Positions 1-64,000 of a DNA stretch of 64,000 nucleotides are shown one piece after another. The position numbers were made by a program, and so were the translations under genes. The notes below the pieces were generated by a model. It ran no database searches and was not told the origin of the DNA. It was given only the letters and a program-made list of their open reading frames with translations. Source of the stretch: Sphingomonas cavernae (GTDB taxonomy: Bacteria; Pseudomonadota; Alphaproteobacteria; Sphingomonadales; Sphingomonadaceae); NCBI RefSeq assembly GCF_003590775.1, contig NZ_QYUM01000003.1:746501-810500 (forward strand). Reading direction: 5' to 3'. Positions within the stretch are counted from its first letter, which is position 1, and each line of letters opens with the position of its first letter.

Positions 1-93
1 ATCGCATCCGCCATGATCGGTGTCGAACCGAACGCTGTTGCCCATGCGCAACGATGTGCCATGATGGCCATCGATGGGGCAAGGAGTAAGAGG

Positions 94-603
94 ATGCGGT
101 TGCGTTCGGGGCTTGGAATGGCACTGATTTTGACGCTGGCGCCAGGGCCTGCATATGCGGACGCGGCTTCTGGGCAAGCTGCCTTTGATCGCCTGAAGGC
201 ATTGGTGGGCAATTGGAAGGGGCAAGCGTCAAATGGACGCGGCCCCGACGTCACGTTCAGGCTGATCGCGGCCGGCAGCGTACTGGTCGAGGATTGGACC
301 ACGGCCTCCGGGCGACAGTCCATGACCGTCTTTCACATGGATGGCGATGCGCTGATCGCGACACATTATTGTCCGCTCGGCAATCAACCGCGCATGGCAT
401 TGACCCCGATTAGCGAGCCCACCCGGTTCGCGTTCGATTTTCGCGACGCGACCAACTTGCGCGACCCGGCAGATGCGCATCAGCACGGCGTCGTCATAGA
501 GTTCGGCCATCCGGATTCGATGACGTGGACCGAAACCTATGTAGCGAAGGGTGTCCCTGAAACGACGCGGATCGATTTCGTCCGTGCGGACAAGGACCGT
601 TGA
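94..603 (+). CDS. Secreted hypothetical protein
   Basis: A 169-residue protein of unknown function. The ATG at 94 is preferred over an in-frame ATG at 13 because AAGGAG lies at 81-86, seven bases upstream, and because the protein then opens with an Arg-rich n-region, a hydrophobic stretch (ALILTLAPG) and an AYADA signal-peptidase-like site near residue 24. The mature part has a repeated beta-strand character (NWKG, VLVEDWT, HMDGDAL, THYC), resembling small lipocalin-like or DUF1579-type secreted proteins, but this is only a likeness. It converges with the response-regulator gene, whose stop lies one base away. No operon partner is visible on its own strand. Confidence 0.75.
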   Translation: MRLRSGLGMALILTLAPGPAYADAASGQAAFDRLKALVGNWKGQASNGRGPDVTFRLIAAGSVLVEDWTTASGRQSMTVFHMDGDALIATHYCPLGNQPRMALTPISEPTRFAFDFRDATNLRDPADAHQHGVVIEFGHPDSMTWTETYVAKGVPETTRIDFVRADKDR

Positions 604-2040
604 TCAGGCGGCGTCGCCGATACCGAGTTCGCCGAGCTTGCGGTAGAGCGTCGAGCGGCCGATGCCGAGGCGACGGGCGACCTCGGTCATGCGGCCGCGA
701 TAATGGCCGATGGCTAGGCGGATGACGTCGGCCTCGATCTCCTCGAGCGGGCGAAGATTGCCGTCGGCGCGGTAGAGCGTGACGCCCGGGCCGTCGGTGA
801 CGGCGCTGTGCCCGTGGGTTTGCTGCGTTCGTGGCTGTGGGTTGGCGGCATATTCGGCGATCTGCGGAAAATCGGAACGGGTGAGCGCATCGCCCTCGCA
901 CAGCACAGCGGCGCGGAAGAGCGCGTTCTGGAGCTGGCGGACGTTACCCGGCCAGTCATAGCCGATGAGCAGCGACAGCGCTTCGTCGGTGATACCCAGG
1001 CTGTGAAGTCCGGGCTGCTGAGCGATGCGTGCGAGCATGTGGCGCGCGAGCGCGGGGATGTCGCCGGGTCGTTCGCGCAGAGGCGGGATCGTCACCTGGA
1101 CGACGTTGAGGCGGTAATAGAGATCCTCGCGGAATCGGCCGGCATTGACCTCGTCGATCAGGCGCTTGTTGGTTGCGGCAATGACGCGGACGTCGACCTC
1201 GCGTACCGAACGGCTGCCGATCGGCTGGACCTCTCCTGATTGCAGGACGCGCAACAGCTTGACCTGCGCGTCGAGCGGAAGCTCACCGACTTCGTCGAGG
1301 AAAAGGGTGCCGCCATCGGCGTCCTGAAACTTGCCGATATGGCGATCGAACGCACCAGTAAATGAGCCTTTTTCGTGACCGAAGAGTTCGGATTCGACCA
1401 GATTTGTAGGAATCGCGCCGCAGTTGACTGCGACCATCCGGCGTTTTGCGCGCGGAGATGCGGCATGTATCGCTTCCGCAACGAGTTCCTTGCCGACGCC
1501 GCTTTCACCCTCGACCAGTACGGGCACGCGCGCGCGTGCCGCCTTGGCGGCGATGGCGAGCGCTGCGCGGAAATCGGGGGCGGAGCCGACGATCTCACCA
1601 AAGCCGAGCACCTGGTTGATCTTTTCGGTCAGGGGACGGAGTTCGCCCGTCCCGCTGCGCGTGCTGACCGCAGCGTCGAGCGCGGCGAGCAGCCGGTCGG
1701 GCGCGATCGGCTTGACGAGGAAATCGGTTGCGCCCGCGCGCATCGCGTCGACCGCGGTCGAGACCGACGTGACGGAGGTGAGCATCAATATGGGAAGCGC
1801 GGGCCGACGTTTGCGAATCTCGGCGATGAGCGTGCCCTGATCGGCGCCGGGCGCCCAGTGATCGAGGACGATCGCGTCGAGCATCATCCCGTCCTGCGTG
1901 CCAAGCATCGCTATGGCGGTTTCCGAATCGCCCGCGAAGACGGTGCGCCAGCCCGCGCGTCCCGCGATCGCCGATACCAGCCGACGCTGCGCGGGCTCGT
2001 CGTCGATAAGCATAAGCAATCTGGTGCCTTGGGGTGTCAT
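604..2040 (-). CDS. Sigma-54-dependent NtrC-family response regulator
   Basis: A 478-residue transcriptional activator. The receiver domain (about residues 8-125) has acidic residues D13 and D14, phospho-acceptor D60 in IVLDHW, and the conserved lysine in FLVKP. The central AAA+ sigma-54 domain carries Walker A GESGVGKE, Walker [10 protein letters not shown] and the sigma-54 contact loop as GSFTGA, where GAFTGA is usual. The C-terminal Fis-type helix-turn-helix is [13 protein letters not shown]. The ATG at 2040 starts directly at the receiver domain; a longer frame to 2139 would add an unconserved leader. No partner histidine kinase is adjacent, so signal and targets are unknown. It is divergent from the cytochrome oxidase subunit gene at 2225. 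Confidence 0.92.
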
Positions 2041-2224
2041 TACCGTAGCGTCCTGTCCCGTTAGGGGACGATCTAGACCGTTCTGGGTAAATACAGGCTT
2101 AAGGCGGCCCCAAGGAAAACTGCGCTGCGCCCCCGCCATATGCGGGGTTGAGGACAGGGAAATTGCTGTCTAAGGCATGGCGGCGTTCGCAAAGGCGACG
2201 ACTGGACAGCTTCAGGGGAATATA

Positions 2225-2350
2225 ATGGCCGACAAGGGCGACATGCAGATGCACGATCAGACCTATCACGGGTTTCTGACGCTGTTGAAGGTTGGCACCG
2301 CCGCGAGCATCATTCTCGCCGCCATCGTCATCTTCGTGATCGCGAACTGA
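2225..2350 (+). CDS. aa3-type cytochrome c oxidase subunit IV (small)
   Basis: A 41-residue single-pass membrane protein. It has a short acidic and His-containing N-terminus, the family signature HDQTYHGF, then LLKVGT and one hydrophobic helix (ASIILAAIVIFVIAN) to the stop. This matches the bacterial aa3-type oxidase subunit IV family (PF07835), a one-helix accessory subunit of cytochrome c oxidase in alphaproteobacteria. GGGGAA at 2215-2220 serves as ribosome binding site. It ends eight bases before pntAA, so the two are probably cotranscribed. The main oxidase genes are not in this window. Confidence 0.85.
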   Translation: MADKGDMQMHDQTYHGFLTLLKVGTAASIILAAIVIFVIAN

Positions 2351-2358
2351 TCGCCCGC

Positions 2359-3495
2359 ATGAAGATTGCGGTGCTGGGGGAGGGCGCCGAAGGTGAGCGC
2401 CGCGTTTCGGCAACGCCCGAAACGGTCAAGAAATTCATCGGCCTTGGCGCCGAGCTGGCGGTCGAGAAAGGCGCGGGAACAGGCGCCACGATCGCGGATA
2501 GCGCATATGAGGAAGCCGGCGCGACGTTGGGCACGCGCGCTGCAGTGCTCAAGGATGCCGACATCGTCCTCGGCGTGCAGGGACCTGACCCCGCGAGCAT
2601 CAAAGGCGTGAAGCCCGGCGCGTGGATCGTCGCGGGGCTCAATCCGTTCGGCGAGCGCGCACGTGTCGACGAATATGCCAAGCTGGGCGTCGAGGCGCTG
2701 GCGATGGAGTTCATGCCGCGCATCACGCGCGCGCAGTCGATGGACATATTGTCGTCGCAGTCCAACCTTGCAGGTTACAAGGCGGTGCTCGATGCCGCGG
2801 CCGAATATGGCAGGGCCTTCCCGATGATGATGACCGCGGCGGGCACGGTTTCGGCCGCGCGCGTGTTCATCATGGGCGTGGGCGTGGCGGGCCTTCAGGC
2901 GATCGCGACCGCACGACGCCTTGGTGCGCAGGTGTCGGCGACCGACGTCCGCGCGGCGACCAGGGAGCAGATCGAGAGCCTTGGCGCCAAGGCGATCTTC
3001 GTCGAGAGCGTCAAGGGCATCGAGGGCGAAGGCACGGGCGGCTATGCCACCGAGATGTCTGACGAATACAAGGCGGCGCAGGCCGAGCTGGTGTCGTCGC
3101 ACATCGCCAAACAGGACATCGTGATCACCACCGCGCTGATCCCGGGGCGCACGGCACCGCGGCTGATCAGCGACGCGCAACTTAAGACAATGAAGCCCGG
3201 ATCGGTGATCGTCGACCTCGCGGTCGAGCAGGGCGGCAATGTCGAGGGCGCGGTCGCGGGACAGATCGTCGAGAAGCATGGCGTGAAGATCGTGGGGCAC
3301 AAGAATGTGCCGAGCCGGCTTGCGGCCGATACGTCGGCGCTGTTCTCGCGCAACCTGTTCAACTTCCTCAGCGCCTTCTGGGACAAGGATGCGGGCCGTC
3401 CGGTGCTGCCCGATGATGACGAGATCACGCAGGCGATCCGGCTGACCCAAGGCGGGAAGGTCGTGAACGCCCGGCTTCTGGATATGGCGTCCTGA
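2359..3495 (+). CDS. pntAA: NAD(P) transhydrogenase subunit alpha, part 1 (dI)
   Basis: A 378-residue soluble NAD(H)-binding component (domain I) of proton-translocating transhydrogenase, which moves hydride between NADH and NADP+ using the proton gradient. The N-terminus (MKIAVLGEGAEGERRVSATPE) and the RITRAQSMDILSSQ segment are typical. The Rossmann motif is GVGVAGLQAIATARRLGA with the following acidic VSATDVR. The C-terminal PSRLAADTSALFSRNLFNF is also conserved. The subunit is split from the membrane part as usual in alphaproteobacteria. The partners pntAB and pntB lie downstream, but a histidine kinase gene intervenes. Confidence 0.97.
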   Translation: MKIAVLGEGAEGERRVSATPETVKKFIGLGAELAVEKGAGTGATIADSAYEEAGATLGTRAAVLKDADIVLGVQGPDPASIKGVKPGAWIVAGLNPFGERARVDEYAKLGVEALAMEFMPRITRAQSMDILSSQSNLAGYKAVLDAAAEYGRAFPMMMTAAGTVSAARVFIMGVGVAGLQAIATARRLGAQVSATDVRAATREQIESLGAKAIFVESVKGIEGEGTGGYATEMSDEYKAAQAELVSSHIAKQDIVITTALIPGRTAPRLISDAQLKTMKPGSVIVDLAVEQGGNVEGAVAGQIVEKHGVKIVGHKNVPSRLAADTSALFSRNLFNFLSAFWDKDAGRPVLPDDDEITQAIRLTQGGKVVNARLLDMAS

Positions 3496-3545
3496 CCGTC
3501 CGGCATCGCCCGGAACCAAAGGAAATGGTGCAGCGATGAACACCG

Positions 3546-4688
3546 ATGCTTGATCACAGACTGAACCTGGCGCCGCCTACGCGACGCGAGGCGGCGCTGC
3601 TCACGGTCGTGCTGTGGATCGCGGTTCTTTCGGTCGTCTCCCTGGCAGCGCTGCTGACAGGCCAGGTCCAAAGCCTGCCGGAAGCACTGTCGCTGTTCAC
3701 CGGCTTCGTCACGGCGCTGTGTTTCGCGCCGATCCTCTACGGTGTCGTGCATCTGGTGTCGTCGCGGCCATTATGGCTTGCCGTACCCGTGATATTTGCC
3801 GGTCTGACGACGACGGCCGTGCTGCAGATGCTGGGCGACTATGGCGGCCAGTATCTGCTCCACCTGTCGTTCGCCGACCATCGGATGCCCGAAAGCACGC
3901 CGCAGGCGATGATGGTAACGACCGTCATCTATTGGGCGTTGAGCGCCTGCAACATGGGTTTGCTTTGGATTTCGGCGGCATCCCGCCGGATCCGGGTGAA
4001 AGAGACCGAACTCGCGCGATCGCAGGTGGCAACGCTGCAAGCACAGCTCAGCCTGCTGCGCATGCAGCTCAATCCCCATTTCATGTGCAATTCGCTCAAT
4101 ACCGTATCGAGCCTGATCCTCGACAGCCAGCACGCAGAGGCAAATCGCATGGTCGAACGGCTCGCCGATTTCCTGCGAGGCGTGATGGATATCGACGGCG
4201 ATGAAATACGACTGAGCGACGAGCTGAAAACGATCGATTCCTATATCCACGTCGAAGCCACGCGCTTTGGCAGCCGGCTTCACGTCGCAATCGATGCAGC
4301 CGACGAGGTGATGGACGCGGCCGTTCCCAATTTCATTCTTCAGCCGTTGGTTGAAAATGCGCTCAAATATGGTGTGGAGCCCGTACCCGGCCCGGTTTCG
4401 CTTTGCGTCAAAGCGCGGCGCGACGCGCGCGAGCTTGTGCTGACGGTCGAAAACGAGTCGCAGCAGACACTGGCGACACAGGCATTGACCGGCGTTTCCC
4501 CGGGTCATGGTATTGGCCTCAACAACACCCGGGCACGGCTGCAGATGCTGTTCGGTGATCGTGGCACGCTTGAAACCCAAAGGCTCGACCGCGGCTTTCG
4601 CGCGACGATCCGGATCCCTTTCAACGCGCTGGCACCGGCGCAGGACTGCAAAACCGCCGGACGAGGGGACATGGCGATGCAGCAATAG
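3546..4688 (+). CDS. LytS/YehU-type sensor histidine kinase
   Basis: A 380-residue membrane histidine kinase. About four hydrophobic segments lie in residues 18-145, followed by a linker coiled coil and a His_kinase (PF06580) domain. The H-box is LNPHFMCNSLN with H178, the N-box is PLVENALKYG with N271, and the G-box is GHGIGLNNTRARL. In this family the cognate regulator is usually an adjacent LytTR response regulator, and none is present here. The gene sits 50 bases after pntAA and 81 bases before pntAB on the same strand, inside what is normally a three-gene operon. A five-codon ATG...TGA frame (3536-3553) overlaps its start. The signal is unknown. Confidence 0.9.
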   Translation: MLDHRLNLAPPTRREAALLTVVLWIAVLSVVSLAALLTGQVQSLPEALSLFTGFVTALCFAPILYGVVHLVSSRPLWLAVPVIFAGLTTTAVLQMLGDYGGQYLLHLSFADHRMPESTPQAMMVTTVIYWALSACNMGLLWISAASRRIRVKETELARSQVATLQAQLSLLRMQLNPHFMCNSLNTVSSLILDSQHAEANRMVERLADFLRGVMDIDGDEIRLSDELKTIDSYIHVEATRFGSRLHVAIDAADEVMDAAVPNFILQPLVENALKYGVEPVPGPVSLCVKARRDARELVLTVENESQQTLATQALTGVSPGHGIGLNNTRARLQMLFGDRGTLETQRLDRGFRATIRIPFNALAPAQDCKTAGRGDMAMQQ

Positions 4689-4769
4689 GCGTTGCGTTCA
4701 ATCATTCGGCGCGCGCAATCGGGCGGCGTCGGTTCGCCGCTTCAAGCGGTGCGATAACAGGGGCTAATC

Positions 4770-5054
4770 ATGGACTTCATATCCATCCTGTCGATTTTCG
4801 TGCTGGCGTGTTTCGTCGGCTATTATGTGGTCTGGTCGGTGACGCCCGCGTTGCACACGCCGTTGATGGCGGTGACCAACGCGATTTCGTCGGTGATCAT
4901 CGTGGGTGCGCTGATCGCGTCCGCCGCCGCGGGCTCGCCCAGCGCCAAATGGCTCGGGCTGGTTGGCGTGGCGCTGGCGAGCGTCAACATCTTCGGGGGC
5001 TTCGCGGTCACCGCGCGGATGCTCGCGATGTACAAGAAGAAGGAAAAGAAGTGA
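4770..5054 (+). CDS. pntAB: NAD(P) transhydrogenase subunit alpha, part 2
   Basis: A 94-residue integral membrane protein forming the alpha part of the proton-conducting domain II of transhydrogenase. Three to four hydrophobic helices are visible (ISILSIFVLACFVGYYVVW, LMAVTNAISSVIIVGAL, WLGLVGVALASVNIFGGF), and the HTPLMAVTNAIS and NIFGGFAVTARML segments are family signatures. It ends in a lysine-rich tail. A palindromic repeat fills the 129 bases between it and pntB. Confidence 0.96.
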   Translation: MDFISILSIFVLACFVGYYVVWSVTPALHTPLMAVTNAISSVIIVGALIASAAAGSPSAKWLGLVGVALASVNIFGGFAVTARMLAMYKKKEKK

Positions 5055-5070
5055 TGCCTTCACCCTTCTT

Positions 5071-5155
5071 CGTCATTCCAGCGAAAGCTGGAATCTCTTT
5101 TTCCCCTGACATCGCGGCCAAGGCCAATGAGATTCCAGCTTTCGCTGGAATGACG
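5071..5155. repeat. Paired palindromic repeat between pntAB and pntB
   Basis: Two 27-base arms (5071-5097 and 5129-5155) are exact inverted copies of each other, and each arm contains its own mini-hairpin TTCCAGC-GAAA-GCTGGAA. The structure looks like a sphingomonad REP/BIME element. In the transcript it would form a long stem or two small hairpins inside the pnt operon. It has no terminal T-run, so it is not an obvious terminator. Confidence 0.85.
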
Positions 5156-5183
5156 GGGGTTTTGAATTGGGGGATCACCGGAA

Positions 5184-6593
5184 ATGCATGAAGCCACTCC
5201 CGTCAACCCCTGGGTTGCGCTCGCCTATCTGATCGCGGGCGTCTGTTTCATCCTTGCGCTGCGCGGGCTTTCGAGCCCCGAGAGCAGCCGCCGTGGCAAC
5301 CGCTTCGGCATGATCGGCATGGGGCTCGCGGTGGGCACCACGCTCATCACGCACGAGATCGCCAGCTTGCCGGAGATCGGCGGCGCCATCGCGATCGGCG
5401 GCGTCATCGGCTTTGTCATTGCGCGCAAGATCGCGATGACCGCGATGCCGCAGCTTGTGGCGGCGTTCCACTCGCTGGTCGGTATGGCCGCGGTGCTTGT
5501 GGCGGCGGCCGCCTATCAGAATCCGGAGGCGTTCCACATCGTCGATGCCGCGGGACAGATCTTCGCGGTCAGCCGCGTCGAAATGGGCTTGGGTATCGCG
5601 ATTGGTGCGATCACCTTCTCGGGTTCGGTGATCGCGTTCCTGAAACTCAACGGTAATATGAGCGGAAAGCCCATCATGCTGCCCGCACGCCACTTCATCA
5701 ATCTGGGGACGCTCGCCGCGATCCTTGGCCTGATCGGCTATTTCGTGACTGACCAGAGCCCCTGGGTGTTCTGGACCGTCACCGCGCTTTCGTTCCTGAT
5801 CGGCTTCCTGCTCATCATCCCGATCGGCGGCGCGGACATGCCGGTGGTCGTCTCGATGCTCAACTCCTATTCGGGCTGGGCTGCCGCGGCGATGGGCTTC
5901 ACGCTCTCCAACACCGCGATGATCATCACGGGCGCGCTGGTGGGCTCGTCGGGTGCGATCCTGTCCTACATCATGTGCCGCGCGATGAACCGCAGCTTTA
6001 TCAGCGTGATCGCGGGCGGCTTCGGCGCCGAGGCAGCGATCACCGGAGGTGGCGCCGCGACCGACCGGCCGTGGAAGCGCGGTTCGGCCGAGGACGCGGC
6101 GTTCCTGATGAAGCAGGCCGAAAGCGTCATCATCATTCCCGGATACGGCATGGCGGTGGCGCAGGCGCAGCATGCGCTGCGCGAAATGGGCGACCTGCTC
6201 AAGGAAGAGGGCGTGAAGGTGAAATACGCCATCCACCCCGTCGCCGGCCGCATGCCCGGGCACATGAACGTGCTGCTGGCCGAGGCGAGCGTGCCTTATG
6301 ACGAGGTGTTCGAGCTGGAGGACATCAACTCCGAATTCGCGCAGGCCGATGTCGCCTTCGTGATCGGCGCGAATGACGTGACCAATCCGGCCGCCAAGAC
6401 CGACAAGACCTCGCCGATCTACGGCATGCCCGTGCTCGACGTCGAAAAGGCCAAGACCGTGCTGTTCGTGAAGCGCTCTATGGGCGGCGTCGGTTATGCC
6501 GGCGTCGACAACGAGGTCTTCTACATGGACAACACCATGATGCTCCTCGCCGACGCCAAGAAGATGGTCGAGGATATCGTGAAGTCTCTGTAA
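5184..6593 (+). CDS. pntB: NAD(P) transhydrogenase subunit beta
   Basis: A 469-residue protein. The N-terminal half is the beta part of membrane domain II (about nine hydrophobic helices, including AFHSLVGMAAVLVAAAAY). The C-terminal domain III binds NADP(H), with IIPGYGMAVAQAQHALRE as the Rossmann fingerprint, followed by HPVAGRMPGHMNVLLAEA, VIGANDVTNPAA and SMGGVGYAGVDN. With pntAA and pntAB it makes the complete proton-driven NADPH-forming enzyme. A rho-independent terminator follows at 6619. Confidence 0.97.
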   Translation: MHEATPVNPWVALAYLIAGVCFILALRGLSSPESSRRGNRFGMIGMGLAVGTTLITHEIASLPEIGGAIAIGGVIGFVIARKIAMTAMPQLVAAFHSLVGMAAVLVAAAAYQNPEAFHIVDAAGQIFAVSRVEMGLGIAIGAITFSGSVIAFLKLNGNMSGKPIMLPARHFINLGTLAAILGLIGYFVTDQSPWVFWTVTALSFLIGFLLIIPIGGADMPVVVSMLNSYSGWAAAAMGFTLSNTAMIITGALVGSSGAILSYIMCRAMNRSFISVIAGGFGAEAAITGGGAATDRPWKRGSAEDAAFLMKQAESVIIIPGYGMAVAQAQHALREMGDLLKEEGVKVKYAIHPVAGRMPGHMNVLLAEASVPYDEVFELEDINSEFAQADVAFVIGANDVTNPAAKTDKTSPIYGMPVLDVEKAKTVLFVKRSMGGVGYAGVDNEVFYMDNTMMLLADAKKMVEDIVKSL

Positions 6594-6618
6594 CGATCCC
6601 GCTATTGTGCGGTTCGGA

Positions 6619-6654
6619 CGCCCCGGTCGGCAGGATATGCCGGCCGGGGCGTTT
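6619..6654 (+). terminator. Terminator of the pnt operon
   Basis: An inverted repeat with arms CGCCCCGGTCGGC (6619-6631) and GCCGGCCGGGGCG (6639-6651), one mismatch or wobble, a 7-base loop and a short T-run. It lies 26 bases after the pntB stop. Confidence 0.75.
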
Positions 6655-6785
6655 GCGTTTGGCCTTGCGTCAGGACGTCTGGCGCGAGAACACTCCGAAA
6701 TGGAGGAAATGGCGTCGCGGGGGCAAGGCGGGGCATGGTGAAGTATGAGAAGGGCGTGGGTGCCCACACTACTGCAGCGTGGGTT

Positions 6786-6940
6786 TAATTGGCATCACGT
6801 CACCGCTCATCCTGAGGAGGGGCTGAGCGAAGGCGAAGACCCGTCTCGAAGGATCCGGCAGCGTGCGTCCTTCGAGACGCCGTTTCGCCAAGCTCACCGG
6901 CTCCTCAGGATGAGCGGCATATTAAGGCACGATGCTCTAA
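6786..6940. repeat. MITE-like palindromic element, copy 1
   Basis: The core arms CCGCTCATCCTGAGGAG (6803-6819) and its inverse (6901-6917) enclose about 80 bases with a further palindrome (CGTCTCGAAGGA...TCCTTCGAGACG). The right edge reads GCACGATGCTCTAA, a degraded form of the CTAGAGC-type terminus seen in other copies. A nearly identical copy in the same orientation lies at 7961-8135, so the pair brackets the MarR-like gene. Apart from this element and the pnt terminator, nothing is seen between 6594 and 7025. Confidence 0.8.
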
Positions 6941-7025
6941 GCTCCCCCGTTTCGGAGCGATCGGGCCTTTGACTGGTCCGCTTTGGCTGCGAAGTGCGGA
7001 ACAGACGTCGAACATGGAGGGCGGG

Positions 7026-7964
7026 ATGCAGCAGCGGGACGGGGTGGCGCACGCCGATTATGGCAAGGAACCGGCGGTGCTTGTTCTCGCCGACAATGCG
7101 CAGGCGCAGGCGACGGCCAAAGCGGCGGTGATCGCGGCGGGCGGGCGCGTGGCGGCGGCGGTTCCGCTGGGTGAGGCGTTGGCGCGGCTGGATGCGCAGG
7201 TTGCGATCGACGCGTTGATGATCGAGCTTACCGAAGATGCCGGTGCAGCGCTGGATGCGCTGCTCGACCGGGTTGAGGCGCTGGCGCGCGACGGGCGCTG
7301 CGTGACCGTGATCGCGATGCCGACGGCGTTGATCGATGTCGTTTCCGCGCGAATCGACCATGCCGATATCCATTTGCTGTGCGAACCCGATGCCATCGAG
7401 CGCGCGGCAGCGATCGGCGGCGCGCTCGCCACGCGCCGGACGTGGCTCAATGATGTCGGCAGCGAGGCCGAGACGCGGCGGCTGCAGCAACTCAGCGAGG
7501 AGGTGGGGCGGATCGCACGGACGCTGGCGTCGCTGTCGCAGGAGGCGCTGGACGCGCGCGGCCGCGATGCGATGCTGGGCGATCGTGCGCCGGCCTATCG
7601 CGCCGAGCCCGCGCCGCCGCTGGCCGCGCCAGTGATCCGCGCCGTCATTCGTGCGCGGCGGCTGCGCGACCGCTTCTTCCATGCCGAGCTTTTCGCCGAT
7701 CCCGCCTGGGACATGCTGCTCGACCTGATGGCGGCCCGGATCGAGCGGGGCGAGGTCGCGGTGTCGAGCCTGTGCATCGCGGCGGCGGTGCCGCCGACCA
7801 CTGCACTGAGGTGGATCCGGACGTTGACCGACGATGGTCTGCTCGTCCGGCGCGCCGATCCTGCCGACGGGCGGCGGGTATTCATCGCGCTCTCGGATAG
7901 CGCCGCGGCGGGGATGAACGGATATTTTTCGGCGCTGGCGCAAACCGGTGCAATCGCGATCTAG
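7026..7964 (+). CDS. MarR-like winged-helix transcriptional regulator
   Basis: A 312-residue protein. GGAGG at 7016-7020 supports the ATG at 7026 over in-frame starts at 6969 and 7014. The N-terminal part (residues 15-130) has a receiver-like alternating alpha/beta pattern (AVLVLADNAQAQ, DALMIEL, CVTVIAMP) without clear phosphorylation residues. A helical linker (ETRRLQQLSEEVGRIARTL) follows. The C-terminal part (about 205-312) is a winged helix with RARRLRDRFF, a recognition-helix-like PPTTALRWIRTLTDDGLL and a wing RRADPADGRRVFIAL, typical of MarR regulators. The stop codon TAG lies in the CTAGAGC end of the following repeat. Its target genes are unknown. Confidence 0.8.
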   Translation: MQQRDGVAHADYGKEPAVLVLADNAQAQATAKAAVIAAGGRVAAAVPLGEALARLDAQVAIDALMIELTEDAGAALDALLDRVEALARDGRCVTVIAMPTALIDVVSARIDHADIHLLCEPDAIERAAAIGGALATRRTWLNDVGSEAETRRLQQLSEEVGRIARTLASLSQEALDARGRDAMLGDRAPAYRAEPAPPLAAPVIRAVIRARRLRDRFFHAELFADPAWDMLLDLMAARIERGEVAVSSLCIAAAVPPTTALRWIRTLTDDGLLVRRADPADGRRVFIALSDSAAAGMNGYFSALAQTGAIAI

Positions 7965-8135
7965 AGCATCGTGCGTTAAATCGGCATTGTCTCACCGCTC
8001 ATCCTGAGGAGGGGCTGAGCGAAGGCGAAGACCCGTCTCGAAGGATCCGGCACCGTGCGTCCTTCGAGACGCCGTTTCGCCAAGCTCAACGGCTCCTCAG
8101 GATGAGCGGGTCTGATTTAACGCACCATGCTGTAG
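7961..8135. repeat. MITE-like palindromic element, copy 2
   Basis: Terminal inverted repeats CTAGAGCATCGTGCGTTAAATC (7961-7982, pairing with the region ending at 8135) surround the same CCGCTCATCCTGAGGAG core as copy 1 (arms 7995-8011 and 8093-8109). The terminal CTAG supplies the stop codon of the preceding gene. The same type of terminus with different cores occurs at 40101 and at the 35.9 kb palindrome. Confidence 0.8.
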
Positions 8136-8213
8136 ACCTTGAACAGACCCTGATTCACGTTCTCGGCGGAAGCGCACAGCGCTTCCACCTCAAACGATCA
8201 GGCTCCGGGGTTG
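8132..8213. repeat. TAGACCTTGA-type palindromic repeat, copy 1
   Basis: It starts TAGACCTTGA and ends CAAACGATCAGGCT, with the internal hairpin GGAAGCGCACAGCGCTTCC. Related copies lie at 42361-42424 and 61038-61086, each starting at or in the stop codon of a gene. No coding potential is seen between here and the tRNA. Confidence 0.65.
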
Positions 8214-8269
8214 CCGTGAGGCGCGCGAAGTGGCATGGGCCGCTTCCCGGAGTGCGGCATACGCACAGG

Positions 8270-8345
8270 GGGCGCTTAGCTCAGTTGGTAGAGCATCTCG
8301 TTTACACCGAGAGGGTCGGCGGTTCGAGCCCGTCAGCGCCCACCA
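8270..8345 (+). tRNA. tRNA-Val (anticodon TAC)
   Basis: A 76-base cloverleaf. The acceptor stem GGGCGCT pairs with AGCGCCC, the D-arm is GCTC-AGTTGGTA-GAGC, the anticodon stem-loop is TCTCG-TTTACAC-CGAGA with anticodon TAC, and the T-arm is GGCGG-TTCGAGC-CCGTC. The discriminator A and the CCA end are encoded. The folding was done by eye and all stems pair. Confidence 0.96.
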
Positions 8346-8420
8346 GCCTTCCCCGCAGGCGACGCGGGGCGTAGCCGAGGAGAAGGCTCGCCCGGCGGCC
8401 GGATCGGGCTTCAACCAGTT

Positions 8421-8984
8421 TCAGAGCGTTCGCACGAGGCGGACCGCCGTCGCCATCCAGGGTGGATCGCTGATCACCTGCTGGCGCACCCCCGCGCCGA
8501 ACGGCAGGATATGGAGCTTGTCTCCTTCGCGCCCGATCAGCCGGCCGAAGACGAAGCGGCCCGCGGGGCGGGGCAGCAATACATCGCGGTTGAGCGCCTC
8601 GCCGAAGCGATCGGGCGCGAGCCGCGCGCACCAGATCTGGTCGCCCGCGCGATAATCGCCGATGCCCGACTGAACGATCACCGCGACGAGATCGGGCGCT
8701 GGCTGGGGCGGCGTGACGATCGTCGCGTGGCGCGGCGCATGGACGCCGTCGGCGTCGAGGATCGCGGCGACGGGCAGGTCGGCGCGGTCGGGCAATCTCA
8801 CCAGATCGGCCGCGGTGACGCCCAATGCATCAGCGATTCGGTTGAGCCAGCCCACCGAAACGGTGCGCGTGCCGGTTTCGAGACGGCCGATCGTCTGCGC
8901 GGTCGTGGGCGGATTGCAACGGCGTGCGACATCCTCGAGCGTCAGCTTCCTGGCGCGGCGCACCTCGCGAATGGCGGTGATCAT
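8421..8984 (-). CDS. XRE-family regulator with S24-like C-terminal domain
   Basis: A 187-residue protein. An N-terminal Cro/CI-type helix-turn-helix (about residues 3-62: IREVRRARKLTLEDVA, TAQTIGRLETGTRTV, LNRIADALGV) is followed by a C-terminal LexA/CI-like beta domain (about 95-185: GDYRAGDQIWC, FVFGRLIGREGDKLHILP). A Ser-Lys protease dyad is not evident, so autocleavage cannot be claimed. It diverges from the DUF6456 gene, and a perfect palindrome at 9008-9020 between them is a plausible operator. It could be a housekeeping stress regulator; its targets cannot be read from the sequence. Confidence 0.82.
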   Translation of the reverse strand: MITAIREVRRARKLTLEDVARRCNPPTTAQTIGRLETGTRTVSVGWLNRIADALGVTAADLVRLPDRADLPVAAILDADGVHAPRHATIVTPPQPAPDLVAVIVQSGIGDYRAGDQIWCARLAPDRFGEALNRDVLLPRPAGRFVFGRLIGREGDKLHILPFGAGVRQQVISDPPWMATAVRLVRTL

Positions 8985-9007
8985 GCTTGCGTTCCTAGGA
9001 TTGAGAT

Positions 9008-9020
9008 AACCGATACGGTT
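9008..9020. promoter_or_regulatory. Candidate operator palindrome
   Basis: AACCG-ATA-CGGTT is a perfect inverted repeat in the 101-base gap between the divergent XRE regulator and the DUF6456 gene. Its size and place suit binding of the XRE dimer for autoregulation, but this is inference. Confidence 0.4.
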
Positions 9021-9085
9021 TCTTTCTGTCCTACATAATTGCCTTCATGGCAAGAGAGCTGCGACTCGGATCAAGGGAGCGCAGG

Positions 9086-9577
9086 ATGGACGGAGCAAGG
9101 CGGGTGCTGGTCGAACGCATGGTGGACGAAACGGGCGCGCCTTCGCGCCGTGGTGCAGTGCGCGGCGCGCGCAGCGTGACGGTGAACCTTGCCGAATCGC
9201 CGCTCTGCTGGCTCGGCGCGCGCGGGATGATCAGTGCGCGGCAACTGGAGGCGGGCGAGCGGTTGCGCACTGACTATGAGACCGCGGCGCTGTCCCCGAG
9301 CGTCACGATGCGCTGGGACGCGTCGGCGCCAGGCAAAACGCGACGCGGGGCTCCGCAGGGAATCGACCCGACACTGGCGCAGATCGCGGCCAAGCGGCGC
9401 TTCGACGTCGCGATCGCGGCGGTCGGGCCGGGCCTGAGCGATGTGCTCTGGCGCGTGGCGTGCGCGTGCGAGGGGCTGGCGCATGCTGAAAAGGCGCTGG
9501 GCTGGCCGGCGCGCGCGGGCAAGCTGGTGCTGGCGCTCGCGCTTGACCGGCTCGCGGATCACTACGGGCTGGGTTAG
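9086..9577 (+). CDS. DUF6456 domain protein
   Basis: A 163-residue protein of the DUF6456 family, found in alphaproteobacteria and of unknown biochemical role. The conserved core reads PLCWLGARGMISARQLEAGERLRTDYE, then DVLWRVACACEGLAHAEKALGWPARAGKLVLALALDRLADHYGL. Helices in the C-terminal half resemble a small DNA-binding fold. The ATG at 9086 has AAGGGAG at 9073-9079 upstream, whereas the in-frame ATG at 9047 has none. Its stop overlaps the stop of the convergent DUF2339 gene by three bases. Confidence 0.82.
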   Translation: MDGARRVLVERMVDETGAPSRRGAVRGARSVTVNLAESPLCWLGARGMISARQLEAGERLRTDYETAALSPSVTMRWDASAPGKTRRGAPQGIDPTLAQIAAKRRFDVAIAAVGPGLSDVLWRVACACEGLAHAEKALGWPARAGKLVLALALDRLADHYGLG

Positions 9578-12492
9578 GCGCCCGCGGCCGCCGCGCTTGT
9601 CCCGCGCAGGAAGCGGCCATAGGCCCAGCCGATCGCGATAAGCGCGAGGCCGAGCCCCATGAAGGACAGGATGCGCAGCACACCCTCCAGCGCGGAGGCA
9701 TCGACGAGGAAGACCTTGAGCGTGACGAGCGTGAGCAGCGCGAGCCCCACGATGCGCAGGTCGTTCACACCCTTCGCGATGCCCCGCCACAGCCAGACCA
9801 GCGACAGTCCGAGCAGGCCCGCCGAATAGAGATAGTTTTCGGTTGTCGTGATCGCATCGGCAGTGAGGATCGCGCCGTGAATGCCCTGCCGGATCGCGCC
9901 CAGCACCGCGACGATCGCCAGCGCCATCGCAGCTCCGCGGAACGGGCGCTGCGGTGCGCCGAGGCGGGTGGCGAGCCAGAACCAGAAGGCTGCGAGCGCG
10001 GGGTGGAGCGTCGCCAGGTTGAGAAGCGGGATCGTACCGACCGACTGGGTGACCGCGACGGGATTGAGGATGAAAAGGTCGAACCAGAGGATGCGGAATG
10101 CGGCTAGGCCGATGAGACCGAGGCCCGCTGCACGCAACCGGGGAAGGCGCCAGAGCGCGGCGAGCCCGAGCGCGAACAGGATATGGGTCAGCACCGCGCG
10201 TTCGAGGAAGCCGAGCATCACGAAACGCGGCTCGCTGGCGATGGCGAGGGGCTGTTTGAGGAGCGCGTAGAGCGTCGCCGCAAGACCGGTCACGACGAGC
10301 GCTGCCAGCGCCAGGCGCAGTTTGGCGGCGATTGTCTCGAAGCGCATCCCGGCGAAAGCCGCAAGGATCGCAGCCGGCAGGCCGACCTCGCGGAGCAGCG
10401 CTACCAACGAGGGCAAACGGGTGAAGGGCGTGGTGTCGCCGCTGAGCGATGCGGCGAGCAGCAGGGCCATCGGAAGGAGCTGGGGCAGCATCGCGAGGAA
10501 GCTCGCTGCGAGTGGAGCGGCTTCGCCATGGATCGGTAGCAGGCGGCGCGATGGATTCAGCATGGCTGCTGCCGTGACCGCCGCCAGCAGTGGCGCGTGC
10601 CAGGGCGCGGGAACGAGCGCGAGCGGGATCGACAGCATCAATATCCACGCGGCCCAATGCAATATGGGTCGCGCCGCATGCGCGCCGATCAGCCAGGTGT
10701 GAAGCGCCAGCAGCGCTGCCGGGACCAAGGCTAGGGCGGCGATCGCATTTGCGGGCGGAATCGCGCCGGCCGCGAAGACGCTTTCGCCATAGGCGATGAG
10801 CGCGTCGGTGGCATTGGTCCAGTAACCCACCGCGAAGGGCAGCGGCGCAAGGCTGAGATTGGCCAGCGAGCCGTCACCAACGCGGCGCGCCCAGAAGGCC
10901 AGCGCCACGGCGATCGCGAGCAGAAGCGAAGCGATCCAGAGCGGCGCGATCGGTTGTGCGAGTCCGATGGCCAGCAGCAGCGCGGCGACGGCCGCACCGC
11001 CCGTCAGACCGAGATCGAAGCGGCTGTCGGGCGCGGTGCGATCGCGCCAGCGCCAACTGACCCAGCCGCAGGAAAGCGCCGCGATCGTCGCGAGCGCCGC
11101 CCAGCCGATCGGCCGCAGAAGGTCGCCCTGAAGCGTGTTGGTCAGCAGCAGCGGCATAGCTCCCGCACCGAGCGCGATGCCGGTCCATATCCGCGCATCA
11201 GGTGCGCGGCGGAGCAGCCAATGGCCGACCCCGCCGAACATCAACGTGAACAGCAGAGCGGCGAGGGGCGCGTTGACCGCGTCACCGCCGATCAGCGCGA
11301 TTGCGAGCAGGACGAGCACGAGGGCGAGCGCTGCGCCCGCGCCCGGACTGAGGCGATGGTCGCGCCAGCCGAGCCAGAGCGCGGCGGCGGCGAGCAATGC
11401 GTAGAGCCCCCAGGCGAGGGGCGAGAATTCAAGCTGAGGCGCTAGCAGCATGAGCTGGACGAGACCGGTGACCAGCGGCGCCAGGCGCAGCAGCCGATTT
11501 GATGTGCCGGCCCTTGGCAAGGCGAGCGTCGCGGTGAAGGCGAGCGTCAGGACGAACAATCCCACCCAGGCCAGTTCGCCCCGGTCAGCCAGCGCCATCA
11601 GGATCAGTGGCCAGACAAAGCCGCCGCCCGTCGCCGCCAGCGCGAGCCAGAGCCAGCCGCGATGGATCGCGAGCGCGAACAGACCGGTGGTGAACAGCGC
11701 GAGATAGACGAGCAGGGGTGCTACATTCGCGGCATCGAGACCGGTGACGAGGGGTGCCGCGAAGCCGCCGACAAGGCCCATGATCGCGGTCGGCGGCCCG
11801 TGCCGCAGCGACAGCGCGAGTGCTGAAACAGTGATCGCGACCATCAGCACGAGCGCGGCAATGGTGCCGACAAGGCCGTAAAGCTCCGCCGCCATGTAGA
11901 GCGTGCCATAGAGTGTGGCGATGCCTGCGCCCGCAAGCGCCTGACCGATCCTGGGATCGTCGCGGGTGGCGCGGTGGCGGCGGCTTGCTTCGCTGGCGCT
12001 GAGCAGCGCGACACCGAAGATCGCGCCAAGGATCGATCGCACGCCCGGACCGAGCAACCCGCTTTCGATCGAATAGCGGACGAGGAAGAAGGCGGACAGG
12101 ATCAGAGCTGCGCCACCGATCCAGATCGGCAGCTTGCCCCCTACGAGGTTTTCGAAGGTGGCGGCGAGGTTGAGTGGTGTGGCGCGCGCGGATTGCGGTT
12201 CGGGCGCGTAGTTGGCGGGTTGGGGCTCGGGGCTGGCCGGCCGTTCGGTCGCGGGCGCCGGCCCGGCTTCAGGCGGGGGCGGAGCGGCAACGATGCGGGC
12301 AACCGGTCTTGGCGCCTCGAAGGCCGCCGCGGGTTGGGGCTGGACGTCCGGCTGTTCGATATCGGGTGCCGACGACGCAATATATCCGCGGCTTTCGAGT
12401 TCGGCGAGCGCGCGTTCGAGCACCCTGATCCGATCGAATGCGCGCGAAAGGAGCACCGCGAAGACCACGGCCGCAACCGCAAGAACTAGCAT
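9574..12492 (-). CDS. Large DUF2339 multi-spanning membrane protein
   Basis: A 972-residue inner-membrane protein. An N-terminal anchor helix (LVLAVAAVVFAVLLSRAF) is followed by a short coiled coil (RVLERALAELESRG), a Pro/Ala/Glu-rich linker (about residues 45-105), then the entry signature LPIWIGGAALILSAFFLVRYSIE and more than 20 hydrophobic helices. This is the architecture of the DUF2339 family, whose function is not established. Its length is usual for the family. It overlaps the end of the DUF6456 gene convergently and is probably transcribed alone. Confidence 0.88.
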   Translation of the reverse strand: MLVLAVAAVVFAVLLSRAFDRIRVLERALAELESRGYIASSAPDIEQPDVQPQPAAAFEAPRPVARIVAAPPPPEAGPAPATERPASPEPQPANYAPEPQSARATPLNLAATFENLVGGKLPIWIGGAALILSAFFLVRYSIESGLLGPGVRSILGAIFGVALLSASEASRRHRATRDDPRIGQALAGAGIATLYGTLYMAAELYGLVGTIAALVLMVAITVSALALSLRHGPPTAIMGLVGGFAAPLVTGLDAANVAPLLVYLALFTTGLFALAIHRGWLWLALAATGGGFVWPLILMALADRGELAWVGLFVLTLAFTATLALPRAGTSNRLLRLAPLVTGLVQLMLLAPQLEFSPLAWGLYALLAAAALWLGWRDHRLSPGAGAALALVLVLLAIALIGGDAVNAPLAALLFTLMFGGVGHWLLRRAPDARIWTGIALGAGAMPLLLTNTLQGDLLRPIGWAALATIAALSCGWVSWRWRDRTAPDSRFDLGLTGGAAVAALLLAIGLAQPIAPLWIASLLLAIAVALAFWARRVGDGSLANLSLAPLPFAVGYWTNATDALIAYGESVFAAGAIPPANAIAALALVPAALLALHTWLIGAHAARPILHWAAWILMLSIPLALVPAPWHAPLLAAVTAAAMLNPSRRLLPIHGEAAPLAASFLAMLPQLLPMALLLAASLSGDTTPFTRLPSLVALLREVGLPAAILAAFAGMRFETIAAKLRLALAALVVTGLAATLYALLKQPLAIASEPRFVMLGFLERAVLTHILFALGLAALWRLPRLRAAGLGLIGLAAFRILWFDLFILNPVAVTQSVGTIPLLNLATLHPALAAFWFWLATRLGAPQRPFRGAAMALAIVAVLGAIRQGIHGAILTADAITTTENYLYSAGLLGLSLVWLWRGIAKGVNDLRIVGLALLTLVTLKVFLVDASALEGVLRILSFMGLGLALIAIGWAYGRFLRGTSAAAAGA

Positions 12493-12565
12493 GTGCCCGA
12501 TTTCCGCTCATTGCCCCTGATCGCGACAATGTTGCATGCTTTCGACGACATGTCGCGGCGAACCT

Positions 12566-13423
12566 TCAGATTGCGGCGGCGACGGCTTCGGCGAAGATGC
12601 GTCCGTCATCGGGGGCGTGTTCGAGAAAGAGCTGGGGCTCGATCAGTTCGAGCTCCATCAGCAAATAGTTGCCCTGGCCATCGGCGATCAGGTCGACGCG
12701 CGCATAGAGCAGAGGCTCCTCGATCATCCCGAGAACCGCATCAGCCGCGGCGATCGCGGCTTCGGGCGGCGTGGCGGCGCGCGCGCTGCCACCATGCTGA
12801 ACCTGAACGCGGAAATCGCCATCCGCGACGGTCTTGAGAATCGCGTGGCTGTAGCGGCCATCGAAGTAGAAAAGCGACCATTCGCCCTCCTGGGCGATGG
12901 CGGGCATCATTGGCTGGACGAGCATCGCGCGATCCCAGGCCAGTGCCGGATCGGATACGGCATCAAGACGATAGGTGCCGTGCGCCCCCGCGGAAACGGG
13001 CGGCTTTGCTATCAGCCGTGCTGTGCCGAAATGCGTCTCGGCCTGAGCGATGTCGGCGCGAGAAAACGCATCGAAAGCGAGCGTGGGCACGACCGGCGCA
13101 CCACGCGCCGCGAGATCGAGCAGATAGCGCTTGTCAGTGTTGCGGCGCAGCACCTCTGGCGGATTGGCGAGCTGCAGTGCCGCCGCGCCATCGAGAAATG
13201 CGCTCCATTCGGCCGCGCGCGCATGATAGCCCCAGACAAGCAGGGGCAGAACGAGGTCGTGGCCGGAAAGATCACCGGGCGCGGTCCACGGCCGAAAATC
13301 CACCGTCAATCCTGCATTGACGAGTGGCGCTTCGAGCAGGTCCGCCTGCGGACGCCATGTGGTCCCGAAATGAGGGTCTGCGGGATCGGGAGCGAGGATG
13401 CATATGCGGGGCGCGCGGGTCAT
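12566..13423 (-). CDS. ATP-grasp domain protein
   Basis: A 285-residue protein with an ATP-grasp-like fold, related to RimK and glutathione-synthetase-like ligases. An N-terminal pre-ATP-grasp region (RICILAPDPADPHF, DLVLPLLVWGY) leads to NPPEVLRRNTDKRYLLDLAARGAPVVPT, with the nucleotide-binding lysine segment LIAKPPVSAGAHGTYRL, FRVQVQHGG, and the Mg-binding end ARVDLIADGQGNYLLMELELIEPQLF. Family members join a carboxylate to an amine or thiol with ATP. The substrate is unknown and no biosynthetic partner is adjacent. Confidence 0.83.
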   Translation of the reverse strand: MTRAPRICILAPDPADPHFGTTWRPQADLLEAPLVNAGLTVDFRPWTAPGDLSGHDLVLPLLVWGYHARAAEWSAFLDGAAALQLANPPEVLRRNTDKRYLLDLAARGAPVVPTLAFDAFSRADIAQAETHFGTARLIAKPPVSAGAHGTYRLDAVSDPALAWDRAMLVQPMMPAIAQEGEWSLFYFDGRYSHAILKTVADGDFRVQVQHGGSARAATPPEAAIAAADAVLGMIEEPLLYARVDLIADGQGNYLLMELELIEPQLFLEHAPDDGRIFAEAVAAAI

Positions 13424-13557
13424 GGCGCGTCAATAGAAGGGAAGGGCGCCTGCACGCAACGCATCGGCTTGCGCGCAGGTGCGTTTTCGCTGGCGAGGAC
13501 GCGCCCGTCACAATAAGTATCAATTAGAAACTTATACCGAGTCGAAGGAGACGATCG

Positions 13558-14199
13558 ATGAAGCTCTATGGTTCCTCCATGTCGCCCTATGTCCGCAAGG
13601 TGCTTGCCTACGCCGCCGAGAAGGGGCTGGCGCTCGAACTCGAGATGGCGGGATTGGGGCGCGGGGGCCCGGAGTTCGAGGCGGCGAGCCCGTTTCGCAA
13701 GATGCCCGCGTTTAGCGACGGCGATTTCTCGATCTGCGATTCGACCGCGATCATCACCTATCTGGAAGCCAAATATCCTGAGCCGTCCATGATTCCCGCA
13801 GAGCCGAAATCGCGGGCGCGGACGATCTGGTTCGAGGAGTTCGCCGACACCATATTGATGGGGTGCGGCGCCAAGATGTTCTTCAACCGGTTCGTCGCCC
13901 CCAAGGTGTTGGGCCGCGAAGGTGACATGGCGGTGGCGGATGCGGCCGAACGCGACGAGCTGCCGCCGATTCTCGATTATCTTGAGAGCGTGATCCCGGA
14001 ATCGGGATTTCTGATCGACGACCGGCTGACGCTGGCGGACATCTCGGTCGCGAGCCCCTTTGCCAATCTGGCGTATATCGACGTCGTGATCGACAAGGCG
14101 CGCTGGCCGAAGACGGTTGCCTATGTCGAGGCGATCCTCGCGCGCCCGAGCTTTGCCGGCTGGATCGAGAAGGAACGCGCCTTCGTCCAGGCTGCCTAG
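13558..14199 (+). CDS. Glutathione S-transferase family protein
   Basis: A 213-residue cytosolic GST. The N-terminal thioredoxin-fold domain (residues 1-78) begins KLYGSSMSPYVRKVLAYAAEKGL, with the cis-proline KMPAF and the glutathione gamma-Glu contact CDSTAIITYLE. The C-terminal helical domain ends with LADISVASPFANL. AAGGAG precedes the ATG by about eight bases. Substrate class is not assignable. It stands alone between the ATP-grasp gene and an unrecognised protein. Confidence 0.9.
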   Translation: MKLYGSSMSPYVRKVLAYAAEKGLALELEMAGLGRGGPEFEAASPFRKMPAFSDGDFSICDSTAIITYLEAKYPEPSMIPAEPKSRARTIWFEEFADTILMGCGAKMFFNRFVAPKVLGREGDMAVADAAERDELPPILDYLESVIPESGFLIDDRLTLADISVASPFANLAYIDVVIDKARWPKTVAYVEAILARPSFAGWIEKERAFVQAA

Positions 14200-14438
14200 A
14201 CGGAATTTTCCGCATAGTCGCTTTCATCCTATCTCCGCGCCGCGATGCCGGCGATCCTTGATCGTCGGCAAGTGGATGGCTGGGCAAAGGGGCCTCAATT
14301 GCCCCTGGGCATATCAAGGTCCCTAGCGCCTGCTGCCGCGAACTGCGCTGCGCTTAGCGAACCTTGAGGTCGGACGATCCTCCCGAGCAGCGAGCGCCCG
14401 CACGAGCAAACTGGCGTTCGAAACCAAAGGAGGCAAAC

Positions 14439-15410
14439 ATGGCGTTGCAGCGTATCACCTTGCGATTGACGGAACTCCGCTGCGTAGCCCAATCCGAGGG
14501 CAGCACTGGCTCCGAACCCTATATCTGGGCGACCTATTTCGCATTCGGTGCCGAGCCGTTGCCGTTTCAAACAGGCAATATGGCGGTGCACACCCCGGCT
14601 TATGACGCGTTCCGCACTGAATTTCCCGATGGCATGAAGGCCGGGCAGGCGGCCAACGTCCCTTCGTTCATCGCCACTGCAAGCTTCGACATGGATCTGG
14701 ATTCGCAGCCAAGGCCCAAGATGATCGGCTGCATCGCGGTTCTGATGGAAGAGGATGAAACGCCTCAAAGCTCGATCGTGCTCGGCCGTATCGCCTATTC
14801 CAAGGAAATCGAGGTGCAGCTCAACGCCCTGGCGCACCGCCGCATCCAGATGCAGGATTTCGGGCCGATCACAGACGCCGAGATCAACGCGATCCGGGAT
14901 GCGGTCAAATCCAAGGCCGAAGCCGCGATCGGGAGCAACCAGTCGATCTGGGACTTCTTCAGGAACCAGGACGACACGATCGGCTTTGCCTACAAGGTCT
15001 TCCAGTATCCGGTCTCGGACCCGGCGACGGATGCGGAGATCCGGTTCCAGTATTTCGATTTTCCGGAGATTACGAGCGGATCGTCCGATCGCTTCGTCCT
15101 GTCCGGCGGGCTTTCACTGGGGCCGGTTACGACGACGCCGGTTGACCGTTGCGCGGGCCCGCGCGCTGCGTTGAAGGCGAAGATGGACGAGATTGCAGGG
15201 CTGCGTAAGCGCGTGTCGCTGCTGCAGCAACAGTTGCATCGCGCGACGCCGCAGCAAAAGGCGGCGATCGTCGACCAGATTTCGGAAACCAATGCGGCGA
15301 TCGATCAGGCCGAGGCGCAAATTCCTGCGCTGCAGGCCGCGCTCGATGCGTGCCAGCCAGCGAGGGGAGGCGGGCTTGTTGAGCCGCCGGTGGTGCGAGA
15401 TCTTGTATAA
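14439..15410 (+). CDS. Unrecognised protein with C-terminal coiled coil
   Basis: A 323-residue protein I do not recognise. AAAGGAGG at 14426-14433 fixes the ATG at 14439. The first ~230 residues look beta-rich, with a repeated design (RITLRLTELRC, PYIWATYFAFG, MIGCIAVLMEEDE, IRFQYFDFPEITSG), suggesting a C2- or jelly-roll-like sandwich. Residues ~255-310 form a coiled coil (LRKRVSLLQQQLHRATPQQKAAIVDQISETNAAIDQAEAQI shows heptad spacing). No signal peptide or membrane helix is seen. It lies just upstream of the GTA cluster on the same strand, separated by 212 bases with a promoter-like sequence, so it is probably not part of that operon. Confidence 0.75.
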   Translation: MALQRITLRLTELRCVAQSEGSTGSEPYIWATYFAFGAEPLPFQTGNMAVHTPAYDAFRTEFPDGMKAGQAANVPSFIATASFDMDLDSQPRPKMIGCIAVLMEEDETPQSSIVLGRIAYSKEIEVQLNALAHRRIQMQDFGPITDAEINAIRDAVKSKAEAAIGSNQSIWDFFRNQDDTIGFAYKVFQYPVSDPATDAEIRFQYFDFPEITSGSSDRFVLSGGLSLGPVTTTPVDRCAGPRAALKAKMDEIAGLRKRVSLLQQQLHRATPQQKAAIVDQISETNAAIDQAEAQIPALQAALDACQPARGGGLVEPPVVRDLV

Positions 15411-15478
15411 CGGCTTGGTTGAGCGCGATCCAGTCAGCGCGGTCTGACGTAAAAAGTAACCAAATCGGCAAATTATAC

Positions 15479-15508
15479 TTGACATCGTCACGCTGATATG
15501 GCACATAT
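15479..15508 (+). promoter_or_regulatory. Candidate promoter upstream of the GTA cluster
   Basis: TTGACA at 15479-15484 is followed after 17 bases by CACATATG, a plausible -10 region, 115 bases before the first GTA gene. It is the only clear sigma-70-like match in the 15411-15622 gap. In other alphaproteobacteria GTA promoters depend on specific activators, which cannot be assessed here. Confidence 0.35.
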
Positions 15509-15622
15509 GTAACACGCTGAATAATTGCGAGTCGGGCCCCGGAGATCGGGGCTGGAGACGGGCCGGGAGCTTCCCATGACAACGGGACGCTCTTTCGGCC
15601 CGTTTCATTTGGCGGAGGTGAC

Positions 15623-16165
15623 ATGGTGGAAACTGACGGATCGGGAGCGACAACGCCGCGTATTCGGCGTGATCGCTATGGCCGGTTTCAACGTTCGCCG
15701 CCGCGGGATACCGATTGGACACCCGAGAAGCGCACGATCTTCCTCGAGACGCTGGCGATGAGCTCGAACGTCACGCGTTCCGTAAAGGCCGCGGGCATGG
15801 CGCTGCCTGGGGTCTATCGACTGCGCGATCGTGACGAGGGCTTTCGGCGCGCTTGGGCCGAAGCGCTGGCTGAGGGTTATGCCCAGTTGGAGCTGGAGAT
15901 GTTGCGGCGTGCGCGCTTCGGAGCGGAGAAGACGATTTTCGAAGGCCCCGAGCGCACGCAGAAGCTGGTGATTCACAGCTATGCCGACGGCTATGCGCTG
16001 CGCCTTCTGGCTCAGCACCGCGTATCGGCGAACTTGCAGCGGGCGCTCGCCTCGGGCCTGACGCCGCAAAATGCCGAAGAGCGCAGCACGGCAGAAGGGC
16101 TTGCGCAGTTGCGTGCCATGCTGGCGGAAATGCGCGAGCGCGAGGGCTGCGGAGACGATGGATGA
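15623..16165 (+). CDS. GTA terminase small-subunit-like protein (g1-like)
   Basis: A 180-residue protein in the position of RcGTA g1. It has a helix-turn-helix-like segment (FLETLAMSSNVTRSVKAAGMALPGVYRLRDRDEGFRRAW), typical of small terminases that recognise DNA and start packaging, followed by helices LELEMLRRARFG and AEGLAQLRAMLAEMRERE. GGAGG at 15614-15618 precedes the ATG. Its last four bases overlap the terminase large-subunit start, which points to translational coupling. GTA small subunits package host DNA without sequence specificity. Confidence 0.82.
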   Translation: MVETDGSGATTPRIRRDRYGRFQRSPPRDTDWTPEKRTIFLETLAMSSNVTRSVKAAGMALPGVYRLRDRDEGFRRAWAEALAEGYAQLELEMLRRARFGAEKTIFEGPERTQKLVIHSYADGYALRLLAQHRVSANLQRALASGLTPQNAEERSTAEGLAQLRAMLAEMREREGCGDDG

Positions 16166-17487
16166 CGGCGGACATGTCGTTCGCCCAGGAACTGATGCGG
16201 CTCGACCCGGACGTGGCGGAGGCAATGCTGGCACGATGCGGGCTCGACGGTGGCATGCTGCGACACTGCTGGGATTTCTGGGCGCGACCGGCGCAGATGT
16301 CACCGCAAGGCGACTGGCGCGTCTGGCTTGTCATGGCGGGACGAGGATTCGGCAAGACGCGGGCTGGCGCCGAATGGGTGCGGGCGATGGCGCAGGCACA
16401 TCCCGGCAGTCGCATCGCGCTGGTTGGGGCTACGATCGCCGACGCGCGCGCGGTGATGGTGGAGGGCACAAGCGGGCTGCTGTCGATCACGCCACCGCAT
16501 GAACATCTCCTCTGGGCGCCCTCGCTCAACCGGCTGGTCTGGCGGAATGGCGCACAGGCGCGGTTGTTTTCAGCGGCCGAGCCGGAGGGGCTGCGCGGGC
16601 CCGAACACGACTTCGCCTGGGCCGACGAGATCGCCAAATGGGCGCATGGCGAGGCGACATGGAGCAATCTGATGATGACCTTGCGCAAGGGCATTCGACC
16701 GCGTGTCGTCGCGACGACGACGCCGAGACCGGTGCCGCTTGTGCGCAGGCTGATCGACGAACCGGGCGTGGTGCGCACGGGCGGACGCACACGCGACAAT
16801 CGCGCCAACCTGCCACGCGCCTTTGTCGAGGGGATGGAGGCGCTCCACGGCGGTACGCGGCTGGGGCGGCAGGAGCTGGATGGCGAGCTGATCGAGGATG
16901 TCGAGGGTGCGCTGTGGACGCGTGCGATGATCGAGGCGTGCCGGGCCGCGTCCCTCGACTTCGCTCGGGACGAACGGAGCTTCTGTCGGGTGGTGATCGG
17001 GGTCGATCCACCGGCAAGCGCGACGGGCGACGCCTGTGGCATCGTGGCTGTGGCGCTGGATGGCGACGGCTATGGCCATGTCATCGAGGATGCGAGTGTC
17101 GAGCGCGCGACGCCCGAGTGCTGGGCGCGCGCGGTCGCGACGTGCGCGGCGCGGCATGGGGCGGATCGCGTGGTTGCCGAGGCGAATAATGGCGGGGCTA
17201 TGGTGAAGTCGGTGCTGCTGGCGGCGGACGTGGCGCTGCCCGTGAAGCTTGTTCATGCGAGCCGCGGCAAGAGCGCGCGCGCCGAGCCGGTGGCGGCGCT
17301 CTATGAGGCAGGGCGCGTGTTCCATGCGGGCGCCTTTCCCGCGCTGGAGGACGAGATGTGCGGACTGGTGGCGGGCGGCGGTTATGATGGGCCGGGCCGC
17401 TCGCCCGACCGCGCCGACGCGCTGGTCTGGGCGCTGACAGAGCTGATGCTGGGGAAACGCAGAACGGCGCGGGTGCGTGGGTTGTGA
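16162..17487 (+). CDS. GTA terminase large subunit (g2)
   Basis: A 441-residue packaging motor. The ATPase domain has Walker A AGRGFGKTRAG (residues 59-69) and Walker B DFAWADE (150-156). The RNase H-like nuclease has GVDPP near residue 277, AEANNGGAMVKSVL and SPDRADALVWAL. The length equals that of RcGTA-type large terminases. It overlaps the small subunit by four bases. The next GTA gene, portal, is displaced by about 1.5 kb because of an IS element and a DUF559 gene on the opposite strand. Confidence 0.95.
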   Translation: MTADMSFAQELMRLDPDVAEAMLARCGLDGGMLRHCWDFWARPAQMSPQGDWRVWLVMAGRGFGKTRAGAEWVRAMAQAHPGSRIALVGATIADARAVMVEGTSGLLSITPPHEHLLWAPSLNRLVWRNGAQARLFSAAEPEGLRGPEHDFAWADEIAKWAHGEATWSNLMMTLRKGIRPRVVATTTPRPVPLVRRLIDEPGVVRTGGRTRDNRANLPRAFVEGMEALHGGTRLGRQELDGELIEDVEGALWTRAMIEACRAASLDFARDERSFCRVVIGVDPPASATGDACGIVAVALDGDGYGHVIEDASVERATPECWARAVATCAARHGADRVVAEANNGGAMVKSVLLAADVALPVKLVHASRGKSARAEPVAALYEAGRVFHAGAFPALEDEMCGLVAGGGYDGPGRSPDRADALVWALTELMLGKRRTARVRGL

Positions 17488-17488
17488 A

Positions 17489-17653
17489 CCCTCTCCTGTG
17501 GGAGAGGGCAGCGAGACTTAGTGAGCGTGAGCGAACCTAGTCGCAGCGGGTGTGGGGTTTCGGTGTATGGCGTTGATACATCCCAACCCCTCACCAACTC
17601 CAGCTAGGCGGCACGGCCGCCAAGCTTCTGTATCCTCTCCCTCTGGGAGAGGG
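17489..17653. repeat. CCTCTCC/GGAGAGG repeat, copy 1
   Basis: It begins two bases after the terminase stop with the hairpin CCCTCTCC-TGTG-GGAGAGGG (17489-17508). It continues with a CGCAGCGGGTG motif and its inverse, AACCCCTCACCAACT, and ends with a second hairpin (CCTCTCCCTCTGGGAGAGG). It is the same family as the elements at 18874, 21952 and 24660, all in GTA intergenic positions. Confidence 0.75.
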
Positions 17654-17664
17654 AGGCTAAGAGG

Positions 17665-18476
17665 CTAGGCGGCGTGGACGAATTTGATCCAAAGCCGGAT
17701 GGCAGCGAGATGGACCATGCCGAGGAAACTTGAGGGCGTTTGATCGTAGCGGGTGGCGACGGCACGATTGATTTTCAGCTTGCCGAACATTCGCTCAATG
17801 CCGTTTCGCTGCCTGTAGAGCTGCCGATCGTGCTCGATCCTTTCTCGGCGATTGGAGCGCGCCGGGATGACAGCCTGTATGCTGCGGCTCGCGAGATCGG
17901 CGCGAATGGCGTTGGTGTCGTAGCCTTTGTCGGCCAGCAGAGCCGCCGGAGCGCGGTCCGGCAGGCGGATCAGCGTGTCATAGGCCGTGCAGTCGGCGGC
18001 TTCACCACCAGTCAGGTGGAAGGCGACGGGGCGTCCTCGGGCATCAGCCAGACAGTGAAGCTTACTGGTGAACCCGCCCCGCGAGCGGCCAAGAGCGCGT
18101 CGACAAGTCCCCCTTTTCCGCCCGCTGCCGAGACATGGGCGCGAAGGGTGGTGCTGTCGATGCTGTAGTGTCCGGTGTCGGCCATGATCTCGGCAAGCGT
18201 CACCGACACGGCCTCCCAGACCCCGGCCTCGCTCCAACGACGGAACCGCCGGTAGATCGTGTTCCAATTGCCGTATTTTGGCGGGACATCGCGCCAAGCA
18301 GTCCCACAGCGCAGCCGCCAGAGTATGCCGTTGACTATCGAGAGATTCTGCTCAGGCCTGCGGCCGCGCCCTCGGTTCTCTGGCTCGATCGGCAGCAGAC
18401 CCTTCAGAACGCGCCATTCTGCTTCGCTCAGATCGCCCCGGCTCAAACCTGCCTCCAAAAGGCAGCCTTGAATCAA
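17665..18476 (-). CDS. IS5-family transposase (two frames, frameshift)
   Basis: Frame A (18012-18476, starting MIQGCLLEAG) and frame B (ending 17665) overlap and together encode a DDE transposase of roughly 260 residues. Frame A contains the helix-turn-helix region and the first catalytic Asp in HYSIDSTTLRAH. Frame B contains LADKGYDTNAI (second Asp) and RQRNGIERMFGKLKI (Glu). The run AAAAGGGGG near 18110-18120 (read on the minus strand) is the likely programmed slip site, as in the IS427 group. The stop TAG is formed by the CTAG at the element's end. All catalytic residues look intact, so the element may be active. Confidence 0.88.
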
Positions 18477-18517
18477 CCCACACCGTCCACGTCAACCAAT
18501 TCGTCCACGCCGCCTAG
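17665..18517 (-). mobile_element. IS5-family insertion sequence
   Basis: An 853-base element bounded by near-perfect 20-base inverted ends that begin CTAGGCGGCGTGGACGAAT at 17665 and appear inverted at 18498-18517. The outermost CTAG is palindromic and may be the duplicated target. It carries one transposase in two overlapping frames. It is inserted between the GTA terminase and portal genes, immediately at the 3' end of a DUF559 gene. Confidence 0.9.
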
Positions 18518-18864
18518 GATGTTGCGGTGAAGAGCTCCTCTCGGATCGCTTCGAGCACGCCGCTGGTGTTGTTGAGCACGTCGGTGTTCCAGAAACGCAG
18601 CACGTGGTAGCCGGCCGCTTCGAGCGATCGGGTGCGCAGCGTGTCGGCGTCGATTTGGTCGGCGTGATGGCCACCATCGAGTTCGATGACGAGCCGCGCC
18701 TGTTCGCAAGCGAAGTCGGCGATGTGCGCGCCGATCGGATACTGGCGGCGGAACTTGAAGCCTTCGAGCTGGCGGTTGCGCAGGTGGTGCCAGAGGCGGG
18801 CTTCGGCCTCCGTTGCGGATCGGCGCAAATTTCGGGCGGCGGGCGTCAGGCGCTTTTGCGTCAT
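18514..18864 (-). CDS. DUF559 endonuclease-like protein
   Basis: A 116-residue protein of the DUF559 family, a Vsr/restriction-endonuclease-like fold. Visible motifs are TEAEARLWHHLRNRQL, FRRQYPIGAHIADFAC, the catalytic-type ARLVIELDGGHH and LRFWNTDVLNN. The ATG at 18864 is chosen because the conserved family core follows directly and because GAGGGG, read from the neighbouring repeat, lies upstream. Its stop codon TAG falls in the CTAG at the IS terminus. It is antisense to the GTA genes and looks like an insertion into the cluster. Its biological role is unknown. Confidence 0.85.
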   Translation of the reverse strand: MTQKRLTPAARNLRRSATEAEARLWHHLRNRQLEGFKFRRQYPIGAHIADFACEQARLVIELDGGHHADQIDADTLRTRSLEAAGYHVLRFWNTDVLNNTSGVLEAIREELFTATS

Positions 18865-18873
18865 CGTTCGTGG

Positions 18874-18939
18874 CCCCTCACCAAGTTCGGCTAGGCGGCG
18901 TAGCCGCCAAGCCTTCCTATCCTCTCCCACTGGAGAGGA
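18874..18939. repeat. CCTCTCC/GGAGAGG repeat, copy 2
   Basis: It contains CCCCTCACCAAGTTCGGCTAG, an inner GGCGGCGTAGCCGCC palindrome and the hairpin CCTCTCCCACTGGAGAGG. Its last purine run, GGAGAGGAG, lies just upstream of the portal start, and its opposite strand GAGGGG lies upstream of the DUF559 start. Confidence 0.75.
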
Positions 18940-18958
18940 GAAGATGGGGAGTTCTTGC

Positions 18959-20050
18959 ATGAAATGGTTCGGCAGGAAGGCTGCCGGGCGCGATGGCGCT
19001 CGGCCGGCCCTGGCGCGTTCATTGTCGGGCGCGATTTCGGTGGGTGAGTGGCCGCGATCCTATGAGGCGCAGGTGCGCGAGGCGTATCTGGGGAATCCGG
19101 TGGCGCAGCGCGCGGTGCGGCTGGTCGCGGAAGCTGTCGGCGGAGCGCCGTTGTCGGCGAGCGAGGACGCGGTGCTGGCGTTGGTTTCTGCGCGATCGGC
19201 GGGGCAGGGGCTGCTCGAGGCGGTGGCGGCGCATGTGCTGCTTCACGGCAACGCCTATGTGCAGATATTGACCGACGCGGCGGGCCGACCGCGTGAACTG
19301 TTTGCGCTGCGACCCGAGCGCGTTTCGATCGAAGCCGACGCACAGGGCTGGCCCGAGGCCTTTCTCTACCGCGTGGGCGAGCGGGTGACGCGGATCGATG
19401 CGGGAAGCGTGATCCATGTGAAGGGCTTTCACCCCGCCGACGATCATTATGGTCTGGGATGCCTGGGTGCAGCGTCTGGGGCGGTGGCGATCCACAATGC
19501 GGCGACGCGGTGGAACAAGGCGCTGCTCGACAATGCGGCGAGGCCCTCGGGGGCGCTGGTCTATGATCCGGGCGACGGTGCGGCGCTGTCTGCCGCGCAG
19601 TTCGACAGGCTCAAGGCCGAGATGGAAGCGGGGTTTCAGGGCGCGACCAATGCCGGGCGGCCAATGCTGCTTGAAGGCGGGCTTAAATGGCAGGCGATGA
19701 GCCTGACGCCCGCCGACATGGACTTCGTCGGGCTGAAGGCCGCGGCCGCGCGCGAGATTGCGCTGGCGTTCGGCGTTCCGCCGATGCTGCTCGGGCTGCC
19801 GGGCGACGCCACCTATGCCAATTACCGCGAGGCCAACCGCGCGCTGTGGCGGCTTTCGGTGTTGCCGCTCGCCGAGAAGATATTGGGCGCGATCGCACAA
19901 GGATGCGCGCGCTGGTGGCCAGGCGCGTCGATCGGGGTGGATGTCGACCGGGTCACCGCGCTGGCCGAAGATCGCGAACGGCTATGGCGGCAGGTGAGCG
20001 CCGCCGATTTTCTGACGCCCGACGAGAAGCGGGCAATATTGGGACTTTGA
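18959..20050 (+). CDS. GTA portal protein, HK97 family (g3)
   Basis: A 363-residue portal protein forming the dodecameric DNA-entry ring of the capsid. Conserved parts are NPVAQRAVRLVAEAVGGAPL, HVLLHGNAYVQIL, GSVIHVKGFHPADDHYGLG, the clip region NKALLDNAARPSGALVY and the helical crown FGVPPMLLGLPGDATYANYREANRALW. The ATG at 18959 has GGGGAG at 18946-18951; an in-frame ATG at 18944 is an alternative. The ribosome-binding purines come from, or immediately follow, the repeat at 18874-18939. Confidence 0.93.
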   Translation: MKWFGRKAAGRDGARPALARSLSGAISVGEWPRSYEAQVREAYLGNPVAQRAVRLVAEAVGGAPLSASEDAVLALVSARSAGQGLLEAVAAHVLLHGNAYVQILTDAAGRPRELFALRPERVSIEADAQGWPEAFLYRVGERVTRIDAGSVIHVKGFHPADDHYGLGCLGAASGAVAIHNAATRWNKALLDNAARPSGALVYDPGDGAALSAAQFDRLKAEMEAGFQGATNAGRPMLLEGGLKWQAMSLTPADMDFVGLKAAAAREIALAFGVPPMLLGLPGDATYANYREANRALWRLSVLPLAEKILGAIAQGCARWWPGASIGVDVDRVTALAEDRERLWRQVSAADFLTPDEKRAILGL

Positions 20051-20052
20051 TC

Positions 20053-20361
20053 ATGAGTGAGGCGGTGCTGGCGCAATTGATTGCGCAGGCGGAGGCGCGC
20101 GGGGGCGACCTCGTGACGCTGCGCGCGATCGCCGAGGAGGCAAGCGCGCTGGGCGCGGAGCGCGCGCTCAGGCGGCTCGGGCTCGAGGACGAAAAGGCGC
20201 GCATAGACATCGGCGAGCTGAGGCAACTGCTCTCGGCATGGCGCGATGCGAAGCGGACGGCAAGAAACGAGGTGATCGGATGGGTGGTCAGGATCGTGCT
20301 GGCGCTGGTGCTGCTGGGACTGGCGGCGAAATTGGGGCTGGTGGCGCTGGTCAGGGCGTGA
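20053..20361 (+). CDS. Small GTA-cluster membrane protein (g3.5 position)
   Basis: A 102-residue protein starting two bases after the portal stop. The first 70 residues are helical and charged (AVLAQLIAQAEARGGDLVTLRAIAEEAS, LGAERALRRLGL), followed by one strongly hydrophobic helix (VIGWVVRIVLALVLLGLAAKLGLVALV) at the C-terminus. It occupies the place of RcGTA g3.5 and resembles the DUF6127 family, though that assignment is from memory of sphingomonad clusters. Its last four bases overlap the GTG start of the protease gene. Function unknown. Confidence 0.8.
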   Translation: MSEAVLAQLIAQAEARGGDLVTLRAIAEEASALGAERALRRLGLEDEKARIDIGELRQLLSAWRDAKRTARNEVIGWVVRIVLALVLLGLAAKLGLVALVRA

Positions 20362-20744
20362 GGTTTGCAGGCTATGCCGCGATTTTCGACCGGGTCGACC
20401 GGGGCGGGGACGTGGTGCGGCGCGGAGCCTTTCGGAACGCGCGGATCGGCGTGCCGCTGCTCTGGCAGCATAGCCCGAACGAACCGATCGGCGTGATCGA
20501 GCGGATTGGCGAGGACGCACACGGGCTGCGCGTGATCGGGCGGCTGACCAGCGAGACGCAGCGCGGGCGCGAGGCGGCGGCGCTGCTGAAGCAGGGCGCA
20601 TTGAGCGGACTTTCCTTTGGATACCGGGTGGTGAACGGCAAACGGCGGGGGCAGGGGCGCGAACTGAGCGCGCTCGATCTCGTCGAAATCAGCCTGGTGA
20701 CATTTCCGATGCAACCGCTGGCGCGGGTGCACGGGGTTGGGTGA
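20358..20744 (+). CDS. GTA prohead protease, HK97 family (g4)
   Basis: A 128-residue serine protease that matures the capsid. The GTG at 20358 overlaps the previous stop as GTGA and puts the start at RFAGYAAIFDRVDRGGD, the normal N-terminus of this family; a longer frame from 20238 would overlap the upstream gene. Catalytic His is H38 (LLWQHSP), the Ser region is GALSGLSFGYRV (S83 and S86) and the third acidic residue is in LVEISLVTFPM. It is compact like the RcGTA protease. Its stop overlaps the capsid start region. Confidence 0.9.
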   Translation: MRFAGYAAIFDRVDRGGDVVRRGAFRNARIGVPLLWQHSPNEPIGVIERIGEDAHGLRVIGRLTSETQRGREAAALLKQGALSGLSFGYRVVNGKRRGQGRELSALDLVEISLVTFPMQPLARVHGVG

Positions 20745-20761
20745 TGAGCGAGGAGACGGGC

Positions 20762-21901
20762 ATGGATTACGAGGTGAAGACGGACGCGCTTGAGGCGAGC
20801 TTCGACGCGGTGATGGCGCAGGCAGCGATCGAGGAACTCCGCGAGGAGGTGGGCGCACTGGGCGCCAAGGTCGATGGCGCCGTGATCGCCGCGGCGCGGC
20901 CTGCGCTGGAAGGCGCCAAGGCCGAGCGCGAGCCCGCGCGGCGCGCGTTCGTTGACGGCTATCTGAGAAAGGGGATCGAGGGCGGCGTCGAGCTGAAGAG
21001 CTTTGTCGGCACTACGGGCGCCGATGGCGGCTATGCGGTGCCGCACGAGATCGACGCGGTGATCGACGCGACGCTCAAGAGCATCTCGCCGATCCGTTCG
21101 ATCGCCAATGTCGTGAAGGTTGGGAGTGCGGGCTATCGCAAGCTGGTGACGCGCGGCGGCACGCCGTCGGGCTGGGTTTCGGAGACCGCGGCGCGGCCCG
21201 AGACCGATACCCCCGACTTCGCCGAGATCGCGCCGCCGATGGGCGAGCTTTACGCCAATCCCGCGGCGAGCCAGGCGATGCTCGACGACGCGGCGTTCGA
21301 CGTCGAGAGCTGGCTGGCGGGTGAGGTTGCGACGGAGTTTGCCCGGGCCGAGGGCGTGGCCTTCATCTCCGGCAACGGGACGAGCAAGCCGCGGGGCTTC
21401 CTTTCGGGGACGATCACCAACGAGGCCGATGGCGTGCGTGCCTTCGGGACGCTGCAATATGTCGCGAGCGGAGCCGCGGGCGCGTTCGCGGCGTCCAATC
21501 CGCAGGACAGGCTGATCGACCTGATCCAGGCGCTGCGATCGCCCTATCGGCAGGGCGCGGTGTTCGTGATGAATTCGGCGACGCTTTCGGTGATCCGCAA
21601 GTTCAAGACCGCGGATGGGGCGTTCCTGTGGGCGCCCGGACTGGTCGAGGGGCGACCCGACACGCTGCTGGGCTATCCCGTGGTCGAGACTGAAGACATG
21701 CCCGATGTCGCGGCGAACAGCTTGTCCGTAGCGTTCGGCAACTTCAAGGCAGGGTATCTGATCGCCGAACGGAGCGAGACGCAGATTTTGCGGGATCCCT
21801 ATTCGAACAAGCCGTTCGTCCACTTCTACGCGACCAAGCGTGTGGGCGGGGCAGTGACGAACAGCGAGGCGATCAAGGTGATGAAGTTCGCGGCGAGTTA
21901 A
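20762..21901 (+). CDS. GTA major capsid protein, HK97 fold (g5)
   Basis: A 379-residue capsid protein. Residues 1-60 are a coiled delta domain (DALEASFDAVMAQAAIEELREEVGALGAKVDG) normally removed by the prohead protease. The mature HK97 fold begins around KSFVGTTGADGGYAVPHEI and includes the E-loop region, GWVSETAARPETDTP, FISGNGTSKPRGFL, VFVMNSATLSVIRKF and LGYPVVETEDMP. AGGAG at 20751-20755 favours the ATG at 20762; an ATG at 20744 that overlaps the protease stop is an alternative. Confidence 0.95.
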   Translation: MDYEVKTDALEASFDAVMAQAAIEELREEVGALGAKVDGAVIAAARPALEGAKAEREPARRAFVDGYLRKGIEGGVELKSFVGTTGADGGYAVPHEIDAVIDATLKSISPIRSIANVVKVGSAGYRKLVTRGGTPSGWVSETAARPETDTPDFAEIAPPMGELYANPAASQAMLDDAAFDVESWLAGEVATEFARAEGVAFISGNGTSKPRGFLSGTITNEADGVRAFGTLQYVASGAAGAFAASNPQDRLIDLIQALRSPYRQGAVFVMNSATLSVIRKFKTADGAFLWAPGLVEGRPDTLLGYPVVETEDMPDVAANSLSVAFGNFKAGYLIAERSETQILRDPYSNKPFVHFYATKRVGGAVTNSEAIKVMKFAAS

Positions 21902-21951
21902 GGCGCTACGGGGGCGTCGAACGTCATTCCCCTTCGTTCGGCGCCCATCGA

Positions 21952-22028
21952 CCCACCCCCAACTTCGCCTAGCCCGGCGCTGCCGGGTCAAGGCTTCGTA
22001 ACCCCCTCCCTCGCCGGGAGGGGAGGAG
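21952..22028. repeat. CCTCTCC/GGAGAGG repeat, copy 3 (partial)
   Basis: The segment CCACCCCCAACTTCGCCTAG-CCCGGCGCTGCCGGG-TCAAGGCTTCGTAACCCCCTCCC is followed by CTCCC-TCGCC-GGGAG and GGGAGGAGG. It fills most of the 132 bases between capsid and the next GTA gene, and its purine end is the only ribosome binding site for that gene. Confidence 0.7.
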
Positions 22029-22033
22029 GTTGC

Positions 22034-22315
22034 ATGTCCATTTACCTGAAGGATCCGCAGGCGCGGATCGATTATGCGATCGACTGGAATCCGGGTTTTC
22101 TGGCCGGGGCGTCGATCGCCGAGAGTGCGTGGAGCGTCAGCCCCGAGGAACCCGGTGGGGTCGAGGTCGATACCGCGTCGATGCTTGGCGTCAAGACGAT
22201 CGCGGTGCTGGCCGGGGGTGTGGCTGGCCAGGTCTACCGCATCGCCAATCGCGTGACGCTCTCTGACGGGCGGATCGACGAGCGGTCGATCGTGCTGCGC
22301 GCGGAACATCGCTGA
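22034..22315 (+). CDS. Small GTA structural protein (Ig-like, adaptor type)
   Basis: A 93-residue protein between capsid and the head-tail connector. The pattern ARIDYAIDWNPGFLAG, SAWSVSPEEPGGV, VLAGGVAGQVYRIANRVTLSDGRIDERSIVL is that of small beta-sandwich phage proteins of the Gp77/fibre-adaptor type. A role at the capsid surface or the head-tail joint is inferred from position. GGGAGGAGG from the preceding repeat lies five bases upstream of the ATG. Its stop TGA overlaps the next ATG. Confidence 0.75.
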   Translation: MSIYLKDPQARIDYAIDWNPGFLAGASIAESAWSVSPEEPGGVEVDTASMLGVKTIAVLAGGVAGQVYRIANRVTLSDGRIDERSIVLRAEHR

Positions 22316-22863
22316 TGGCGGCCGGGGGGGAAGCGCCCGTGTCGATCGCCGAGGTCAAGGCGTTCCTGCGGATCGAGAACGGCGACGAGGATGCGCTGAT
22401 CGCGGGGCTGATACGCAGCGCGACCGAGATGTGCGAACGCTTCACGGGTTTGGCGCTCATCGCGCGGTCGGTGGAGGAAGTTGTCCCCGCGGTGCGCGAA
22501 TGGCGGCGGCTGGGGATGACGCCTGCGCGCGCGATCACGAGCCTGATCGGACTTCCCGCGGACGGCGCAAGCTTTGCGCTGCCGGTCGACGCCTATGCGG
22601 TCGACATCGATGCAAATGGCGACGGCTGGGTGAGGGTGATGCGACCGGGCGCAGCAGGGTGCGTGCGCGTCAGCTATGAGGCGGGGTTGGCAGCGGACTG
22701 GAACGGCGTGCCCGAGGCGTTGCGCCAGGGCATCGTACGGCTGGTTGCGCACCTTTTCACGCACCGTGACGGCAAGGACGACGCAGGGCCGCCCGCGGCG
22801 GTGACCGCGCTGTGGCGACCGTGGCGGCGGATGCGAATGAGCGAAGGAACGCACGATGCTTGA
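22315..22863 (+). CDS. GTA head-tail connector (g6, gp6-like adaptor)
   Basis: A 182-residue connector that docks on the portal ring. The N-terminal SIAEVKAFLRIENGDEDALIAGLIRSATEMCERFTG is the gp6/gp15-like head-tail adaptor signature, followed by a beta segment with YAVDIDANGDGWVRV and a C-terminal helix VPEALRQGIVRLVAHLFTHRD. The ATG overlaps the previous stop by one base and the end overlaps the next gene by eight bases, so translation is coupled. Confidence 0.9.
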   Translation: MAAGGEAPVSIAEVKAFLRIENGDEDALIAGLIRSATEMCERFTGLALIARSVEEVVPAVREWRRLGMTPARAITSLIGLPADGASFALPVDAYAVDIDANGDGWVRVMRPGAAGCVRVSYEAGLAADWNGVPEALRQGIVRLVAHLFTHRDGKDDAGPPAAVTALWRPWRRMRMSEGTHDA

Positions 22864-23065
22864 GCGGCTCGAGACGAGGCTGGATGCGATGGCGGTGCGC
22901 GCAAAGCAACAGGTGGCACGGCGCATGGCGGAACGGCTGGCTCAGGAATTTCCCGACATGAGGATTTCGCCCGAGCCTGACCGCGTGGTGCTGGAGGCCC
23001 GTGGGCTGCTTCGTCGGCTGTTCGTCGATGTCCGGCTGCGCTGGATCGGGGCGTTGCTGAAATGA
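22856..23065 (+). CDS. Small GTA protein in g7 (stopper) position
   Basis: A 69-residue basic protein, shorter than a typical stopper (about 110 residues). An N-terminal helix (LERLETRLDAMAVRAKQQVARRMAERLAQ) is followed by a strand-rich part (MRISPEPDRVVLEARGLLRRLFVDVRLRWIG). It overlaps its neighbours by eight and four bases. Position suggests a head-tail joining role, but I see no defining motif. Confidence 0.7.
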   Translation: MLERLETRLDAMAVRAKQQVARRMAERLAQEFPDMRISPEPDRVVLEARGLLRRLFVDVRLRWIGALLK

Positions 23066-23469
23066 GCGCGCAGGGGGCGGTTGAGGCCGCGCTGATGGCC
23101 GCGCTCAAGGGGCATGCTGCGCTTACCGGGGCGACGAACGGCGTGCTGCTTGCGGGCACGGGACGCGCGACGCCGCCCTATGTGCGGCTGGGCGAGAGCA
23201 TCGCCGCCGATTGGGGAACCAAGGATGCGCGTGGGCGCGAGATCCGCGTGGCGGTGACGCTCGTCGACCAGGGCGAGAGCGCGGTGCGGCTGCACCGGTT
23301 GATGGCGATGGCCGAGGAGGCGATCGAAGGCATGGCGCGCGACGCGGATGGCTGGAGGCTGGCGAGCATCGCCTTCCTCCGCAGCCGCGTCATGCGCGAT
23401 GCGGCGCGCGAATGGTCAGGGATGATCGAATATCGCGTACGTGCGATCGAGACGCCCCCCGGCCCCTGA
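23062..23469 (+). CDS. GTA tail terminator, DUF3168 (g8)
   Basis: A 135-residue DUF3168 protein, the tail-terminator or tail-completion family. Signatures are AVEAALMAALKGHAAL, PPYVRLGESIAADWGTKDARGREIRVAVTL, VRLHRLMAMAEEAIEG and the end MRDAAREWSGMIEYRVRAIE. It caps the tail tube at the head-proximal end. It is the last gene of the head-tail block before a small antisense gene. Confidence 0.92.
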   Translation: MSAQGAVEAALMAALKGHAALTGATNGVLLAGTGRATPPYVRLGESIAADWGTKDARGREIRVAVTLVDQGESAVRLHRLMAMAEEAIEGMARDADGWRLASIAFLRSRVMRDAAREWSGMIEYRVRAIETPPGP

Positions 23470-23477
23470 CGACCGGA

Positions 23478-23804
23478 TCAGCTCGGCTTGCTGTTGGTGT
23501 CGAAATATTCGCGGTACATGATGCGGATATTCGACTGAAAGTCGCCGATTTCCTCGGAAATATACTGTTCGGCATCCTTGCGGGGCACGCCGTCCTTCAC
23601 GTCATAGTCGATCGCGACCTTCTTGAGCGTGCCCTCCTTGTCCGCACAGGCAGGGGCGAGCGCTTTCTCGAAATCGTCGGGCTTCATCTTCTCTTCGAGG
23701 CTCTTGCGCAGGAACTGATCGAGGCACTGGAGATAGGCCTTGCGCGGCGGATCGCTCGGGTTCGCAGCGGCCAAGAGCATTGTGACAAGCACTATTGAAA
23801 TCAT
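23478..23804 (-). CDS. Small secreted protein antisense within the GTA cluster
   Basis: A 108-residue protein of unknown function on the opposite strand between tail terminator and tail tube. MISIVLVTMLLAAANPS is a signal peptide, followed by a helical, charged domain with two cysteines (YLQCLDQFL, APACADKEG) that could form a disulfide, and a tail QYISEEIGDFQSNIRIMYREYF. The ATG at 23804 is preferred to an upstream start at 23849, because the shorter form begins at the signal peptide. Base use matches its neighbours. It is the only chromosomal-looking gene here besides DUF559 and the IS. Confidence 0.75.
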   Translation of the reverse strand: MISIVLVTMLLAAANPSDPPRKAYLQCLDQFLRKSLEEKMKPDDFEKALAPACADKEGTLKKVAIDYDVKDGVPRKDAEQYISEEIGDFQSNIRIMYREYFDTNSKPS

Positions 23805-23847
23805 GGTGAATTCCAATCCCAGAACTTGACTGCAAGGAGGGTGATAC

Positions 23848-24255
23848 ATGGCCGCGGAAAAGGGAAGTGCCTTTCTTCTGAAGGTCGGAAATGGCGCAAG
23901 TCCGCCGGTCTACGCGACCGTCGCGGGGCTGCGCACGACACAGCTTTCGATCAACGGCGAAGCCGTGGTCATCACCTCGAAGGACTCGGGTGGATGGCGC
24001 GAGCTGCTGTCGGGTGCGGGGGTGCGATCGGTGTCGGTGTCGGGCGCCGGCGTTTTCACCGGATCGGTCGCCGAACAACGGCTCAAATCCAATGCACTGA
24101 CCGGCGCGATCGACGACTATGAGCTCAGCTTCGAGAGCGGCGAGCGGATGCGGGGACGGTTCCTGCTCACGCGGCTCGACTATGCCGGCGATTTCAATGG
24201 CGAGCGGAGCTACACGCTGAGCCTGGAAAGCTCGGGCGCGGTGGTTTCGCTTTGA
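23848..24255 (+). CDS. GTA major tail protein (tail tube, g9)
   Basis: A 135-residue tail tube protein of the TP901-1 major tail type. It shows KGSAFLLKVGNG, VAGLRTTQLSINGEAVVITSKDSGGWRELLSGAGVRSVSVSGAGVFTGS, and the closing strands FLLTRLDYAGDFNGERSYTLSLESSG. Hexamers stack to build the tube. AGGAGG at 23835-23840 precedes the ATG. A paired CCGG-type palindrome follows. Confidence 0.93.
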   Translation: MAAEKGSAFLLKVGNGASPPVYATVAGLRTTQLSINGEAVVITSKDSGGWRELLSGAGVRSVSVSGAGVFTGSVAEQRLKSNALTGAIDDYELSFESGERMRGRFLLTRLDYAGDFNGERSYTLSLESSGAVVSL

Positions 24256-24258
24256 GGC

Positions 24259-24327
24259 GTACCCCGGCGAAGGCCGGGGTCCAGAGTCGCTTGTTCCGAG
24301 GCTGGACCCCGGCCTTCGCCGGGGTAC
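24259..24327. repeat. Paired CCCCGGCGAAGG palindrome, copy 1
   Basis: Two 26-base arms (24259-24284 and 24302-24327) are exact inverted copies: GTACCCCGGCGAAGG... and its inverse. Each arm is itself a small hairpin (CCCCGGC-GAAG-GCCGGGG). The same element is found at 25567-25648 and 43906-43984. It sits between the tail-tube and g10 genes. Confidence 0.85.
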
Positions 24328-24343
24328 TCGATGGAGACGGCCC

Positions 24344-24655
24344 ATGACCATACCAAACCCCGCGCGCGGTGAGGCGGCGATCCGGGTCCGCGGGCAGGTG
24401 CTCGTGCTTCGGCCGAGCTTTTCAGCGCTGGTGGCGGCCGAGGCCGAGTTGGGACCCTTGTTCGCACTCGTCGAACGCGCGGCCGGAGGGGCATTGTCAC
24501 TGAACGAGATGGCGGCATTGTTCTGGCACTGCCTGGCGGAGCGGCCCGACGGGCTGACGCGCGAGGCGCTGGGCGAGGGGCTGGCCGAGGCTGGACTGGC
24601 CAATGTCACGCCAGCGCTCAGGACGCTGCTGCAGCAGATATTGCAGGGACGGTAA
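24344..24655 (+). CDS. GTA tail assembly chaperone (g10 family)
   Basis: A 103-residue protein of the GTA_gp10 family (PF11836). It shows NPARGEAAIRVRGQVLVLRPSFSALVAAEAELGPLFALVERAAGG, LSLNEMAALFWHCL and the C-terminal GLAEAGLANVTPALRTLLQQIL. It functions with g10.1 and the tape measure in tail assembly. It starts 16 bases after the preceding palindrome; no strong Shine-Dalgarno is visible other than GGAG near 24332. Confidence 0.9.
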   Translation: MTIPNPARGEAAIRVRGQVLVLRPSFSALVAAEAELGPLFALVERAAGGALSLNEMAALFWHCLAERPDGLTREALGEGLAEAGLANVTPALRTLLQQILQGR

Positions 24656-24659
24656 CACA

Positions 24660-24821
24660 GCCTCTCCCCTGGGGAGAGGCCAGCGAGAGTTGGTGGCTTT
24701 GCCGCCTACTCGCAGCGGGTGAGGGGGTTGGATGGCTGACAGTCAACATCGTAGCCCCTCACCAACTGTGCCTAGGCAGCAAGCTGCCAAGGCTTCGTAT
24801 CCTCTCCCCAAAGGAGAGGGG
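24660..24821. repeat. CCTCTCC/GGAGAGG repeat, copy 4 (most complete)
   Basis: The hairpin CCCTCTCCCC/GGGGAGAGG (24660-24679) is followed by CGCAGCGGGTGAGGGG, the inverse CCCCTCACCAACT, an inner GGCAGC-AA-GCTGCC palindrome and a closing hairpin CCTCTCC-CCAAA-GGAGAGG (24800-24820). It spans g10's 3' flank and the first 30 codons of the next gene. Confidence 0.8.
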
Positions 24822-25010
24822 TTTGCGGAGAATGCTCTCAAACTGGCCGGCATCGCGGGCGCTCTGCTCGGCTGGCGGCCCGAGGAGTTCTGGGCGGCGA
24901 CGCCCGTGGAGCTGGCGACCGTGCTGGGCGCGCTTGGGGACGAAAGCGAGGCTGCGCCGCCCGGAGCGATCGAGCGCGCCGCGCTGATGGAGATGTTTCC
25001 CGATGGATGA
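24732..25010 (+). CDS. GTA tail assembly chaperone, g10.1 (rcc01693 type), chimeric N-terminus
   Basis: A 92-residue frame. The conserved g10.1 core is residues 31-92: FAENALKLAGIAGALLGWRPEEFWAATPVELATVLGALG. Residues 1-30 are not family-like and are the translation of repeat copy 4. No in-frame ATG, GTG or TTG lies between the repeat and the conserved core, so the only usable starts (ATG 24732, GTG 24768) are inside the repeat. The native start probably lay directly before the Phe-Ala codons and was replaced when the repeat inserted. The last eight bases overlap the tape measure gene. Whether the chimera is functional is unknown. Confidence 0.82.
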   Translation: MADSQHRSPSPTVPRQQAAKASYPLPKGEGFAENALKLAGIAGALLGWRPEEFWAATPVELATVLGALGDESEAAPPGAIERAALMEMFPDG

Positions 25011-25557
25011 GGAAATTGAACGGCTGGTGGTGAGCGTACGCGCCGATACGCAGGGTTTTGCGCGTGATGTGGCCGACATGCGGGCACAGCTCGACGGACC
25101 GCTTGGCGCGGGCGCGGAGCGTGCGGGCCAGATGATCGAGAATGCGCTGATGCGCGCGGTGCGCACGGGCAAGCTCGGGTTCGAGGACCTGAAGCGCGTG
25201 GCGCTGTCGGTGATGGCGGAGATCGCGTCGAATGCGATCGGGAATGGTATCGGTGCGATGCTCGGCGGCGGTGGTCTGGCTTCGGCGGGTGCGAATATAT
25301 TGTCGACATTGCTGGGCGTGCCAGGGCGCGCGACGGGCGGGCCGGTTTCGCCGGGGCGCGCCTATCTGGTGGGCGAGCGCGGGCCCGAATTGTTCGTGCC
25401 GACCTCCAGCGGCAGCGTTGCGGCGCCCGCGACGGGTGCGCGCGATGTCCGCGTGACGATCAACTTCAACGCGCCCGCGGGGAGCGACGCGCCGCAGATG
25501 CTGACGCGGTCTGCGCGGCAGGTGGCGCGCGCGGTGCGCGTAGCGCTGGCGGAGTAG
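25003..25557 (+). CDS. GTA tail tape measure protein (g11)
   Basis: A 184-residue tape measure, very short for a phage but in line with RcGTA-type clusters. The N-terminal IERLVVSVRADTQGFARDVADMRAQLDGPL and the middle Gly/Ala-rich hydrophobic segment (AIGNGIGAMLGGGGLASAGANIL) lead to the tail-tip signature ATGGPVSPGRAYLVGERGPELFVP. At the usual ~1.5 angstrom per residue it would specify a tail of only a few tens of nanometres (inference). Confidence 0.92.
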   Translation: MDEEIERLVVSVRADTQGFARDVADMRAQLDGPLGAGAERAGQMIENALMRAVRTGKLGFEDLKRVALSVMAEIASNAIGNGIGAMLGGGGLASAGANILSTLLGVPGRATGGPVSPGRAYLVGERGPELFVPTSSGSVAAPATGARDVRVTINFNAPAGSDAPQMLTRSARQVARAVRVALAE

Positions 25558-25566
25558 CGCGCGCTC

Positions 25567-25648
25567 GTACCCCGGCGAAGGCCGGGGTCCAGGGGGCGGC
25601 AGATCTCGGTGTGGGTGACTCCTGGACCCCGGCTTGCGCCGGGGTACT
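25567..25648. repeat. Paired CCCCGGCGAAGG palindrome, copy 2
   Basis: Arms at 25567-25592 and 25623-25648 are inverted copies with two substitutions (right arm has TTGCGC in place of TTCGCC). The element fills the 129-base gap between g11 and g12. Confidence 0.85.
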
Positions 25649-25686
25649 CGTTAGAGCGGCACTGACTGCAGCGGGGAAAGCGAAAC

Positions 25687-28023
25687 ATGCCTTATTGGCT
25701 CGCGAAAAAGTGCACCGTTCAGGAGAGCGGCTGGATCAAGCGGTTCGATCCGCGGTTCTGGACGGTCAATTTCCCGCGGCCGATGATGGCGTCGGTCGTG
25801 ACCACCGCCGCGGATGCCCCTTCGACAGGCTCAGGACAGGGTCTTCGCGTGGATGGGGTGTTCTATCGCACCAATGATCTGGCAGGGCTGATCTGGGAGG
25901 CGGAGGACCGGCATGATCATCCGCTGCTCGCCTATGAAACCGCGCGCGATTTTCGCGGGTGCCGGCTGCGTTTCCAATGGAAATCGTCGGGGATCATGCC
26001 GCTGGATGCGGTTCATGGGCCGACGCTGACGATCGAGGGACGCGACGCGGCGGGCGTGCCACGCGCCTGGTATGTTCGGCTGTGGAACTATGCCGAGGGC
26101 ACGCCGGAAGATGCTGAGATTGTGCTCGATTTCGATGCGCTCGCCGGCGGGTTCGTGCTGCCCGACGAGGCGGATCCCGTATGGGCGGGCGATATCGATC
26201 GGCTGTTTCTCTCGCTGGTCCCACCGGGCTATGCAACGAGCGAGGCGCCGTTGCCGGCGGCGCAGGAAGCATGGGTCGAACTGACCGGGATAACCTGCGA
26301 CGGACCGGGATCGGTGCTCGCGATCGGCGATGTGATGATCCCCGAACACGGCATACGAATCGCGAGCGGCTATGACGACAGCTATCACCTGACGCCCGCG
26401 CGACTGCTGCGGAACGCGCTGCAGCTCGGCTATCGCGGGGCCATCAACCACTATGTCGGGATGAGCCATTATTTCCGGCTCGAGGCGCTGTACGGCGGAT
26501 ATAATGTGAGCCTTGCGGGCGGGGCGCTCAGCGAGCCTTGCAAGGCGTGGCACCGGGATTTCGCGGCGCGCGCGAAGGCGCTGGGCTTCGGTCTTATCCT
26601 CTCGCTGTCGTACGAGCTGTTCAACGCGCATTGCTGGAACGACTGGAAGCAGCGCGCCGAGAATGGCGATCCTGCGCTCACGGGCTGGACGCCGCCGTCC
26701 ACGCTGCTCTCGCCCGCGCATTCGGGGGCGATGGGATATTTGCAGGCGGTGGCGCGCGCATTCGTCGCAATCGCGCGCGATGCCGGGCTTGCGGTGCGCT
26801 TTCAGGTGGGTGAACCGTGGTGGTGGGTGATGCCCGACGGGCGCATCTGTCTGTATGACGACGCGGCGCGCGCGGCTTTTGGCGGCAGCCCGGTTTCGAT
26901 CGCCAATGTGAAGGCGCCGATGAGCGCACCGCAAAAGGCGCTGCTCGATCAGGCGGGGGCATTGCTTGCGGCTTCCACCGCGGCGTTGTGCGCGGCCGCG
27001 AAGGCCGAGGCGCCGGGTGCGGAGACGCTGTTGCTGGTCTATCTGCCGAGCGTGCTGGATGCCCAAGCGCCCGAGGTCAGCCGGGCGAACGTCCCGCTGG
27101 GCTGGGCCAGGCCGGCTTTCGACGTGCTTCAGCTCGAGGACTATGACTGGGTTACCGGGGGCAATCGCGCCGCGACCGCGCGAGGCGTGGCTGAGGCCAC
27201 GGCGCGGCTGGGCTATCCATCTGATGAACAGCATTATTTTTCGGGCTTTGTGCTGAACAGCGCGGACGTCGGGCAATGGGCCGAGATCGATGCCGCGGCG
27301 CAGGCGGCATGCGCACGCGGTGCGGCGGAAGTGTTCGTCTGGGCGCTGCCGCAGGCGATCCGCGACGGTTTTGTCCATTTTGACGAGAAGGAGGCGAGCG
27401 TGCAGGCGTTCGACGATGTGCTGTTTCCGCTGGCGCTCGGGCGCGAGGCGAGTGTCGCGCCCGCATTCTCGACCGCGATCGTGACGATGGCGTCGGGGCA
27501 CGAGCAGCGCAACGCCGACTGGTCCGACGCGCGGCTGCGCTTCGATGCTGGGCCCGGTCTCCGTTCCGAGGCTGATATCGCAACGCTGATTGGCTTTTTC
27601 CGTGCACGACGTGGGGCTGCGCGGGGGTTCCGGTTTCGCGATCCATTCGATCACAGTTCCGCCGGCATGACCGGAGCGCCTGCCGCAACCGACCAGGCGA
27701 TCGGCACGGGCGATGGCGCGACGACGCGCTTTTCGCTCGTGAAGCGTTATGGGGCGGGCGCGGACGCGCAGTTGCGCCCGATCACGCGACCCGTGGCTGG
27801 CAGCGTCGCGGTCGCAGTGGACGGGGCGATCGTGACGGGCTGGACGCTCGACGGTGGCGTGGTGGCGTTCGATACGCCACCTGCTGCGGGTGCAGCGATT
27901 TCCGCGGGCTATCTGTTCGACGTGCCCGTCCGCTTCGCCGAGGACCGGATCGAGGTCAATCGCGCGACCTTTCTTGCCGGTGAGGCGGCGTCGGTGCCGT
28001 TGATCGAGATCCGGGAGGACTGA
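25687..28023 (+). CDS. DUF2460 distal tail protein (g12) with N-terminal TIM-barrel-like domain
   Basis: A 778-residue protein. The C-terminal ~200 residues (from about 590: STAIVTMASGHEQRNADW, LIGFFRARRGAARGFRFRDPFDHSS, ATTRFSLVKRYGAG, VRFAEDRIEVN) are the DUF2460/TIGR02217 distal-tail domain, which alone makes up RcGTA g12 (about 210 residues). The preceding ~550 residues contain a beta-rich part (30-220) and a glycoside-hydrolase-like barrel (about 230-560: AINHYVGMSHYFR, GLILSLSYELFN, VRFQVGEPWWW, LLLVYLPSVL, DVLQLEDYDWVTGG, EVFVWALPQAI), with Glu at strand ends. This resembles TIM-barrel tail-sheath proteins. Residues ~45-53 are encoded by a REP sequence. Confidence 0.88.
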   Translation: MPYWLAKKCTVQESGWIKRFDPRFWTVNFPRPMMASVVTTAADAPSTGSGQGLRVDGVFYRTNDLAGLIWEAEDRHDHPLLAYETARDFRGCRLRFQWKSSGIMPLDAVHGPTLTIEGRDAAGVPRAWYVRLWNYAEGTPEDAEIVLDFDALAGGFVLPDEADPVWAGDIDRLFLSLVPPGYATSEAPLPAAQEAWVELTGITCDGPGSVLAIGDVMIPEHGIRIASGYDDSYHLTPARLLRNALQLGYRGAINHYVGMSHYFRLEALYGGYNVSLAGGALSEPCKAWHRDFAARAKALGFGLILSLSYELFNAHCWNDWKQRAENGDPALTGWTPPSTLLSPAHSGAMGYLQAVARAFVAIARDAGLAVRFQVGEPWWWVMPDGRICLYDDAARAAFGGSPVSIANVKAPMSAPQKALLDQAGALLAASTAALCAAAKAEAPGAETLLLVYLPSVLDAQAPEVSRANVPLGWARPAFDVLQLEDYDWVTGGNRAATARGVAEATARLGYPSDEQHYFSGFVLNSADVGQWAEIDAAAQAACARGAAEVFVWALPQAIRDGFVHFDEKEASVQAFDDVLFPLALGREASVAPAFSTAIVTMASGHEQRNADWSDARLRFDAGPGLRSEADIATLIGFFRARRGAARGFRFRDPFDHSSAGMTGAPAATDQAIGTGDGATTRFSLVKRYGAGADAQLRPITRPVAGSVAVAVDGAIVTGWTLDGGVVAFDTPPAAGAAISAGYLFDVPVRFAEDRIEVNRATFLAGEAASVPLIEIRED
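25818..25841. repeat. REP sequence inside the g12-like coding region
   Basis: CCCTTCGACAGGCTCAGGAC and the following AGGG match the short palindromic repeat widespread in sphingomonads. Here it is read in frame as APSTGSGQG within the DUF2460 gene without disrupting it. Confidence 0.65.
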
Positions 28024-28026
28024 GCG

Positions 28027-28833
28027 ATGTGGCTTGATGGCGCGTTGACGACGCTTGCCTTTTGCTGGCGGCTCGAGCGGCGCGACGGGATAACGTTGGG
28101 CTTCATCAGCCATGATCGCGACCTTGTGATCGACGGGCTCACCTATCGCGCTGCGCCGGGGATGCTGCCATCGGCGATCGCTCGGAGCGACGGTTTCGAG
28201 GTCGACAGCATGGACATGACGGGCGCGCTGAGCGACGCGGCGATCAGCGCGCAGGATCTGGCGGCGGGGCGCTGGGATGGCGCGCGCGTCGCACTGTTCG
28301 CGGTTGACTGGGAGGCCCCCGACAACCGGCTGCCGCTGGCGCGCGGCGAGCTCGGCTCGGTCGAGCTGGTCGATGAGCGCTTTACCGCGGAACTGCGCGG
28401 ACCGACCGCTGTGCTCGAGCGGCCGGTGGTGGAACAGACCTCGCCCGAATGTCGCGCCGAACTGGGCGATCGGCGGTGTCGCGTCGATCTCGCCGCGCGG
28501 CGCGACGTGGCGGTGGTGGTTTCAGCGGACGATGCCGAACTCGTTTTCGATCGGATCGAGCCTGTGGCCAATGCCTATGGTTATGGCGTGCTGCGCTGGA
28601 TCAGCGGGGCGAATTCGGGACTGTCGGCCGCGATTCTCGCTTCGTCGGGCGCCGGCGTCACATTGCGCGAAGACCCCGCCTTTGCGGTGGCGGCGGGTGA
28701 TCGCGCCGAGCTGATCCAGGGGTGCGACAAGCGCTTCGCCACGTGCGGCGAGCGCTTCGCCAACAGGCTCAATTTTCGCGGCGAGCCGCATTTGCCGGGC
28801 AATGATCTGCTCACGCGCTATCCCGGTGGGTGA
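28027..28833 (+). CDS. GTA baseplate hub protein, DUF2163 (g13)
   Basis: A 268-residue DUF2163/TIGR02218 protein. It shows CWRLERRDGITLGFISHDRDL, YRAAPGMLPSAIARSDGFEVDSMDMTGALS, VALFAVDWEAP, and the C-terminal Cys cluster CRAELGDRRCRVD with LIQGCDKRFATCGERFANRLNFRGEPHLPGNDLL, the signature of GTA g13 that in RcGTA holds an iron-sulfur cluster. It starts three bases after g12 and overlaps g14 by about 30 bases. Confidence 0.94.
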   Translation: MWLDGALTTLAFCWRLERRDGITLGFISHDRDLVIDGLTYRAAPGMLPSAIARSDGFEVDSMDMTGALSDAAISAQDLAAGRWDGARVALFAVDWEAPDNRLPLARGELGSVELVDERFTAELRGPTAVLERPVVEQTSPECRAELGDRRCRVDLAARRDVAVVVSADDAELVFDRIEPVANAYGYGVLRWISGANSGLSAAILASSGAGVTLREDPAFAVAAGDRAELIQGCDKRFATCGERFANRLNFRGEPHLPGNDLLTRYPGG

Positions 28834-29212
28834 GGCGATCGCGGCGGCGGCGCGTACGCTGGTCGGGGCGCGTTTTCGCTTGCATGGGCGCGAGCGCGCG
28901 ACGGGGCTCGATTGCGTCGGCGTCGTCGCATGCGCCTGCGGGCGGCCCAAGGCTGCGCCGAGCGGCTATGCGCTGCGCGGCGGGCGGGCGGAGGACTTTG
29001 CTGCGATGCTGGGCGCCGCAGGACTGGCGCGCGTCGACGACGCGATGCCGGGCGATGTCGCACTGGTCGAGGCGGGGGCCTCGCAATTTCACCTGATCGT
29101 GATGACGCACACCGGCTTCGTTCACGCCGACGCAGCGTTGCGGCGCGTGGTGGAACGGCCGGGCGGCGTGCCGTGGCCGGTCATCGGCTATTGGCGGATG
29201 GGAGAGGCGTGA
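28802..29212 (+). CDS. GTA NlpC/P60 cell-wall peptidase (g14)
   Basis: A 136-residue NlpC/P60 cysteine peptidase that opens peptidoglycan during DNA delivery. The catalytic Cys is C38 in GLDCVGVV, and the His candidates are H97 (FHLIV, at the HVGI position) and H108 (FVHADAALRRVVER). FRLHGRERATGLDC is the family signature. The start is uncertain: ATG 28802 gives a 32-base overlap with g13, and GTG 28826 gives eight bases and fits other GTA proteins better. Two bases separate it from the next start. Confidence 0.91.
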   Translation: MICSRAIPVGEAIAAAARTLVGARFRLHGRERATGLDCVGVVACACGRPKAAPSGYALRGGRAEDFAAMLGAAGLARVDDAMPGDVALVEAGASQFHLIVMTHTGFVHADAALRRVVERPGGVPWPVIGYWRMGEA

Positions 29213-29213
29213 G

Positions 29214-31409
29214 ATGGCGACACTGGTGCTGACCGCGGTGGGCACGATCTTCGGCGGCCCGATGGGCGCTGCGATCGGCGCGATGATCGGCCAGCAGATC
29301 GATCAGAATGTGCTCTTCAAGCCCAAGAACCGTCAGGGACCGCGGCTGGGCGATCTGGCGGTGCAGACATCGTCCTATGGCAGCCCGATTCCCGTTCTGT
29401 TCGGCACGATGCGCGTCGCCGGCACGGTGATCTGGGCGACCGACCTTCGCGAGGAGCGCACGCGCAGCGGCGGCGGAAAAGGCAGGCCGAAGGCGACGAA
29501 CTACAGCTATTCTGCGAGCTTCGCGGTCGCGTTGTCGGCGCGCGCCATCATTGGCGTTCGCCGTATCTGGGCCGATGGCAAGCTGCTGCGCGGTGCGGGT
29601 GGGGACTTCAAGACGGCGACCGGATTTCGCGTCCACGCGGGCGGCGAGGGGCAGGCGGCGGATCCGCTGATCGCGGCGGCTGAAGGCATTGGCGGTACGC
29701 CCGCCTATCGCGGGATGGCCTATGCGGTGTTCGAGGATTTTCAGCTCGCCGACTATGGCAACCGCATCCCGTCGCTGACCTTCGAGGTCGAAGCCGACCC
29801 GGCGCCGGTGCCGATCTCGACGATCGCGGATGTGCTGAGCGACGGCGCGGTCGGCGGAACGCTTTCGCGCAGGCTGGGCGGTTATGCCGCGTCGGGCGAC
29901 AGCGTGCGCGGCGCAATCGAGACGCTGGCGCGCGCGGCGCCGCTGTCGCTCAGCGATGCGGGCGATCGGCTGGAACTGGTTGCCGAAGATGCGCCGGTGC
30001 TGACCATCGCGGCGAGCGAACTCGGAGCCGCCGCAGGCGGTGCCGGCGCGGCAGCGCGCGACGAACGGTCGACTTCAACGCTGGTGGCGCCGGGCGAGAT
30101 CGCCCTGAGCTACTACGAGCCCGCACGCGACTATCAGGCGGGACTGCACCGCGCGCGCCGTCCGGGAAACGGGCGAAGGGTTGAACGGATCGAACTGCCG
30201 GCCGCGCTCGACGCGGGCGAGGCGAAGGCCATGGCCGAAGCGAATCTGGCGCGCGGCTTGACCGGACGCGTACAGCGAACGGCCCGGCTTTCCTGGCGGC
30301 ATCTCGGCATAGCGCCTTCGCAGATCGTTGCTATCGATGGCGTTCCGGGGCTGTGGCGCGTCGCCGAGGCGGAGGTCGAGCGCATGGCGGTTGCGCTCAC
30401 GCTGGTTCGACATCGCGGCGGCAGCATCACCCTGATGCCACCTGCCGAGCCGGGGCGGCCCGCGCCGCAGCCCGACCTGATCCATGGACCCACGGTGATC
30501 CAAGCATTCGAGCTGCCGGAGCTTGGTGAGGCGCTGGCTAGCGCGCCGCGCATCATGACTGCGGCAGCGGGCTCCTCGGCGGGGTGGCGCGGCGCAGCAT
30601 TGGCGGTGAGTCACGATGCAGGATTCAGTTGGGAAGATCGCGGTTCGACCGCTGCACCGGCGACGATGGGCGCGGCGGTGACCGCACTGGCCCCCGGCGA
30701 CACGCTTTGCTTCGACGATATCGGCGCGGTCGAGATCGCGTTGCTCAATTCCGGGATGCAATTGGCGGATGCCGACGATGCGCGGCTGACCGCGGGCGCC
30801 AACCTTGCGTTGCTGGGGAACGAGCTGATCCAGTTCGGCAGCGCCGAACCGATCGGCGTGGGTCGCTATCGTCTTCGACGGCTGCTGCGCGGACGGCGTG
30901 GAACCGAGTTCGCCGTGGCGGACCATTCCCCGGGCGAACGGTTCATTCTGATCGAGCCGCAAACGCTGGCGATGATCGATATCCCTGCATCGATGATCGG
31001 CGGTGAGATGCTCACCATGGCCAGCGGCGTCGGCGACGATGTCGCCGTGCAACGCGCGGTGCCGATCATCGGGTCGTCGGTTCGTCCGCCGTCGCCGGTG
31101 GCTCTCGACGCGATACCCGATAGCGATGGCGGCTATCGCCTGACATGGATCCGGCGCAGTCGCCTCGGGTGGCGCTGGGTGGACTCGATCGATGCGCCGC
31201 TCGGCGAGGAGAAAGAACTGTACCGGATCACGGTTCTGCGTGGCGGCGCAGTGGTTCGCGTCACGGAGAGCGAAGTTTCTGAATTTGACTATCCTGCTGC
31301 TGCGATTGCTGCAGACAGCGCGGGCGAGAGTGCGGTGACGATCCTTGTGGCGCAGGTCGGAGCCTTCGCGCCGTCCTGTCCCGCGGCAATCGTGATTCCA
31401 ACTGACTGA
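29214..31409 (+). CDS. GTA tail tip/host-specificity protein (g15-like), lacking TIM barrel
   Basis: A 731-residue protein equivalent to RcGTA g15 but far shorter than its ~1300 residues. The N-terminus (TIFGGPMGAAIGAMIGQQIDQ, GDLAVQTSSYGSPIPVLFGTMRVAGTVIWATDLRE, YGNRIPSLTFEVEAD) and the phage tail tip domain (AIETLARAAPLSLSDAGDRLELVAED, SYYEPARDYQAGLHRARRPG) are clear, with the C-terminal region GAAVTALAPGDTLCFDD, LAVGANLALLGNELIQFG-like and RLRRLLRGRRGTEFA. The TIM-barrel insert of RcGTA g15 is missing between the N-terminal and tail domains. AGGCGTGAG precedes the ATG. Confidence 0.9.
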   Translation: MATLVLTAVGTIFGGPMGAAIGAMIGQQIDQNVLFKPKNRQGPRLGDLAVQTSSYGSPIPVLFGTMRVAGTVIWATDLREERTRSGGGKGRPKATNYSYSASFAVALSARAIIGVRRIWADGKLLRGAGGDFKTATGFRVHAGGEGQAADPLIAAAEGIGGTPAYRGMAYAVFEDFQLADYGNRIPSLTFEVEADPAPVPISTIADVLSDGAVGGTLSRRLGGYAASGDSVRGAIETLARAAPLSLSDAGDRLELVAEDAPVLTIAASELGAAAGGAGAAARDERSTSTLVAPGEIALSYYEPARDYQAGLHRARRPGNGRRVERIELPAALDAGEAKAMAEANLARGLTGRVQRTARLSWRHLGIAPSQIVAIDGVPGLWRVAEAEVERMAVALTLVRHRGGSITLMPPAEPGRPAPQPDLIHGPTVIQAFELPELGEALASAPRIMTAAAGSSAGWRGAALAVSHDAGFSWEDRGSTAAPATMGAAVTALAPGDTLCFDDIGAVEIALLNSGMQLADADDARLTAGANLALLGNELIQFGSAEPIGVGRYRLRRLLRGRRGTEFAVADHSPGERFILIEPQTLAMIDIPASMIGGEMLTMASGVGDDVAVQRAVPIIGSSVRPPSPVALDAIPDSDGGYRLTWIRRSRLGWRWVDSIDAPLGEEKELYRITVLRGGAVVRVTESEVSEFDYPAAAIAADSAGESAVTILVAQVGAFAPSCPAAIVIPTD

Positions 31410-31419
31410 GGAGGAATGA

Positions 31420-31923
31420 ATGACCATCTCCGCGACCGCGCGCCACGGGTTTCCCCTTTTATCGGCGGGGCAGGCGCAAAAGGAAGTGATGCACAACGAA
31501 GCCCTGCTGCTCGCGGATTTCCTGATCAACCCGGTGGCCGAAGAACTTGCCCGCGATACGCCGCCCGAGGCGCCTTTGGCGGGACAGGCCTGGATCGTGG
31601 GCGGCGCGCCGACGGGGGCATGGATCGACCGCGTCGACCAGATTGCGTGCTGGACGGTGGGTGGTTGGCGCTATGTCGCGCCTTTCGAGGGAATGCATGT
31701 CTGGCTGCGAGGCGCAGAGCTCTGGGCGGTTCGCGGCGAATCCGCATGGGCTCAAGGAGTTGCGCGTGTCTCCGAAGTCCAGGTGGCGGGGATGCGCGTA
31801 CTCGGTACGCGTCAGCCCATGATCGCCGAGCCCACTGGTGGCAGCGTCGTCGACGATCAGGCGCGCGGGACGGTAACGGCGATCCTGATCGCGCTTCGCG
31901 CGCATGGATTAATTTCGGTCTGA
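31420..31923 (+). CDS. DUF2793 protein, last gene of the GTA cluster
   Basis: A 167-residue DUF2793 protein. The core HGFPLLSAGQAQKEVMHNEALLLADFLINP, GQAWIVGGAPTGAWIDRVDQIACWTVGGWRYVAPFEGMHVWLR is typical. Family members follow GTA or phage tail genes in sphingomonads and other alphaproteobacteria and are probably tail-fibre or surface-binding proteins, which is inference. AGGAGGA at 31409-31415 selects the ATG at 31420 over the out-of-frame ATG at 31416. It is 10 bases after g15. Confidence 0.9.
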   Translation: MTISATARHGFPLLSAGQAQKEVMHNEALLLADFLINPVAEELARDTPPEAPLAGQAWIVGGAPTGAWIDRVDQIACWTVGGWRYVAPFEGMHVWLRGAELWAVRGESAWAQGVARVSEVQVAGMRVLGTRQPMIAEPTGGSVVDDQARGTVTAILIALRAHGLISV

Positions 31924-32097
31924 CAACAGAATTCGCGGAACAATATGCGTTGCACTGGGTTGTCTGCGGCGTGCTCAATGGCAAAGAAGTGCGACATTTT
32001 GGCCACATATCAGGCTATTTGGCGACTTGCGCGAAGACTTGGCATTGGGTAGTGAATAAACCGCTGTCCTAAGTGACAACTGAGAAAGGGGAATACT

Positions 32098-33165
32098 ATG
32101 CGGAAGCTTGCCATAGCAATGGCACTCGCCTCCACGGCCATTGCCTCGCCCGCTCTGGCGCGAGACAATGCGTGGTACGTCGGCGTCGAGGGTGGCGCGA
32201 TGCTGGTCGAGGACATGTCGCTCGACATCGGCGCAATCGACGATGCCGCAGACGTCAACCATGACTGGGGTTATGATTTCGATGGTATCATCGGTTATGA
32301 CTTCGGTGGTTTCCGCGCTGAAGCCGAGATCGGCTACAAGGGTGCCTCGATCGAATCGATCCAGACCCCCGCGTTTGGCGACATCACACCTGGTGGAAAG
32401 ACCACCGCGCTCAGCTTCATGGTCAACGCTCTGCTCGATTTCGGCGACGATGACGGCCTGCAAGGCTTCATCGGTGGCGGTGCGGGTATCGCGCGCGTCA
32501 AGGGTGACTGGTCGATCGACGCTCCCGGCGACTTCATTGACGATTCGGACACAGGCTTCGCATGGCAGGCGCTTGCGGGCGTCCGTGCGCCGCTCACCGA
32601 CAATATCGATGTCGGCCTGAAGTATCGCTTCTTCAATGCCAGCGGTGTCGACATGGTCGACAACTTCGGCAATGATGTCAGCACGCGCTTCCGTTCGCAC
32701 AGCCTTCTCGGCAGCCTGATCTTCAACTTCGGCGAGCCCGAAGCTCCTCCGCCGCCGCCTCCTCCGCCCCCGCCGCCCCCACCGCCGCCGCCGCCTCCGC
32801 CGCCGCCGGCAGTGTGCACGCCCGGGCCGTACATCGTGTTCTTCGACTGGGATAAGTCGAACATCACGCCGGAGGCCGCTTCGATCCTCGACAACGCGGT
32901 CACCGCGTACCAGGATTGCGGCAATGCGCAGGTCATGCTGGCGGGTCACGCCGACAAGTCGGGCTCTGCCCAGTACAACGTCGGTCTCTCGCAGCGTCGT
33001 AACGACTCGACTCGTGCATATCTCGAATCGAAGGGCATCCCCTCGGGTGTCATTTCGACCGAAGCGTTCGGCGAAAGCCGCCCGCGCGTCGAGACTGCCG
33101 ATGGTGTCCGCGAACTGCAGAACCGTCGCGTGGAAATCACTTACGGACCCGGCTCGGGCATGTAA
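32098..33165 (+). CDS. OmpA-family outer membrane protein with polyproline linker
   Basis: A 355-residue outer membrane protein. It has a signal peptide (AIAMALASTAIASPALA), an eight-stranded-type beta barrel (residues ~22-215, with alternating WYVGVEGGAM, FGGFRAEAEIGYKG, DVGLKYRFFN, HSLLGSLIFNF), a run of 21 consecutive prolines encoded at 32746-32808, and the OmpA peptidoglycan-binding domain (YIVFFDWDKSNI, MLAGHADKSGSAQYN, LSQRRNDSTRAYL, LQNRRVEI). Lower GC at third positions than its neighbours and AAAGGGG upstream suggest high expression. A strong terminator follows. It is not part of the GTA operon. Confidence 0.95.
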   Translation: MRKLAIAMALASTAIASPALARDNAWYVGVEGGAMLVEDMSLDIGAIDDAADVNHDWGYDFDGIIGYDFGGFRAEAEIGYKGASIESIQTPAFGDITPGGKTTALSFMVNALLDFGDDDGLQGFIGGGAGIARVKGDWSIDAPGDFIDDSDTGFAWQALAGVRAPLTDNIDVGLKYRFFNASGVDMVDNFGNDVSTRFRSHSLLGSLIFNFGEPEAPPPPPPPPPPPPPPPPPPPPPAVCTPGPYIVFFDWDKSNITPEAASILDNAVTAYQDCGNAQVMLAGHADKSGSAQYNVGLSQRRNDSTRAYLESKGIPSGVISTEAFGESRPRVETADGVRELQNRRVEITYGPGSGM

Positions 33166-33203
33166 GTGGGCGTGGTCTTCGGGCCGCGTTTCACGACCAA
33201 ATC

Positions 33204-33237
33204 GAGGAGGTCGGCCATTTGGCCGGCCTCCTTTTTT
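33204..33237 (+). terminator. Terminator of the OmpA gene
   Basis: GGAGGTCGGCC (33206-33216), loop ATTT, GGCCGGCCTCC (33221-33231), followed by six T. The stem has 11 pairs with one G-T wobble. Confidence 0.9.
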
Positions 33238-33240
33238 ATT

Positions 33241-33522
33241 GTCTTTCTTCGGGCCAATGCTTGGTGACGTCATTCGATGATGAAGTCGCTGTGGTCAGGG
33301 CGTGCGCTTCCCAACTGCATCGACGGCCGAGCCGGCAGGATGCCGGATGAATTGGGGCGGCGCCGTCGGCTCCCGCATCATGGGCGGGCTACGCGACTAC
33401 ACCCGTTTAAAGCCATCGGGCGTGGGGGGCGGATCCCGAACATCATGGAACATGGCCCGCAGCAAGGTCAGTGGGAGATGAATAGGCGTTAACGGGCGGC
33501 AGTGCCGAACGATCTGCAGCGG
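33241..33522. other. Intergenic stretch without a supported gene
   Basis: A frame at 33277-33492 exists, but its composition (Arg/Gly-rich), lack of ribosome binding site and position between two terminators argue against a gene. No repeat or RNA structure is evident. Confidence 0.5.
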
Positions 33523-33560
33523 ACAAAAAAATGGCGGCCCGGAGGCCGCCATTTTCTTTT
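33523..33560 (-). terminator. Terminator of the small membrane protein gene
   Basis: AAATGGCGGCC-CGGA-GGCCGCCATTTT with an A-run on the left and T-rich right side. It can act in both directions, and lies 18 bases beyond the stop of the minus-strand gene at 33578. Confidence 0.8.
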
Positions 33561-33577
33561 GGCTTTACGCCGTCAGC

Positions 33578-33835
33578 TCAGGGGCTGGCGGGTTCATCGT
33601 CGCCGTCGGCGAGGATGACGATGCCAGCGATCACCGCAGCGGCTGCGAGAACCGCGAGGATGACGCCGCCACCGGCGGCTTCGCTCTTGCGATCGACGGT
33701 CGCACCGGTGCGGACCGACTTCGAAGCAGTCGCAACCGACAGCTTCGACGCAGGGCTAGCAGCCTGGGCGAGAACCGGGGTGCTCGACACAGCGAGCGCC
33801 ACGACAGCCGCCATCGAAATTTTTCCGAGACGCAT
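33578..33835 (-). CDS. Small exported membrane protein, unknown
   Basis: An 85-residue protein. Signal peptide (KISMAAVVALAVSSTPVLAQA), a Ser/Ala/Lys-rich middle (about residues 25-52), one hydrophobic helix (GGGVILAVLAAAAVIAGIVILA) and a short acidic tail DGDDEPASP. AAGGAG six bases upstream of the start is a strong ribosome binding site. It has its own terminator. No family recognised; this layout is common among small sphingomonad envelope proteins. Confidence 0.8.
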   Translation of the reverse strand: MRLGKISMAAVVALAVSSTPVLAQAASPASKLSVATASKSVRTGATVDRKSEAAGGGVILAVLAAAAVIAGIVILADGDDEPASP

Positions 33836-34211
33836 AGTTAGCTCCTTACAACGTTACAGGCTCTTCCAACACTCAGGACGTCCGATGCCATACCAATGCA
33901 ACCATGACAACCCTAAAACGCGATCGAATGAGGCGCTGCCGCGTTGGCTTTCGCATTTAAATCCTAACAAAAAATGACGTCGTATCGACAGCGTTCCGAT
34001 CGAATCGAAGTGCTCGGCTGCGACCACCGTCCTCCAGCACCGATCTTGCTTTAGCGATTGCATTGCAGCGCATGCGCGATTTCTGATTTTACGCATCCAT
34101 TTCAACTTTCTCGAAGTTAAGCTGCCAGCAATTCCACGCAAGGGGATGCACAATAGGGTCCGTGCGCCTATATGCGCGTTACGATTGATGAAACCGGCAC
34201 AGACAGAAGAA
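33836..34211. other. Intergenic stretch, AT-richer, no gene seen
   Basis: About 375 bases between divergent genes with clearly lower GC than the surroundings. It presumably holds promoters of both genes. In-frame ATGs at 34146 and 34188 could extend the phosphatase gene N-terminally but are not supported by ribosome binding sites or conserved residues. Confidence 0.5.
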
Positions 34212-34976
34212 ATGGTATATTCCAAACTGGCGCGTTGGGCACGCACCCGCAAGGCGCCCGATCCCCGCATTCCCGATCATCAGCGCGTCTATGCCATCGG
34301 CGATATCCATGGCCGGCTGGATCTGTTCGAAGCATTGATCGAGAAGATCGACGCCGATGATGCCGCGCGGGGTGACGCCCAGACGCTCATCATCCTGCTT
34401 GGTGATCTGGTCGATCGCGGACCCGATTCGGCGGGCGTCGTCGAACGTGCGATCCGGCTTGGCGGTGCCGGCGTGCGCGTGCGCTATCTGCAGGGCAATC
34501 ATGAGGAAGTGTTTCTGCGCGCCGTGCGCGGTGACGCCAGGGCGGTCAAGTTCCTGATCCGTATCGGAGGGCGCGCCACGCTGGCGAGCTACGGCATCAC
34601 CGACGAGGAATATAACACGCTTGAATATGAGGATCTGGCCGCGCTTCTGGCACGGCGCGTACCTGCCGAGCACATCGCATTTCTGGAGGCGTTCGAGGAT
34701 TTGATCGAGGTCGGCGACTACGCATTTGTCCATGCCGGAATCAGGCCCGGCGTAGAGCTGGAAAAGCAGAAGACCGCTGATCTGCGCTGGATCCGTGAGG
34801 AGTTCCTCAACCATCAGGGGATGCATGCGCGTGTCGTGGTGCACGGACACAGCATCAGCGAGGATGTCGAACGCCGGCCCAACCGGATTGGCGTTGATAC
34901 GGGTGCGTTCGCCAGCGGGCGGCTGAGCGCGGTCGGGCTCGAAGGCGATCAGTGCTGGTGTTTGAGCACCGACTGA
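34212..34976 (+). CDS. PPP-family serine/threonine protein phosphatase-like
   Basis: A 254-residue calcineurin-like metallophosphoesterase of the PPP type. All metal motifs are present: GDIHGR, GDLVDRG, GNHEE, FVHAGI and VVHGHS. The family removes phosphate from Ser/Thr proteins or cleaves diadenosine tetraphosphate; the DIHGR and LVDRGPDS context fits bacterial PrpA/PrpB-like phosphatases. The start is uncertain (34212, 34188 or 34146); 34212 was chosen because conserved sequence begins soon after and AGAAGA precedes it. An IS5-family element lies 25 bases downstream. Confidence 0.88.
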   Translation: MVYSKLARWARTRKAPDPRIPDHQRVYAIGDIHGRLDLFEALIEKIDADDAARGDAQTLIILLGDLVDRGPDSAGVVERAIRLGGAGVRVRYLQGNHEEVFLRAVRGDARAVKFLIRIGGRATLASYGITDEEYNTLEYEDLAALLARRVPAEHIAFLEAFEDLIEVGDYAFVHAGIRPGVELEKQKTADLRWIREEFLNHQGMHARVVVHGHSISEDVERRPNRIGVDTGAFASGRLSAVGLEGDQCWCLSTD

Positions 34977-35001
34977 TCGCGTTCGTGTATTCAACTCGCT
35001 A

Positions 35002-35852
35002 GGCCGTGGTGACATTTTAGGGATTCACGGCGACGGGGATTTGTGATTCAACGCTGGCTTTTGGAGGCTGGCGTGGAAGGCGAGGTTCTCAGGGACGATC
35101 AGTGGGAGCGGCTGCGGGATTTTGTGCCGGGCGGTCGCAAGGGGCGGCGGGGCCCCCGTAGCGACGGCCGCCGTTTTCTGGATGCGTTGCTATGGTTGGC
35201 GCGTTCGGGCGGGCGCTGGCGTGATCTGCCGGAGAAGTTCGGGCCCTATCAGACCGCCAAGCGACGCTATTATCGCTGGGTCGAGCAAGGGGTGATCGAC
35301 CGGATCTTCGAGGCTGTCTCGAATGATCCCGACATCGAGTGGCTGGCGATCGATGCGACCGTGATCCGCGCTCAGGCTCAGGCCGCCGGGGCACGGGTAA
35401 AAAGGGGGGCGCTCAAGCCCAGGCTCTCGGGCGACCCCGAGGCGGGTTCGGCACCAAAATCCATGCCGTAGTCGATGCCCTTGGCTTGCCGATCCGCTTC
35501 ATCCTGGGTCCCGGCCAGCAAAACGACATGGCGCCCGCCTGCGATTTGATCCGCGGAATCCCGGCTGGCAAGGTTCTGGCCGATCGTGCCTACGACGCCG
35601 ACAGCTTGCACGACCTCATCTACGAGCAAGCCGGCGAGCCGGTCATCCCACCCCGCCGCCATCGCAAATTCCAGCACCGCTATGATCGCATCGCCTACAA
35701 GCAGCGCTGGGGCATCGAAGGCTTCTTCGCCAAGCTCAAGCAATGGCGCCGCATCGCAACACGCTACGACAAACTCGCCGCAAACTTCCTCGGCTTCGTC
35801 AAGCTCGCCAGCATCATGCTCTGGATCAAATGATTAAATCGTCACCACAGCC
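35002..35852 (+). mobile_element. Second IS5-family insertion sequence
   Basis: About 851 bases with inverted ends beginning GGCCGTGGTGAC (35002) and GGCTGTGGTGAC (read inward from 35852), followed by TTTA. It carries a frameshifted transposase. It differs from the element at 17.7 kb in ends and sequence. No clear target duplication was identified. Confidence 0.85.
35043..35833 (+). CDS. IS5-family transposase (two frames, frameshift)
   Basis: Frame A (GTG 35043 to 35471) holds the N-terminal IS5 region (WERLRDFVPGGRKGRRGPRSDGR, LLWLARSGGRWRDLPEKFGPYQTAKRRYYRW) and the first Asp in WLAIDATVIRAQ. Frame B (ending 35833) continues RGGFGTKIHAVVDALGLPIRF, VLADRAYDADSL (second Asp) and KQRWGIEGFFAKLKQW (Glu). 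The junction is the run AAAAAGGGGGG near 35399-35410, a probable programmed frameshift site. All three catalytic residues are preserved. Confidence 0.87.
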
Positions 35853-35853
35853 G

Positions 35854-35969
35854 AGAGCACTTTCCGAAAAAGTGGGAACCGGTTTTTCGATCGGGAAGTG
35901 CTCAAGATACTGAGTCAGGAGCCTTTCTTATCCGGCAAGGCGATTTCGCCTTGCCGGATAAGGCTCTAG
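35854..35969. repeat. Palindromic element ending in CTAGAGC, overlapping wecC end
   Basis: GAGCACTTTCCGAAAAAGTGGGAACC with a GAAGTGCTC inverse, then TTATCCGGCAAGGCG-ATTT-CGCCTTGCCGGATAA (35929-35962) and GGCTCTAG. The right end is the CTAGAGC terminus of the repeat family at 7961 and 40101. The last 13 codons of wecC run into it. Confidence 0.7.
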
Positions 35970-37259
35970 GCGTAGCGGGGATGCCGTCGCCGGGTCGCGC
36001 CGCGGCTGATCGGGCCAGATACCACGTGTATCGTAGACGCGCTTGTCGGCGCGTTCGTCGACGGGCACCGACCTGAAGACATCATGATCGACGAGCACGA
36101 CGAAGATCGGACAGCTTTCAATGGCAGTGTCGATATCGACAAGCGCCGCGCCGGTCCCGTCAAACTCGGCTGGCAGCGCGCTGGCATAGGGCTCAACTAT
36201 CCGGACCCTGTCTGCGTAGCGCTGTGCAAGCGCAGCGGCGACCTTGACGGCGGGACTTTCCCGAAAATCATCGATATTGGCCTTGAAGGCGAGTCCGAGG
36301 CAGGCGATCGGGGCCTCGGGCGCTTCGTCGATCATTGCGATCGCGCGCGCGATGACGTGATCGGGCTTGCCGTCATTGACCTCGCGCGCGGTGCGGATCA
36401 GCGGGGTGTTCTCGGGGTCGCCATGGACAATGAACCATGGGTCAACCGCGATGCAGTGACCGCCGACGCCAGGTCCGGGCTGAAGGATACTCACGCGGGG
36501 ATGGCGGTTGGCGAGCCGTATGACCTCCCACACATCGAGGTCGATCGTGTCAGCAACCTTTGAAAGCTCGTTGGCGAAGGCGATGTTGACGTCGCGATAC
36601 GCGTTTTCGGTGAGCTTCACCATCTCGGCGGTGCGCGCGCTGGTCGTCACGCACTGGCCGCGCACAAAGCGGCGATAGAAGGTCAGCGCCTTGCGCGCGC
36701 AACGCGGCGTGATGCCGCCGATGCAGCGATCATTGTCGATCAGTTCGACAAGGATGCGGCCGGGCAGGACGCGCTCGGGGCAATAGGCGATCGCGATGTC
36801 CGCCGCCTCGCCCGTGCGGCCGGGAACGCGCAGATCGGGGCGAAGCTGGGCCAGGAGGTCGCGAACCTTTTCGGTCGTGCCCACAGGCGAAGTCGATTCG
36901 AGGATGACGGTGTCGCCCGGCTTCAGCACGGTCGCGATGGCTGTAGCTGCGTTGAGGACATAGGCGATGTTCGGCGCGTGATCCGCCTCGAATGGTGTGG
37001 GCACCGCAATCACGAACACATCGGCGGGTTCGATCTGGGTCGATGCGCGCAACAGGCCCCGCCCGACGACACCCTGCACAAGACCGTCCAGATCGACTTC
37101 TTCGATGTGGACCCTTCCGGAGCCGACCGTTTCCACAACGTCTGCGTTGACGTCCACACCGAGAACCGGGCAACCCGAACGCGCGATTACCGCGGCGGTG
37201 GGCAGGCCGATATAGCCGAGACCAAGGACAACAACTTCAGGGGTGTGCTCCGAGAGCAT
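35928..37259 (-). CDS. wecC: UDP-N-acetyl-D-mannosamine dehydrogenase
   Basis: A 443-residue nucleotide-sugar dehydrogenase oxidising UDP-ManNAc to UDP-ManNAcA with two NAD+. The Rossmann start is VVVLGLGYIGLPTAAVIA, followed by FVIAVPTPF, ESTSPVGTTEKV, the catalytic-domain AEMVKLTENAYRDVNIAFANEL, the active-site Cys in GPGVGGHCIAVDPWF, and GLAFKANIDDFRESPAV. ATG 37259 begins just before the Rossmann fold. It overlaps wecB by 23 bases, so the pair is an operon supplying amino-sugar acid for a surface polysaccharide. The C-terminal LEPYPARRNRLAG is encoded by the palindromic element. Confidence 0.93.
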   Translation of the reverse strand: MLSEHTPEVVVLGLGYIGLPTAAVIARSGCPVLGVDVNADVVETVGSGRVHIEEVDLDGLVQGVVGRGLLRASTQIEPADVFVIAVPTPFEADHAPNIAYVLNAATAIATVLKPGDTVILESTSPVGTTEKVRDLLAQLRPDLRVPGRTGEAADIAIAYCPERVLPGRILVELIDNDRCIGGITPRCARKALTFYRRFVRGQCVTTSARTAEMVKLTENAYRDVNIAFANELSKVADTIDLDVWEVIRLANRHPRVSILQPGPGVGGHCIAVDPWFIVHGDPENTPLIRTAREVNDGKPDHVIARAIAMIDEAPEAPIACLGLAFKANIDDFRESPAVKVAAALAQRYADRVRIVEPYASALPAEFDGTGAALVDIDTAIESCPIFVVLVDHDVFRSVPVDERADKRVYDTRGIWPDQPRRDPATASPLRLEPYPARRNRLAG

Positions 37260-38370
37260 CGGCGACGATCCTAGCAATGCGCCGGCTGCTTTTCCCGTCC
37301 CCAAATGGATTATGGGCGCGCGCCATGGCTGACCAGGCGGCATCATCGTCCAACAGCGTAAATATTTCGGAAACAATGCGATCTTTGTCGGTGCCGATAA
37401 GTTTCGCTGTGCCGGCCGCGACCCCTTCCGGCCGCTCGGTCGTTTCGCGCATGACCAGGACGGGCTTGCCCAGCGCGGGCGCCTCCTCCTGCACACCACC
37501 GCTGTCGGTCAGCACGATATGGCAAAGCCCGAGCAGCCGCACGAAATGCGGATAATCCAGCGGATCGATCAGTGCGACATTGGGGCGGACGCTGAGGATA
37601 TCGTCCATGACGCTGCGAACATTGGGGTTGGGATGGACGGGAAAGATGATCGCGACGTCGTCGCGCGCGGCGATGCTGCGGATAGCGCGCGCGATATTTT
37701 CCATAGCGCCGCCGAAATTCTCGCGCCGGTGACTGGTGACAAGGATGACGCGCTTGCCCGCGAAACGCTCCGCAACGTCGTCCAGGCCCTGCGCGAAGCG
37801 AGGCTCGCCTTCGATCCGCGTGAGCGTCGTGTGTAGCGCATCGATCACGGTGTTGCCCGTGACATGGACGGTGCCGGGCGCCACATTTTCCTTCAGCAGC
37901 GCCTCCGCGGCAGTTTGGGTCGGCGCGAAATGCTGATCGGCGATCGAGCCGACGATCTTGCGGTTCACCTCCTCGGGCCAGGGCTGGTAGATATCATGGC
38001 TGCGCAAGCCCGCCTCGACATGGCTGACGGGGATCTGGCGATAATAGGCGGCGAGCGCGCCGATCATCGCGGTCGCGGTGTCGCCCTGGACGACGACACG
38101 CGCGGGGCGCTCGCGGTCATAAACCTCGCCAAGACCCGTCAGCAGGCGTGCGCTCAGCGCGTCCAGCGATTGGCCGGGTTGCATCAGGTCGAGGTCGATG
38201 TCGGGTACAATGCCGCTGATCTCCAGCACCTGATCGAGCAGGCCGCGGTGCTGGGCGGTGACGCAGACGCGAACATCGACGTCGGATTCGGAACGCAGCG
38301 CATCGATCACGGGAAACAGCTTGATCGCTTCGGGACGTGTCCCGAATACGACGATGACCTTCTTGCTCAT
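37237..38370 (-). CDS. wecB: UDP-N-acetylglucosamine 2-epimerase (non-hydrolysing)
   Basis: A 377-residue enzyme interconverting UDP-GlcNAc and UDP-ManNAc. Signatures: VIVVFGTRPEAIKLFPVI, VVQGDTATAMIGALAAYY, VSHVEAGLRSHDIYQPWPEEVNRKI, VTSHRRENFG, PVHPNPNV, VLTDSGGVQEEAPALGKPVLVMRETTERPEG. It feeds WecC directly downstream. Upstream at 35 bases is the epimerase gene of the same strand. Confidence 0.95.
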   Translation of the reverse strand: MSKKVIVVFGTRPEAIKLFPVIDALRSESDVDVRVCVTAQHRGLLDQVLEISGIVPDIDLDLMQPGQSLDALSARLLTGLGEVYDRERPARVVVQGDTATAMIGALAAYYRQIPVSHVEAGLRSHDIYQPWPEEVNRKIVGSIADQHFAPTQTAAEALLKENVAPGTVHVTGNTVIDALHTTLTRIEGEPRFAQGLDDVAERFAGKRVILVTSHRRENFGGAMENIARAIRSIAARDDVAIIFPVHPNPNVRSVMDDILSVRPNVALIDPLDYPHFVRLLGLCHIVLTDSGGVQEEAPALGKPVLVMRETTERPEGVAAGTAKLIGTDKDRIVSEIFTLLDDDAAWSAMARAHNPFGDGKSSRRIARIVADALGAHP

Positions 38371-38405
38371 GCGCCGTCACGTAACGGCGCAGCTTTAAGA
38401 ACCCT

Positions 38406-39404
38406 CTAACGCGCGTGATATTCCCTGAACCATTCGACGAAGCGCGGAATGCCGATGTCGATGGGCGTCGTGGGGGCGTAACCGAGGTCGCGCTCGATCG
38501 CGCTGATATCGGCATATGTGTCGCGGACATCGCCCGGCTGCATCGGCATCATCTCGGTGATCGCCTTTTTGCCGCAGGCTTCCTCGACCACGGAGATGAA
38601 GCGCAGCAGCTCCTCCGACCTGTGGTTGCCGATATTGTAGAGCCTGTGCGGCGCGCGGCTGCCGCCTGCTTTTTCGCCGCCATCGTCGGGCGGCGGATTG
38701 TCGTGGCAGGCGATCACCCCCGCCACGATGTCGTCGATATAGGTAAAGTCGCGGCGCATATCGCCATGGTTGAAGACCTGGATGGGCTCGCCCGCAAGGA
38801 TCTTGCGCGTGAAGATCCACGGCGCCATGTCGGGTCGGCCCCAAGGGCCGTAAACGGTGAAGAAGCGCAGGCCCGTCATCGGGATCCGATAGAGATGCGC
38901 GTAGGTCTCGCTCATCAGCTCGTCGGACTTCTTGGTGGCGGCGTAGAGCGAGACGGGATGATCGACACGGTCCTCGACACGAAAGGGCAGCGCTTCGTTG
39001 TTGCCATAGACCGAGGAGGACGAGGCGTAGACGAGATGGCTCGATCCACGGCCTCGCGCCAGTTCCATCAGGTTGAGATGCCCGACGAGGTTGGATTGGA
39101 TATAGGCGCGCGGGTTCTGCAGCGAATAACGGACGCCTGGCTGCGCGCCGAGATGGACGATCCGGTCGAAATCCTCGGTGGCAAGCGCCGCTTCCAGCGC
39201 TTCATGATCCGAAAAATCGACGCGTTTGAAGTTGAAACGGCCGCTGTTGAGCCGTTCGAGTTCGGCGATGCGGTCGTGCTTGAGCGTCGGATCGTAATAG
39301 TCGTTGACGCTGTCTATGCCGATCACTGAGCCGCCTCGCGCGAGCAGCGCCCGGCAGACATGGTAGCCGATGAAACCCGCGGCGCCGGTCACGAGCGTCG
39401 TCAT
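38406..39404 (-). CDS. NAD-dependent UDP-glucuronate 4-epimerase-like protein
   Basis: A 332-residue extended SDR epimerase. LVTGAAGFIGYHVCRALL is the NAD-binding GxxGxxG, IGIDSVNDYYDPTLKHDRI and GVRYSLQNPRAYIQSNLVGHLNLME are typical of UDP-GlcA 4-epimerases (GalA formation), with the catalytic S..YxxxK as ASSSSVYG and SLYAATKKSDE and TGLRFFTVYGPWGRPDMA. The ATG at 39404 was chosen over 39434 since the fold starts immediately. With wecB and wecC it forms a sugar-acid precursor block for capsule or LPS. Confidence 0.92.
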   Translation of the reverse strand: MTTLVTGAAGFIGYHVCRALLARGGSVIGIDSVNDYYDPTLKHDRIAELERLNSGRFNFKRVDFSDHEALEAALATEDFDRIVHLGAQPGVRYSLQNPRAYIQSNLVGHLNLMELARGRGSSHLVYASSSSVYGNNEALPFRVEDRVDHPVSLYAATKKSDELMSETYAHLYRIPMTGLRFFTVYGPWGRPDMAPWIFTRKILAGEPIQVFNHGDMRRDFTYIDDIVAGVIACHDNPPPDDGGEKAGGSRAPHRLYNIGNHRSEELLRFISVVEEACGKKAITEMMPMQPGDVRDTYADISAIERDLGYAPTTPIDIGIPRFVEWFREYHAR

Positions 39405-39536
39405 TCGCACATTCTCCCTCCCTCCGCGGCCCATACCCGATTTTCATCAAGGCGTTTCGGGTGTTAGGGAGGGTAAACTGATCGATCACGAGGTTTGTGA
39501 CCGAACGGCCCGAGCAATGCAACGAAGGAGCGCGTA

Positions 39537-40097
39537 ATGCTGAGACGTGATGTGAGGCAATTGGGTTTGGCTGCGGCGCTCCTGGCGCTGGGGCTTTCGG
39601 GTTGCGCAGCCAATGACACCGCTGCGGAAACCCCTGCTCCGGCGGGACCGGCATCCGCCCGCGCGACGCTGCAGGGACCCACGGGCAATGCGCTGGGCAG
39701 CGCGCTGATCGAGGACACCGGCCACGGGCTGAAACTCACGGTGACGGGCACCGGCCTGCCGCAGGGGGCGCATGGCACGCATATTCACATGGTGGGTCGC
39801 TGCGACGCCCCCGATTTCGCCAGCGCGGGCTCGCACTGGAACCCGACAGGCGCGCAGCATGGTAAGGATAATCCGCAGGGCGCGCATGCAGGCGACCTTC
39901 CCAATCTGCTGATCGGCACTGACGGGCAGGGCTCTTTCACTATCGACCTGCACGGCGCGAAAATGTCCGGGCCGGGCGGTCTACTCGACGAGGATGGCGC
40001 GGCTCTGGTCGTCCACACCAATCCCGACGATCTCAAAACCGATCCGACCGGCAACAGCGGTGGACGCATCGCCTGCGGTGCATTTGTCGCCGGCTGA
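39537..40097 (+). CDS. sodC: Cu/Zn superoxide dismutase, lipoprotein
   Basis: A 186-residue periplasmic superoxide dismutase. Lipoprotein signal with lipobox LSGC (Cys ~23) suggests membrane anchoring. Metal ligands are visible in GTHIHMVGRC, SHWNPTGAQHG, QGAHAGDLPNL and ALVVHTNPDD, with the disulfide partner and conserved Arg in GNSGGRIACG. It removes superoxide outside the cytoplasm. A MITE-like element begins four bases after the stop. Confidence 0.95.
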   Translation: MLRRDVRQLGLAAALLALGLSGCAANDTAAETPAPAGPASARATLQGPTGNALGSALIEDTGHGLKLTVTGTGLPQGAHGTHIHMVGRCDAPDFASAGSHWNPTGAQHGKDNPQGAHAGDLPNLLIGTDGQGSFTIDLHGAKMSGPGGLLDEDGAALVVHTNPDDLKTDPTGNSGGRIACGAFVAG

Positions 40098-40100
40098 TCG

Positions 40101-40243
40101 CTAGAGCACGATGCGTTAAATCGGGTTCAGTGCTCCTGCGAAAGCAGGAGCCCACTTGTCCGACCGCACAGCCGCAGCGAACATGGGCTCCGGGTCGAGC
40201 CCGGAGCACGAGTAGGGATCAGACTTAACGCGCGTCGCTCTAG
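40101..40243. repeat. CTAGAGC-terminated palindromic element with a GCTCCTGC core
   Basis: Outer ends CTAGAGCACGATGCGTTAAATC (40101-40122) and an inverse ending CTAG at 40243 resemble those of 7961-8135. The core here differs: GTGCTCCTGCGAAAGCAGGAGC ... GGGCTCCGGGTCGAGCCCGGAGCAC. The stop of the MFS gene lies in the right-hand CTAG. The core recurs without these ends at 52679. Confidence 0.75.
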
Positions 40244-41838
40244 ACAGGCTCGCCGGCCTCGCGCGCGCGTTCGACAACGCTCGCCTCGAGCGCCGGCAGC
40301 CTGCGGCTCGCGAGCATGAACAGCGTCAGCGTCACTGGCAGGATGAACAGCACCGAGAGCATCGCGAAGCGGAGATCGCCGGTGGCGTCACTGACGAGCC
40401 CGACGACATAGGGGCCCAGTCCCAGGCCGATGATGTTGGTGCCGAGAAAGAACACAGCGGTCGCCGCCCCGCGCATGCGTGGCAGGACGAGGTCCTGCGA
40501 GGTTGCGGCGACGGGGCCCAGCCACATGATCTGAAGGAAGTTCACGAGGCCGAGCAGAACGTAAAACACTGTCAGACTGGCGGTGTGCATTTGGACCCAG
40601 AGCAGGATGCCGGCGGCGGTCGCCGCGGCGATGACGACATAGAGCCGTCCGGAGGGATGCAGCCTGCGTGCGCGGTCGGAGATCATGCCGCCGGCCACGG
40701 TGCCGAACCCGCCCGCAATCGCGAGGATCCACCCGAGCGTATAGCCCGCCTCGGGCCCGACGCCGAAGGTCTTGACCGCGTAGAGATAGAGGAAAGGGGA
40801 GAGGCCATAGCTGGCGAAGGACATCAGTCCGCCCCCCACCGACAACATTGCGAAGGTGCCGTTGCCGATCAGCCGTGCGGTGGGCCGGTCGCGCAGGCGG
40901 ATCGACTGGATCCAACTGAAGCTGCAATAGGCGCCGATCGCGATCGCGGTCCATTGCACGACGTTGGTGGTGATCGCGATCCCGCCGAGCGTGGCGATCG
41001 CGGGGCGCTTCTCGGCGGGTAAAAGTCCGTCGGTCCAGGCAATAACGAGCATGGCGCCGATAACCGAAGCCGCCAGCATGGCGAGATTGCGGACGAGTTG
41101 CGGACGCGTCGCGGCGCTGCGCGCCAGTGCAATCAGCGAAAAGGGCGGGAACATTGCCGCGAATTCCTGCGCCACCGACCGGAAGGGGTGCGGATTGACC
41201 GGGGCGGCGTGCCCGTCCATCGCGCCGCGCACGGGCTCGCGGACGGTAAGGCGCATGAGCAGCGCGAGCAGCATGCCGGGGATGCCAAAGGCGAGGAAGG
41301 TCGCCTGCCAGCCCGCCAGACCGAAAGGCTGGGTATCTGGCGTAAAATGCGTGTCCCAATAGGCGATGACCGCGCCCCCGAAGATCAGTGAAGCGCCGAC
41401 GCCGACATAGATTCCGCTCGAATAGAAGGCGAGCGCAGTGGCGCGCTTCTCCTTGGGAAAATAGTCCTGGAGCAGCGAATATGCGGCGGGCGACGCGCTC
41501 GCCTCGCCAATGCCGACGCCGACCCGCGCCGCGCCGAGCTGCGCGAAATTGGTCGCGAAGCCGCTGAGCGCGGTCATCCCCGACCAGAAGGTCAGACCCA
41601 GCGAGATCGTCTTCACGCGGTGCCAGCCATCCGCGAGCTTGGCGAGCGGGATGCCGAAGAGCGCGTAGAACAGCGCGAAGGCGGTGCCGAACAGAAGCCC
41701 GAGCTGGGCATCCTGTAATCCGAGATCGGCTTTCAGCGACGGAGCGAGGATGGTGATGACCTGACGGTCGAGAAAATTGAACGCGTAGATGACCATGAGC
41801 AGGCCAAGCACATAATATCGGTACAGTCCGCCACCCAT
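40240..41838 (-). CDS. MFS transporter, spinster-like
   Basis: A 532-residue, 12-helix transporter. RYYVLGLLMVIYAFNFLDRQVITIL, FALFYALFGIPLAKLADGWHRVKTISLG (the loop-2 MFS motif as GxLADGWxR) and ARVGVGIGEASASPAAYSLLQDYFPKEKRATALA are those of spinster-type MFS proteins, frequent in sphingomonads and linked elsewhere to lipid or aromatic-compound transport. The loop between helices 6 and 7 is long. The substrate is unknown. The stop codon is inside a repeat end. Confidence 0.9.
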   Translation of the reverse strand: MGGGLYRYYVLGLLMVIYAFNFLDRQVITILAPSLKADLGLQDAQLGLLFGTAFALFYALFGIPLAKLADGWHRVKTISLGLTFWSGMTALSGFATNFAQLGAARVGVGIGEASASPAAYSLLQDYFPKEKRATALAFYSSGIYVGVGASLIFGGAVIAYWDTHFTPDTQPFGLAGWQATFLAFGIPGMLLALLMRLTVREPVRGAMDGHAAPVNPHPFRSVAQEFAAMFPPFSLIALARSAATRPQLVRNLAMLAASVIGAMLVIAWTDGLLPAEKRPAIATLGGIAITTNVVQWTAIAIGAYCSFSWIQSIRLRDRPTARLIGNGTFAMLSVGGGLMSFASYGLSPFLYLYAVKTFGVGPEAGYTLGWILAIAGGFGTVAGGMISDRARRLHPSGRLYVVIAAATAAGILLWVQMHTASLTVFYVLLGLVNFLQIMWLGPVAATSQDLVLPRMRGAATAVFFLGTNIIGLGLGPYVVGLVSDATGDLRFAMLSVLFILPVTLTLFMLASRRLPALEASVVERAREAGEPV

Positions 41839-41909
41839 CCGCCCGCTCTCCTTTATGTTTTGTTGCGGCGAGCTTACAGGGTTCGCCGGATTGGCAAAGG
41901 AGTTTCAAT

Positions 41910-42368
41910 ATGGTGTCGGTGCTGTTCGTATGTCTCGGGAATATCTGTCGTTCGCCGCTGGCGGAGGCGGCGTTCCGCGCCGAGGCCGAACGGCAGGGAC
42001 TGGAAGTGGAGGTCGATTCGGCGGGCACCGGCGACTGGCATCTGGGCCATGCGCCCGACACGCGCGCGCAGGCGGTCGCGCGTCGCAACGGCATCGACAT
42101 TTCCGCATATCGCGCGCGGCAGGTAGAGCCTGCGGATTTCACGCGCTATGATCACATTATCGCGCTTGACGAAAGCAATCTCGCCAATCTGCGTGCGATG
42201 AAGCCTGAAGGGGCGACCGCCGCGATCAGTCTGTTGCTCGATCATGTGGCCGGCCGCGAGGGCGATGCGGTTGCCGATCCCTATTATGGCGACGACTCAG
42301 GCTTCGATACGACCTGGGCCGATGTCGTGGCGGGTGCAAAGGGGCTTGCGCAGCGGCTCAGACCTTGA
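41910..42368 (+). CDS. Low molecular weight protein-tyrosine phosphatase
   Basis: A 152-residue phosphatase. The active-site loop is VCLGNICRSP (Cys9, Arg15) and the general acid is in DPYYGDD. In bacteria such enzymes often act on tyrosine kinases of polysaccharide export, which fits the nearby sugar genes, but that is inference. The stop TGA falls within the repeat starting at 42361. Confidence 0.94.
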   Translation: MVSVLFVCLGNICRSPLAEAAFRAEAERQGLEVEVDSAGTGDWHLGHAPDTRAQAVARRNGIDISAYRARQVEPADFTRYDHIIALDESNLANLRAMKPEGATAAISLLLDHVAGREGDAVADPYYGDDSGFDTTWADVVAGAKGLAQRLRP

Positions 42369-42424
42369 TCGTTTCAGGTTGAATCAACCTGAAACGTGAA
42401 TCAAGGTCTCAACCGATCAGGCTC
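42361..42424. repeat. GACCTTGATCGTTTCAGG palindrome between convergent genes
   Basis: GACCTTGATCGTTTCAGGTTGA followed by its inverse TCAACCTGAAACGTGAATCAAGGTC and AACCGATCAGG. It carries the stop codon of the phosphatase gene and abuts the stop of thpR. It may work as a bidirectional terminator. Related copies: 8132 and 61038. Confidence 0.7.
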
Positions 42425-42959
42425 AAGGGGTGAGCGCATAGCGCTCGACGACGTCGTAGCGCGCACCCTGATTTCCCAGTGTTGATTCGAAAAGCATGAA
42501 ATGCGTGACCGTGAAGGGGTCGCTGGAAAGTCCGCCATGGCTTTCGGCGAAGCCGTCGAGGCGCCCCGTGTCGCGCCCCAGGCGCGCCAGCGTAAGATGC
42601 GGCAAATAGGCGCGCGTTTCCGGGGCCAAGCCGATCCGGGCGAGCGACTGGTCGATCTTGTTGTGGAGCAGCGTCAACTGATCATGCGGCGCGACACCGG
42701 CCCAGAGCGTGTCGGTGCGCCCCTTGCGATCGAAAGTTCCGATACCGCTGAGCATGATCTCGAACGGCTGTTGGCGGACCTGACCGAGCGCTGCAGCGAC
42801 GTCGGCGGCGGTGTGACGGTCGACCTCACCGATGAAACGCAGCGTCAGATGAAGCTGGTCGTCGTCCTGCCAGCGCGCGCGCGGAACGCCGCCCATAAGA
42901 CCAAGAAGATGCTGACGTATCGCGGCCGGCGGCCGGATGGCGGCGAAGAGTCGATGCAT
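42423..42959 (-). CDS. thpR: RNA 2',3'-cyclic phosphodiesterase
   Basis: A 178-residue 2H phosphoesterase opening 2',3'-cyclic phosphates on RNA ends. The two catalytic HxTx motifs are HLTLRFIGE (about residue 39) and HLTLARLGR (about 125). The start MHRLFAAIRPP is usual for the family, so ATG 42959 was taken rather than a longer frame to 43025. Confidence 0.93.
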   Translation of the reverse strand: MHRLFAAIRPPAAIRQHLLGLMGGVPRARWQDDDQLHLTLRFIGEVDRHTAADVAAALGQVRQQPFEIMLSGIGTFDRKGRTDTLWAGVAPHDQLTLLHNKIDQSLARIGLAPETRAYLPHLTLARLGRDTGRLDGFAESHGGLSSDPFTVTHFMLFESTLGNQGARYDVVERYALTP

Positions 42960-43080
42960 GGAAATAATTTGTAACAGAAGATCAGCGGTTAATCCCGTCC
43001 GGTTTTCCTTGAATCTATCGTGCATTCCACCGATATTACGCTCATCCGGCCCCTTGGCCGGGCAAAGGAGACGAATTCAA

Positions 43081-43815
43081 ATGGCAAACTGGTCTGACCC
43101 CCGGACGACAGCCGCGCGGTTCCCGGCGCAAGCCGGCGTTCGCGATGCCGCATTCGATGCGGGGCTGCGGTCCTACATGCTTTCGGTCTACAACTATATG
43201 GCGTCGGGCGTGTTGCTGACGGGCGTCGTCGCGCTGCTCTTCGCCAGCTCGGGCCTTGCGCAGAGCATTATGTTCGGACCGGGAATTCTGAAATGGCTGA
43301 TCATCCTGTCGCCGCTGGCGTTCGTGATGGTGATGAGCTTTGGCCTGAACCGGCTTTCGACCGGCGCGCTCCAGGCCTGCTTCTGGGCCTTCGCGACGGT
43401 GATGGGCCTGTCGATGTCGACGATCTTCCTCGTCTACACGGGCACCTCGATCGCGCAGACCTTCTTCGCGACCGCCGCGGCCTTCGCAGGGCTTAGCCTG
43501 TGGGGCTACACGACCAAGAAGGATCTGTCGGGTTTCGGCACCTTCCTGGTCATGGGTCTGGTTGGCCTGATCGTGGCATCGGTCATCAACATCTTCCTCC
43601 AGTCGGGGACGATGGCGCTGGTGATCAGCTTCGTTGGCGTGCTGCTGTTTGCTGGCCTGACCGCCTATGACACGCAGCGCATCAAGTCGATGTACGCGTA
43701 TGTCGCGGGCACGGACATGATGGGCAAGACCGTGATCATGGGCGCGCTGTCGCTCTATCTCGACTTCATCAACATGTTCCAGTTCCTGCTCAGCTTCATG
43801 GGCAACCGCGAATAG
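43081..43815 (+). CDS. Bax inhibitor-1/YccA family membrane protein
   Basis: A 244-residue protein with seven hydrophobic helices. LRSYMLSVYNYMASGVLLTGVVALL, MSFGLNRLSTGALQACFWAFATVMGLSMSTIFLVYTGTSIAQTFFATAAAF, and the calcium/pH-sensing di-aspartyl region GLTAYDTQRIKSMY and LSLYLDFINMFQFLLSFMGNR are BI-1 signatures. AAAGGAGA lies 12 bases upstream of the ATG. A terminator follows at 43846. Confidence 0.94.
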   Translation: MANWSDPRTTAARFPAQAGVRDAAFDAGLRSYMLSVYNYMASGVLLTGVVALLFASSGLAQSIMFGPGILKWLIILSPLAFVMVMSFGLNRLSTGALQACFWAFATVMGLSMSTIFLVYTGTSIAQTFFATAAAFAGLSLWGYTTKKDLSGFGTFLVMGLVGLIVASVINIFLQSGTMALVISFVGVLLFAGLTAYDTQRIKSMYAYVAGTDMMGKTVIMGALSLYLDFINMFQFLLSFMGNRE

Positions 43816-43845
43816 TTCTTCAGGAACTTCCGAGCCGAGGCGTGG

Positions 43846-43875
43846 CCCGGCAGCGCAAGCTGCCGGGTCTTTTTT
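43846..43875 (+). terminator. Terminator of the BI-1 gene
   Basis: CCCGGCAGC-GCAA-GCTGCCGGG followed by TCTTTTTTG, a perfect nine-pair stem with a GNRA-like loop and a T-run. Confidence 0.92.
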
Positions 43876-43905
43876 GTTCGTGGCGGAATGGGCATCTGGC
43901 ACCAA

Positions 43906-43984
43906 GTACCCCGGCGCAGGCCGGGGGCCAGGAGACACAGGCACAGCACTCTGCCACTCTGGACCCCGGCTTGCGCCGGGGTAC
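43906..43984. repeat. Paired CCCCGGCG palindrome, copy 3
   Basis: Arms at 43906-43931 and 43959-43984 are inverted copies with a few differences, homologous to the elements at 24259 and 25567 in the GTA cluster. Confidence 0.8.
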
Positions 43985-44003
43985 ACGGTTGGATTTTTGC
44001 CGT

Positions 44004-44642
44004 TCAGGCGGGTTCGGGCTGCGCCGGTTGCGCGGGCATGGCTGCATCGTCGAGTTCGCTCGCGCGGACATGCGCGGGACGCGCGGCAAGGGCTGCGATA
44101 TACGCCTCGAACGCGGGGCGCGTGGGCAGCGTGCCGAACTGCGTGCCCCACATGATGTGCGAGCCGACATAGACGTCGGCGGCCGAAAAGCGGTCACCCG
44201 CAACGAACTGCTTGCCGGTGACGGCGCGCTCGAGCGCGTCGACCGTATCGTCATAGCAGCCATAGCCCGCCATCATCTTCTTGTCGTCGGGCAACTCGAC
44301 GCCAAGCGTCTTGTCGAGGATGGCCGCCTCGAGCGGCCCAGCGGTGAAGAACATCCAGCGATAGTAATCGCCACGATCAGCCGGCGCGGGGGCAAGTCCG
44401 GCGTCGGGAAAAGCATCGGCGAGATAGGCGCAGATTGCCGCACATTCGGTGACGACCGTGTCGCCGTGCCGGATCGCGGGCACCTTGCCCATCGGGTTGA
44501 CCGCCAGATATTCGGGCGCCTTCATCGTGGTGCCATAATCGAGCACCTCGGTGCGATAGGGTGCGCCGACTTCCTCAAGCATCCAGCGCGCAATGCGGCC
44601 GCGCGACATGGGGTTGGTGTAGAAAACGAGTTCCTTCGACAT
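44004..44642 (-). CDS. Glutathione S-transferase family protein
   Basis: A 212-residue GST. The thioredoxin domain starts ELVFYTNPMSRGRIARWMLEEVG and has the cis-Pro loop MGKVPAIRHGDTVVTECAAICAYLAD. The C-terminal helical domain has FVAGDRFSAADVYVGSHIMW. An Ala/Pro-rich tail ends the protein. ATG 44642 is preferred over 44702 because it starts at the first beta strand. It follows the dienelactone hydrolase gene on the same strand by about 50 bases and may be cotranscribed with it. Confidence 0.9.
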   Translation of the reverse strand: MSKELVFYTNPMSRGRIARWMLEEVGAPYRTEVLDYGTTMKAPEYLAVNPMGKVPAIRHGDTVVTECAAICAYLADAFPDAGLAPAPADRGDYYRWMFFTAGPLEAAILDKTLGVELPDDKKMMAGYGCYDDTVDALERAVTGKQFVAGDRFSAADVYVGSHIMWGTQFGTLPTRPAFEAYIAALAARPAHVRASELDDAAMPAQPAQPEPA

Positions 44643-44694
44643 GGCATCACTCCTTCGAATCACCATTGGAACATAACAGGAACAATTATCCCTG

Positions 44695-45573
44695 TCATGC
44701 AAGGTAGCGCGTGAAGAAGGCGAGCGTGCGATCCCAGGCGAGGTCTGCTGCAGCCTTGTTGTAGCGCGCGCTCGAGGTGTCGTTGTTGAAGGCGTGCTCG
44801 ACCCCCGGATAGGTGAAGCTCTCGACGCGCTTGCCCGCCTTTTTAAGCGCTTCGGTCCAGGGTGCGCCGGTGGCGTTCACCCGGCCGTCATTGCCCGCAT
44901 ATTGCAACAGCAGGGGCGACTGGATCCGCACGGCTTCCGCGGGGGCGGGCGCCGGGCCGTAATAGGATACGCCAGCGTCGAGTTGCTTGCCTGCTGCGAG
45001 CGCGACCTGATTGACCATTGCGCCACCCCAGCAAAAGCCGACCGTACCCGCCTTGCCGTTGGTGTTCTCCAGCGTCTTCAATCGCTGGATCGTGGCCACG
45101 CCCTGTGCGATGACCTGCTTGTAATCGAGCTTGCCGATCATCTCGCGCGCCTTGTCCTCATCCGCCGGGGTGCCGCCCGAAGCCGAGAGGAAATCGGGCG
45201 CGACGACAAAGAAGCCCGCCAGCGCCAGCCGCCGCGCGACATCTTCGGTATGCGCGTTGAGCCCCCGATTCTCGTGGATGACCATGATCGCGCCCAGCTT
45301 GCGTGCGACGTTCGCCGGCTTTGCGAAATATCCGGTCATGGAGCCACCATCGATTTCATAGGGCCCCTTGCGCAGCACGAGGCGCTTGTCATCGGGCGGA
45401 ACTATCGCGGCAACCGCGGGATCGGCCGCGATCGACAGCAGCAGCGCATTGGCCGCGGCCGCGCTTCCGGCGAGCCTGGTCAGTTCGGCCATGAAAGACC
45501 GACGGTCGAGCGTTTCGTGCGTGTAGCGATCGTAGAGCGCGATTGCCTTGGCGCGGACGGCATTGTCGATCAT
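44695..45573 (-). CDS. Dienelactone hydrolase family protein
   Basis: A 292-residue alpha/beta hydrolase. The nucleophile is Cys in GFCWGGAM, the acid Asp is in YAGNDGRVN and the His in GVEHAFNND. LGAIMVIHENRGLNAHTEDVARRLALAGFFVVAPDFLS is characteristic. An N-terminal helical extension (about 60 residues) precedes the fold, as in many dienelactone-hydrolase-like proteins with a Tat- or helical leader. GGGGAGAAAGC before ATG 45573 serves as ribosome binding site. The substrate is uncertain. Confidence 0.92.
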   Translation of the reverse strand: MIDNAVRAKAIALYDRYTHETLDRRSFMAELTRLAGSAAAANALLLSIAADPAVAAIVPPDDKRLVLRKGPYEIDGGSMTGYFAKPANVARKLGAIMVIHENRGLNAHTEDVARRLALAGFFVVAPDFLSASGGTPADEDKAREMIGKLDYKQVIAQGVATIQRLKTLENTNGKAGTVGFCWGGAMVNQVALAAGKQLDAGVSYYGPAPAPAEAVRIQSPLLLQYAGNDGRVNATGAPWTEALKKAGKRVESFTYPGVEHAFNNDTSSARYNKAAADLAWDRTLAFFTRYLA

Positions 45574-45611
45574 GCTTTCTCCCCGTGACAGCGCACCGCG
45601 CAGACGATGCG

Positions 45612-46304
45612 TCAGATCAGCTCGGCCGTACGCACCAGCTTCAGCAGCTCCTTCGCGCACTCTTCCGACGAGGCGGGATTTTGCCCGGTCACGAGCAGTC
45701 CGTCTATCTCGATATGTGGGGCGAAGTCCGCCGCGCTTCCGTAAAGGCCGCCGCGATCCTTCAGCTTGTCCTCGAGCAGGAAGGGGACGACCTTTTCGAG
45801 CCCAACCGCCGTTTCCTCGCTGTTGCTGAACCCGGTGACGCGCCGGCCGCTCACCAGCCATTCGCCCTTCTCGTCGCGGACGTTAACCAGCGCGGCGGGC
45901 GCATGACAAACGGCCGCCACGGGTTTGCCAGCCTTCCAGAAAGCTTCGATGAGCGCGATCGATGCGGCATTGTCGGGGAGATCCCACATCGGGCCATGGC
46001 CGCCGGGGAAGAAGATCGTATCGAAATCCTGCGCCTCGACGTCTGCGAGCTTCAGCGTGTTGGCGAGTTGCGCCTTCGCCGCCGCATCGTCGTTGAAACG
46101 GTGCGTGGCGTTGGTCTGGTTCTCGGGCGCGTCGCTTTTGGGGTCGAGGGGCGGTTGCCCTCCCGCCGGCGAGGCGAGAGTGATCTCGGCGCCAGCCTCT
46201 TTCAGCACATAATAGGGAGCGGCGAACTCTTCGAGCCAGAAGCCTGTTTTCTCACCCGTATCGCCGAGCCGGTCGTGCGATGTGAGGACGATGAGAATCT
46301 TCAT
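45612..46304 (-). CDS. DJ-1/PfpI family glutamine-amidotransferase-like protein
   Basis: A 230-residue protein of the type 1 glutamine amidotransferase-like (DJ-1/PfpI, HchA-like) class. The nucleophile elbow is VAAVCHAPAAL, preceded by FDTIFFPGGHGPMWDL and KTGFWLEEFAAPYYVLKEAGAEITLASPAGG. Members act as glyoxalase III or deglycases. ATG 46304 begins at MKILIVLTSHD. It lies 38 bases upstream of the dienelactone hydrolase gene on the same strand, so the two with the GST may form a carbonyl/electrophile detoxification operon (inference). Confidence 0.92.
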   Translation of the reverse strand: MKILIVLTSHDRLGDTGEKTGFWLEEFAAPYYVLKEAGAEITLASPAGGQPPLDPKSDAPENQTNATHRFNDDAAAKAQLANTLKLADVEAQDFDTIFFPGGHGPMWDLPDNAASIALIEAFWKAGKPVAAVCHAPAALVNVRDEKGEWLVSGRRVTGFSNSEETAVGLEKVVPFLLEDKLKDRGGLYGSAADFAPHIEIDGLLVTGQNPASSEECAKELLKLVRTAELI

Positions 46305-46512
46305 GGCGGGCCCCTCGATGTGCGGGCTGCAGGGAGGAGAGCAGTCTGCGCCGGAAACGCTTCGCCGACTGGCAAGTTCCGATTTCGGCATGGGCACGGG
46401 GTGAGGGGGCGTCGTTGCGGCGATGGCCGCAAATCGCAAGGCGCTTGTCAGTTGTCGTGCGCTGCGGGATAGTCCGCGGAGTTGGTGCCGAGATTTGCCC
46501 GGAGACCGCTGG

Positions 46513-47076
46513 ATGCTGCTCAATCGTCGAACCTGCTGCGTTGTCATCGGTCTGCTGGCGCTTGGCGCTTGCGGCCTGCGCGATGCACAAGAGAATGCGG
46601 CGAGCGTCGAGGTGCCCACCAATCAGGTGCGCAGCCACTTTATCGGGCTGCCCAATGGCGCCACAATCGCGGTCGAGCCGGGATCGGTAGGCGAGCAACT
46701 GGCGAATTACCTCGCCTCACGCGATCCGGCGCCGCGCAGTTTCGAGATCGGGGGCAAGCAGTTCGACGACTGGTCGGCGACCGCGACGCCTGCGACGCGC
46801 GCGATGGTCCCCGAACTCGTCGAATTGCTGAAATCCTATCCCGATGTCCGGCTCCGTCTCGTCGGCCACAGCGACGGCGCGGGCGATGCCAAGGCGAACC
46901 AGAAGATTTCCGAAGACCGCGCGATCACCGCCAAACAGATGCTCGTCGAGGCGGGTATTTCCGAGGACCGGATCGAGACGGAAGGCAGGGGCATGTCGCA
47001 GCCAATCGCAGACAACGCCAATGTGGAGGGACGCGCGCGCAACCGCCGCATCGAGCTGATCGTCATCGAGAAATAG
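46513..47076 (+). CDS. OmpA-like peptidoglycan-associated lipoprotein
   Basis: A 187-residue lipoprotein. Signal CVVIGLLALGAC gives lipobox LGAC (Cys ~20). The C-terminal OmpA domain shows LVELLKSYPDVRLRLVGHSDGAGDAKANQKISEDRAITAKQML and NANVEGRARNRRIELIVI, binding peptidoglycan. ATG 46513 was chosen because GGAG lies about nine bases upstream and a signal starts there; upstream in-frame starts lack one. It is convergent with the GGDEF gene. Confidence 0.88.
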   Translation: MLLNRRTCCVVIGLLALGACGLRDAQENAASVEVPTNQVRSHFIGLPNGATIAVEPGSVGEQLANYLASRDPAPRSFEIGGKQFDDWSATATPATRAMVPELVELLKSYPDVRLRLVGHSDGAGDAKANQKISEDRAITAKQMLVEAGISEDRIETEGRGMSQPIADNANVEGRARNRRIELIVIEK

Positions 47077-47094
47077 CGTCGTTCGAGGTTCGCC

Positions 47095-48795
47095 CTATGC
47101 GAGCTGGGCGAGATTGATCCGGAAGCGGCCGCCGCCATCTCGACTGGCCCGATATCGCGCGCGATCGGCGTCGCGGTACAGCGATGTCCAATCGTCCTCC
47201 GTCGCGACTGGGCCTTCGGCGATGCCGATGCTGACCGTCACCTTGATACCCGAGGGCATGGGCGCAGTCCGCACCCGTTCCAGCAGCAGAGCCGGAGAGA
47301 ATGATTCGGCGGATTGCGCGGGCAGAAGGATGGCGAACTCGATACCGCCCAGGCGCGCGACGGGCGCGTCGCGGGGCGCGAAGTGCTGAGCCGTCTCCGC
47401 GACAATGCGTAGCACCTCGTCGCCGCCGTCATGACCGATCCGGTCGTTGATCTCCTTGAAGCCGTCGATATGCAGCAGCAATAGCCGCTGGGGTACGCGC
47501 GCGCCGATGGCAGCGGCCAGAAAGGCGCGGCGATTGGCGATTCCGGTGACAGGGTCGGTTTCGGCAATCAGCCGTGCCAGCGTCTCGCTTGCTCGCGCGC
47601 TGTCGCGCTCGTCGCTGAGCAGCCTTATGCGATAGGCGATCGCAACCGCGCTCAGCAGCGCCTCTGCGCTCATCGCCATGACCGTGCTGTTGTCGATCCA
47701 GAAGGACGGCGGGAGGAGGCCGAGATTGGCGATGACCCGGATGACCGCGAAAAGGAACGGCGCTGCCCAGGCGATCAGGAAAACGGTCAGGAAGCGGCTG
47801 CGGCGGATGCGTGCAAAGGCGATCATGGGTATTGCGCAGAACAGCAATGCACCCAGCGCGAGAGAGTTTGCGGTGTCGAGCAGCGCGATCCGCCAAGGGG
47901 CGAGCGCCACCATTGCAGCCGTCGCGGCCAGGGAGGTGACGGTCGCCACGCGCGTGAGGCGGAGCACCCAGCGCGGTATGATCCGCGCCTCGAAGAAATG
48001 GCGGACAAATGCGATCGCGGCGGCGACGACGAGCGTCAGCAACCCATAGTTGATGCGCAGCCGGTCATTGTTGTCGATCGCGGGCCAGACCCAGGCAAGT
48101 GCGCCTGATGACGAGAAGGCATAGGCCATCATCGCAACCAGCATTGCGCAATAGGCGATCTGGAACCGGCGCCGCATCACCGCCCACATCATCAGATTGT
48201 AGCAAAGTAGCGCGAGGCAAAGCCCCAGAAAACCGGCATAGAGCGCGGTCAGCGCTAGATCGCGCCGCGCGGCTTCGCTTTTCGGCAGTATCTCCGGCGA
48301 AAACAGCACGCCGCGGACATTCGCTGATCCCTGGACATGCGCAACGATCGCGGTGATCGGCGCGCTGCGTACGGGAAGATCATATTGGATGAAAGCGCCC
48401 GGCCGGATACGCGGTGATGTGCTGGCAGAGGTTGACAAGACCTGCGCGGTGAAGCCGTCGGCATAGAGAATGTGCAGCCTGACCGCGTCCTGCCAAACGC
48501 TGGCCGTCCTGAGCACGAAGGGTTCCTCGGCGCTTCCGGTGACCGAAAATCCGCTGAGCAACACCCAGAAGTCGCCGCGGCCATGCCTCGTCTGGCGGGC
48601 GCCGCAATCGAGCGGCACCGATCCGCTGAGGATATCGGCTTCGGTCTGGCCGCCCGTATCCGCGCGCAGGCAGGGTGTTGGATGGATACGCGCATGATCG
48701 GGCATTGCCGCGACAGGGCTCGACAGGAGCGCGGCCAACAACACCAACATTGCCGCAAGGCCGCGGCCTAACGATGATCCGAAACGCGAATCCAT
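47095..48795 (-). CDS. 7TMR-DISM membrane GGDEF protein, degenerate signature
   Basis: A 566-residue protein. Signal peptide (AAMLVLLAALLSSPVAA), a periplasmic 7TMR-DISM-type beta domain (about residues 45-180: WVLLSGFSVTGS, FVLRTASVWQDAVRLHILYADG), seven hydrophobic helices (185-385), a short coiled coil and a GGDEF domain (405-566). Metal and substrate residues in LLHIDGFKEINDRIGHDGGDEVL are preserved, but the signature loop reads LGGIEFAILLP, GGIEF in place of GGDEF, lacking the metal-binding Asp. It may be catalytically dead and act as a sensor or GTP-binding partner. Confidence 0.88.
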   Translation of the reverse strand: MDSRFGSSLGRGLAAMLVLLAALLSSPVAAMPDHARIHPTPCLRADTGGQTEADILSGSVPLDCGARQTRHGRGDFWVLLSGFSVTGSAEEPFVLRTASVWQDAVRLHILYADGFTAQVLSTSASTSPRIRPGAFIQYDLPVRSAPITAIVAHVQGSANVRGVLFSPEILPKSEAARRDLALTALYAGFLGLCLALLCYNLMMWAVMRRRFQIAYCAMLVAMMAYAFSSSGALAWVWPAIDNNDRLRINYGLLTLVVAAAIAFVRHFFEARIIPRWVLRLTRVATVTSLAATAAMVALAPWRIALLDTANSLALGALLFCAIPMIAFARIRRSRFLTVFLIAWAAPFLFAVIRVIANLGLLPPSFWIDNSTVMAMSAEALLSAVAIAYRIRLLSDERDSARASETLARLIAETDPVTGIANRRAFLAAAIGARVPQRLLLLHIDGFKEINDRIGHDGGDEVLRIVAETAQHFAPRDAPVARLGGIEFAILLPAQSAESFSPALLLERVRTAPMPSGIKVTVSIGIAEGPVATEDDWTSLYRDADRARYRASRDGGGRFRINLAQLA

Positions 48796-48911
48796 GGCAA
48801 CCGACGTAACATCAAATCGGTAAAAACGGGTTAACCAAAAGATCTGATGCTGAAGGTGCCCAGCCCCGTGCGCGCGAAGGGCGGGCCCGCCCTTATTTCG
48901 TTGCAACAGCC

Positions 48912-51230
48912 TTATTTCGCCTTGGCGGGCTCGGCCTTCTTGCCGCCCTTTTTGGGCTTTTTCGGCGCGGCGGGGGTCACCTCGAAGGCGAGCGCATCGT
49001 CCTTCATATGGACACGGACCTCGCCGCCATGGACCAGCTTGCCGAACAAGAGCTCCTCGGCGAGCGGCTGTTTGATCTTTTCCTGGATCAGGCGACCCAT
49101 CGGGCGGGCGCCGTACAGCTTGTCGTAGCCCTTGGCGGTCAGCCACGCCTTGGCATCGTCGTTCAACGTGATGTGAACATTGCGATCCGCCAATTGAAGT
49201 TCGAGCTGGAGGATGAATTTCTCGACCACGCGCGAGACGACCTCGGGCGGCAGATAGCCGAACGGGACGATCGCATCGAGGCGGTTGCGGAATTCGGGGG
49301 TGAACATCTTCTTCACCGCCTCCTCGCTCGCGTCTTCCTTCGAGATGTTGCCGAAGCCGATGCCCTCGCTCGCCATGTCCGACGCGCCCGCGTTGGTCGT
49401 CATGATGAGGACGACATTGCGGAAATCTACGGTCTTGCCGTGATGGTCGGTCAGCCTGCCATGGTCCATCACCTGCAGCAGGATGTTGAACAGGTCGGGA
49501 TGCGCCTTCTCGATCTCGTCGAGCAACAGTACCGAATGCGGCTGCTGGTCGACCGCGTCGGTCAGGAGGCCGCCCTGATCATAGCCGACATAGCCCGGAG
49601 GTGCGCCGATCAGCCGCGAGACCGAGTGGCGTTCCATATATTCGGACATGTCGAAGCGCTGGAGCGGGATTCCCATGATTGATGCAAGCTGACGTGCAAC
49701 CTCGGTCTTGCCAACGCCCGTGGGGCCGGAGAAGAGATAGTTGCCGATCGGCTTGTCGGGATCGCGAAGTCCCGCGCGGCTGAGCTTGATCGCGGAGGAC
49801 AGGGTCTCGATCGCCTTGTTCTGGCCGAACACGACGCGCTTCAGATCGGTATCGAGATTGGCGAGCGTCGCCTTGTCGTCGGTCGAAACCGATTTGGGCG
49901 GGATGCGCGCCATCGTCGCCACGACCGCCTCAATTTCCTTGGGCGTGATCGTCTTTTTCCGCTTGGAAGGCGGCACGAGCATCTGCATCGCGCCGACTTC
50001 GTCGATCACGTCGATCGCCTTGTCGGGCAGCTTGCGGTCGTTGATGTAGCGCGCGGAGAGGTCGACCGCCGCCTTGATGGCGTCGGGCGTGTACTTGACG
50101 TTGTGATGCTCCTCGAACGCTGTACGGAGCCCTGCGAGGATCTTGATCGTGTCCTCGATCGTCGGCTCGTTGACGTCGATTTTCTGGAAGCGCCGCAGCA
50201 ATGCGCGGTCCTTCTCGAAGTGATTGCGGAATTCCTTGTAGGTCGTCGAGCCGATGCAGCGGATCGCGCCGCCCGACAGCGCGGGCTTGAGCAGGTTTGA
50301 TGCGTCCATGGCGCCGCCCGATGTGGCGCCAGCGCCGATCACGGTGTGAATCTCATCAATGAAAAGGATCGCGTCGGGGAGCTTCTCAAGCTCGGTGACA
50401 ACCGCCTTAAGCCGCTCCTCGAAATCGCCCCGGTAACGCGTGCCCGCAAGCAGTGCGCCCATATCGAGCGAGTAGATCACGGCGGGCTTGAGCACGTCGG
50501 GCACATCGCCCTCGACGATCTTGCGCGCCAGCCCTTCGGCGATCGCGGTCTTGCCGACGCCGGGATCGCCCACATAAAGCGGGTTGTTCTTCGAACGACG
50601 GCACAGGATCTGGACGGTGCGATCCACTTCGGCCGAACGCCCGATCAGCGGATCGACCTTGCCCGCCTTCGCCTTCTCGTTGAGATCGACGGTGAACTGC
50701 TTAAGCGCGCTTTCATTCTTCTGCTTGGTGTCGGCCTTCTGGTTCTTTTCCTCTTCGGCGCCCTTCACTTCACGCTGCTCCGGAATTGCGCTGCCCTTGC
50801 CGACGCCGTGGCTGATATAGCTGACGGCATCGAGGCGGCTCATGTCCTGCTGCTGCAGAAAATACACGGCATAGCTCTCGCGTTCGGAAAACAGCGCGAC
50901 CAGGACGTTCGCGCCGGTGACCTCATCGCGGCCCGACGACTGGACGTGCAGGATTGCGCGCTGGACGACGCGCTGAAAACCGCTGGTGGGCGAGGGATCG
51001 GTCTCTCCCTCGACCTTCAGCGCGTCGAGCTCGCCGTCAAGATAGGTCGTCACGGCATCGCGCAATTCGCCCATCTCGACGCCGCATGCCGCCATGACCT
51101 GGCTCGCATGCTCGTCGTCGATCAACGCGAGCAGGAGATGCTCGAGCGTCGCATATTCGTGGCGGCGATTGGACGCGGCTTCGAGCGCCTTGTGGAGCGT
51201 TTTTTCGAGCGCGTTGGCGAATGACGGCAT
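48912..51230 (-). CDS. clpA: ATP-dependent Clp protease ATP-binding subunit ClpA
   Basis: A 772-residue AAA+ unfoldase that feeds ClpP. Two Clp N repeats (EKTLHKALEAASNRRHEYATLEHLLLALI) precede nucleotide domain 1 (Walker A GDPGVGKTAIAEG, Walker B ILFIDEIHTV) and domain 2 (GPTGVGKTEVARQ, VLLLDEIEKAHPD). The IGF/L-type ClpP-binding loop region and a lysine/alanine-rich tail (KKPKKGGKKAEPAKAK) end the protein. clpS, often just upstream in other bacteria, is not adjacent; a DUF1192 gene is. Confidence 0.96.
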   Translation of the reverse strand: MPSFANALEKTLHKALEAASNRRHEYATLEHLLLALIDDEHASQVMAACGVEMGELRDAVTTYLDGELDALKVEGETDPSPTSGFQRVVQRAILHVQSSGRDEVTGANVLVALFSERESYAVYFLQQQDMSRLDAVSYISHGVGKGSAIPEQREVKGAEEEKNQKADTKQKNESALKQFTVDLNEKAKAGKVDPLIGRSAEVDRTVQILCRRSKNNPLYVGDPGVGKTAIAEGLARKIVEGDVPDVLKPAVIYSLDMGALLAGTRYRGDFEERLKAVVTELEKLPDAILFIDEIHTVIGAGATSGGAMDASNLLKPALSGGAIRCIGSTTYKEFRNHFEKDRALLRRFQKIDVNEPTIEDTIKILAGLRTAFEEHHNVKYTPDAIKAAVDLSARYINDRKLPDKAIDVIDEVGAMQMLVPPSKRKKTITPKEIEAVVATMARIPPKSVSTDDKATLANLDTDLKRVVFGQNKAIETLSSAIKLSRAGLRDPDKPIGNYLFSGPTGVGKTEVARQLASIMGIPLQRFDMSEYMERHSVSRLIGAPPGYVGYDQGGLLTDAVDQQPHSVLLLDEIEKAHPDLFNILLQVMDHGRLTDHHGKTVDFRNVVLIMTTNAGASDMASEGIGFGNISKEDASEEAVKKMFTPEFRNRLDAIVPFGYLPPEVVSRVVEKFILQLELQLADRNVHITLNDDAKAWLTAKGYDKLYGARPMGRLIQEKIKQPLAEELLFGKLVHGGEVRVHMKDDALAFEVTPAAPKKPKKGGKKAEPAKAK

Positions 51231-51368
51231 TTCAGTCTACTCCATGCGGGGCAACGGATACGCCCGTCCCCGGTTCCTTATATGTCGGAAGTGCTGAAGG
51301 GTTGATCAAGGACAGCCGCATCGCACCGGAAAATATCGCGCAGTTTGCGCGCCCCGGTGCGGCTGCGG

Positions 51369-51566
51369 TCATCGCTTGAACAGTGCCTCTGCGCTGGTGC
51401 GGTGGCTGGTGGCGGCTGCAATCCGCGCCTCCGCGCGCGCGATTTCGAGCTTCAGCGCTTCGATCCTCAGCGTCAGCTCCTCGATCGACAGCGGATCGAG
51501 ATCCTCCTTGACGAGCATCGCAAGTGGTTCGCCCGGCCGCTTCGCAAAAAGTTCGTCCAGATCCAT
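51369..51566 (-). CDS. DUF1192 protein
   Basis: A 65-residue protein of the alphaproteobacterial DUF1192 family: DELFAKRPGEPLAMLVKEDLDPLSIEELTLRIEALKLEIARAEARIAAA. The C-terminal half is a coiled coil. Function unknown. It precedes clpA by 138 bases on the same strand. Confidence 0.9.
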   Translation of the reverse strand: MDLDELFAKRPGEPLAMLVKEDLDPLSIEELTLRIEALKLEIARAEARIAAATSHRTSAEALFKR

Positions 51567-51640
51567 CGGAGAAACGTTGACCGAAACGGTTCCGCTGTCA
51601 ATAAACCGCGCGGCGGCTGTTGGCCGCAGTGGGGGATTAT

Positions 51641-52645
51641 ATGTCAGCGTTGCCTGAGAAGATGATCGCGATCGACCCGTCTGAACCGGGTGGGCCCGAG
51701 GTGCTGCGGCCGGTCGAACGTGCAGTGCCGCAACCGGGGGCGGGGGAAGTGCTGGTTCGGGTCGCGGCAGCAGGCGTCAATCGCCCCGATATTCTCCAGC
51801 GGCGCGGCCTTTATCCGCCACCGCCCGGCGCGCCGACGATACCTGGGCTTGAGATCGCGGGCGAGGTCGTCGCGCTCGGCGAAGGCGTGCACGAGATACA
51901 GCCTGGCCAGGCCGTTTGCGCACTGATCGCCGGCGGAGGTTATGCAGAATATGCAGTCGCTCCCGCGGCCCAATGCCTGCCCGTGCCTCACGCGCTCACG
52001 ATGATCGAGGCGGCGGCGCTGCCCGAAACGCTGTTTACCGTGTGGACCAATTTGTTCGAGCGCGCTTATGCCGTGGAGGGCGACGTCGTGCTCGTTCATG
52101 GCGGTACCAGCGGCATCGGGACAATGGCGATCACGCTCGGCAAGCTCTTCGGATTGAGAGTGATCGTCACGTGCGGATCGGACGAAAAATGTGCAGCCGC
52201 CCGTGAATTGGGCGCCGATCTGGCTATCAATTACCAGACGCAGGACTTCGTGGCCGCGGTCAACGAGTTCACCGGCGGCACCGGGTGCACAGCAGTGCTC
52301 GACATGGTCGGGGGCGATTATGTGCCGCGCAACCTCCAGTGCCTTGCGCCGGAGGGGCGGCATGTCTCGATCGCGGTGCAGCGCGGCGCGACCGCGGAGG
52401 TCAATATCGCCGCGGTGATGATGAAGCGGCTGGTTCTGACAGGCTCGACGCTGCGCGCGCGCTCGGTCGAGTTCAAGGGTCTGGTCGCCGACGAACTCGT
52501 GCGCTCGGTATGGCCATTTGTCGAGGAAGGCAGTTTGAAGCCCGTCATTGACGCCGTCTTTCCGCTTGCCGAGGCGGCCAAGGCGCATGCGCGGATGGAG
52601 GCGGGGGAGCATGTGGGGAAGATCGTTCTGACCATGGGCGTGTGA
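51641..52645 (+). CDS. NAD(P)H quinone oxidoreductase, zeta-crystallin/PIG3 type
   Basis: A 334-residue zinc-independent medium-chain dehydrogenase. GroES-like part: EVLVRVAAAGVNRPDILQRRGLYPPPPGAP, PGLEIAGEVVALGEGV. NADPH part: VLVHGGTSGIGTMAITLGKLFGLRVIVTCGSDEKCAAARELGAD and GEHVGKIVL at the end. GGGGGA at 51630-51636 supports ATG 51641. It reduces quinones or enones. It diverges from the DUF1192-clpA unit. Confidence 0.94.
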   Translation: MSALPEKMIAIDPSEPGGPEVLRPVERAVPQPGAGEVLVRVAAAGVNRPDILQRRGLYPPPPGAPTIPGLEIAGEVVALGEGVHEIQPGQAVCALIAGGGYAEYAVAPAAQCLPVPHALTMIEAAALPETLFTVWTNLFERAYAVEGDVVLVHGGTSGIGTMAITLGKLFGLRVIVTCGSDEKCAAARELGADLAINYQTQDFVAAVNEFTGGTGCTAVLDMVGGDYVPRNLQCLAPEGRHVSIAVQRGATAEVNIAAVMMKRLVLTGSTLRARSVEFKGLVADELVRSVWPFVEEGSLKPVIDAVFPLAEAAKAHARMEAGEHVGKIVLTMGV

Positions 52646-52678
52646 TAGGTGGTCGTCCGTAGAATCTGACCCATGCCG

Positions 52679-52759
52679 GTGCTCCGGGCTTGACCCGGAG
52701 CCCATGTCGGAAGTGACAAGCCGGCCGGACAAAATGGGCTCCTGCTTTCGCAGGAGCAC
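52679..52759. repeat. Palindromic repeat with GTGCTCCGGG / GCAGGAGCAC arms
   Basis: GTGCTCCGGGCTTGACCCGG ... AAATGGGCTCCTGCTTTCGC AGGAGCAC: the same core as at 40126-40208 in reverse orientation. It fills the 137-base gap between the convergent oxidoreductase and RES genes. Flanking CTAGAGC ends are missing here. Confidence 0.75.
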
Positions 52760-52782
52760 AAGCCGATTTAACCGACCGTAGC

Positions 52783-53217
52783 CTAACGCCTGAACAGCCG
52801 TTTGTCCCATGGCCAGCGGCTTTTCGCGAGGATGCGCGCGCTCCTCGCCGCGGGATGCAGAGGGTTGAGCAGCCAGTTGGTGCCGTCGGGGGCGATCACC
52901 GAGGGAACGCGGGCGACAGGCGTTTCCGCGGTCTTCAACCAGGTGTCGCCCCAGGCTCTGCTCTCGGCGATGTCGCGCGGCAGGCGGTTTTCGGGCCATT
53001 CGGTTGCGGCCAGGCCGTCGTCGAACGCGATGCGCATGAGCTGAAACGGCGCGGGCATGGTCTCGACCTCAAGATGGACGAGCACTTCCAGCATCGCGAG
53101 CGCGCTTGAATCGGCGGCGTAAACGATCGGGCGCCCTTTGCTGTGCCAGCGGCCGCCGACGATCGTGCCGCCAACCCCGTCGAGATCGGCATGCTCGGAA
53201 ATGCGCCAGACGATCAT
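52783..53217 (-). CDS. RES-domain toxin
   Basis: A 144-residue RES-family NAD+-degrading toxin. Conserved residues: IVWRISEHADLDG, GGRWHSKGRPIVYAADSSALAMLEVLVHLE and SVIAPDGTNWLLNPLHPAA with the catalytic-type Arg, Tyr, Glu and Ser set. Start ATG 53217 lies 15 bases after the antitoxin stop, so the two are cotranscribed. Known RES toxins deplete cellular NAD+ and arrest growth. Length is usual. Confidence 0.93.
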   Translation of the reverse strand: MIVWRISEHADLDGVGGTIVGGRWHSKGRPIVYAADSSALAMLEVLVHLEVETMPAPFQLMRIAFDDGLAATEWPENRLPRDIAESRAWGDTWLKTAETPVARVPSVIAPDGTNWLLNPLHPAARSARILAKSRWPWDKRLFRR

Positions 53218-53232
53218 CGCGGTGCTGCAGAT

Positions 53233-53640
53233 TCAGGCCGAAAAGCCGTGGCGCGCCTGCATCAACACTTCCTCGACCAGCCGCGTCCCTGCGTCGCTCT
53301 TCAACAGGTCGATCGGCCGAGCGCCGTCGAAACGCTGTTTGGGCGCGTCGAGCCATGCCATCGCGCGCGCGCGATTGCCGAAGATCTGCGCGGCGGTTTG
53401 CAGCACGGTCACGAATCGCGCAAACCGATCGCTCTCCTCGGGCGTCAGCCGTTCGTCCTGTTTGAGCCTCCGGTCCAACGTACGGCGGGGGCCTACGATA
53501 CGCGCCACATCGGCGATGCTGATCGCGGGATCGGCGACCAGATCGCGGACGACCTTGACCGGCAACCCGCGCGCCACGGCCTCCGCCTGTCTGAGCGGCG
53601 GCGCCTTCACGAAGCGTTCAAGCGAAAATGCAGTTGCCAT
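53233..53640 (-). CDS. Xre/MbcA/ParS-type antitoxin
   Basis: A 135-residue antitoxin of the Xre-RES class. The N-terminal helix-turn-helix region (VKVVRDLVADPAISIADVARIVGPRRTLDRRLKQDERLTPEESDRFARF) and the C-terminal DUF2384-like toxin-binding part (FGNRARAMAWLDAPKQRFDGARPIDLLKSDAGTRLVEEVLMQARHG) are both clear. It binds the RES toxin and represses the operon. Confidence 0.94.
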   Translation of the reverse strand: MATAFSLERFVKAPPLRQAEAVARGLPVKVVRDLVADPAISIADVARIVGPRRTLDRRLKQDERLTPEESDRFARFVTVLQTAAQIFGNRARAMAWLDAPKQRFDGARPIDLLKSDAGTRLVEEVLMQARHGFSA

Positions 53641-53797
53641 ATGGCCAATATAGGTAGGCCAAATTGCGAACGCAACCCGTCGCCCGTCCGGGCTTGCACG
53701 GTATCTGGTGTCACCAAAGCGTCATCCCCCGGGGATTCGAACTGTAACACGAATCCGCGAAAGCTCCCGGGCAAGGCCAATGTCCGGGGGACTTTGC

Positions 53798-54664
53798 ATG
53801 GATACCATCAACCGCATTGCGATGGATGCCGACATCCTCGATTTCGTTGGGGCCGAGCCGCATTTCGCCGAGCGCTGCCACACCAAAAGGCGATGCTTCC
53901 GCACGATCTGGATTTCCGACATCCATCTGGGCACACGCGGCTGCAACGCCAGCATGCTCATCGATTTTCTCGACAGCACCGACAGCGAGACGATGTACCT
54001 CGTCGGCGACATCATCGACGGCTGGCGGCTGAAGAAGCGTTTCTACTGGCCCGCCGCGCATAACGACATCGTCTGGCGGATTCTCAAGCGCGCCAAGCGC
54101 GGCACGCGGATCGTGTATATCCCGGGCAACCATGACGAGATGTTCCGCCAGTTCACGGGACTGCAGTTCGGCGGGGTGGAGATCAAGCGGACCGCGATCC
54201 ACAAAACGGCCGACGGCAGGCGCCTCCTCGTTCTTCACGGCGACGAGTTCGACACCATCATGCTCGCGCACCGATGGCTCGCGCATGTTGGCGACTTTGC
54301 CTACGAAACGCTCATGCGGCTCAACTATGCCGTGAACAAGGTTCGCGCCCGGCTGAACCTGCCTTACTGGTCGCTGTCCAAGCACGCCAAGCACAAGGTG
54401 AAGAACGCGGTAGAGTTTATCTCCAAGTTCGAGGAGGTGGTGGCTCACGAGGCGGGTGCACGCGGAGTCGACGGCGTGGTCTGCGGTCATATCCACACCG
54501 CCGAAATCCGCGATATCGCGGGGGTCGAATATTATAATGACGGCGACTGGGTGGAGGGATGCACCGCGTTGGTCGAGCATTTTGACGGCCGGATGGAGGT
54601 GCTCCACTGGGCCGATGAGGTCGCTGCGCGCAACGCCGCCGATATCGCGCGGATTGCCGCGTGA
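53798..54664 (+). CDS. LpxH-like metallophosphoesterase
   Basis: A 288-residue calcineurin-like phosphoesterase. Metal motifs are ISDIHLGTRG, VGDIIDGW, IPGNHDE, VLHGDEFD and CGHIHTAE. The family (UDP-2,3-diacylglucosamine diphosphatase-like) is common in sphingomonads and acts on envelope lipids; a specific LpxH function is not proven, because these long variants with the RLNLPYWSLSKHAKHKVK insert are often encoded next to glycosyltransferases. ATG 53798 chosen; 53822 is possible. The end overlaps the next gene by four bases (GTGA). Confidence 0.9.
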   Translation: MDTINRIAMDADILDFVGAEPHFAERCHTKRRCFRTIWISDIHLGTRGCNASMLIDFLDSTDSETMYLVGDIIDGWRLKKRFYWPAAHNDIVWRILKRAKRGTRIVYIPGNHDEMFRQFTGLQFGGVEIKRTAIHKTADGRRLLVLHGDEFDTIMLAHRWLAHVGDFAYETLMRLNYAVNKVRARLNLPYWSLSKHAKHKVKNAVEFISKFEEVVAHEAGARGVDGVVCGHIHTAEIRDIAGVEYYNDGDWVEGCTALVEHFDGRMEVLHWADEVAARNAADIARIAA

Positions 54665-55686
54665 AGATCTGCATCGTCACCGACGCCTGGGATCCGCAGG
54701 TCAATGGCGTCGTCCGTACGCTGACGGCGGTGCGCGCCGAACTGGAAGCGGCGGGGCACGTCGTGCGCGTAGTTTCTCCCGACCTGTTTCTGTCGCTGCC
54801 ATGCCCGACCTATCCCGAGATCCGTCTGGCGATGACGCGCACCGCGACCGTGGGTTCGATCATCGAGGATTTCGCGCCTGACGCGATCCATCTGGCAACC
54901 GAGGGGCCCCTCTGCGTGGCCGCGCGGCGCTGGTGCCTGAAGCGCGATTTCCCTTTCACCACCGCCTATCACACGCAGTTTCCCGATTATGTGGAGAAGC
55001 GCACGGGCATGCCGGCCGAGTGGGTGTGGCGATACATCCAGTGGTTCCATGAGCCCGCGCGAGCGGTGCTCGCCTCCACGGCCAGCATCCGCGCGACGCT
55101 CGTCGACCATGGCATAATGCAGGTGCGCCATTGGGGGCGTGGCGTCGATCTCGCATGCTTCAACCCTGACGCATCGCCGCCCGACATCTATGCGGGGCTT
55201 GCAAGACCGATCCAGCTCTATGTCGGCCGCGTTGCGGTGGAGAAGAATATCGAAGCCTTTCTCCGGACCGACGAACCCGGCACCAAGGTGGTCGTCGGCG
55301 ACGGCCCTGCGTCCGCGGAACTCAAGGAGCGCTTCCCCGACGCCGTGTTCGCCGGCCCCTTGACGGGCACCATGCTCGCAGGCGCCTATGCGGCAGCCGA
55401 CGTGCTTGTCTTTCCCAGTCGAACCGATACTTTCGGACTCGTAATGATCGAGGCCTTGGCCTGCGGCACGCCTGTTGCGGCTTATCCCGTAACCGGCCCC
55501 GTCGATGTTCTGACGCGCGAGACGGGGTGCATGGACCACGATCTGGCGCGCGCGATCCGGGGCGCGCTGCAATTGGGCCGCGACGATTGCGTGTTGCATG
55601 GCCGCAGTTTCACCTGGACCGAAAGCGCGCGGCAATTCCTTGACGCGCTTGCGCCGCTGGACGAGGATTTGCGCGCGGCCGCCTGA
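54661..55686 (+). CDS. GT4-family glycosyltransferase
   Basis: A 341-residue GT-B glycosyltransferase starting with GTG that overlaps the phosphoesterase stop. N-terminal KICIVTDAWDPQVNGVVRTLTAV and HLATEGPLCVAARRWCL, YHTQFPDYVEKRTGM, C-terminal donor site YVGRVAVEKNIEAFL, VVVGDGPASAELKERFPD and FPSRTDTFGLVMIEALACGTPVAAYPV with the EX7E motif. It resembles alpha-mannosyl- or sulfoquinovosyl-type lipid glycosyltransferases. Coupled translation with the LpxH-like gene suggests a joint role in a membrane glycolipid. Confidence 0.93.
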   Translation: MKICIVTDAWDPQVNGVVRTLTAVRAELEAAGHVVRVVSPDLFLSLPCPTYPEIRLAMTRTATVGSIIEDFAPDAIHLATEGPLCVAARRWCLKRDFPFTTAYHTQFPDYVEKRTGMPAEWVWRYIQWFHEPARAVLASTASIRATLVDHGIMQVRHWGRGVDLACFNPDASPPDIYAGLARPIQLYVGRVAVEKNIEAFLRTDEPGTKVVVGDGPASAELKERFPDAVFAGPLTGTMLAGAYAAADVLVFPSRTDTFGLVMIEALACGTPVAAYPVTGPVDVLTRETGCMDHDLARAIRGALQLGRDDCVLHGRSFTWTESARQFLDALAPLDEDLRAAA

Positions 55687-55748
55687 GGGCGGAGACAAGA
55701 GAAACTTGCTCTTGCGCGCCCGGATGTTTAGATCGGGTGCAATATTCC

Positions 55749-55778
55749 GGCCGCTCCGTGAGGGGCGGCCCTTATTTT
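55749..55778 (+). terminator. Terminator after the glycosyltransferase gene
   Basis: GGCCGCTCC-GTGA-GGGGCGGCC followed by CTTATTTTGT. Stem of nine pairs with one G-T wobble. It lies between the glycosyltransferase stop and trcR. Confidence 0.85.
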
Positions 55779-55794
55779 GTCTGGAGAATTCACC

Positions 55795-56481
55795 GTGGCC
55801 CAGCCGCTCATGCCCCATGCGACCGCTTCGTGGCTGGTCGACAACACCGCGCTCAGCTTTGAGCAGATTGCCGAATTTTGCGGGCTCCACATTCTCGAAG
55901 TTCAGGCGATCGCCGACGACACTGCCGCCACCAAGCTTACTGGCCGCGATCCGGTTCGCGCGCACGAGCTGACGATGGACGAGATCGAAAAGGGTCAGAA
56001 GGATCCGAACTACCGGCTCGTCATGTCAAAGGGCCCCGATCAGATCCGACGCACCAAGGGACCGCGCTACACGCCCGTTTCCAAGCGCCAGGACAAGCCC
56101 GACGGCATTGCGTGGATCATCCGCAACCATCCCGAGATTTCGGATGGCGCGATCGGCAAGATCATCGGCACGACGCGCACGACGATTCAGGCGATCCGCG
56201 AGCGCAGCCACTGGAACATCGCCAACATCATTCCCAAGGATCCCGTGACGCTTGGGCTCTGCTCGCAGCGCGAGCTTGATGCGCTGGTCGCCAAGGCCGC
56301 CAAAAAGGCCGGGCTTGAAGCGCCGACCGACAGCCGGATGGAGGGCGACCGCGCCGCGCTGATCGAGGAGCTGCGCGCCGAACGCGATGCCGCAGCGCGT
56401 GACGCCGATGCCGCGCTCCACGCGGAAGAGCATGGCCCGCAGCCCACCGAGCATACCGCGGACAGCCTTTTCAAGAAGTGA
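55795..56481 (+). CDS. trcR: Cell-cycle transcriptional regulator TrcR (DUF1013)
   Basis: A 228-residue alphaproteobacterial DUF1013 protein. ASWLVDNTALSFEQIAEFCGLHILEVQAIADD, DPVRAHELTMDEIEKGQKDPNYRL, PRYTPVSKRQDKPDGIAWIIRNHPEISDGAIGKIIGTTRTTIQAIRERSHWN are highly conserved, with two helix-turn-helix regions. A coiled tail follows. GGAGAA six bases before GTG 55795 sets the start. In related bacteria TrcR associates with RNA polymerase and cell-cycle promoters. The end overlaps the next start by four bases. Confidence 0.94.
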   Translation: MAQPLMPHATASWLVDNTALSFEQIAEFCGLHILEVQAIADDTAATKLTGRDPVRAHELTMDEIEKGQKDPNYRLVMSKGPDQIRRTKGPRYTPVSKRQDKPDGIAWIIRNHPEISDGAIGKIIGTTRTTIQAIRERSHWNIANIIPKDPVTLGLCSQRELDALVAKAAKKAGLEAPTDSRMEGDRAALIEELRAERDAAARDADAALHAEEHGPQPTEHTADSLFKK

Positions 56482-57563
56482 GCGGCGCCTCGCCTGACGC
56501 GTCGCTGACGCAGGACGAGAGCTTCGTCGCGACGAGCCATAAGGGACTGACGCACCCGCTGGGACGGTTCGCGCCCGAGCCGGGCACGTTGCATCGGCTG
56601 GATGGCGGCGTGCGCTGGGCGCGGATCGAGCTGCCCGGCTCGCTGGGGCACATCAATTGCTGGGTGCTCGACGATGATGGCGGCGCCGCAATCGTCGATA
56701 CCGGGCTCAATCTGCCGGATTGTCGCGCGAACTGGGAGGCGATCCTTGCCGGCGAGCTGGCGGGCGTCGAGATAACGCGCATTGTCTGCACGCATCTGCA
56801 TCCCGATCATATCGGACTTGCCGGCTGGCTCGCAAAAAGGTTCGATGCGCGAATCTGGATGACGCGCGGCGAGTGGCTGACCGCCCAGATGCTGCGCGCC
56901 GACGCACGCGATACGGTTCCCGATGATGTCAACGCAATGCGCCACGCCGCAGGGTGGAGCGCGGCACAGATCGAAGCCGCCGCCGCCGAGGGGTGGGGAC
57001 GGATGCGGTCGATCGTGCACCGCCTTCCGATGAGCTATCGCAGGATACAGGATGGCGAGACGCTCAGCTTTGGCGGAGAGACATGGCGCGTCGTCACAGG
57101 GTGCGGGCACAGCCCGGAACATGCGTGCTTGCTCAACGAACGGGCGGGCGTGCTGATTGCGGGCGATCAGGTGCTGCCGCGGATCAGTTCCAACGTGTCA
57201 CTGGGCATTACCGAGCCTGAAGGCAATCCGCTGGGCGACTGGCTGGCCTCGATCGAGAAGCTGTTGGGGCTGTCTGACGATCTGCTGGTGCTGCCCGCGC
57301 ATGGCGAGCCTTTTCGCGGCCTTCATGCTCGATTGAAGGCGTTGCGCGGCGAACATCTGGCGAGGCTTGACGAGCTTTGCGAGTTCCTTGTCGAGCCGCG
57401 CCGCGCGATTGATTGCTTCGGTTGCCTGTTCAGCCGCGAGATCAAGGACGATGTGCTGGCCATGGCAACCGGCGAGGCGCTCTCTCACCTCAGATATCTC
57501 GAGGTTTCGGGACGTTCCGTGCGCGAGGTTCGTGACGGAATCGCGTGGTATAGAGCGACTTGA
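56478..57563 (+). CDS. MBL-fold metallo-hydrolase
   Basis: A 361-residue metallo-beta-lactamase-fold hydrolase. The HxHxDH zinc motif is CTHLHPDHIGLAGWLA, followed by the TGCGHSPEHACLL His and the IAGDQVLPRISSNVSL Asp ligands, and LPAHGEPFRGLHAR His. A C-terminal helical domain is included. It is of the RNase Z/glyoxalase-II-like group with an unknown ester or thioester substrate. GTG 56478 overlaps trcR's stop. Confidence 0.92.
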   Translation: MSGASPDASLTQDESFVATSHKGLTHPLGRFAPEPGTLHRLDGGVRWARIELPGSLGHINCWVLDDDGGAAIVDTGLNLPDCRANWEAILAGELAGVEITRIVCTHLHPDHIGLAGWLAKRFDARIWMTRGEWLTAQMLRADARDTVPDDVNAMRHAAGWSAAQIEAAAAEGWGRMRSIVHRLPMSYRRIQDGETLSFGGETWRVVTGCGHSPEHACLLNERAGVLIAGDQVLPRISSNVSLGITEPEGNPLGDWLASIEKLLGLSDDLLVLPAHGEPFRGLHARLKALRGEHLARLDELCEFLVEPRRAIDCFGCLFSREIKDDVLAMATGEALSHLRYLEVSGRSVREVRDGIAWYRAT

Positions 57564-57594
57564 CCAACCCCTGCGCCAGCCTACACTTCTGTCA

Positions 57595-59280
57595 ATGAGC
57601 GCGCCCTTACCGATCTGGAAAACCCATTATAACCATCCCAGCGAATGGGATCAGAGCTTCGCCCCGCTTTCTCTTCCGGCAATGCTGGAGGCGAGTGCTG
57701 CCGCGCATGGGGCCGCCGACCTGATGGACTTCATGGGGCGGCGCTACAGCTATGCCGAAACGCTCGACGCGGCCAACCGTGTCGCTTGCGGGCTCCAGGC
57801 AATGGGCATTGCCAAGGGCGACCGGGTCGGGCTCTTCCTGCCGAATGTGCCGCATTATCTGGCCGCATATTATGGCGCGCTCAAGATCGGCGCGACCGTG
57901 GTGAACTTCTCGCCGCTCTATACTGTCGACGAACTCGCGCATCAGGTCTCGGATTCGGGAACCCGTGTGCTGTTCACGCTGTCCGCCAAGGCGCTGTTGC
58001 CGACCGCGCTCAAGGTCATGGCGCATAGCGCGCTCGAGCGGGTGATCGTCGGCTCTGTCGCGGGTGTCCTGCCAATGGGCAAATCGATCCTCTACCGCCT
58101 CTTCAAGCGCGACGAGGTCGCCGAGATGCCGCATGGCGACCCGCGTGTGACCAGGTTTTCCGCGCTTGTCGACAATGACGGCGCATGTTCATGTGCGCCC
58201 ATCGACCCGGTGAACGACGTCGCGCTGATCCAATATACCGGCGGCACCACGGGCACACCCAAGGGCGCGATGCTCACGCACCAGAATCTGACCGGCAACG
58301 CACGGCAGGTCGATCTGCTCGATCCCGATCCTTCGGCACCCGACAGAATAGTTGGCGTGCTGCCCTTTTTCCATGTCTTCGCAAATACCTGCGTGCTTAA
58401 TCGCACGGTCCACCGGGGCGGCATGATTGCGATGCTGCCGCGCTTCGACGCCGCACAGACGCTGGCGCTGGTCCAACGCGTCAAGGCGACTGCGCTGCCC
58501 GGCGTGCCGACGATGTATCAGGCGCTGCTCGATCATCCGCGGGTCGACCGCACCGACTTTTCCAGCTTGCGCGTGTGCATATCGGGTGGCGCACCGCTGC
58601 CGGCGGAAGTGAAGGCCAGGTTCGAGGAACATACCGGCGCCAAAGTGGTCGAAGGCTATGGTCTGACCGAAAGCTCCGGCGTCGTCTCGACCAATCCGTA
58701 TGAGGGGCTCAACAAGCCGGGCACGATCGGCCAGCCCATTCCCGGCACGTTGGTCAAGCTTGTCGACAAGGAAGACCCTACCAGGCCGCCGCCGCAGGGG
58801 CAGCCCGGCGAACTCGTTTTCGCGGGACCGCAGGTGATGAAGGGGTATTGGAACCGGCCCGACGCCGATGCCGACGTGTTCGTCGACGGTTTCCTGCGCA
58901 CGGGCGACGTCGGCGAGATCGACGCGGATGGCTATATCCGCATCGTCGACCGGCTGAAGGATATGATAGCTGTCGGCGGCTTCAAGGTGTTCCCGAGCCA
59001 GATCGAAGCGATTCTCTATCGCAATCCCGCGGTGAAGGAAGCGCTCGTGATCGGCGTGCCCGACGCCTATCATGGCGAGATGCCGAAGGCGTTCGTCACA
59101 TTATCCGAAGGCGCAGCGATGGATGGCGAGGCGTTGAAGGCATGGCTCAATCCGCAGCTCGGCAAGCATGAGCGCGTACTGGCGGTCGAGGTGCGCCTCA
59201 ACCTCCCCAAGACGCTGATCGGCAAGCTGAGCCGCAAGGAGCTGGTGGCGGAGGAGAAACAGAGGGCCGCGAGCGCGTAA
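57595..59280 (+). CDS. Long-chain fatty-acid-CoA ligase (AMP-binding)
   Basis: A 561-residue acyl-CoA synthetase that activates fatty acids as acyl-AMP, then acyl-CoA. Core motifs: YTGGTTGTPKGAMLTHQN (P-loop type), VEGYGLTESSG, RTGDVGEIDADGYIRIVDRLKD and the catalytic Lys in LPKTLIGKLSRKEL. ATG 57595 starts at the family N-terminus (PIWKTHYNHPSEWDQSFAP); the frame extends upstream but would overlap the hydrolase gene. Probably cotranscribed with the metallo-hydrolase. Confidence 0.95.
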   Translation: MSAPLPIWKTHYNHPSEWDQSFAPLSLPAMLEASAAAHGAADLMDFMGRRYSYAETLDAANRVACGLQAMGIAKGDRVGLFLPNVPHYLAAYYGALKIGATVVNFSPLYTVDELAHQVSDSGTRVLFTLSAKALLPTALKVMAHSALERVIVGSVAGVLPMGKSILYRLFKRDEVAEMPHGDPRVTRFSALVDNDGACSCAPIDPVNDVALIQYTGGTTGTPKGAMLTHQNLTGNARQVDLLDPDPSAPDRIVGVLPFFHVFANTCVLNRTVHRGGMIAMLPRFDAAQTLALVQRVKATALPGVPTMYQALLDHPRVDRTDFSSLRVCISGGAPLPAEVKARFEEHTGAKVVEGYGLTESSGVVSTNPYEGLNKPGTIGQPIPGTLVKLVDKEDPTRPPPQGQPGELVFAGPQVMKGYWNRPDADADVFVDGFLRTGDVGEIDADGYIRIVDRLKDMIAVGGFKVFPSQIEAILYRNPAVKEALVIGVPDAYHGEMPKAFVTLSEGAAMDGEALKAWLNPQLGKHERVLAVEVRLNLPKTLIGKLSRKELVAEEKQRAASA

Positions 59281-59379
59281 TCGGCGGGAACTTGCGCCGC
59301 GCTGAGCTTTCACCGGCGCCTAAAAGTTGTGGCGTCGAACGCTTGACCCTTTGCTGAGCCGCCGTCACAAGCGAAAACC

Positions 59380-59628
59380 ATGGGACAGGAACAGGATGCC
59401 TTTGCCGAGCTTTCGTTCGAGGACGCGCTGAAGCGGCTCGAGACCATCGTCTCGCGGCTGGAGAGCGGGGAAGCATCGCTTGACGAGTCGATCGGGCTCT
59501 ATGCCGAGGGCGACAAGCTGCGCGCGCGCTGCGAGGCGCGATTGGCCGAAGCGCAGGCGAGAATCGAGAAGATCGGGCTCGGTCAGGATGGTCGCCCCGC
59601 CGGAACCCAACCTTTCGATGCCGGCTGA
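59380..59628 (+). CDS. xseB: Exodeoxyribonuclease VII small subunit
   Basis: An 82-residue subunit of exonuclease [57 protein letters not shown] is the conserved two-helix hairpin. It partners with XseA, which is not in this window. It precedes ispA, as in many bacteria. Confidence 0.96.
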
Positions 59629-59635
59629 CGGCACA

Positions 59636-60535
59636 ATGACTCGAGCGTCGATCGATCTGACGCCCGCGCTGGACCAGATCGCCAGCGAGATGGATCGGCA
59701 GTTCGACCTGTTGCTCCGCGTGCCCGACGATTCGCGTCGCACGCTTTTTCAGGCGATGCGTCATGCGGCGATCGGCGGCGGCAAGCGCATGCGTCCCTTG
59801 CTGACCGTTGCAACCGCCGAAATGTTCAATGTCGACCGGCAACGCGCGCTGCGCGTGGCGACCGCGGTTGAATGCATCCACGTCTATTCGCTGATCCATG
59901 ACGACCTGCCCGCGATGGACGATGACGACCTGCGCCGCGGCAAGCCGACGGTCCACAAGGCGTTTGACGAGGCGACCGCGGTATTGGCGGGCGATGCGCT
60001 CCACGCGCTGGCCTTCGAGATACTCGCTGACGAGGAAACGAGCCCCGATCCCTTCGTGCGATCCGAACTCGTCTTCGAACTGGCGCGTGCGAGCGGCCCC
60101 AGCGGGATGGCGGGTGGCCAGATGATGGACCTGGCGGCCGCACATGACAGTTTCGACCTGTCCGCGGTGACGCGGCTCCAGCAGCTCAAGACCGGCGCGC
60201 TCATCGGCGTTTCGGTCGAATCGGGGGCAATCCTTGGCCGTATCCCGCCCGAAGGGCGCATGGGTCTGCGCGGCTATGCCCGCGATATCGGGCTGGCCTT
60301 CCAGATCGCGGACGACATCCTCGACGTCGAGGGTGATGCCGACGTCGCCGGCAAGGCGCTCAACAAGGACATGGCGGCGGGCAAGGCGACCTTCCTTTCG
60401 CTGCTGGGGCTCGACCGCGCGCGAGAGCAGGCAGGGCTGCTCGTCGATCAGGCTGTCCGGCACCTGCGCGGCTTCGGCCATGAAGCAGATCTGCTGCGCG
60501 CGGTGGCGCGCTACGTCGTCGAAAGGGATCGCTGA
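59636..60535 (+). CDS. ispA: Farnesyl diphosphate synthase (polyprenyl synthetase)
   Basis: A 299-residue prenyl transferase condensing IPP with DMAPP and GPP. First Asp-rich motif DDLPAMDDDDLRRGKPT (bacterial DDx4D type), RHAAIGGGKRMRPLL, GGQMMDL, and the second motif FQIADDILDVEGD. The order xseB-ispA is common. Starts at 59636 and 59618 are both possible, the latter overlapping xseB by 11 bases. Its stop overlaps the coaD start. Confidence 0.95.
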   Translation: MTRASIDLTPALDQIASEMDRQFDLLLRVPDDSRRTLFQAMRHAAIGGGKRMRPLLTVATAEMFNVDRQRALRVATAVECIHVYSLIHDDLPAMDDDDLRRGKPTVHKAFDEATAVLAGDALHALAFEILADEETSPDPFVRSELVFELARASGPSGMAGGQMMDLAAAHDSFDLSAVTRLQQLKTGALIGVSVESGAILGRIPPEGRMGLRGYARDIGLAFQIADDILDVEGDADVAGKALNKDMAAGKATFLSLLGLDRAREQAGLLVDQAVRHLRGFGHEADLLRAVARYVVERDR

Positions 60536-61041
60536 TGAGCGAGCGTATTGGCGTTTATCCGGGGACATTCGATCCGATCACGCTCGGACACATGGATATC
60601 ATTCGCCGCGGCGCGAAGCTGGTCGACCGGCTGGTGGTCGGGGTGACCACCAATCCCTCCAAGGCGCCGATGTTCTCGCTGGAAGAGCGGATGCACATGG
60701 TGCAGCGCGAGGTTGCGGCGATCGGGGGCGAGATTCATGTGGTGTCGTTCAATTCACTGCTGATGGACTTTGCCGAGCGCGAGGGTGCATCGATGATCGT
60801 GCGCGGCCTGCGCGCCGTGGCCGACTTCGAATATGAGTATCAGATGGCTGGGATGAACCAGCAGCTCAACGACAGGATCGAAACGGTCTTCCTCATGGCG
60901 GACGTCTCGCTGCAGCCCATCGCTTCGCGCCTGGTGAAGGAGATCGCGTTGTTCGGGGGCAATATCTCGCGCTTCGTCCCGGCGCCTGTCGAGACCGAAG
61001 TGAGGGCACGTGTCGCAGAAATCGGGCTCAAGGGCGACTAG
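60535..61041 (+). CDS. coaD: Phosphopantetheine adenylyltransferase
   Basis: A 168-residue enzyme of CoA synthesis, transferring AMP to 4'-phosphopantetheine. GVYPGTFDPITLGHMDII holds the HxGH-type nucleotidyltransferase motif as TLGHMD. Others are VGVTTNPSKAPMFSLEERMHMV, MIVRGLRAVADFEYEYQMAGMNQQL and SSRLVKEIALFGGNISRFVP-like end. It overlaps ispA by one base (TGATG), and its TAG stop opens a repeat. Confidence 0.97.
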   Translation: MSERIGVYPGTFDPITLGHMDIIRRGAKLVDRLVVGVTTNPSKAPMFSLEERMHMVQREVAAIGGEIHVVSFNSLLMDFAEREGASMIVRGLRAVADFEYEYQMAGMNQQLNDRIETVFLMADVSLQPIASRLVKEIALFGGNISRFVPAPVETEVRARVAEIGLKGD

Positions 61042-61086
61042 ACCTTGATCGTTTCAGGTTGAGCTTCCGCCTCAACCGATCAGGCT
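61038..61086. repeat. CTAGACCTTGATCGTTTCAGG repeat, copy 3
   Basis: It reads from the coaD stop codon (TAG in CTAGACC) through GATCGTTTCAGGTTGA and CTCAACCGATCAGGCTTT. It forms an imperfect stem. It lies between coaD and the cyclophilin gene and may attenuate transcription. Confidence 0.65.
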
Positions 61087-61165
61087 TTAAGCGTTCAGGC
61101 AGCTTTCAGCCGATGGCGCTTAGTCGGCGTCACGGAATTTGGTTCTGGGGATTGGAAAGAACAGC

Positions 61166-61891
61166 ATGAAATCGACATTTTTGGTGACGGCGCTGGCCGG
61201 ACTTTTCGCGAGCCAGGCGGCAGTAGCGCAGGATCAGCGACCCTCGCCCGCGCAATTGCCGATGCCTGCGGCCGCGCCTGACCCTGCCACCGATCAGCAG
61301 AATCTCGTCAATCTTGACCTCTCATCGGGCGGCCGGGTCGTGCTCCAGCTCCGTCCCGATGTCGCGCCCAACCATGTTGCGCGCATGAAGGCGCTCATCT
61401 GCCGCGGCTTCTATGACGGCATCATCTTCCACCGCGTGATCGACGGCTTCATGGCGCAGGCGGGCGATCCGACTGGGACGGGCGAGGGTGGTTCCGATCT
61501 TCCCGACCTCAAGGCCGAGTTCAATCTGTTGCCGCATCTGCGCGGCACGGTGTCGGCTGCACGTACCAACGACCCCGATACAGCGAACAGCCAGTTCTTC
61601 ATCATGCTGATGCCGCGCACGACGCTTGACCGGCGCTACACTGTTTACGGCCGGGTGATTTCGGGCATGCAGTATGTCGATGCGATCGAGAAGGGAGAAC
61701 CGCCCGCGAATCCGAGCAAGATATTGAAGGCGACGCTGGCTGGCGGTTGCGCCGGTGTGCCCACCGCACCCGCACCCGTAGCGCCGGCCCCCGCACCGGC
61801 AGCGCCCGTGGCCACGCCGCCCGCGGCCGAGGCTGCGCCGCTGCCCGCCGAGCCGACGACGCCCGAGGAGCCGGCTACCCCGCCGCAATAA
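61166..61891 (+). CDS. Periplasmic cyclophilin-type peptidylprolyl isomerase
   Basis: A 241-residue proline isomerase. Signal peptide [20 protein letters not shown], a short Pro/Ala linker, the cyclophilin domain (about residues 50-195: [80 protein letters not shown]) and a C-terminal Pro/Ala-rich tail of about 40 residues. The catalytic Arg/Phe/Gln-type [14 protein letters not shown] is intact. One base separates it from queA. Confidence 0.95.
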
Positions 61892-61892
61892 G

Positions 61893-62927
61893 ATGCGCGT
61901 TGACCTGTTCGATTTCGAGTTACCGCCGGAGCGTATCGCCCTTCGGCCCGTGAGCCCGCGCGACAGTGCGCGGATGCTCGTCCTCGACGGTGGAAGCACG
62001 GCCGACTGCCACGTCAGCGACTTGCCGCAGCAGTTGCGCGCAGGTGACATGCTCGTCTTCAACGACACCCGCGTGATCCCCGCGCAGCTTGAGGGCATCC
62101 GCGGCCAGGCGCGGATCGGTGCGACACTTCACAAGCGCGAGGGACTGAGACGCTGGCGCGCCTTCATTCGCAATGCGAAGCGGCTGCGCGAGGGCGACGA
62201 GATCGATTTCGGCGCCGGCGTGTTCGCAACCGCCACCGATCGCGACGAGGATGGCAGCTTCGCGCTGGACTTTGGCGGCGATGAACCCGTTGAAGTGCTG
62301 CTCGAGCGCGCGGGCACGATGCCGTTGCCGCCCTATATCGCGGGCAAGCGCGCCACCGACGCCCAGGACCGCGAGGACTATCAGACGATGTTCGCGCGCG
62401 AAGCGGGGGCGGTTGCCGCGCCTACCGCGGCGCTGCACTTCACGCCGGGGCTGATCGCCGCGCTCGAGGCCGCGGGCGTCGAGACCGCGACGCTGACGCT
62501 GCATGTCGGTGCGGGCACCTTCTTGCCCGTCAAGGTCGAGGATACCGAGGCGCATCGGATGCATGCCGAATGGGGGCGGATCGACGCCGTGACCGCAGAA
62601 CGGCTCAACGCGGTGCGTGCCGGCGGTGGCCGGCTGATAGCGGTCGGGACGACGTCGCTTCGCCTGATCGAAAGCGCCGCCGGCGAAGACGGCCTTGTAC
62701 GGCCCTTCGACGGAGACACTGCGATCTTCATCACTCCCGGTTATCGGTTCAAGGCGATCGACGGGCTCATGACCAATTTCCATCTGCCGCGTTCGACGCT
62801 GTTCATGCTCGTGTCCGCGCTGATGGGGCGCGAGCGGATGCAGGCGGCCTATGCCCATGCGATCGCGAGCGGCTATCGCTTCTATTCCTATGGCGATGCC
62901 AGTTTGCTGCTGCCGGAGGAGCCATGA
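61893..62927 (+). CDS. queA: tRNA preQ1(34) S-adenosylmethionine ribosyltransferase-isomerase
   Basis: A 344-residue enzyme of queuosine synthesis, transferring the ribosyl moiety of SAM to preQ1 in tRNA. It shows [115 protein letters not shown] and the end [19 protein letters not shown]. The usual downstream partner tgt is replaced here by an ankyrin-like gene overlapping by four bases. Confidence 0.97.
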
Positions 62928-64000
62928 TCCAGTTGCTGCTGCTCAGCCTGCAAGTGGCGCCTGAGGCAGCGCCGCCAAATTCCTGGATGGCAGACACTTC
63001 AACCGTCGTTGAGCTGACACTTGACGAGAAGCGATCGATCTCCGCCTGCAGGCTGGTAAAGCGAACCAATATTGCGCGTTATGATGACGAGGCATGCGAG
63101 CGCGTGCTGGCGCACCCGGATGTTGCCCCGGCTGTGAAAAATGTGCCGAAGGCGCGCAGCACGTTTCAGTTCGAGCTGGTTTCGCAGGTTCGGGTCAGGC
63201 TGCCTGAGCCAGACGCGGACGCGCTGGAGGCAGAGCATGCGTTGCGACCGCTGACCGACGGCTGGGGCTACACGCCGGGGCTGACCTGCATCGGCCCCTT
63301 GTCGCTACGTCCGGTCAGCGCCTTTCTTGGGAATAATCCGGCGATTTCCTTACGCCCTGTCACGCGCGCCGATGTCCAAGCCCAAGGGCAGGCACTGGCC
63401 AGCTACGGTCGTTCATACAACCTCCTCGCCTTTGGCGATCGACGTTTCGCTTTTCCCGACCTCTGCCGCCGGGGCGAGAACTTGGCTGCCACCGCGATCA
63501 TCGGCGATTTGCCAAAAGGCTCTTCGCTTGATGACGGCAGCGTCTTCGGGGCCATCAGGCTTGGGGATCGCGCCTCGCTTGCCGCGCGGCTTCGCGCAGG
63601 GACCCAGTCTCTGGACAGGGTCGACCCCATGTTGAGACTGACGGCCGTGCAGCTCGCTGCGGCCAAAGGGCGCCTCGATATGATCCGTATCCTCACCGAC
63701 GGCGGTGCAAGGCTCTTCCCGCCTCCGGGGCAAAGTGCGCCTTGGCCGATATTCGAGTTGGCGGTTCGCTTCGGTCATCGCGAGTTAGCGAACTGGCTCC
63801 TGGCGCGCGTGCCGGTCGACCCCATGATGCCGGGGAGCATGAGGGCCGTGCTCAGCGCAGACCAGAATATCGGTACCGCATTTGCGCAATCGACGCTCCA
63901 TTCCATCCTAGGCCGCCAACCGGCGTTTATCACCCATGCTGCCTATGCGCCGTCGGGATCGGATTGGAAAAATGCCTCGGTCGAAACGCGTCGCGCGATT
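62924..64000 (+). CDS. Ankyrin-repeat-like protein, truncated by the window end
   Basis: An uninterrupted reading frame of 359 codons from ATG 62924 to the window edge. GGAGGA at the queA 3' end precedes the start, and the overlap is ATGA. The N-terminus ([18 protein letters not shown]) looks like a weak signal peptide. Two ankyrin-like helical repeats are seen around codons 207-297 ([67 protein letters not shown]). Function unknown. Cotranscription with queA is likely. Confidence 0.75.

Follow-up and report, generated by a model that had tools for sequence, protein, structure and literature searches.

A palindromic repeat appears to supply the start codon and 30 N-terminal residues of a GTA tail chaperone gene, at a junction where related bacteria have repeatedly gained other repeats

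The stretch analyzed here (the window, 64,000 nucleotides of the Sphingomonas cavernae genome) contains a GTA head-tail cluster with terminase, portal, protease, capsid, g9, g10, g10.1, and further tail genes. The tail tube gene g9 (23848-24255, plus strand; Pfam PF06199, E 7.7e-41) is followed on the same strand by g10 (24344-24655), which encodes a GTA tail protein of the Phage_TAC_11 family (PF11836, E 8.6e-21), and then by g10.1, a tail assembly chaperone gene whose conserved core, as placed by Pfam and protein alignment, occupies plus-strand positions 24822-25010 including the stop codon. The g10.1 product matches Phage_TAC_6 (PF09550) over residues 38 to 91 of 92 (42.6 bits against a cutoff of 23.4), and its gene lies between g10 and a short tape-measure-like gene (25003-25557, plus strand) that overlaps it and that, going by GTA gene order, we take to be g11; this last gene has no Pfam match, and GTA contigs contain relatives of it that extend over 180+ residues. 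In antisense orientation between g8 and g9 there is a small open reading frame (23478-23849, minus strand) whose start resembles a signal peptide, and g8/g9 gaps of about 380 to 480 nt occur in several other clusters.

Between the g10 stop codon (24653-24655) and the g10.1 core lies a palindromic repeat of 159 nt (24661-24819), built of two CCTCTCC...GGAGAGG REP-like units in inverted arrangement around a variable center. The region from 24640 to 24860 folds into one long hairpin (minimum free energy, -116.9 kcal/mol; z, -5.6) that none of 200 shuffled sequences equaled. BLAST finds matches to the repeat at five further places in the genome (4.24 Mb in five contigs), making it a multicopy element, and the pattern of its head has 10 forward occurrences, including two within the element itself, against 0 for a reversed control pattern. 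The best other copy is 75% identical, and the variable center is unique in the genome, with no other match at 3 or fewer mismatches. The outer ends, read by eye as CCTCTCC/GGAGAGG when we checked for a GTAG/CGTC tag, are approximate, the copies being too few to fix the boundaries of the units. Of the two marks of a MITE, terminal inverted repeats and a target-site duplication, the ends are inverted and no duplication is recognizable by eye, judged in this case without a near-identical empty site for comparison.

Several other repeats lie in the cluster. Two further copies of the same family are located between g2 and g3 (17491-17653 and 18868-18938), where they flank an IS-like region in which two open frames, overlapping and both on the minus strand, resemble a transposase; the end of the second copy, GGAGAGG, comes immediately before a likely portal start, so this copy may supply an SD sequence there. 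A different palindrome, GTACCCCGGCGAAGGCCGGGGTCC, unlike the one at g10/g10.1, occurs at g9/g10 (24259-24327; inverted repeat with an arm of 33) and at g11/g12 (from 25567), so that three successive tail junctions bear hairpin repeats. In g12, eight codons (PSTGSGQG; 25819-25842, plus strand) form a second repeat-like in-frame insertion, this one within the N-terminal domain and made of repeat-like DNA, CCTTCGACAGGCTCAGGACAGG. It is missing from 82 of the 84 clusters in which the surrounding motif was found and is present, at the same codon, only in the window and in L072, which is not close to the window (tree distance, 0.83; rank 21).

The open frame of g10.1 is bounded upstream by an in-frame TGA inside the repeat (24720-24722). 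From there to the core, which begins with FAENAL at 24822, the only in-frame start codons of translation table 11 are ATG 24732-24734, in the variable center of the repeat, and GTG 24768-24770, also inside it; the next ones, CTG 24843 and ATC 24852, fall within the first helix of the core (helix 1). An SD-like GAGG (24721-24724), derived from the repeat's own GGGTGAGGGG motif and situated in the hairpin stem, precedes the ATG by 7 nt, and the codon immediately before the core Phe is GGG. We infer that translation starts at ATG 24732. Because both candidate starts lie within the repeat, the first 30 codons (24732-24821, plus strand; 18 codons if the GTG is used) would be encoded by it, and the repeat thus appears to supply both the start codon and the first 30 amino acids of g10.1.

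The protein itself divides at the same point. In an alignment of 50 proteins, the near-invariant Phe of the family is residue 31 of the window protein, and the 25 rows displayed all begin 1 to 6 residues before that Phe, the window and L064 excepted. An AlphaFold model based on the 50-sequence alignment places helix 1 at residues 31 to 46 with pLDDT above 90 and gives the extension neither helix nor strand (pLDDT, 66 to 77), in a model whose overall pTM is low at 0.46. A search for solved folds resembling g10.1 returned three hits, none convincing (best E, 3.1). The core has no stop codon and retains every invariant residue.

The hairpin bears directly on how such a start could be used. Once it is complete, the predicted probability of being unpaired is 0.02 for the SD-like sequence, 0.01 for ATG 24732, and 0.00 for GTG 24768. 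For transcripts ending at 24745 to 24755, the SD-like sequence and the ATG are unpaired with probabilities of 0.36 to 0.59, falling to 0.14 and 0.01, respectively, at 24760 and to 0.02 and 0.01 past 24765. Initiation at ATG 24732 would probably be cotranscriptional, taking place before the 3' arm hides the SD-like sequence; alternatively, ribosomes finishing g10 a few bases before the stem could open the hairpin. Expression of g10.1 in the window is likely to be low.

A repeat-free relative shows what the junction looks like when empty: in G003, the closest relative compared and the one genome of the same genus with a close GTA, an ATG stands four codons before the g10.1 core. At 229 of 256 loci (the 27 missed comprise 22 with no g10 match, mostly unrelated viral contigs, and 5 or 6 with no core motif), we determined how far the g10.1 core lies from the g10 stop; the median gap is 8 nt. 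Gaps of 30 nt or less account for 183 of the 229 junctions, a denominator slightly inflated by eight pairs of identical junctions that all fall in this class; 12 gaps are of 31 to 60 nt and 34 exceed 60 nt. Among the junctions with gaps of 30 nt or less, the first in-frame start lies 1 to 11 codons before the core at 182 of 183 junctions and within four codons at 140, the one exception being a distant locus (L027). Another of the more distant loci, L026, has a 23-codon N terminus with no clear palindrome.

The observation of the sequence-only reading is confirmed and its interpretation is partly supported: its coordinates are right, the two start codons that it named are the sole in-frame ones before the core and both lie in the repeat, about 30 residues are the repeat translated, GGG precedes FAE, and the ATG that it expected before the Phe-Ala codons of a repeat-free relative is present, four codons before the core. 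Its expectation that insert-free orthologues would have no equivalent extension holds for the junctions with gaps of 30 nt or less, where N termini do not exceed 11 codons, with L026 as a partial exception. The start and first codons can derive only from the repeat; that a protein is actually made from this start is less certain, the SD-like sequence and ATG being predicted to be buried in the hairpin. Two of its claims fare worse. It held that the native ATG was lost in the act of insertion, whereas the loss may have come later: in L059, a repeat of the same family at the same junction is followed by an ATG. It also called the element mobile, and a search of the window's genome (99.84% complete) for Y1_Tnp (PF01797)/RAYT transposases gave 0 matches at E 0.001, the same search being positive in 5 of 14 control genomes. 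What it missed is that this is one of many independent insertions, in most of which the native start is kept upstream and the repeat is read through.

No relative sharing the window's own insert was recognized among the junctions analyzed, which were drawn from the genus (5 genomes), the family (397 genomes, 231 with a match and 154 analyzed), genome contigs (7 loci), and viral contigs (80 kept of 582). The same repeat family does occur at this junction in L184 (76% identity over 161 nt) and L059 (74% over 154 nt), and L162 has a partial relative (80% over 66 nt). All three copies are oriented as in the window and are followed by another start, and all three loci are distant from the window on the tree (0.90 to 1.04, against 0.50 for G003).

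Insertions at this position are widespread. Gaps above 60 nt occur at 26 of 154 junctions in family genomes, 6 of 57 in viral contigs, and 2 of 18 remaining loci; setting aside L071 (gap of 603 nt, seemingly with an extra small gene) and L258 (501 nt), 32 inserts of 61 to 399 nt were classified, and by sequence they fall into 18 similarity groups. An inverted-repeat arm of at least 14 is present in 21 of the 32; six others (L113, L182, L186, L152, L143, and L026) count as inserts by length, their arms being only 9 to 12. L113, L182, and L005 form no marked hairpin (z near or above -2). Multicopy status was tested for two inserts, those of the window and of L148, the latter recurring at seven other places in its own genome. 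On a tree built from g10, g11, and the core of g10.1, it takes 18 changes (shuffled mean, 20.4; minimum, 17) to account for the 21 palindromic inserts, so most of these arose independently. A few sets are inherited, namely, L211/L232/L251 with a shortened L269 (genus g5), L005/L143 (g29), and L167/L183 (g63). The window is one case of a recurrent pattern, other repeats having been gained time and again at the start of g10.1 in related bacteria. We found no published description of a recurrent g10/g10.1 insertion site in the open-access literature, subscription papers being outside the scope of the search.

The inserts differ in where translation would begin. Of the 32, 18 retain the native start at the g10 stop, upstream of an insert that is read in frame, and 9 have a start 3' of the insert, within 12 codons of the core; 3 have starts in both positions and are ambiguous. 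Only the window and L148 have a start inside the insert and neither of the others. Every locus with a gap above 30 nt, among the 229, has an in-frame start. A clean case is the sister pair L224 (gap of 5 nt) and L273 (104 nt), of one genus and separated by a tree distance of 0.09, which share the same GTG start and differ by an in-frame insertion.

Reading frame is conserved across these inserts. Twenty of them have no start in the last 12 codons before the core. The core frame runs through 19 of these 20 with no stop codon, compared with 22 of the 40 other forward frames (binomial P = 1.1e-4 when sister loci are counted as independent, 2.1e-4 without L143); the 20th is the window, whose ATG comes after the TGA. 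The palindromic subset behaves alike, the core frame being open in 10 of 11 cases and the other frames in 10 of 22 (P = 0.0024). This evidence for frame constraint comes from other loci, since no close relative shares the window's insert. A frame comparison between classes A and B (Fisher P = 0.0009) was dropped as the main test: it counts junction starts only where the frame is open, which makes it partly circular. We also discarded a programmed frameshift from g10 into g10.1, of the kind known from lambda G/GT: at the 183 junctions with gaps of 30 nt or less, the core frame relative to g10 (mod 3) is distributed as 154, 27, and 2, and this variability, together with the TGA at 24720 that closes the window's frame, makes frameshifting unlikely as a general need.

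The amino acid sequences of the extensions are far less constrained. In genus g5, extensions of 50, 51, 70, and 15 codons are all in frame from one ATG, and for three pairs the dN/dS of the extension is 1.7, 1.1, and 1.0, against 0.21, 0.15, and 0.17 for the core; the L005/L143 pair gives 0.84 and 0.38, all of these values being based on few sites and on pairs that share branches. The extension is thus, on present comparisons, translated ballast whose frame is kept and whose sequence is not, and it has no evident function at the amino acid level.

We asked why this junction should collect repeats. Palindromic inserts occupy 10 of 94 g10/g10.1 junctions and 5 of 321 of all other tight junctions (g9/g10, 4 of 105; g10.1/g11, 1 of 106; g12/g13, 0 of 87; g13/g14, 0 of 23). 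Without the window and 40 chosen genomes (one per genus, some of whose junctions had been seen beforehand), the figures are 5 of 56 and 3 of 177 (P = 0.02). Loose junctions carry palindromes equally often or more so (g5/g6, 30 of 55; g8/g9, 17 of 100; g11/g12, 15 of 105), and we have cut back a general hotspot claim accordingly: g10/g10.1 is prominent among tight junctions only. The simplest reading is tolerance, in which repeats enter wherever they can be accommodated between genes and g10.1 puts up with an added peptide at its N terminus.

Directly visible in the data are the repeat, the lack of any other standard start, the relatives with empty sites, the recurrence, the frame bias, and the near-neutral evolution of inherited extensions. 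The explanation that we favor, and consider probable, is that a REP-like palindrome inserted at g10/g10.1 was retained by a tolerant N terminus and now supplies an SD-like GAGG, ATG 24732, and 30 codons. Such palindromes would land at this junction of the Sphingomonadaceae GTA cluster and be retained because any peptide is tolerated at the N terminus of g10.1 as long as the frame is kept. Most insert-bearing lineages still have the native start overlapping the g10 stop, from which the insert would be translated as an addition to the N terminus; the window has no native start left, and the repeat would provide these signals instead. Selection would then maintain a start and an uninterrupted frame but not the sequence of the extension. 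That the 30 residues are an old native N terminus merely resembling the repeat is very hard to credit, even with L026 showing that 23 codons can precede the core without a clear palindrome, since members of this DNA family are present at other places in the genome and, in L184 and L059, at this junction upstream of another start, and orthologues without inserts have 11 codons or fewer. Initiation at GTG 24768, which is in frame, or at a nonstandard codon in the core is improbable: the GTG is fully paired, has no visible SD-like sequence upstream, and would still be repeat borne, and a start at CTG 24843 or ATC 24852 would cut helix 1.

The main rival is that the insertion silenced g10.1, locking its start and SD-like sequence in the hairpin and leaving a recent pseudogene with an intact-looking core. 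We rate this as rather unlikely. The stability of the hairpin and the near-complete pairing of both signals speak for it, as does the IS-like region between g2 and g3, a sign that this GTA cluster has been struck before; it has to contend with a stop-free core in which all invariant residues are kept, with Pfam matches for the cluster's terminase, portal, protease, capsid, tail tube, and hub proteins, and with 229 loci among which none with a gap above 30 nt lacks an in-frame start. The divergence of the repeat from its best other copy further suggests, without proving, an old insertion. An explanation of another kind, unlikely in our estimate, makes the hairpins themselves the object of selection, with the stem-loop either lowering or metering how strongly g10.1 and the tape-measure gene are expressed in comparison with the capsid and tail tube genes before them, or protecting the upstream mRNA end. 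The repeated arrival of unlike palindromes and the excess at g10/g10.1 among tight junctions would fit it; tolerance explains the distribution as well, loose junctions being equally rich or richer, most junctions (183 of 229) have gaps of 30 nt or less, and some inserts have no marked hairpin. In its most extended form, which we offer as a doubtful conjecture, the g10/g10.1 junction of alphaproteobacterial GTAs would be a recurrent domestication site at which one lineage after another takes up any palindrome available in its genome. Its stem-loop, read through as a disposable N terminus, would fix how much tail chaperone 2 and tape measure are made in proportion to capsid and tail tube, the extension being the price of an RNA regulatory element.

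Several known classes of element resemble this repeat. A REPIN consists of two inverted REP units around a variable center, folds into one long hairpin, and is mobilized by RAYT transposases. The window repeat has the same architecture, two inverted REPs with a variable center; its genome has no Y1_Tnp match, so we do not assign it to a REPIN/RAYT system, and its copies are few and divergent. It has the features of an intragenic (coding) REP, being a palindromic unit in several genome copies that is in frame with a conserved protein, with no start 3' of it, on inferred translation. Di Nocera et al. (2013; PMC3733652) describe REPs and REP dimers inserted in frame in open reading frames, at the N terminus more than the C terminus, with GTAG/CGTC-tagged families in S. 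wittichi and with E. lithoralis and S. alaskensis among the intragenic-REP hosts; in one of their examples, different REPs occupy about the same recB site in two Xanthomonas species. The window repeat is, like the cases reported in that survey, palindromic, in frame, and N terminal; the inserts described here differ in that one short gene has been struck many times by unlike repeats and that 20 inserts have no ATG, GTG, or TTG in the last 12 codons before the core. RPEs are palindromic elements of about 150 bp, in several families, reported in frame in still-working proteins and in many unrelated genes of one genus, Rickettsia (PMC10969869). Compared by mode of action only, the window repeat is likewise a palindrome read in frame; unlike the RPEs described there, many dissimilar repeats are found here at one gene start across a family, and the window's repeat would itself give the start codon. 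In-frame REP insertion is therefore already known; what is new is its recurrence at the start of one structural gene, with the start codon supplied in at least two cases.

The REP survey cautions that many of its N-terminal cases may be extragenic, a downstream start being possible, and it states that hypothetical proteins of fewer than 120 amino acids were omitted (PMC3733652), a limit under which g10.1 would fall, being short. At least one large codon-usage study of GTAs also omits g10.1 (PMC9765227) because the gene is short. The REP literature leaves a doubt over whether N-terminal repeats are really coding, and g10.1 makes of it a natural experiment that has been repeated many times in a single short structural gene, with many unlike repeats, near-empty sister sites, and both outcomes, read-through and downstream start, within one family. 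The case shows selection on frame in the absence of selection on sequence, and with it how extragenic DNA becomes protein. For GTA biology, it means that the gaps, start sites, and hairpins at g10/g10.1 are lineage specific.
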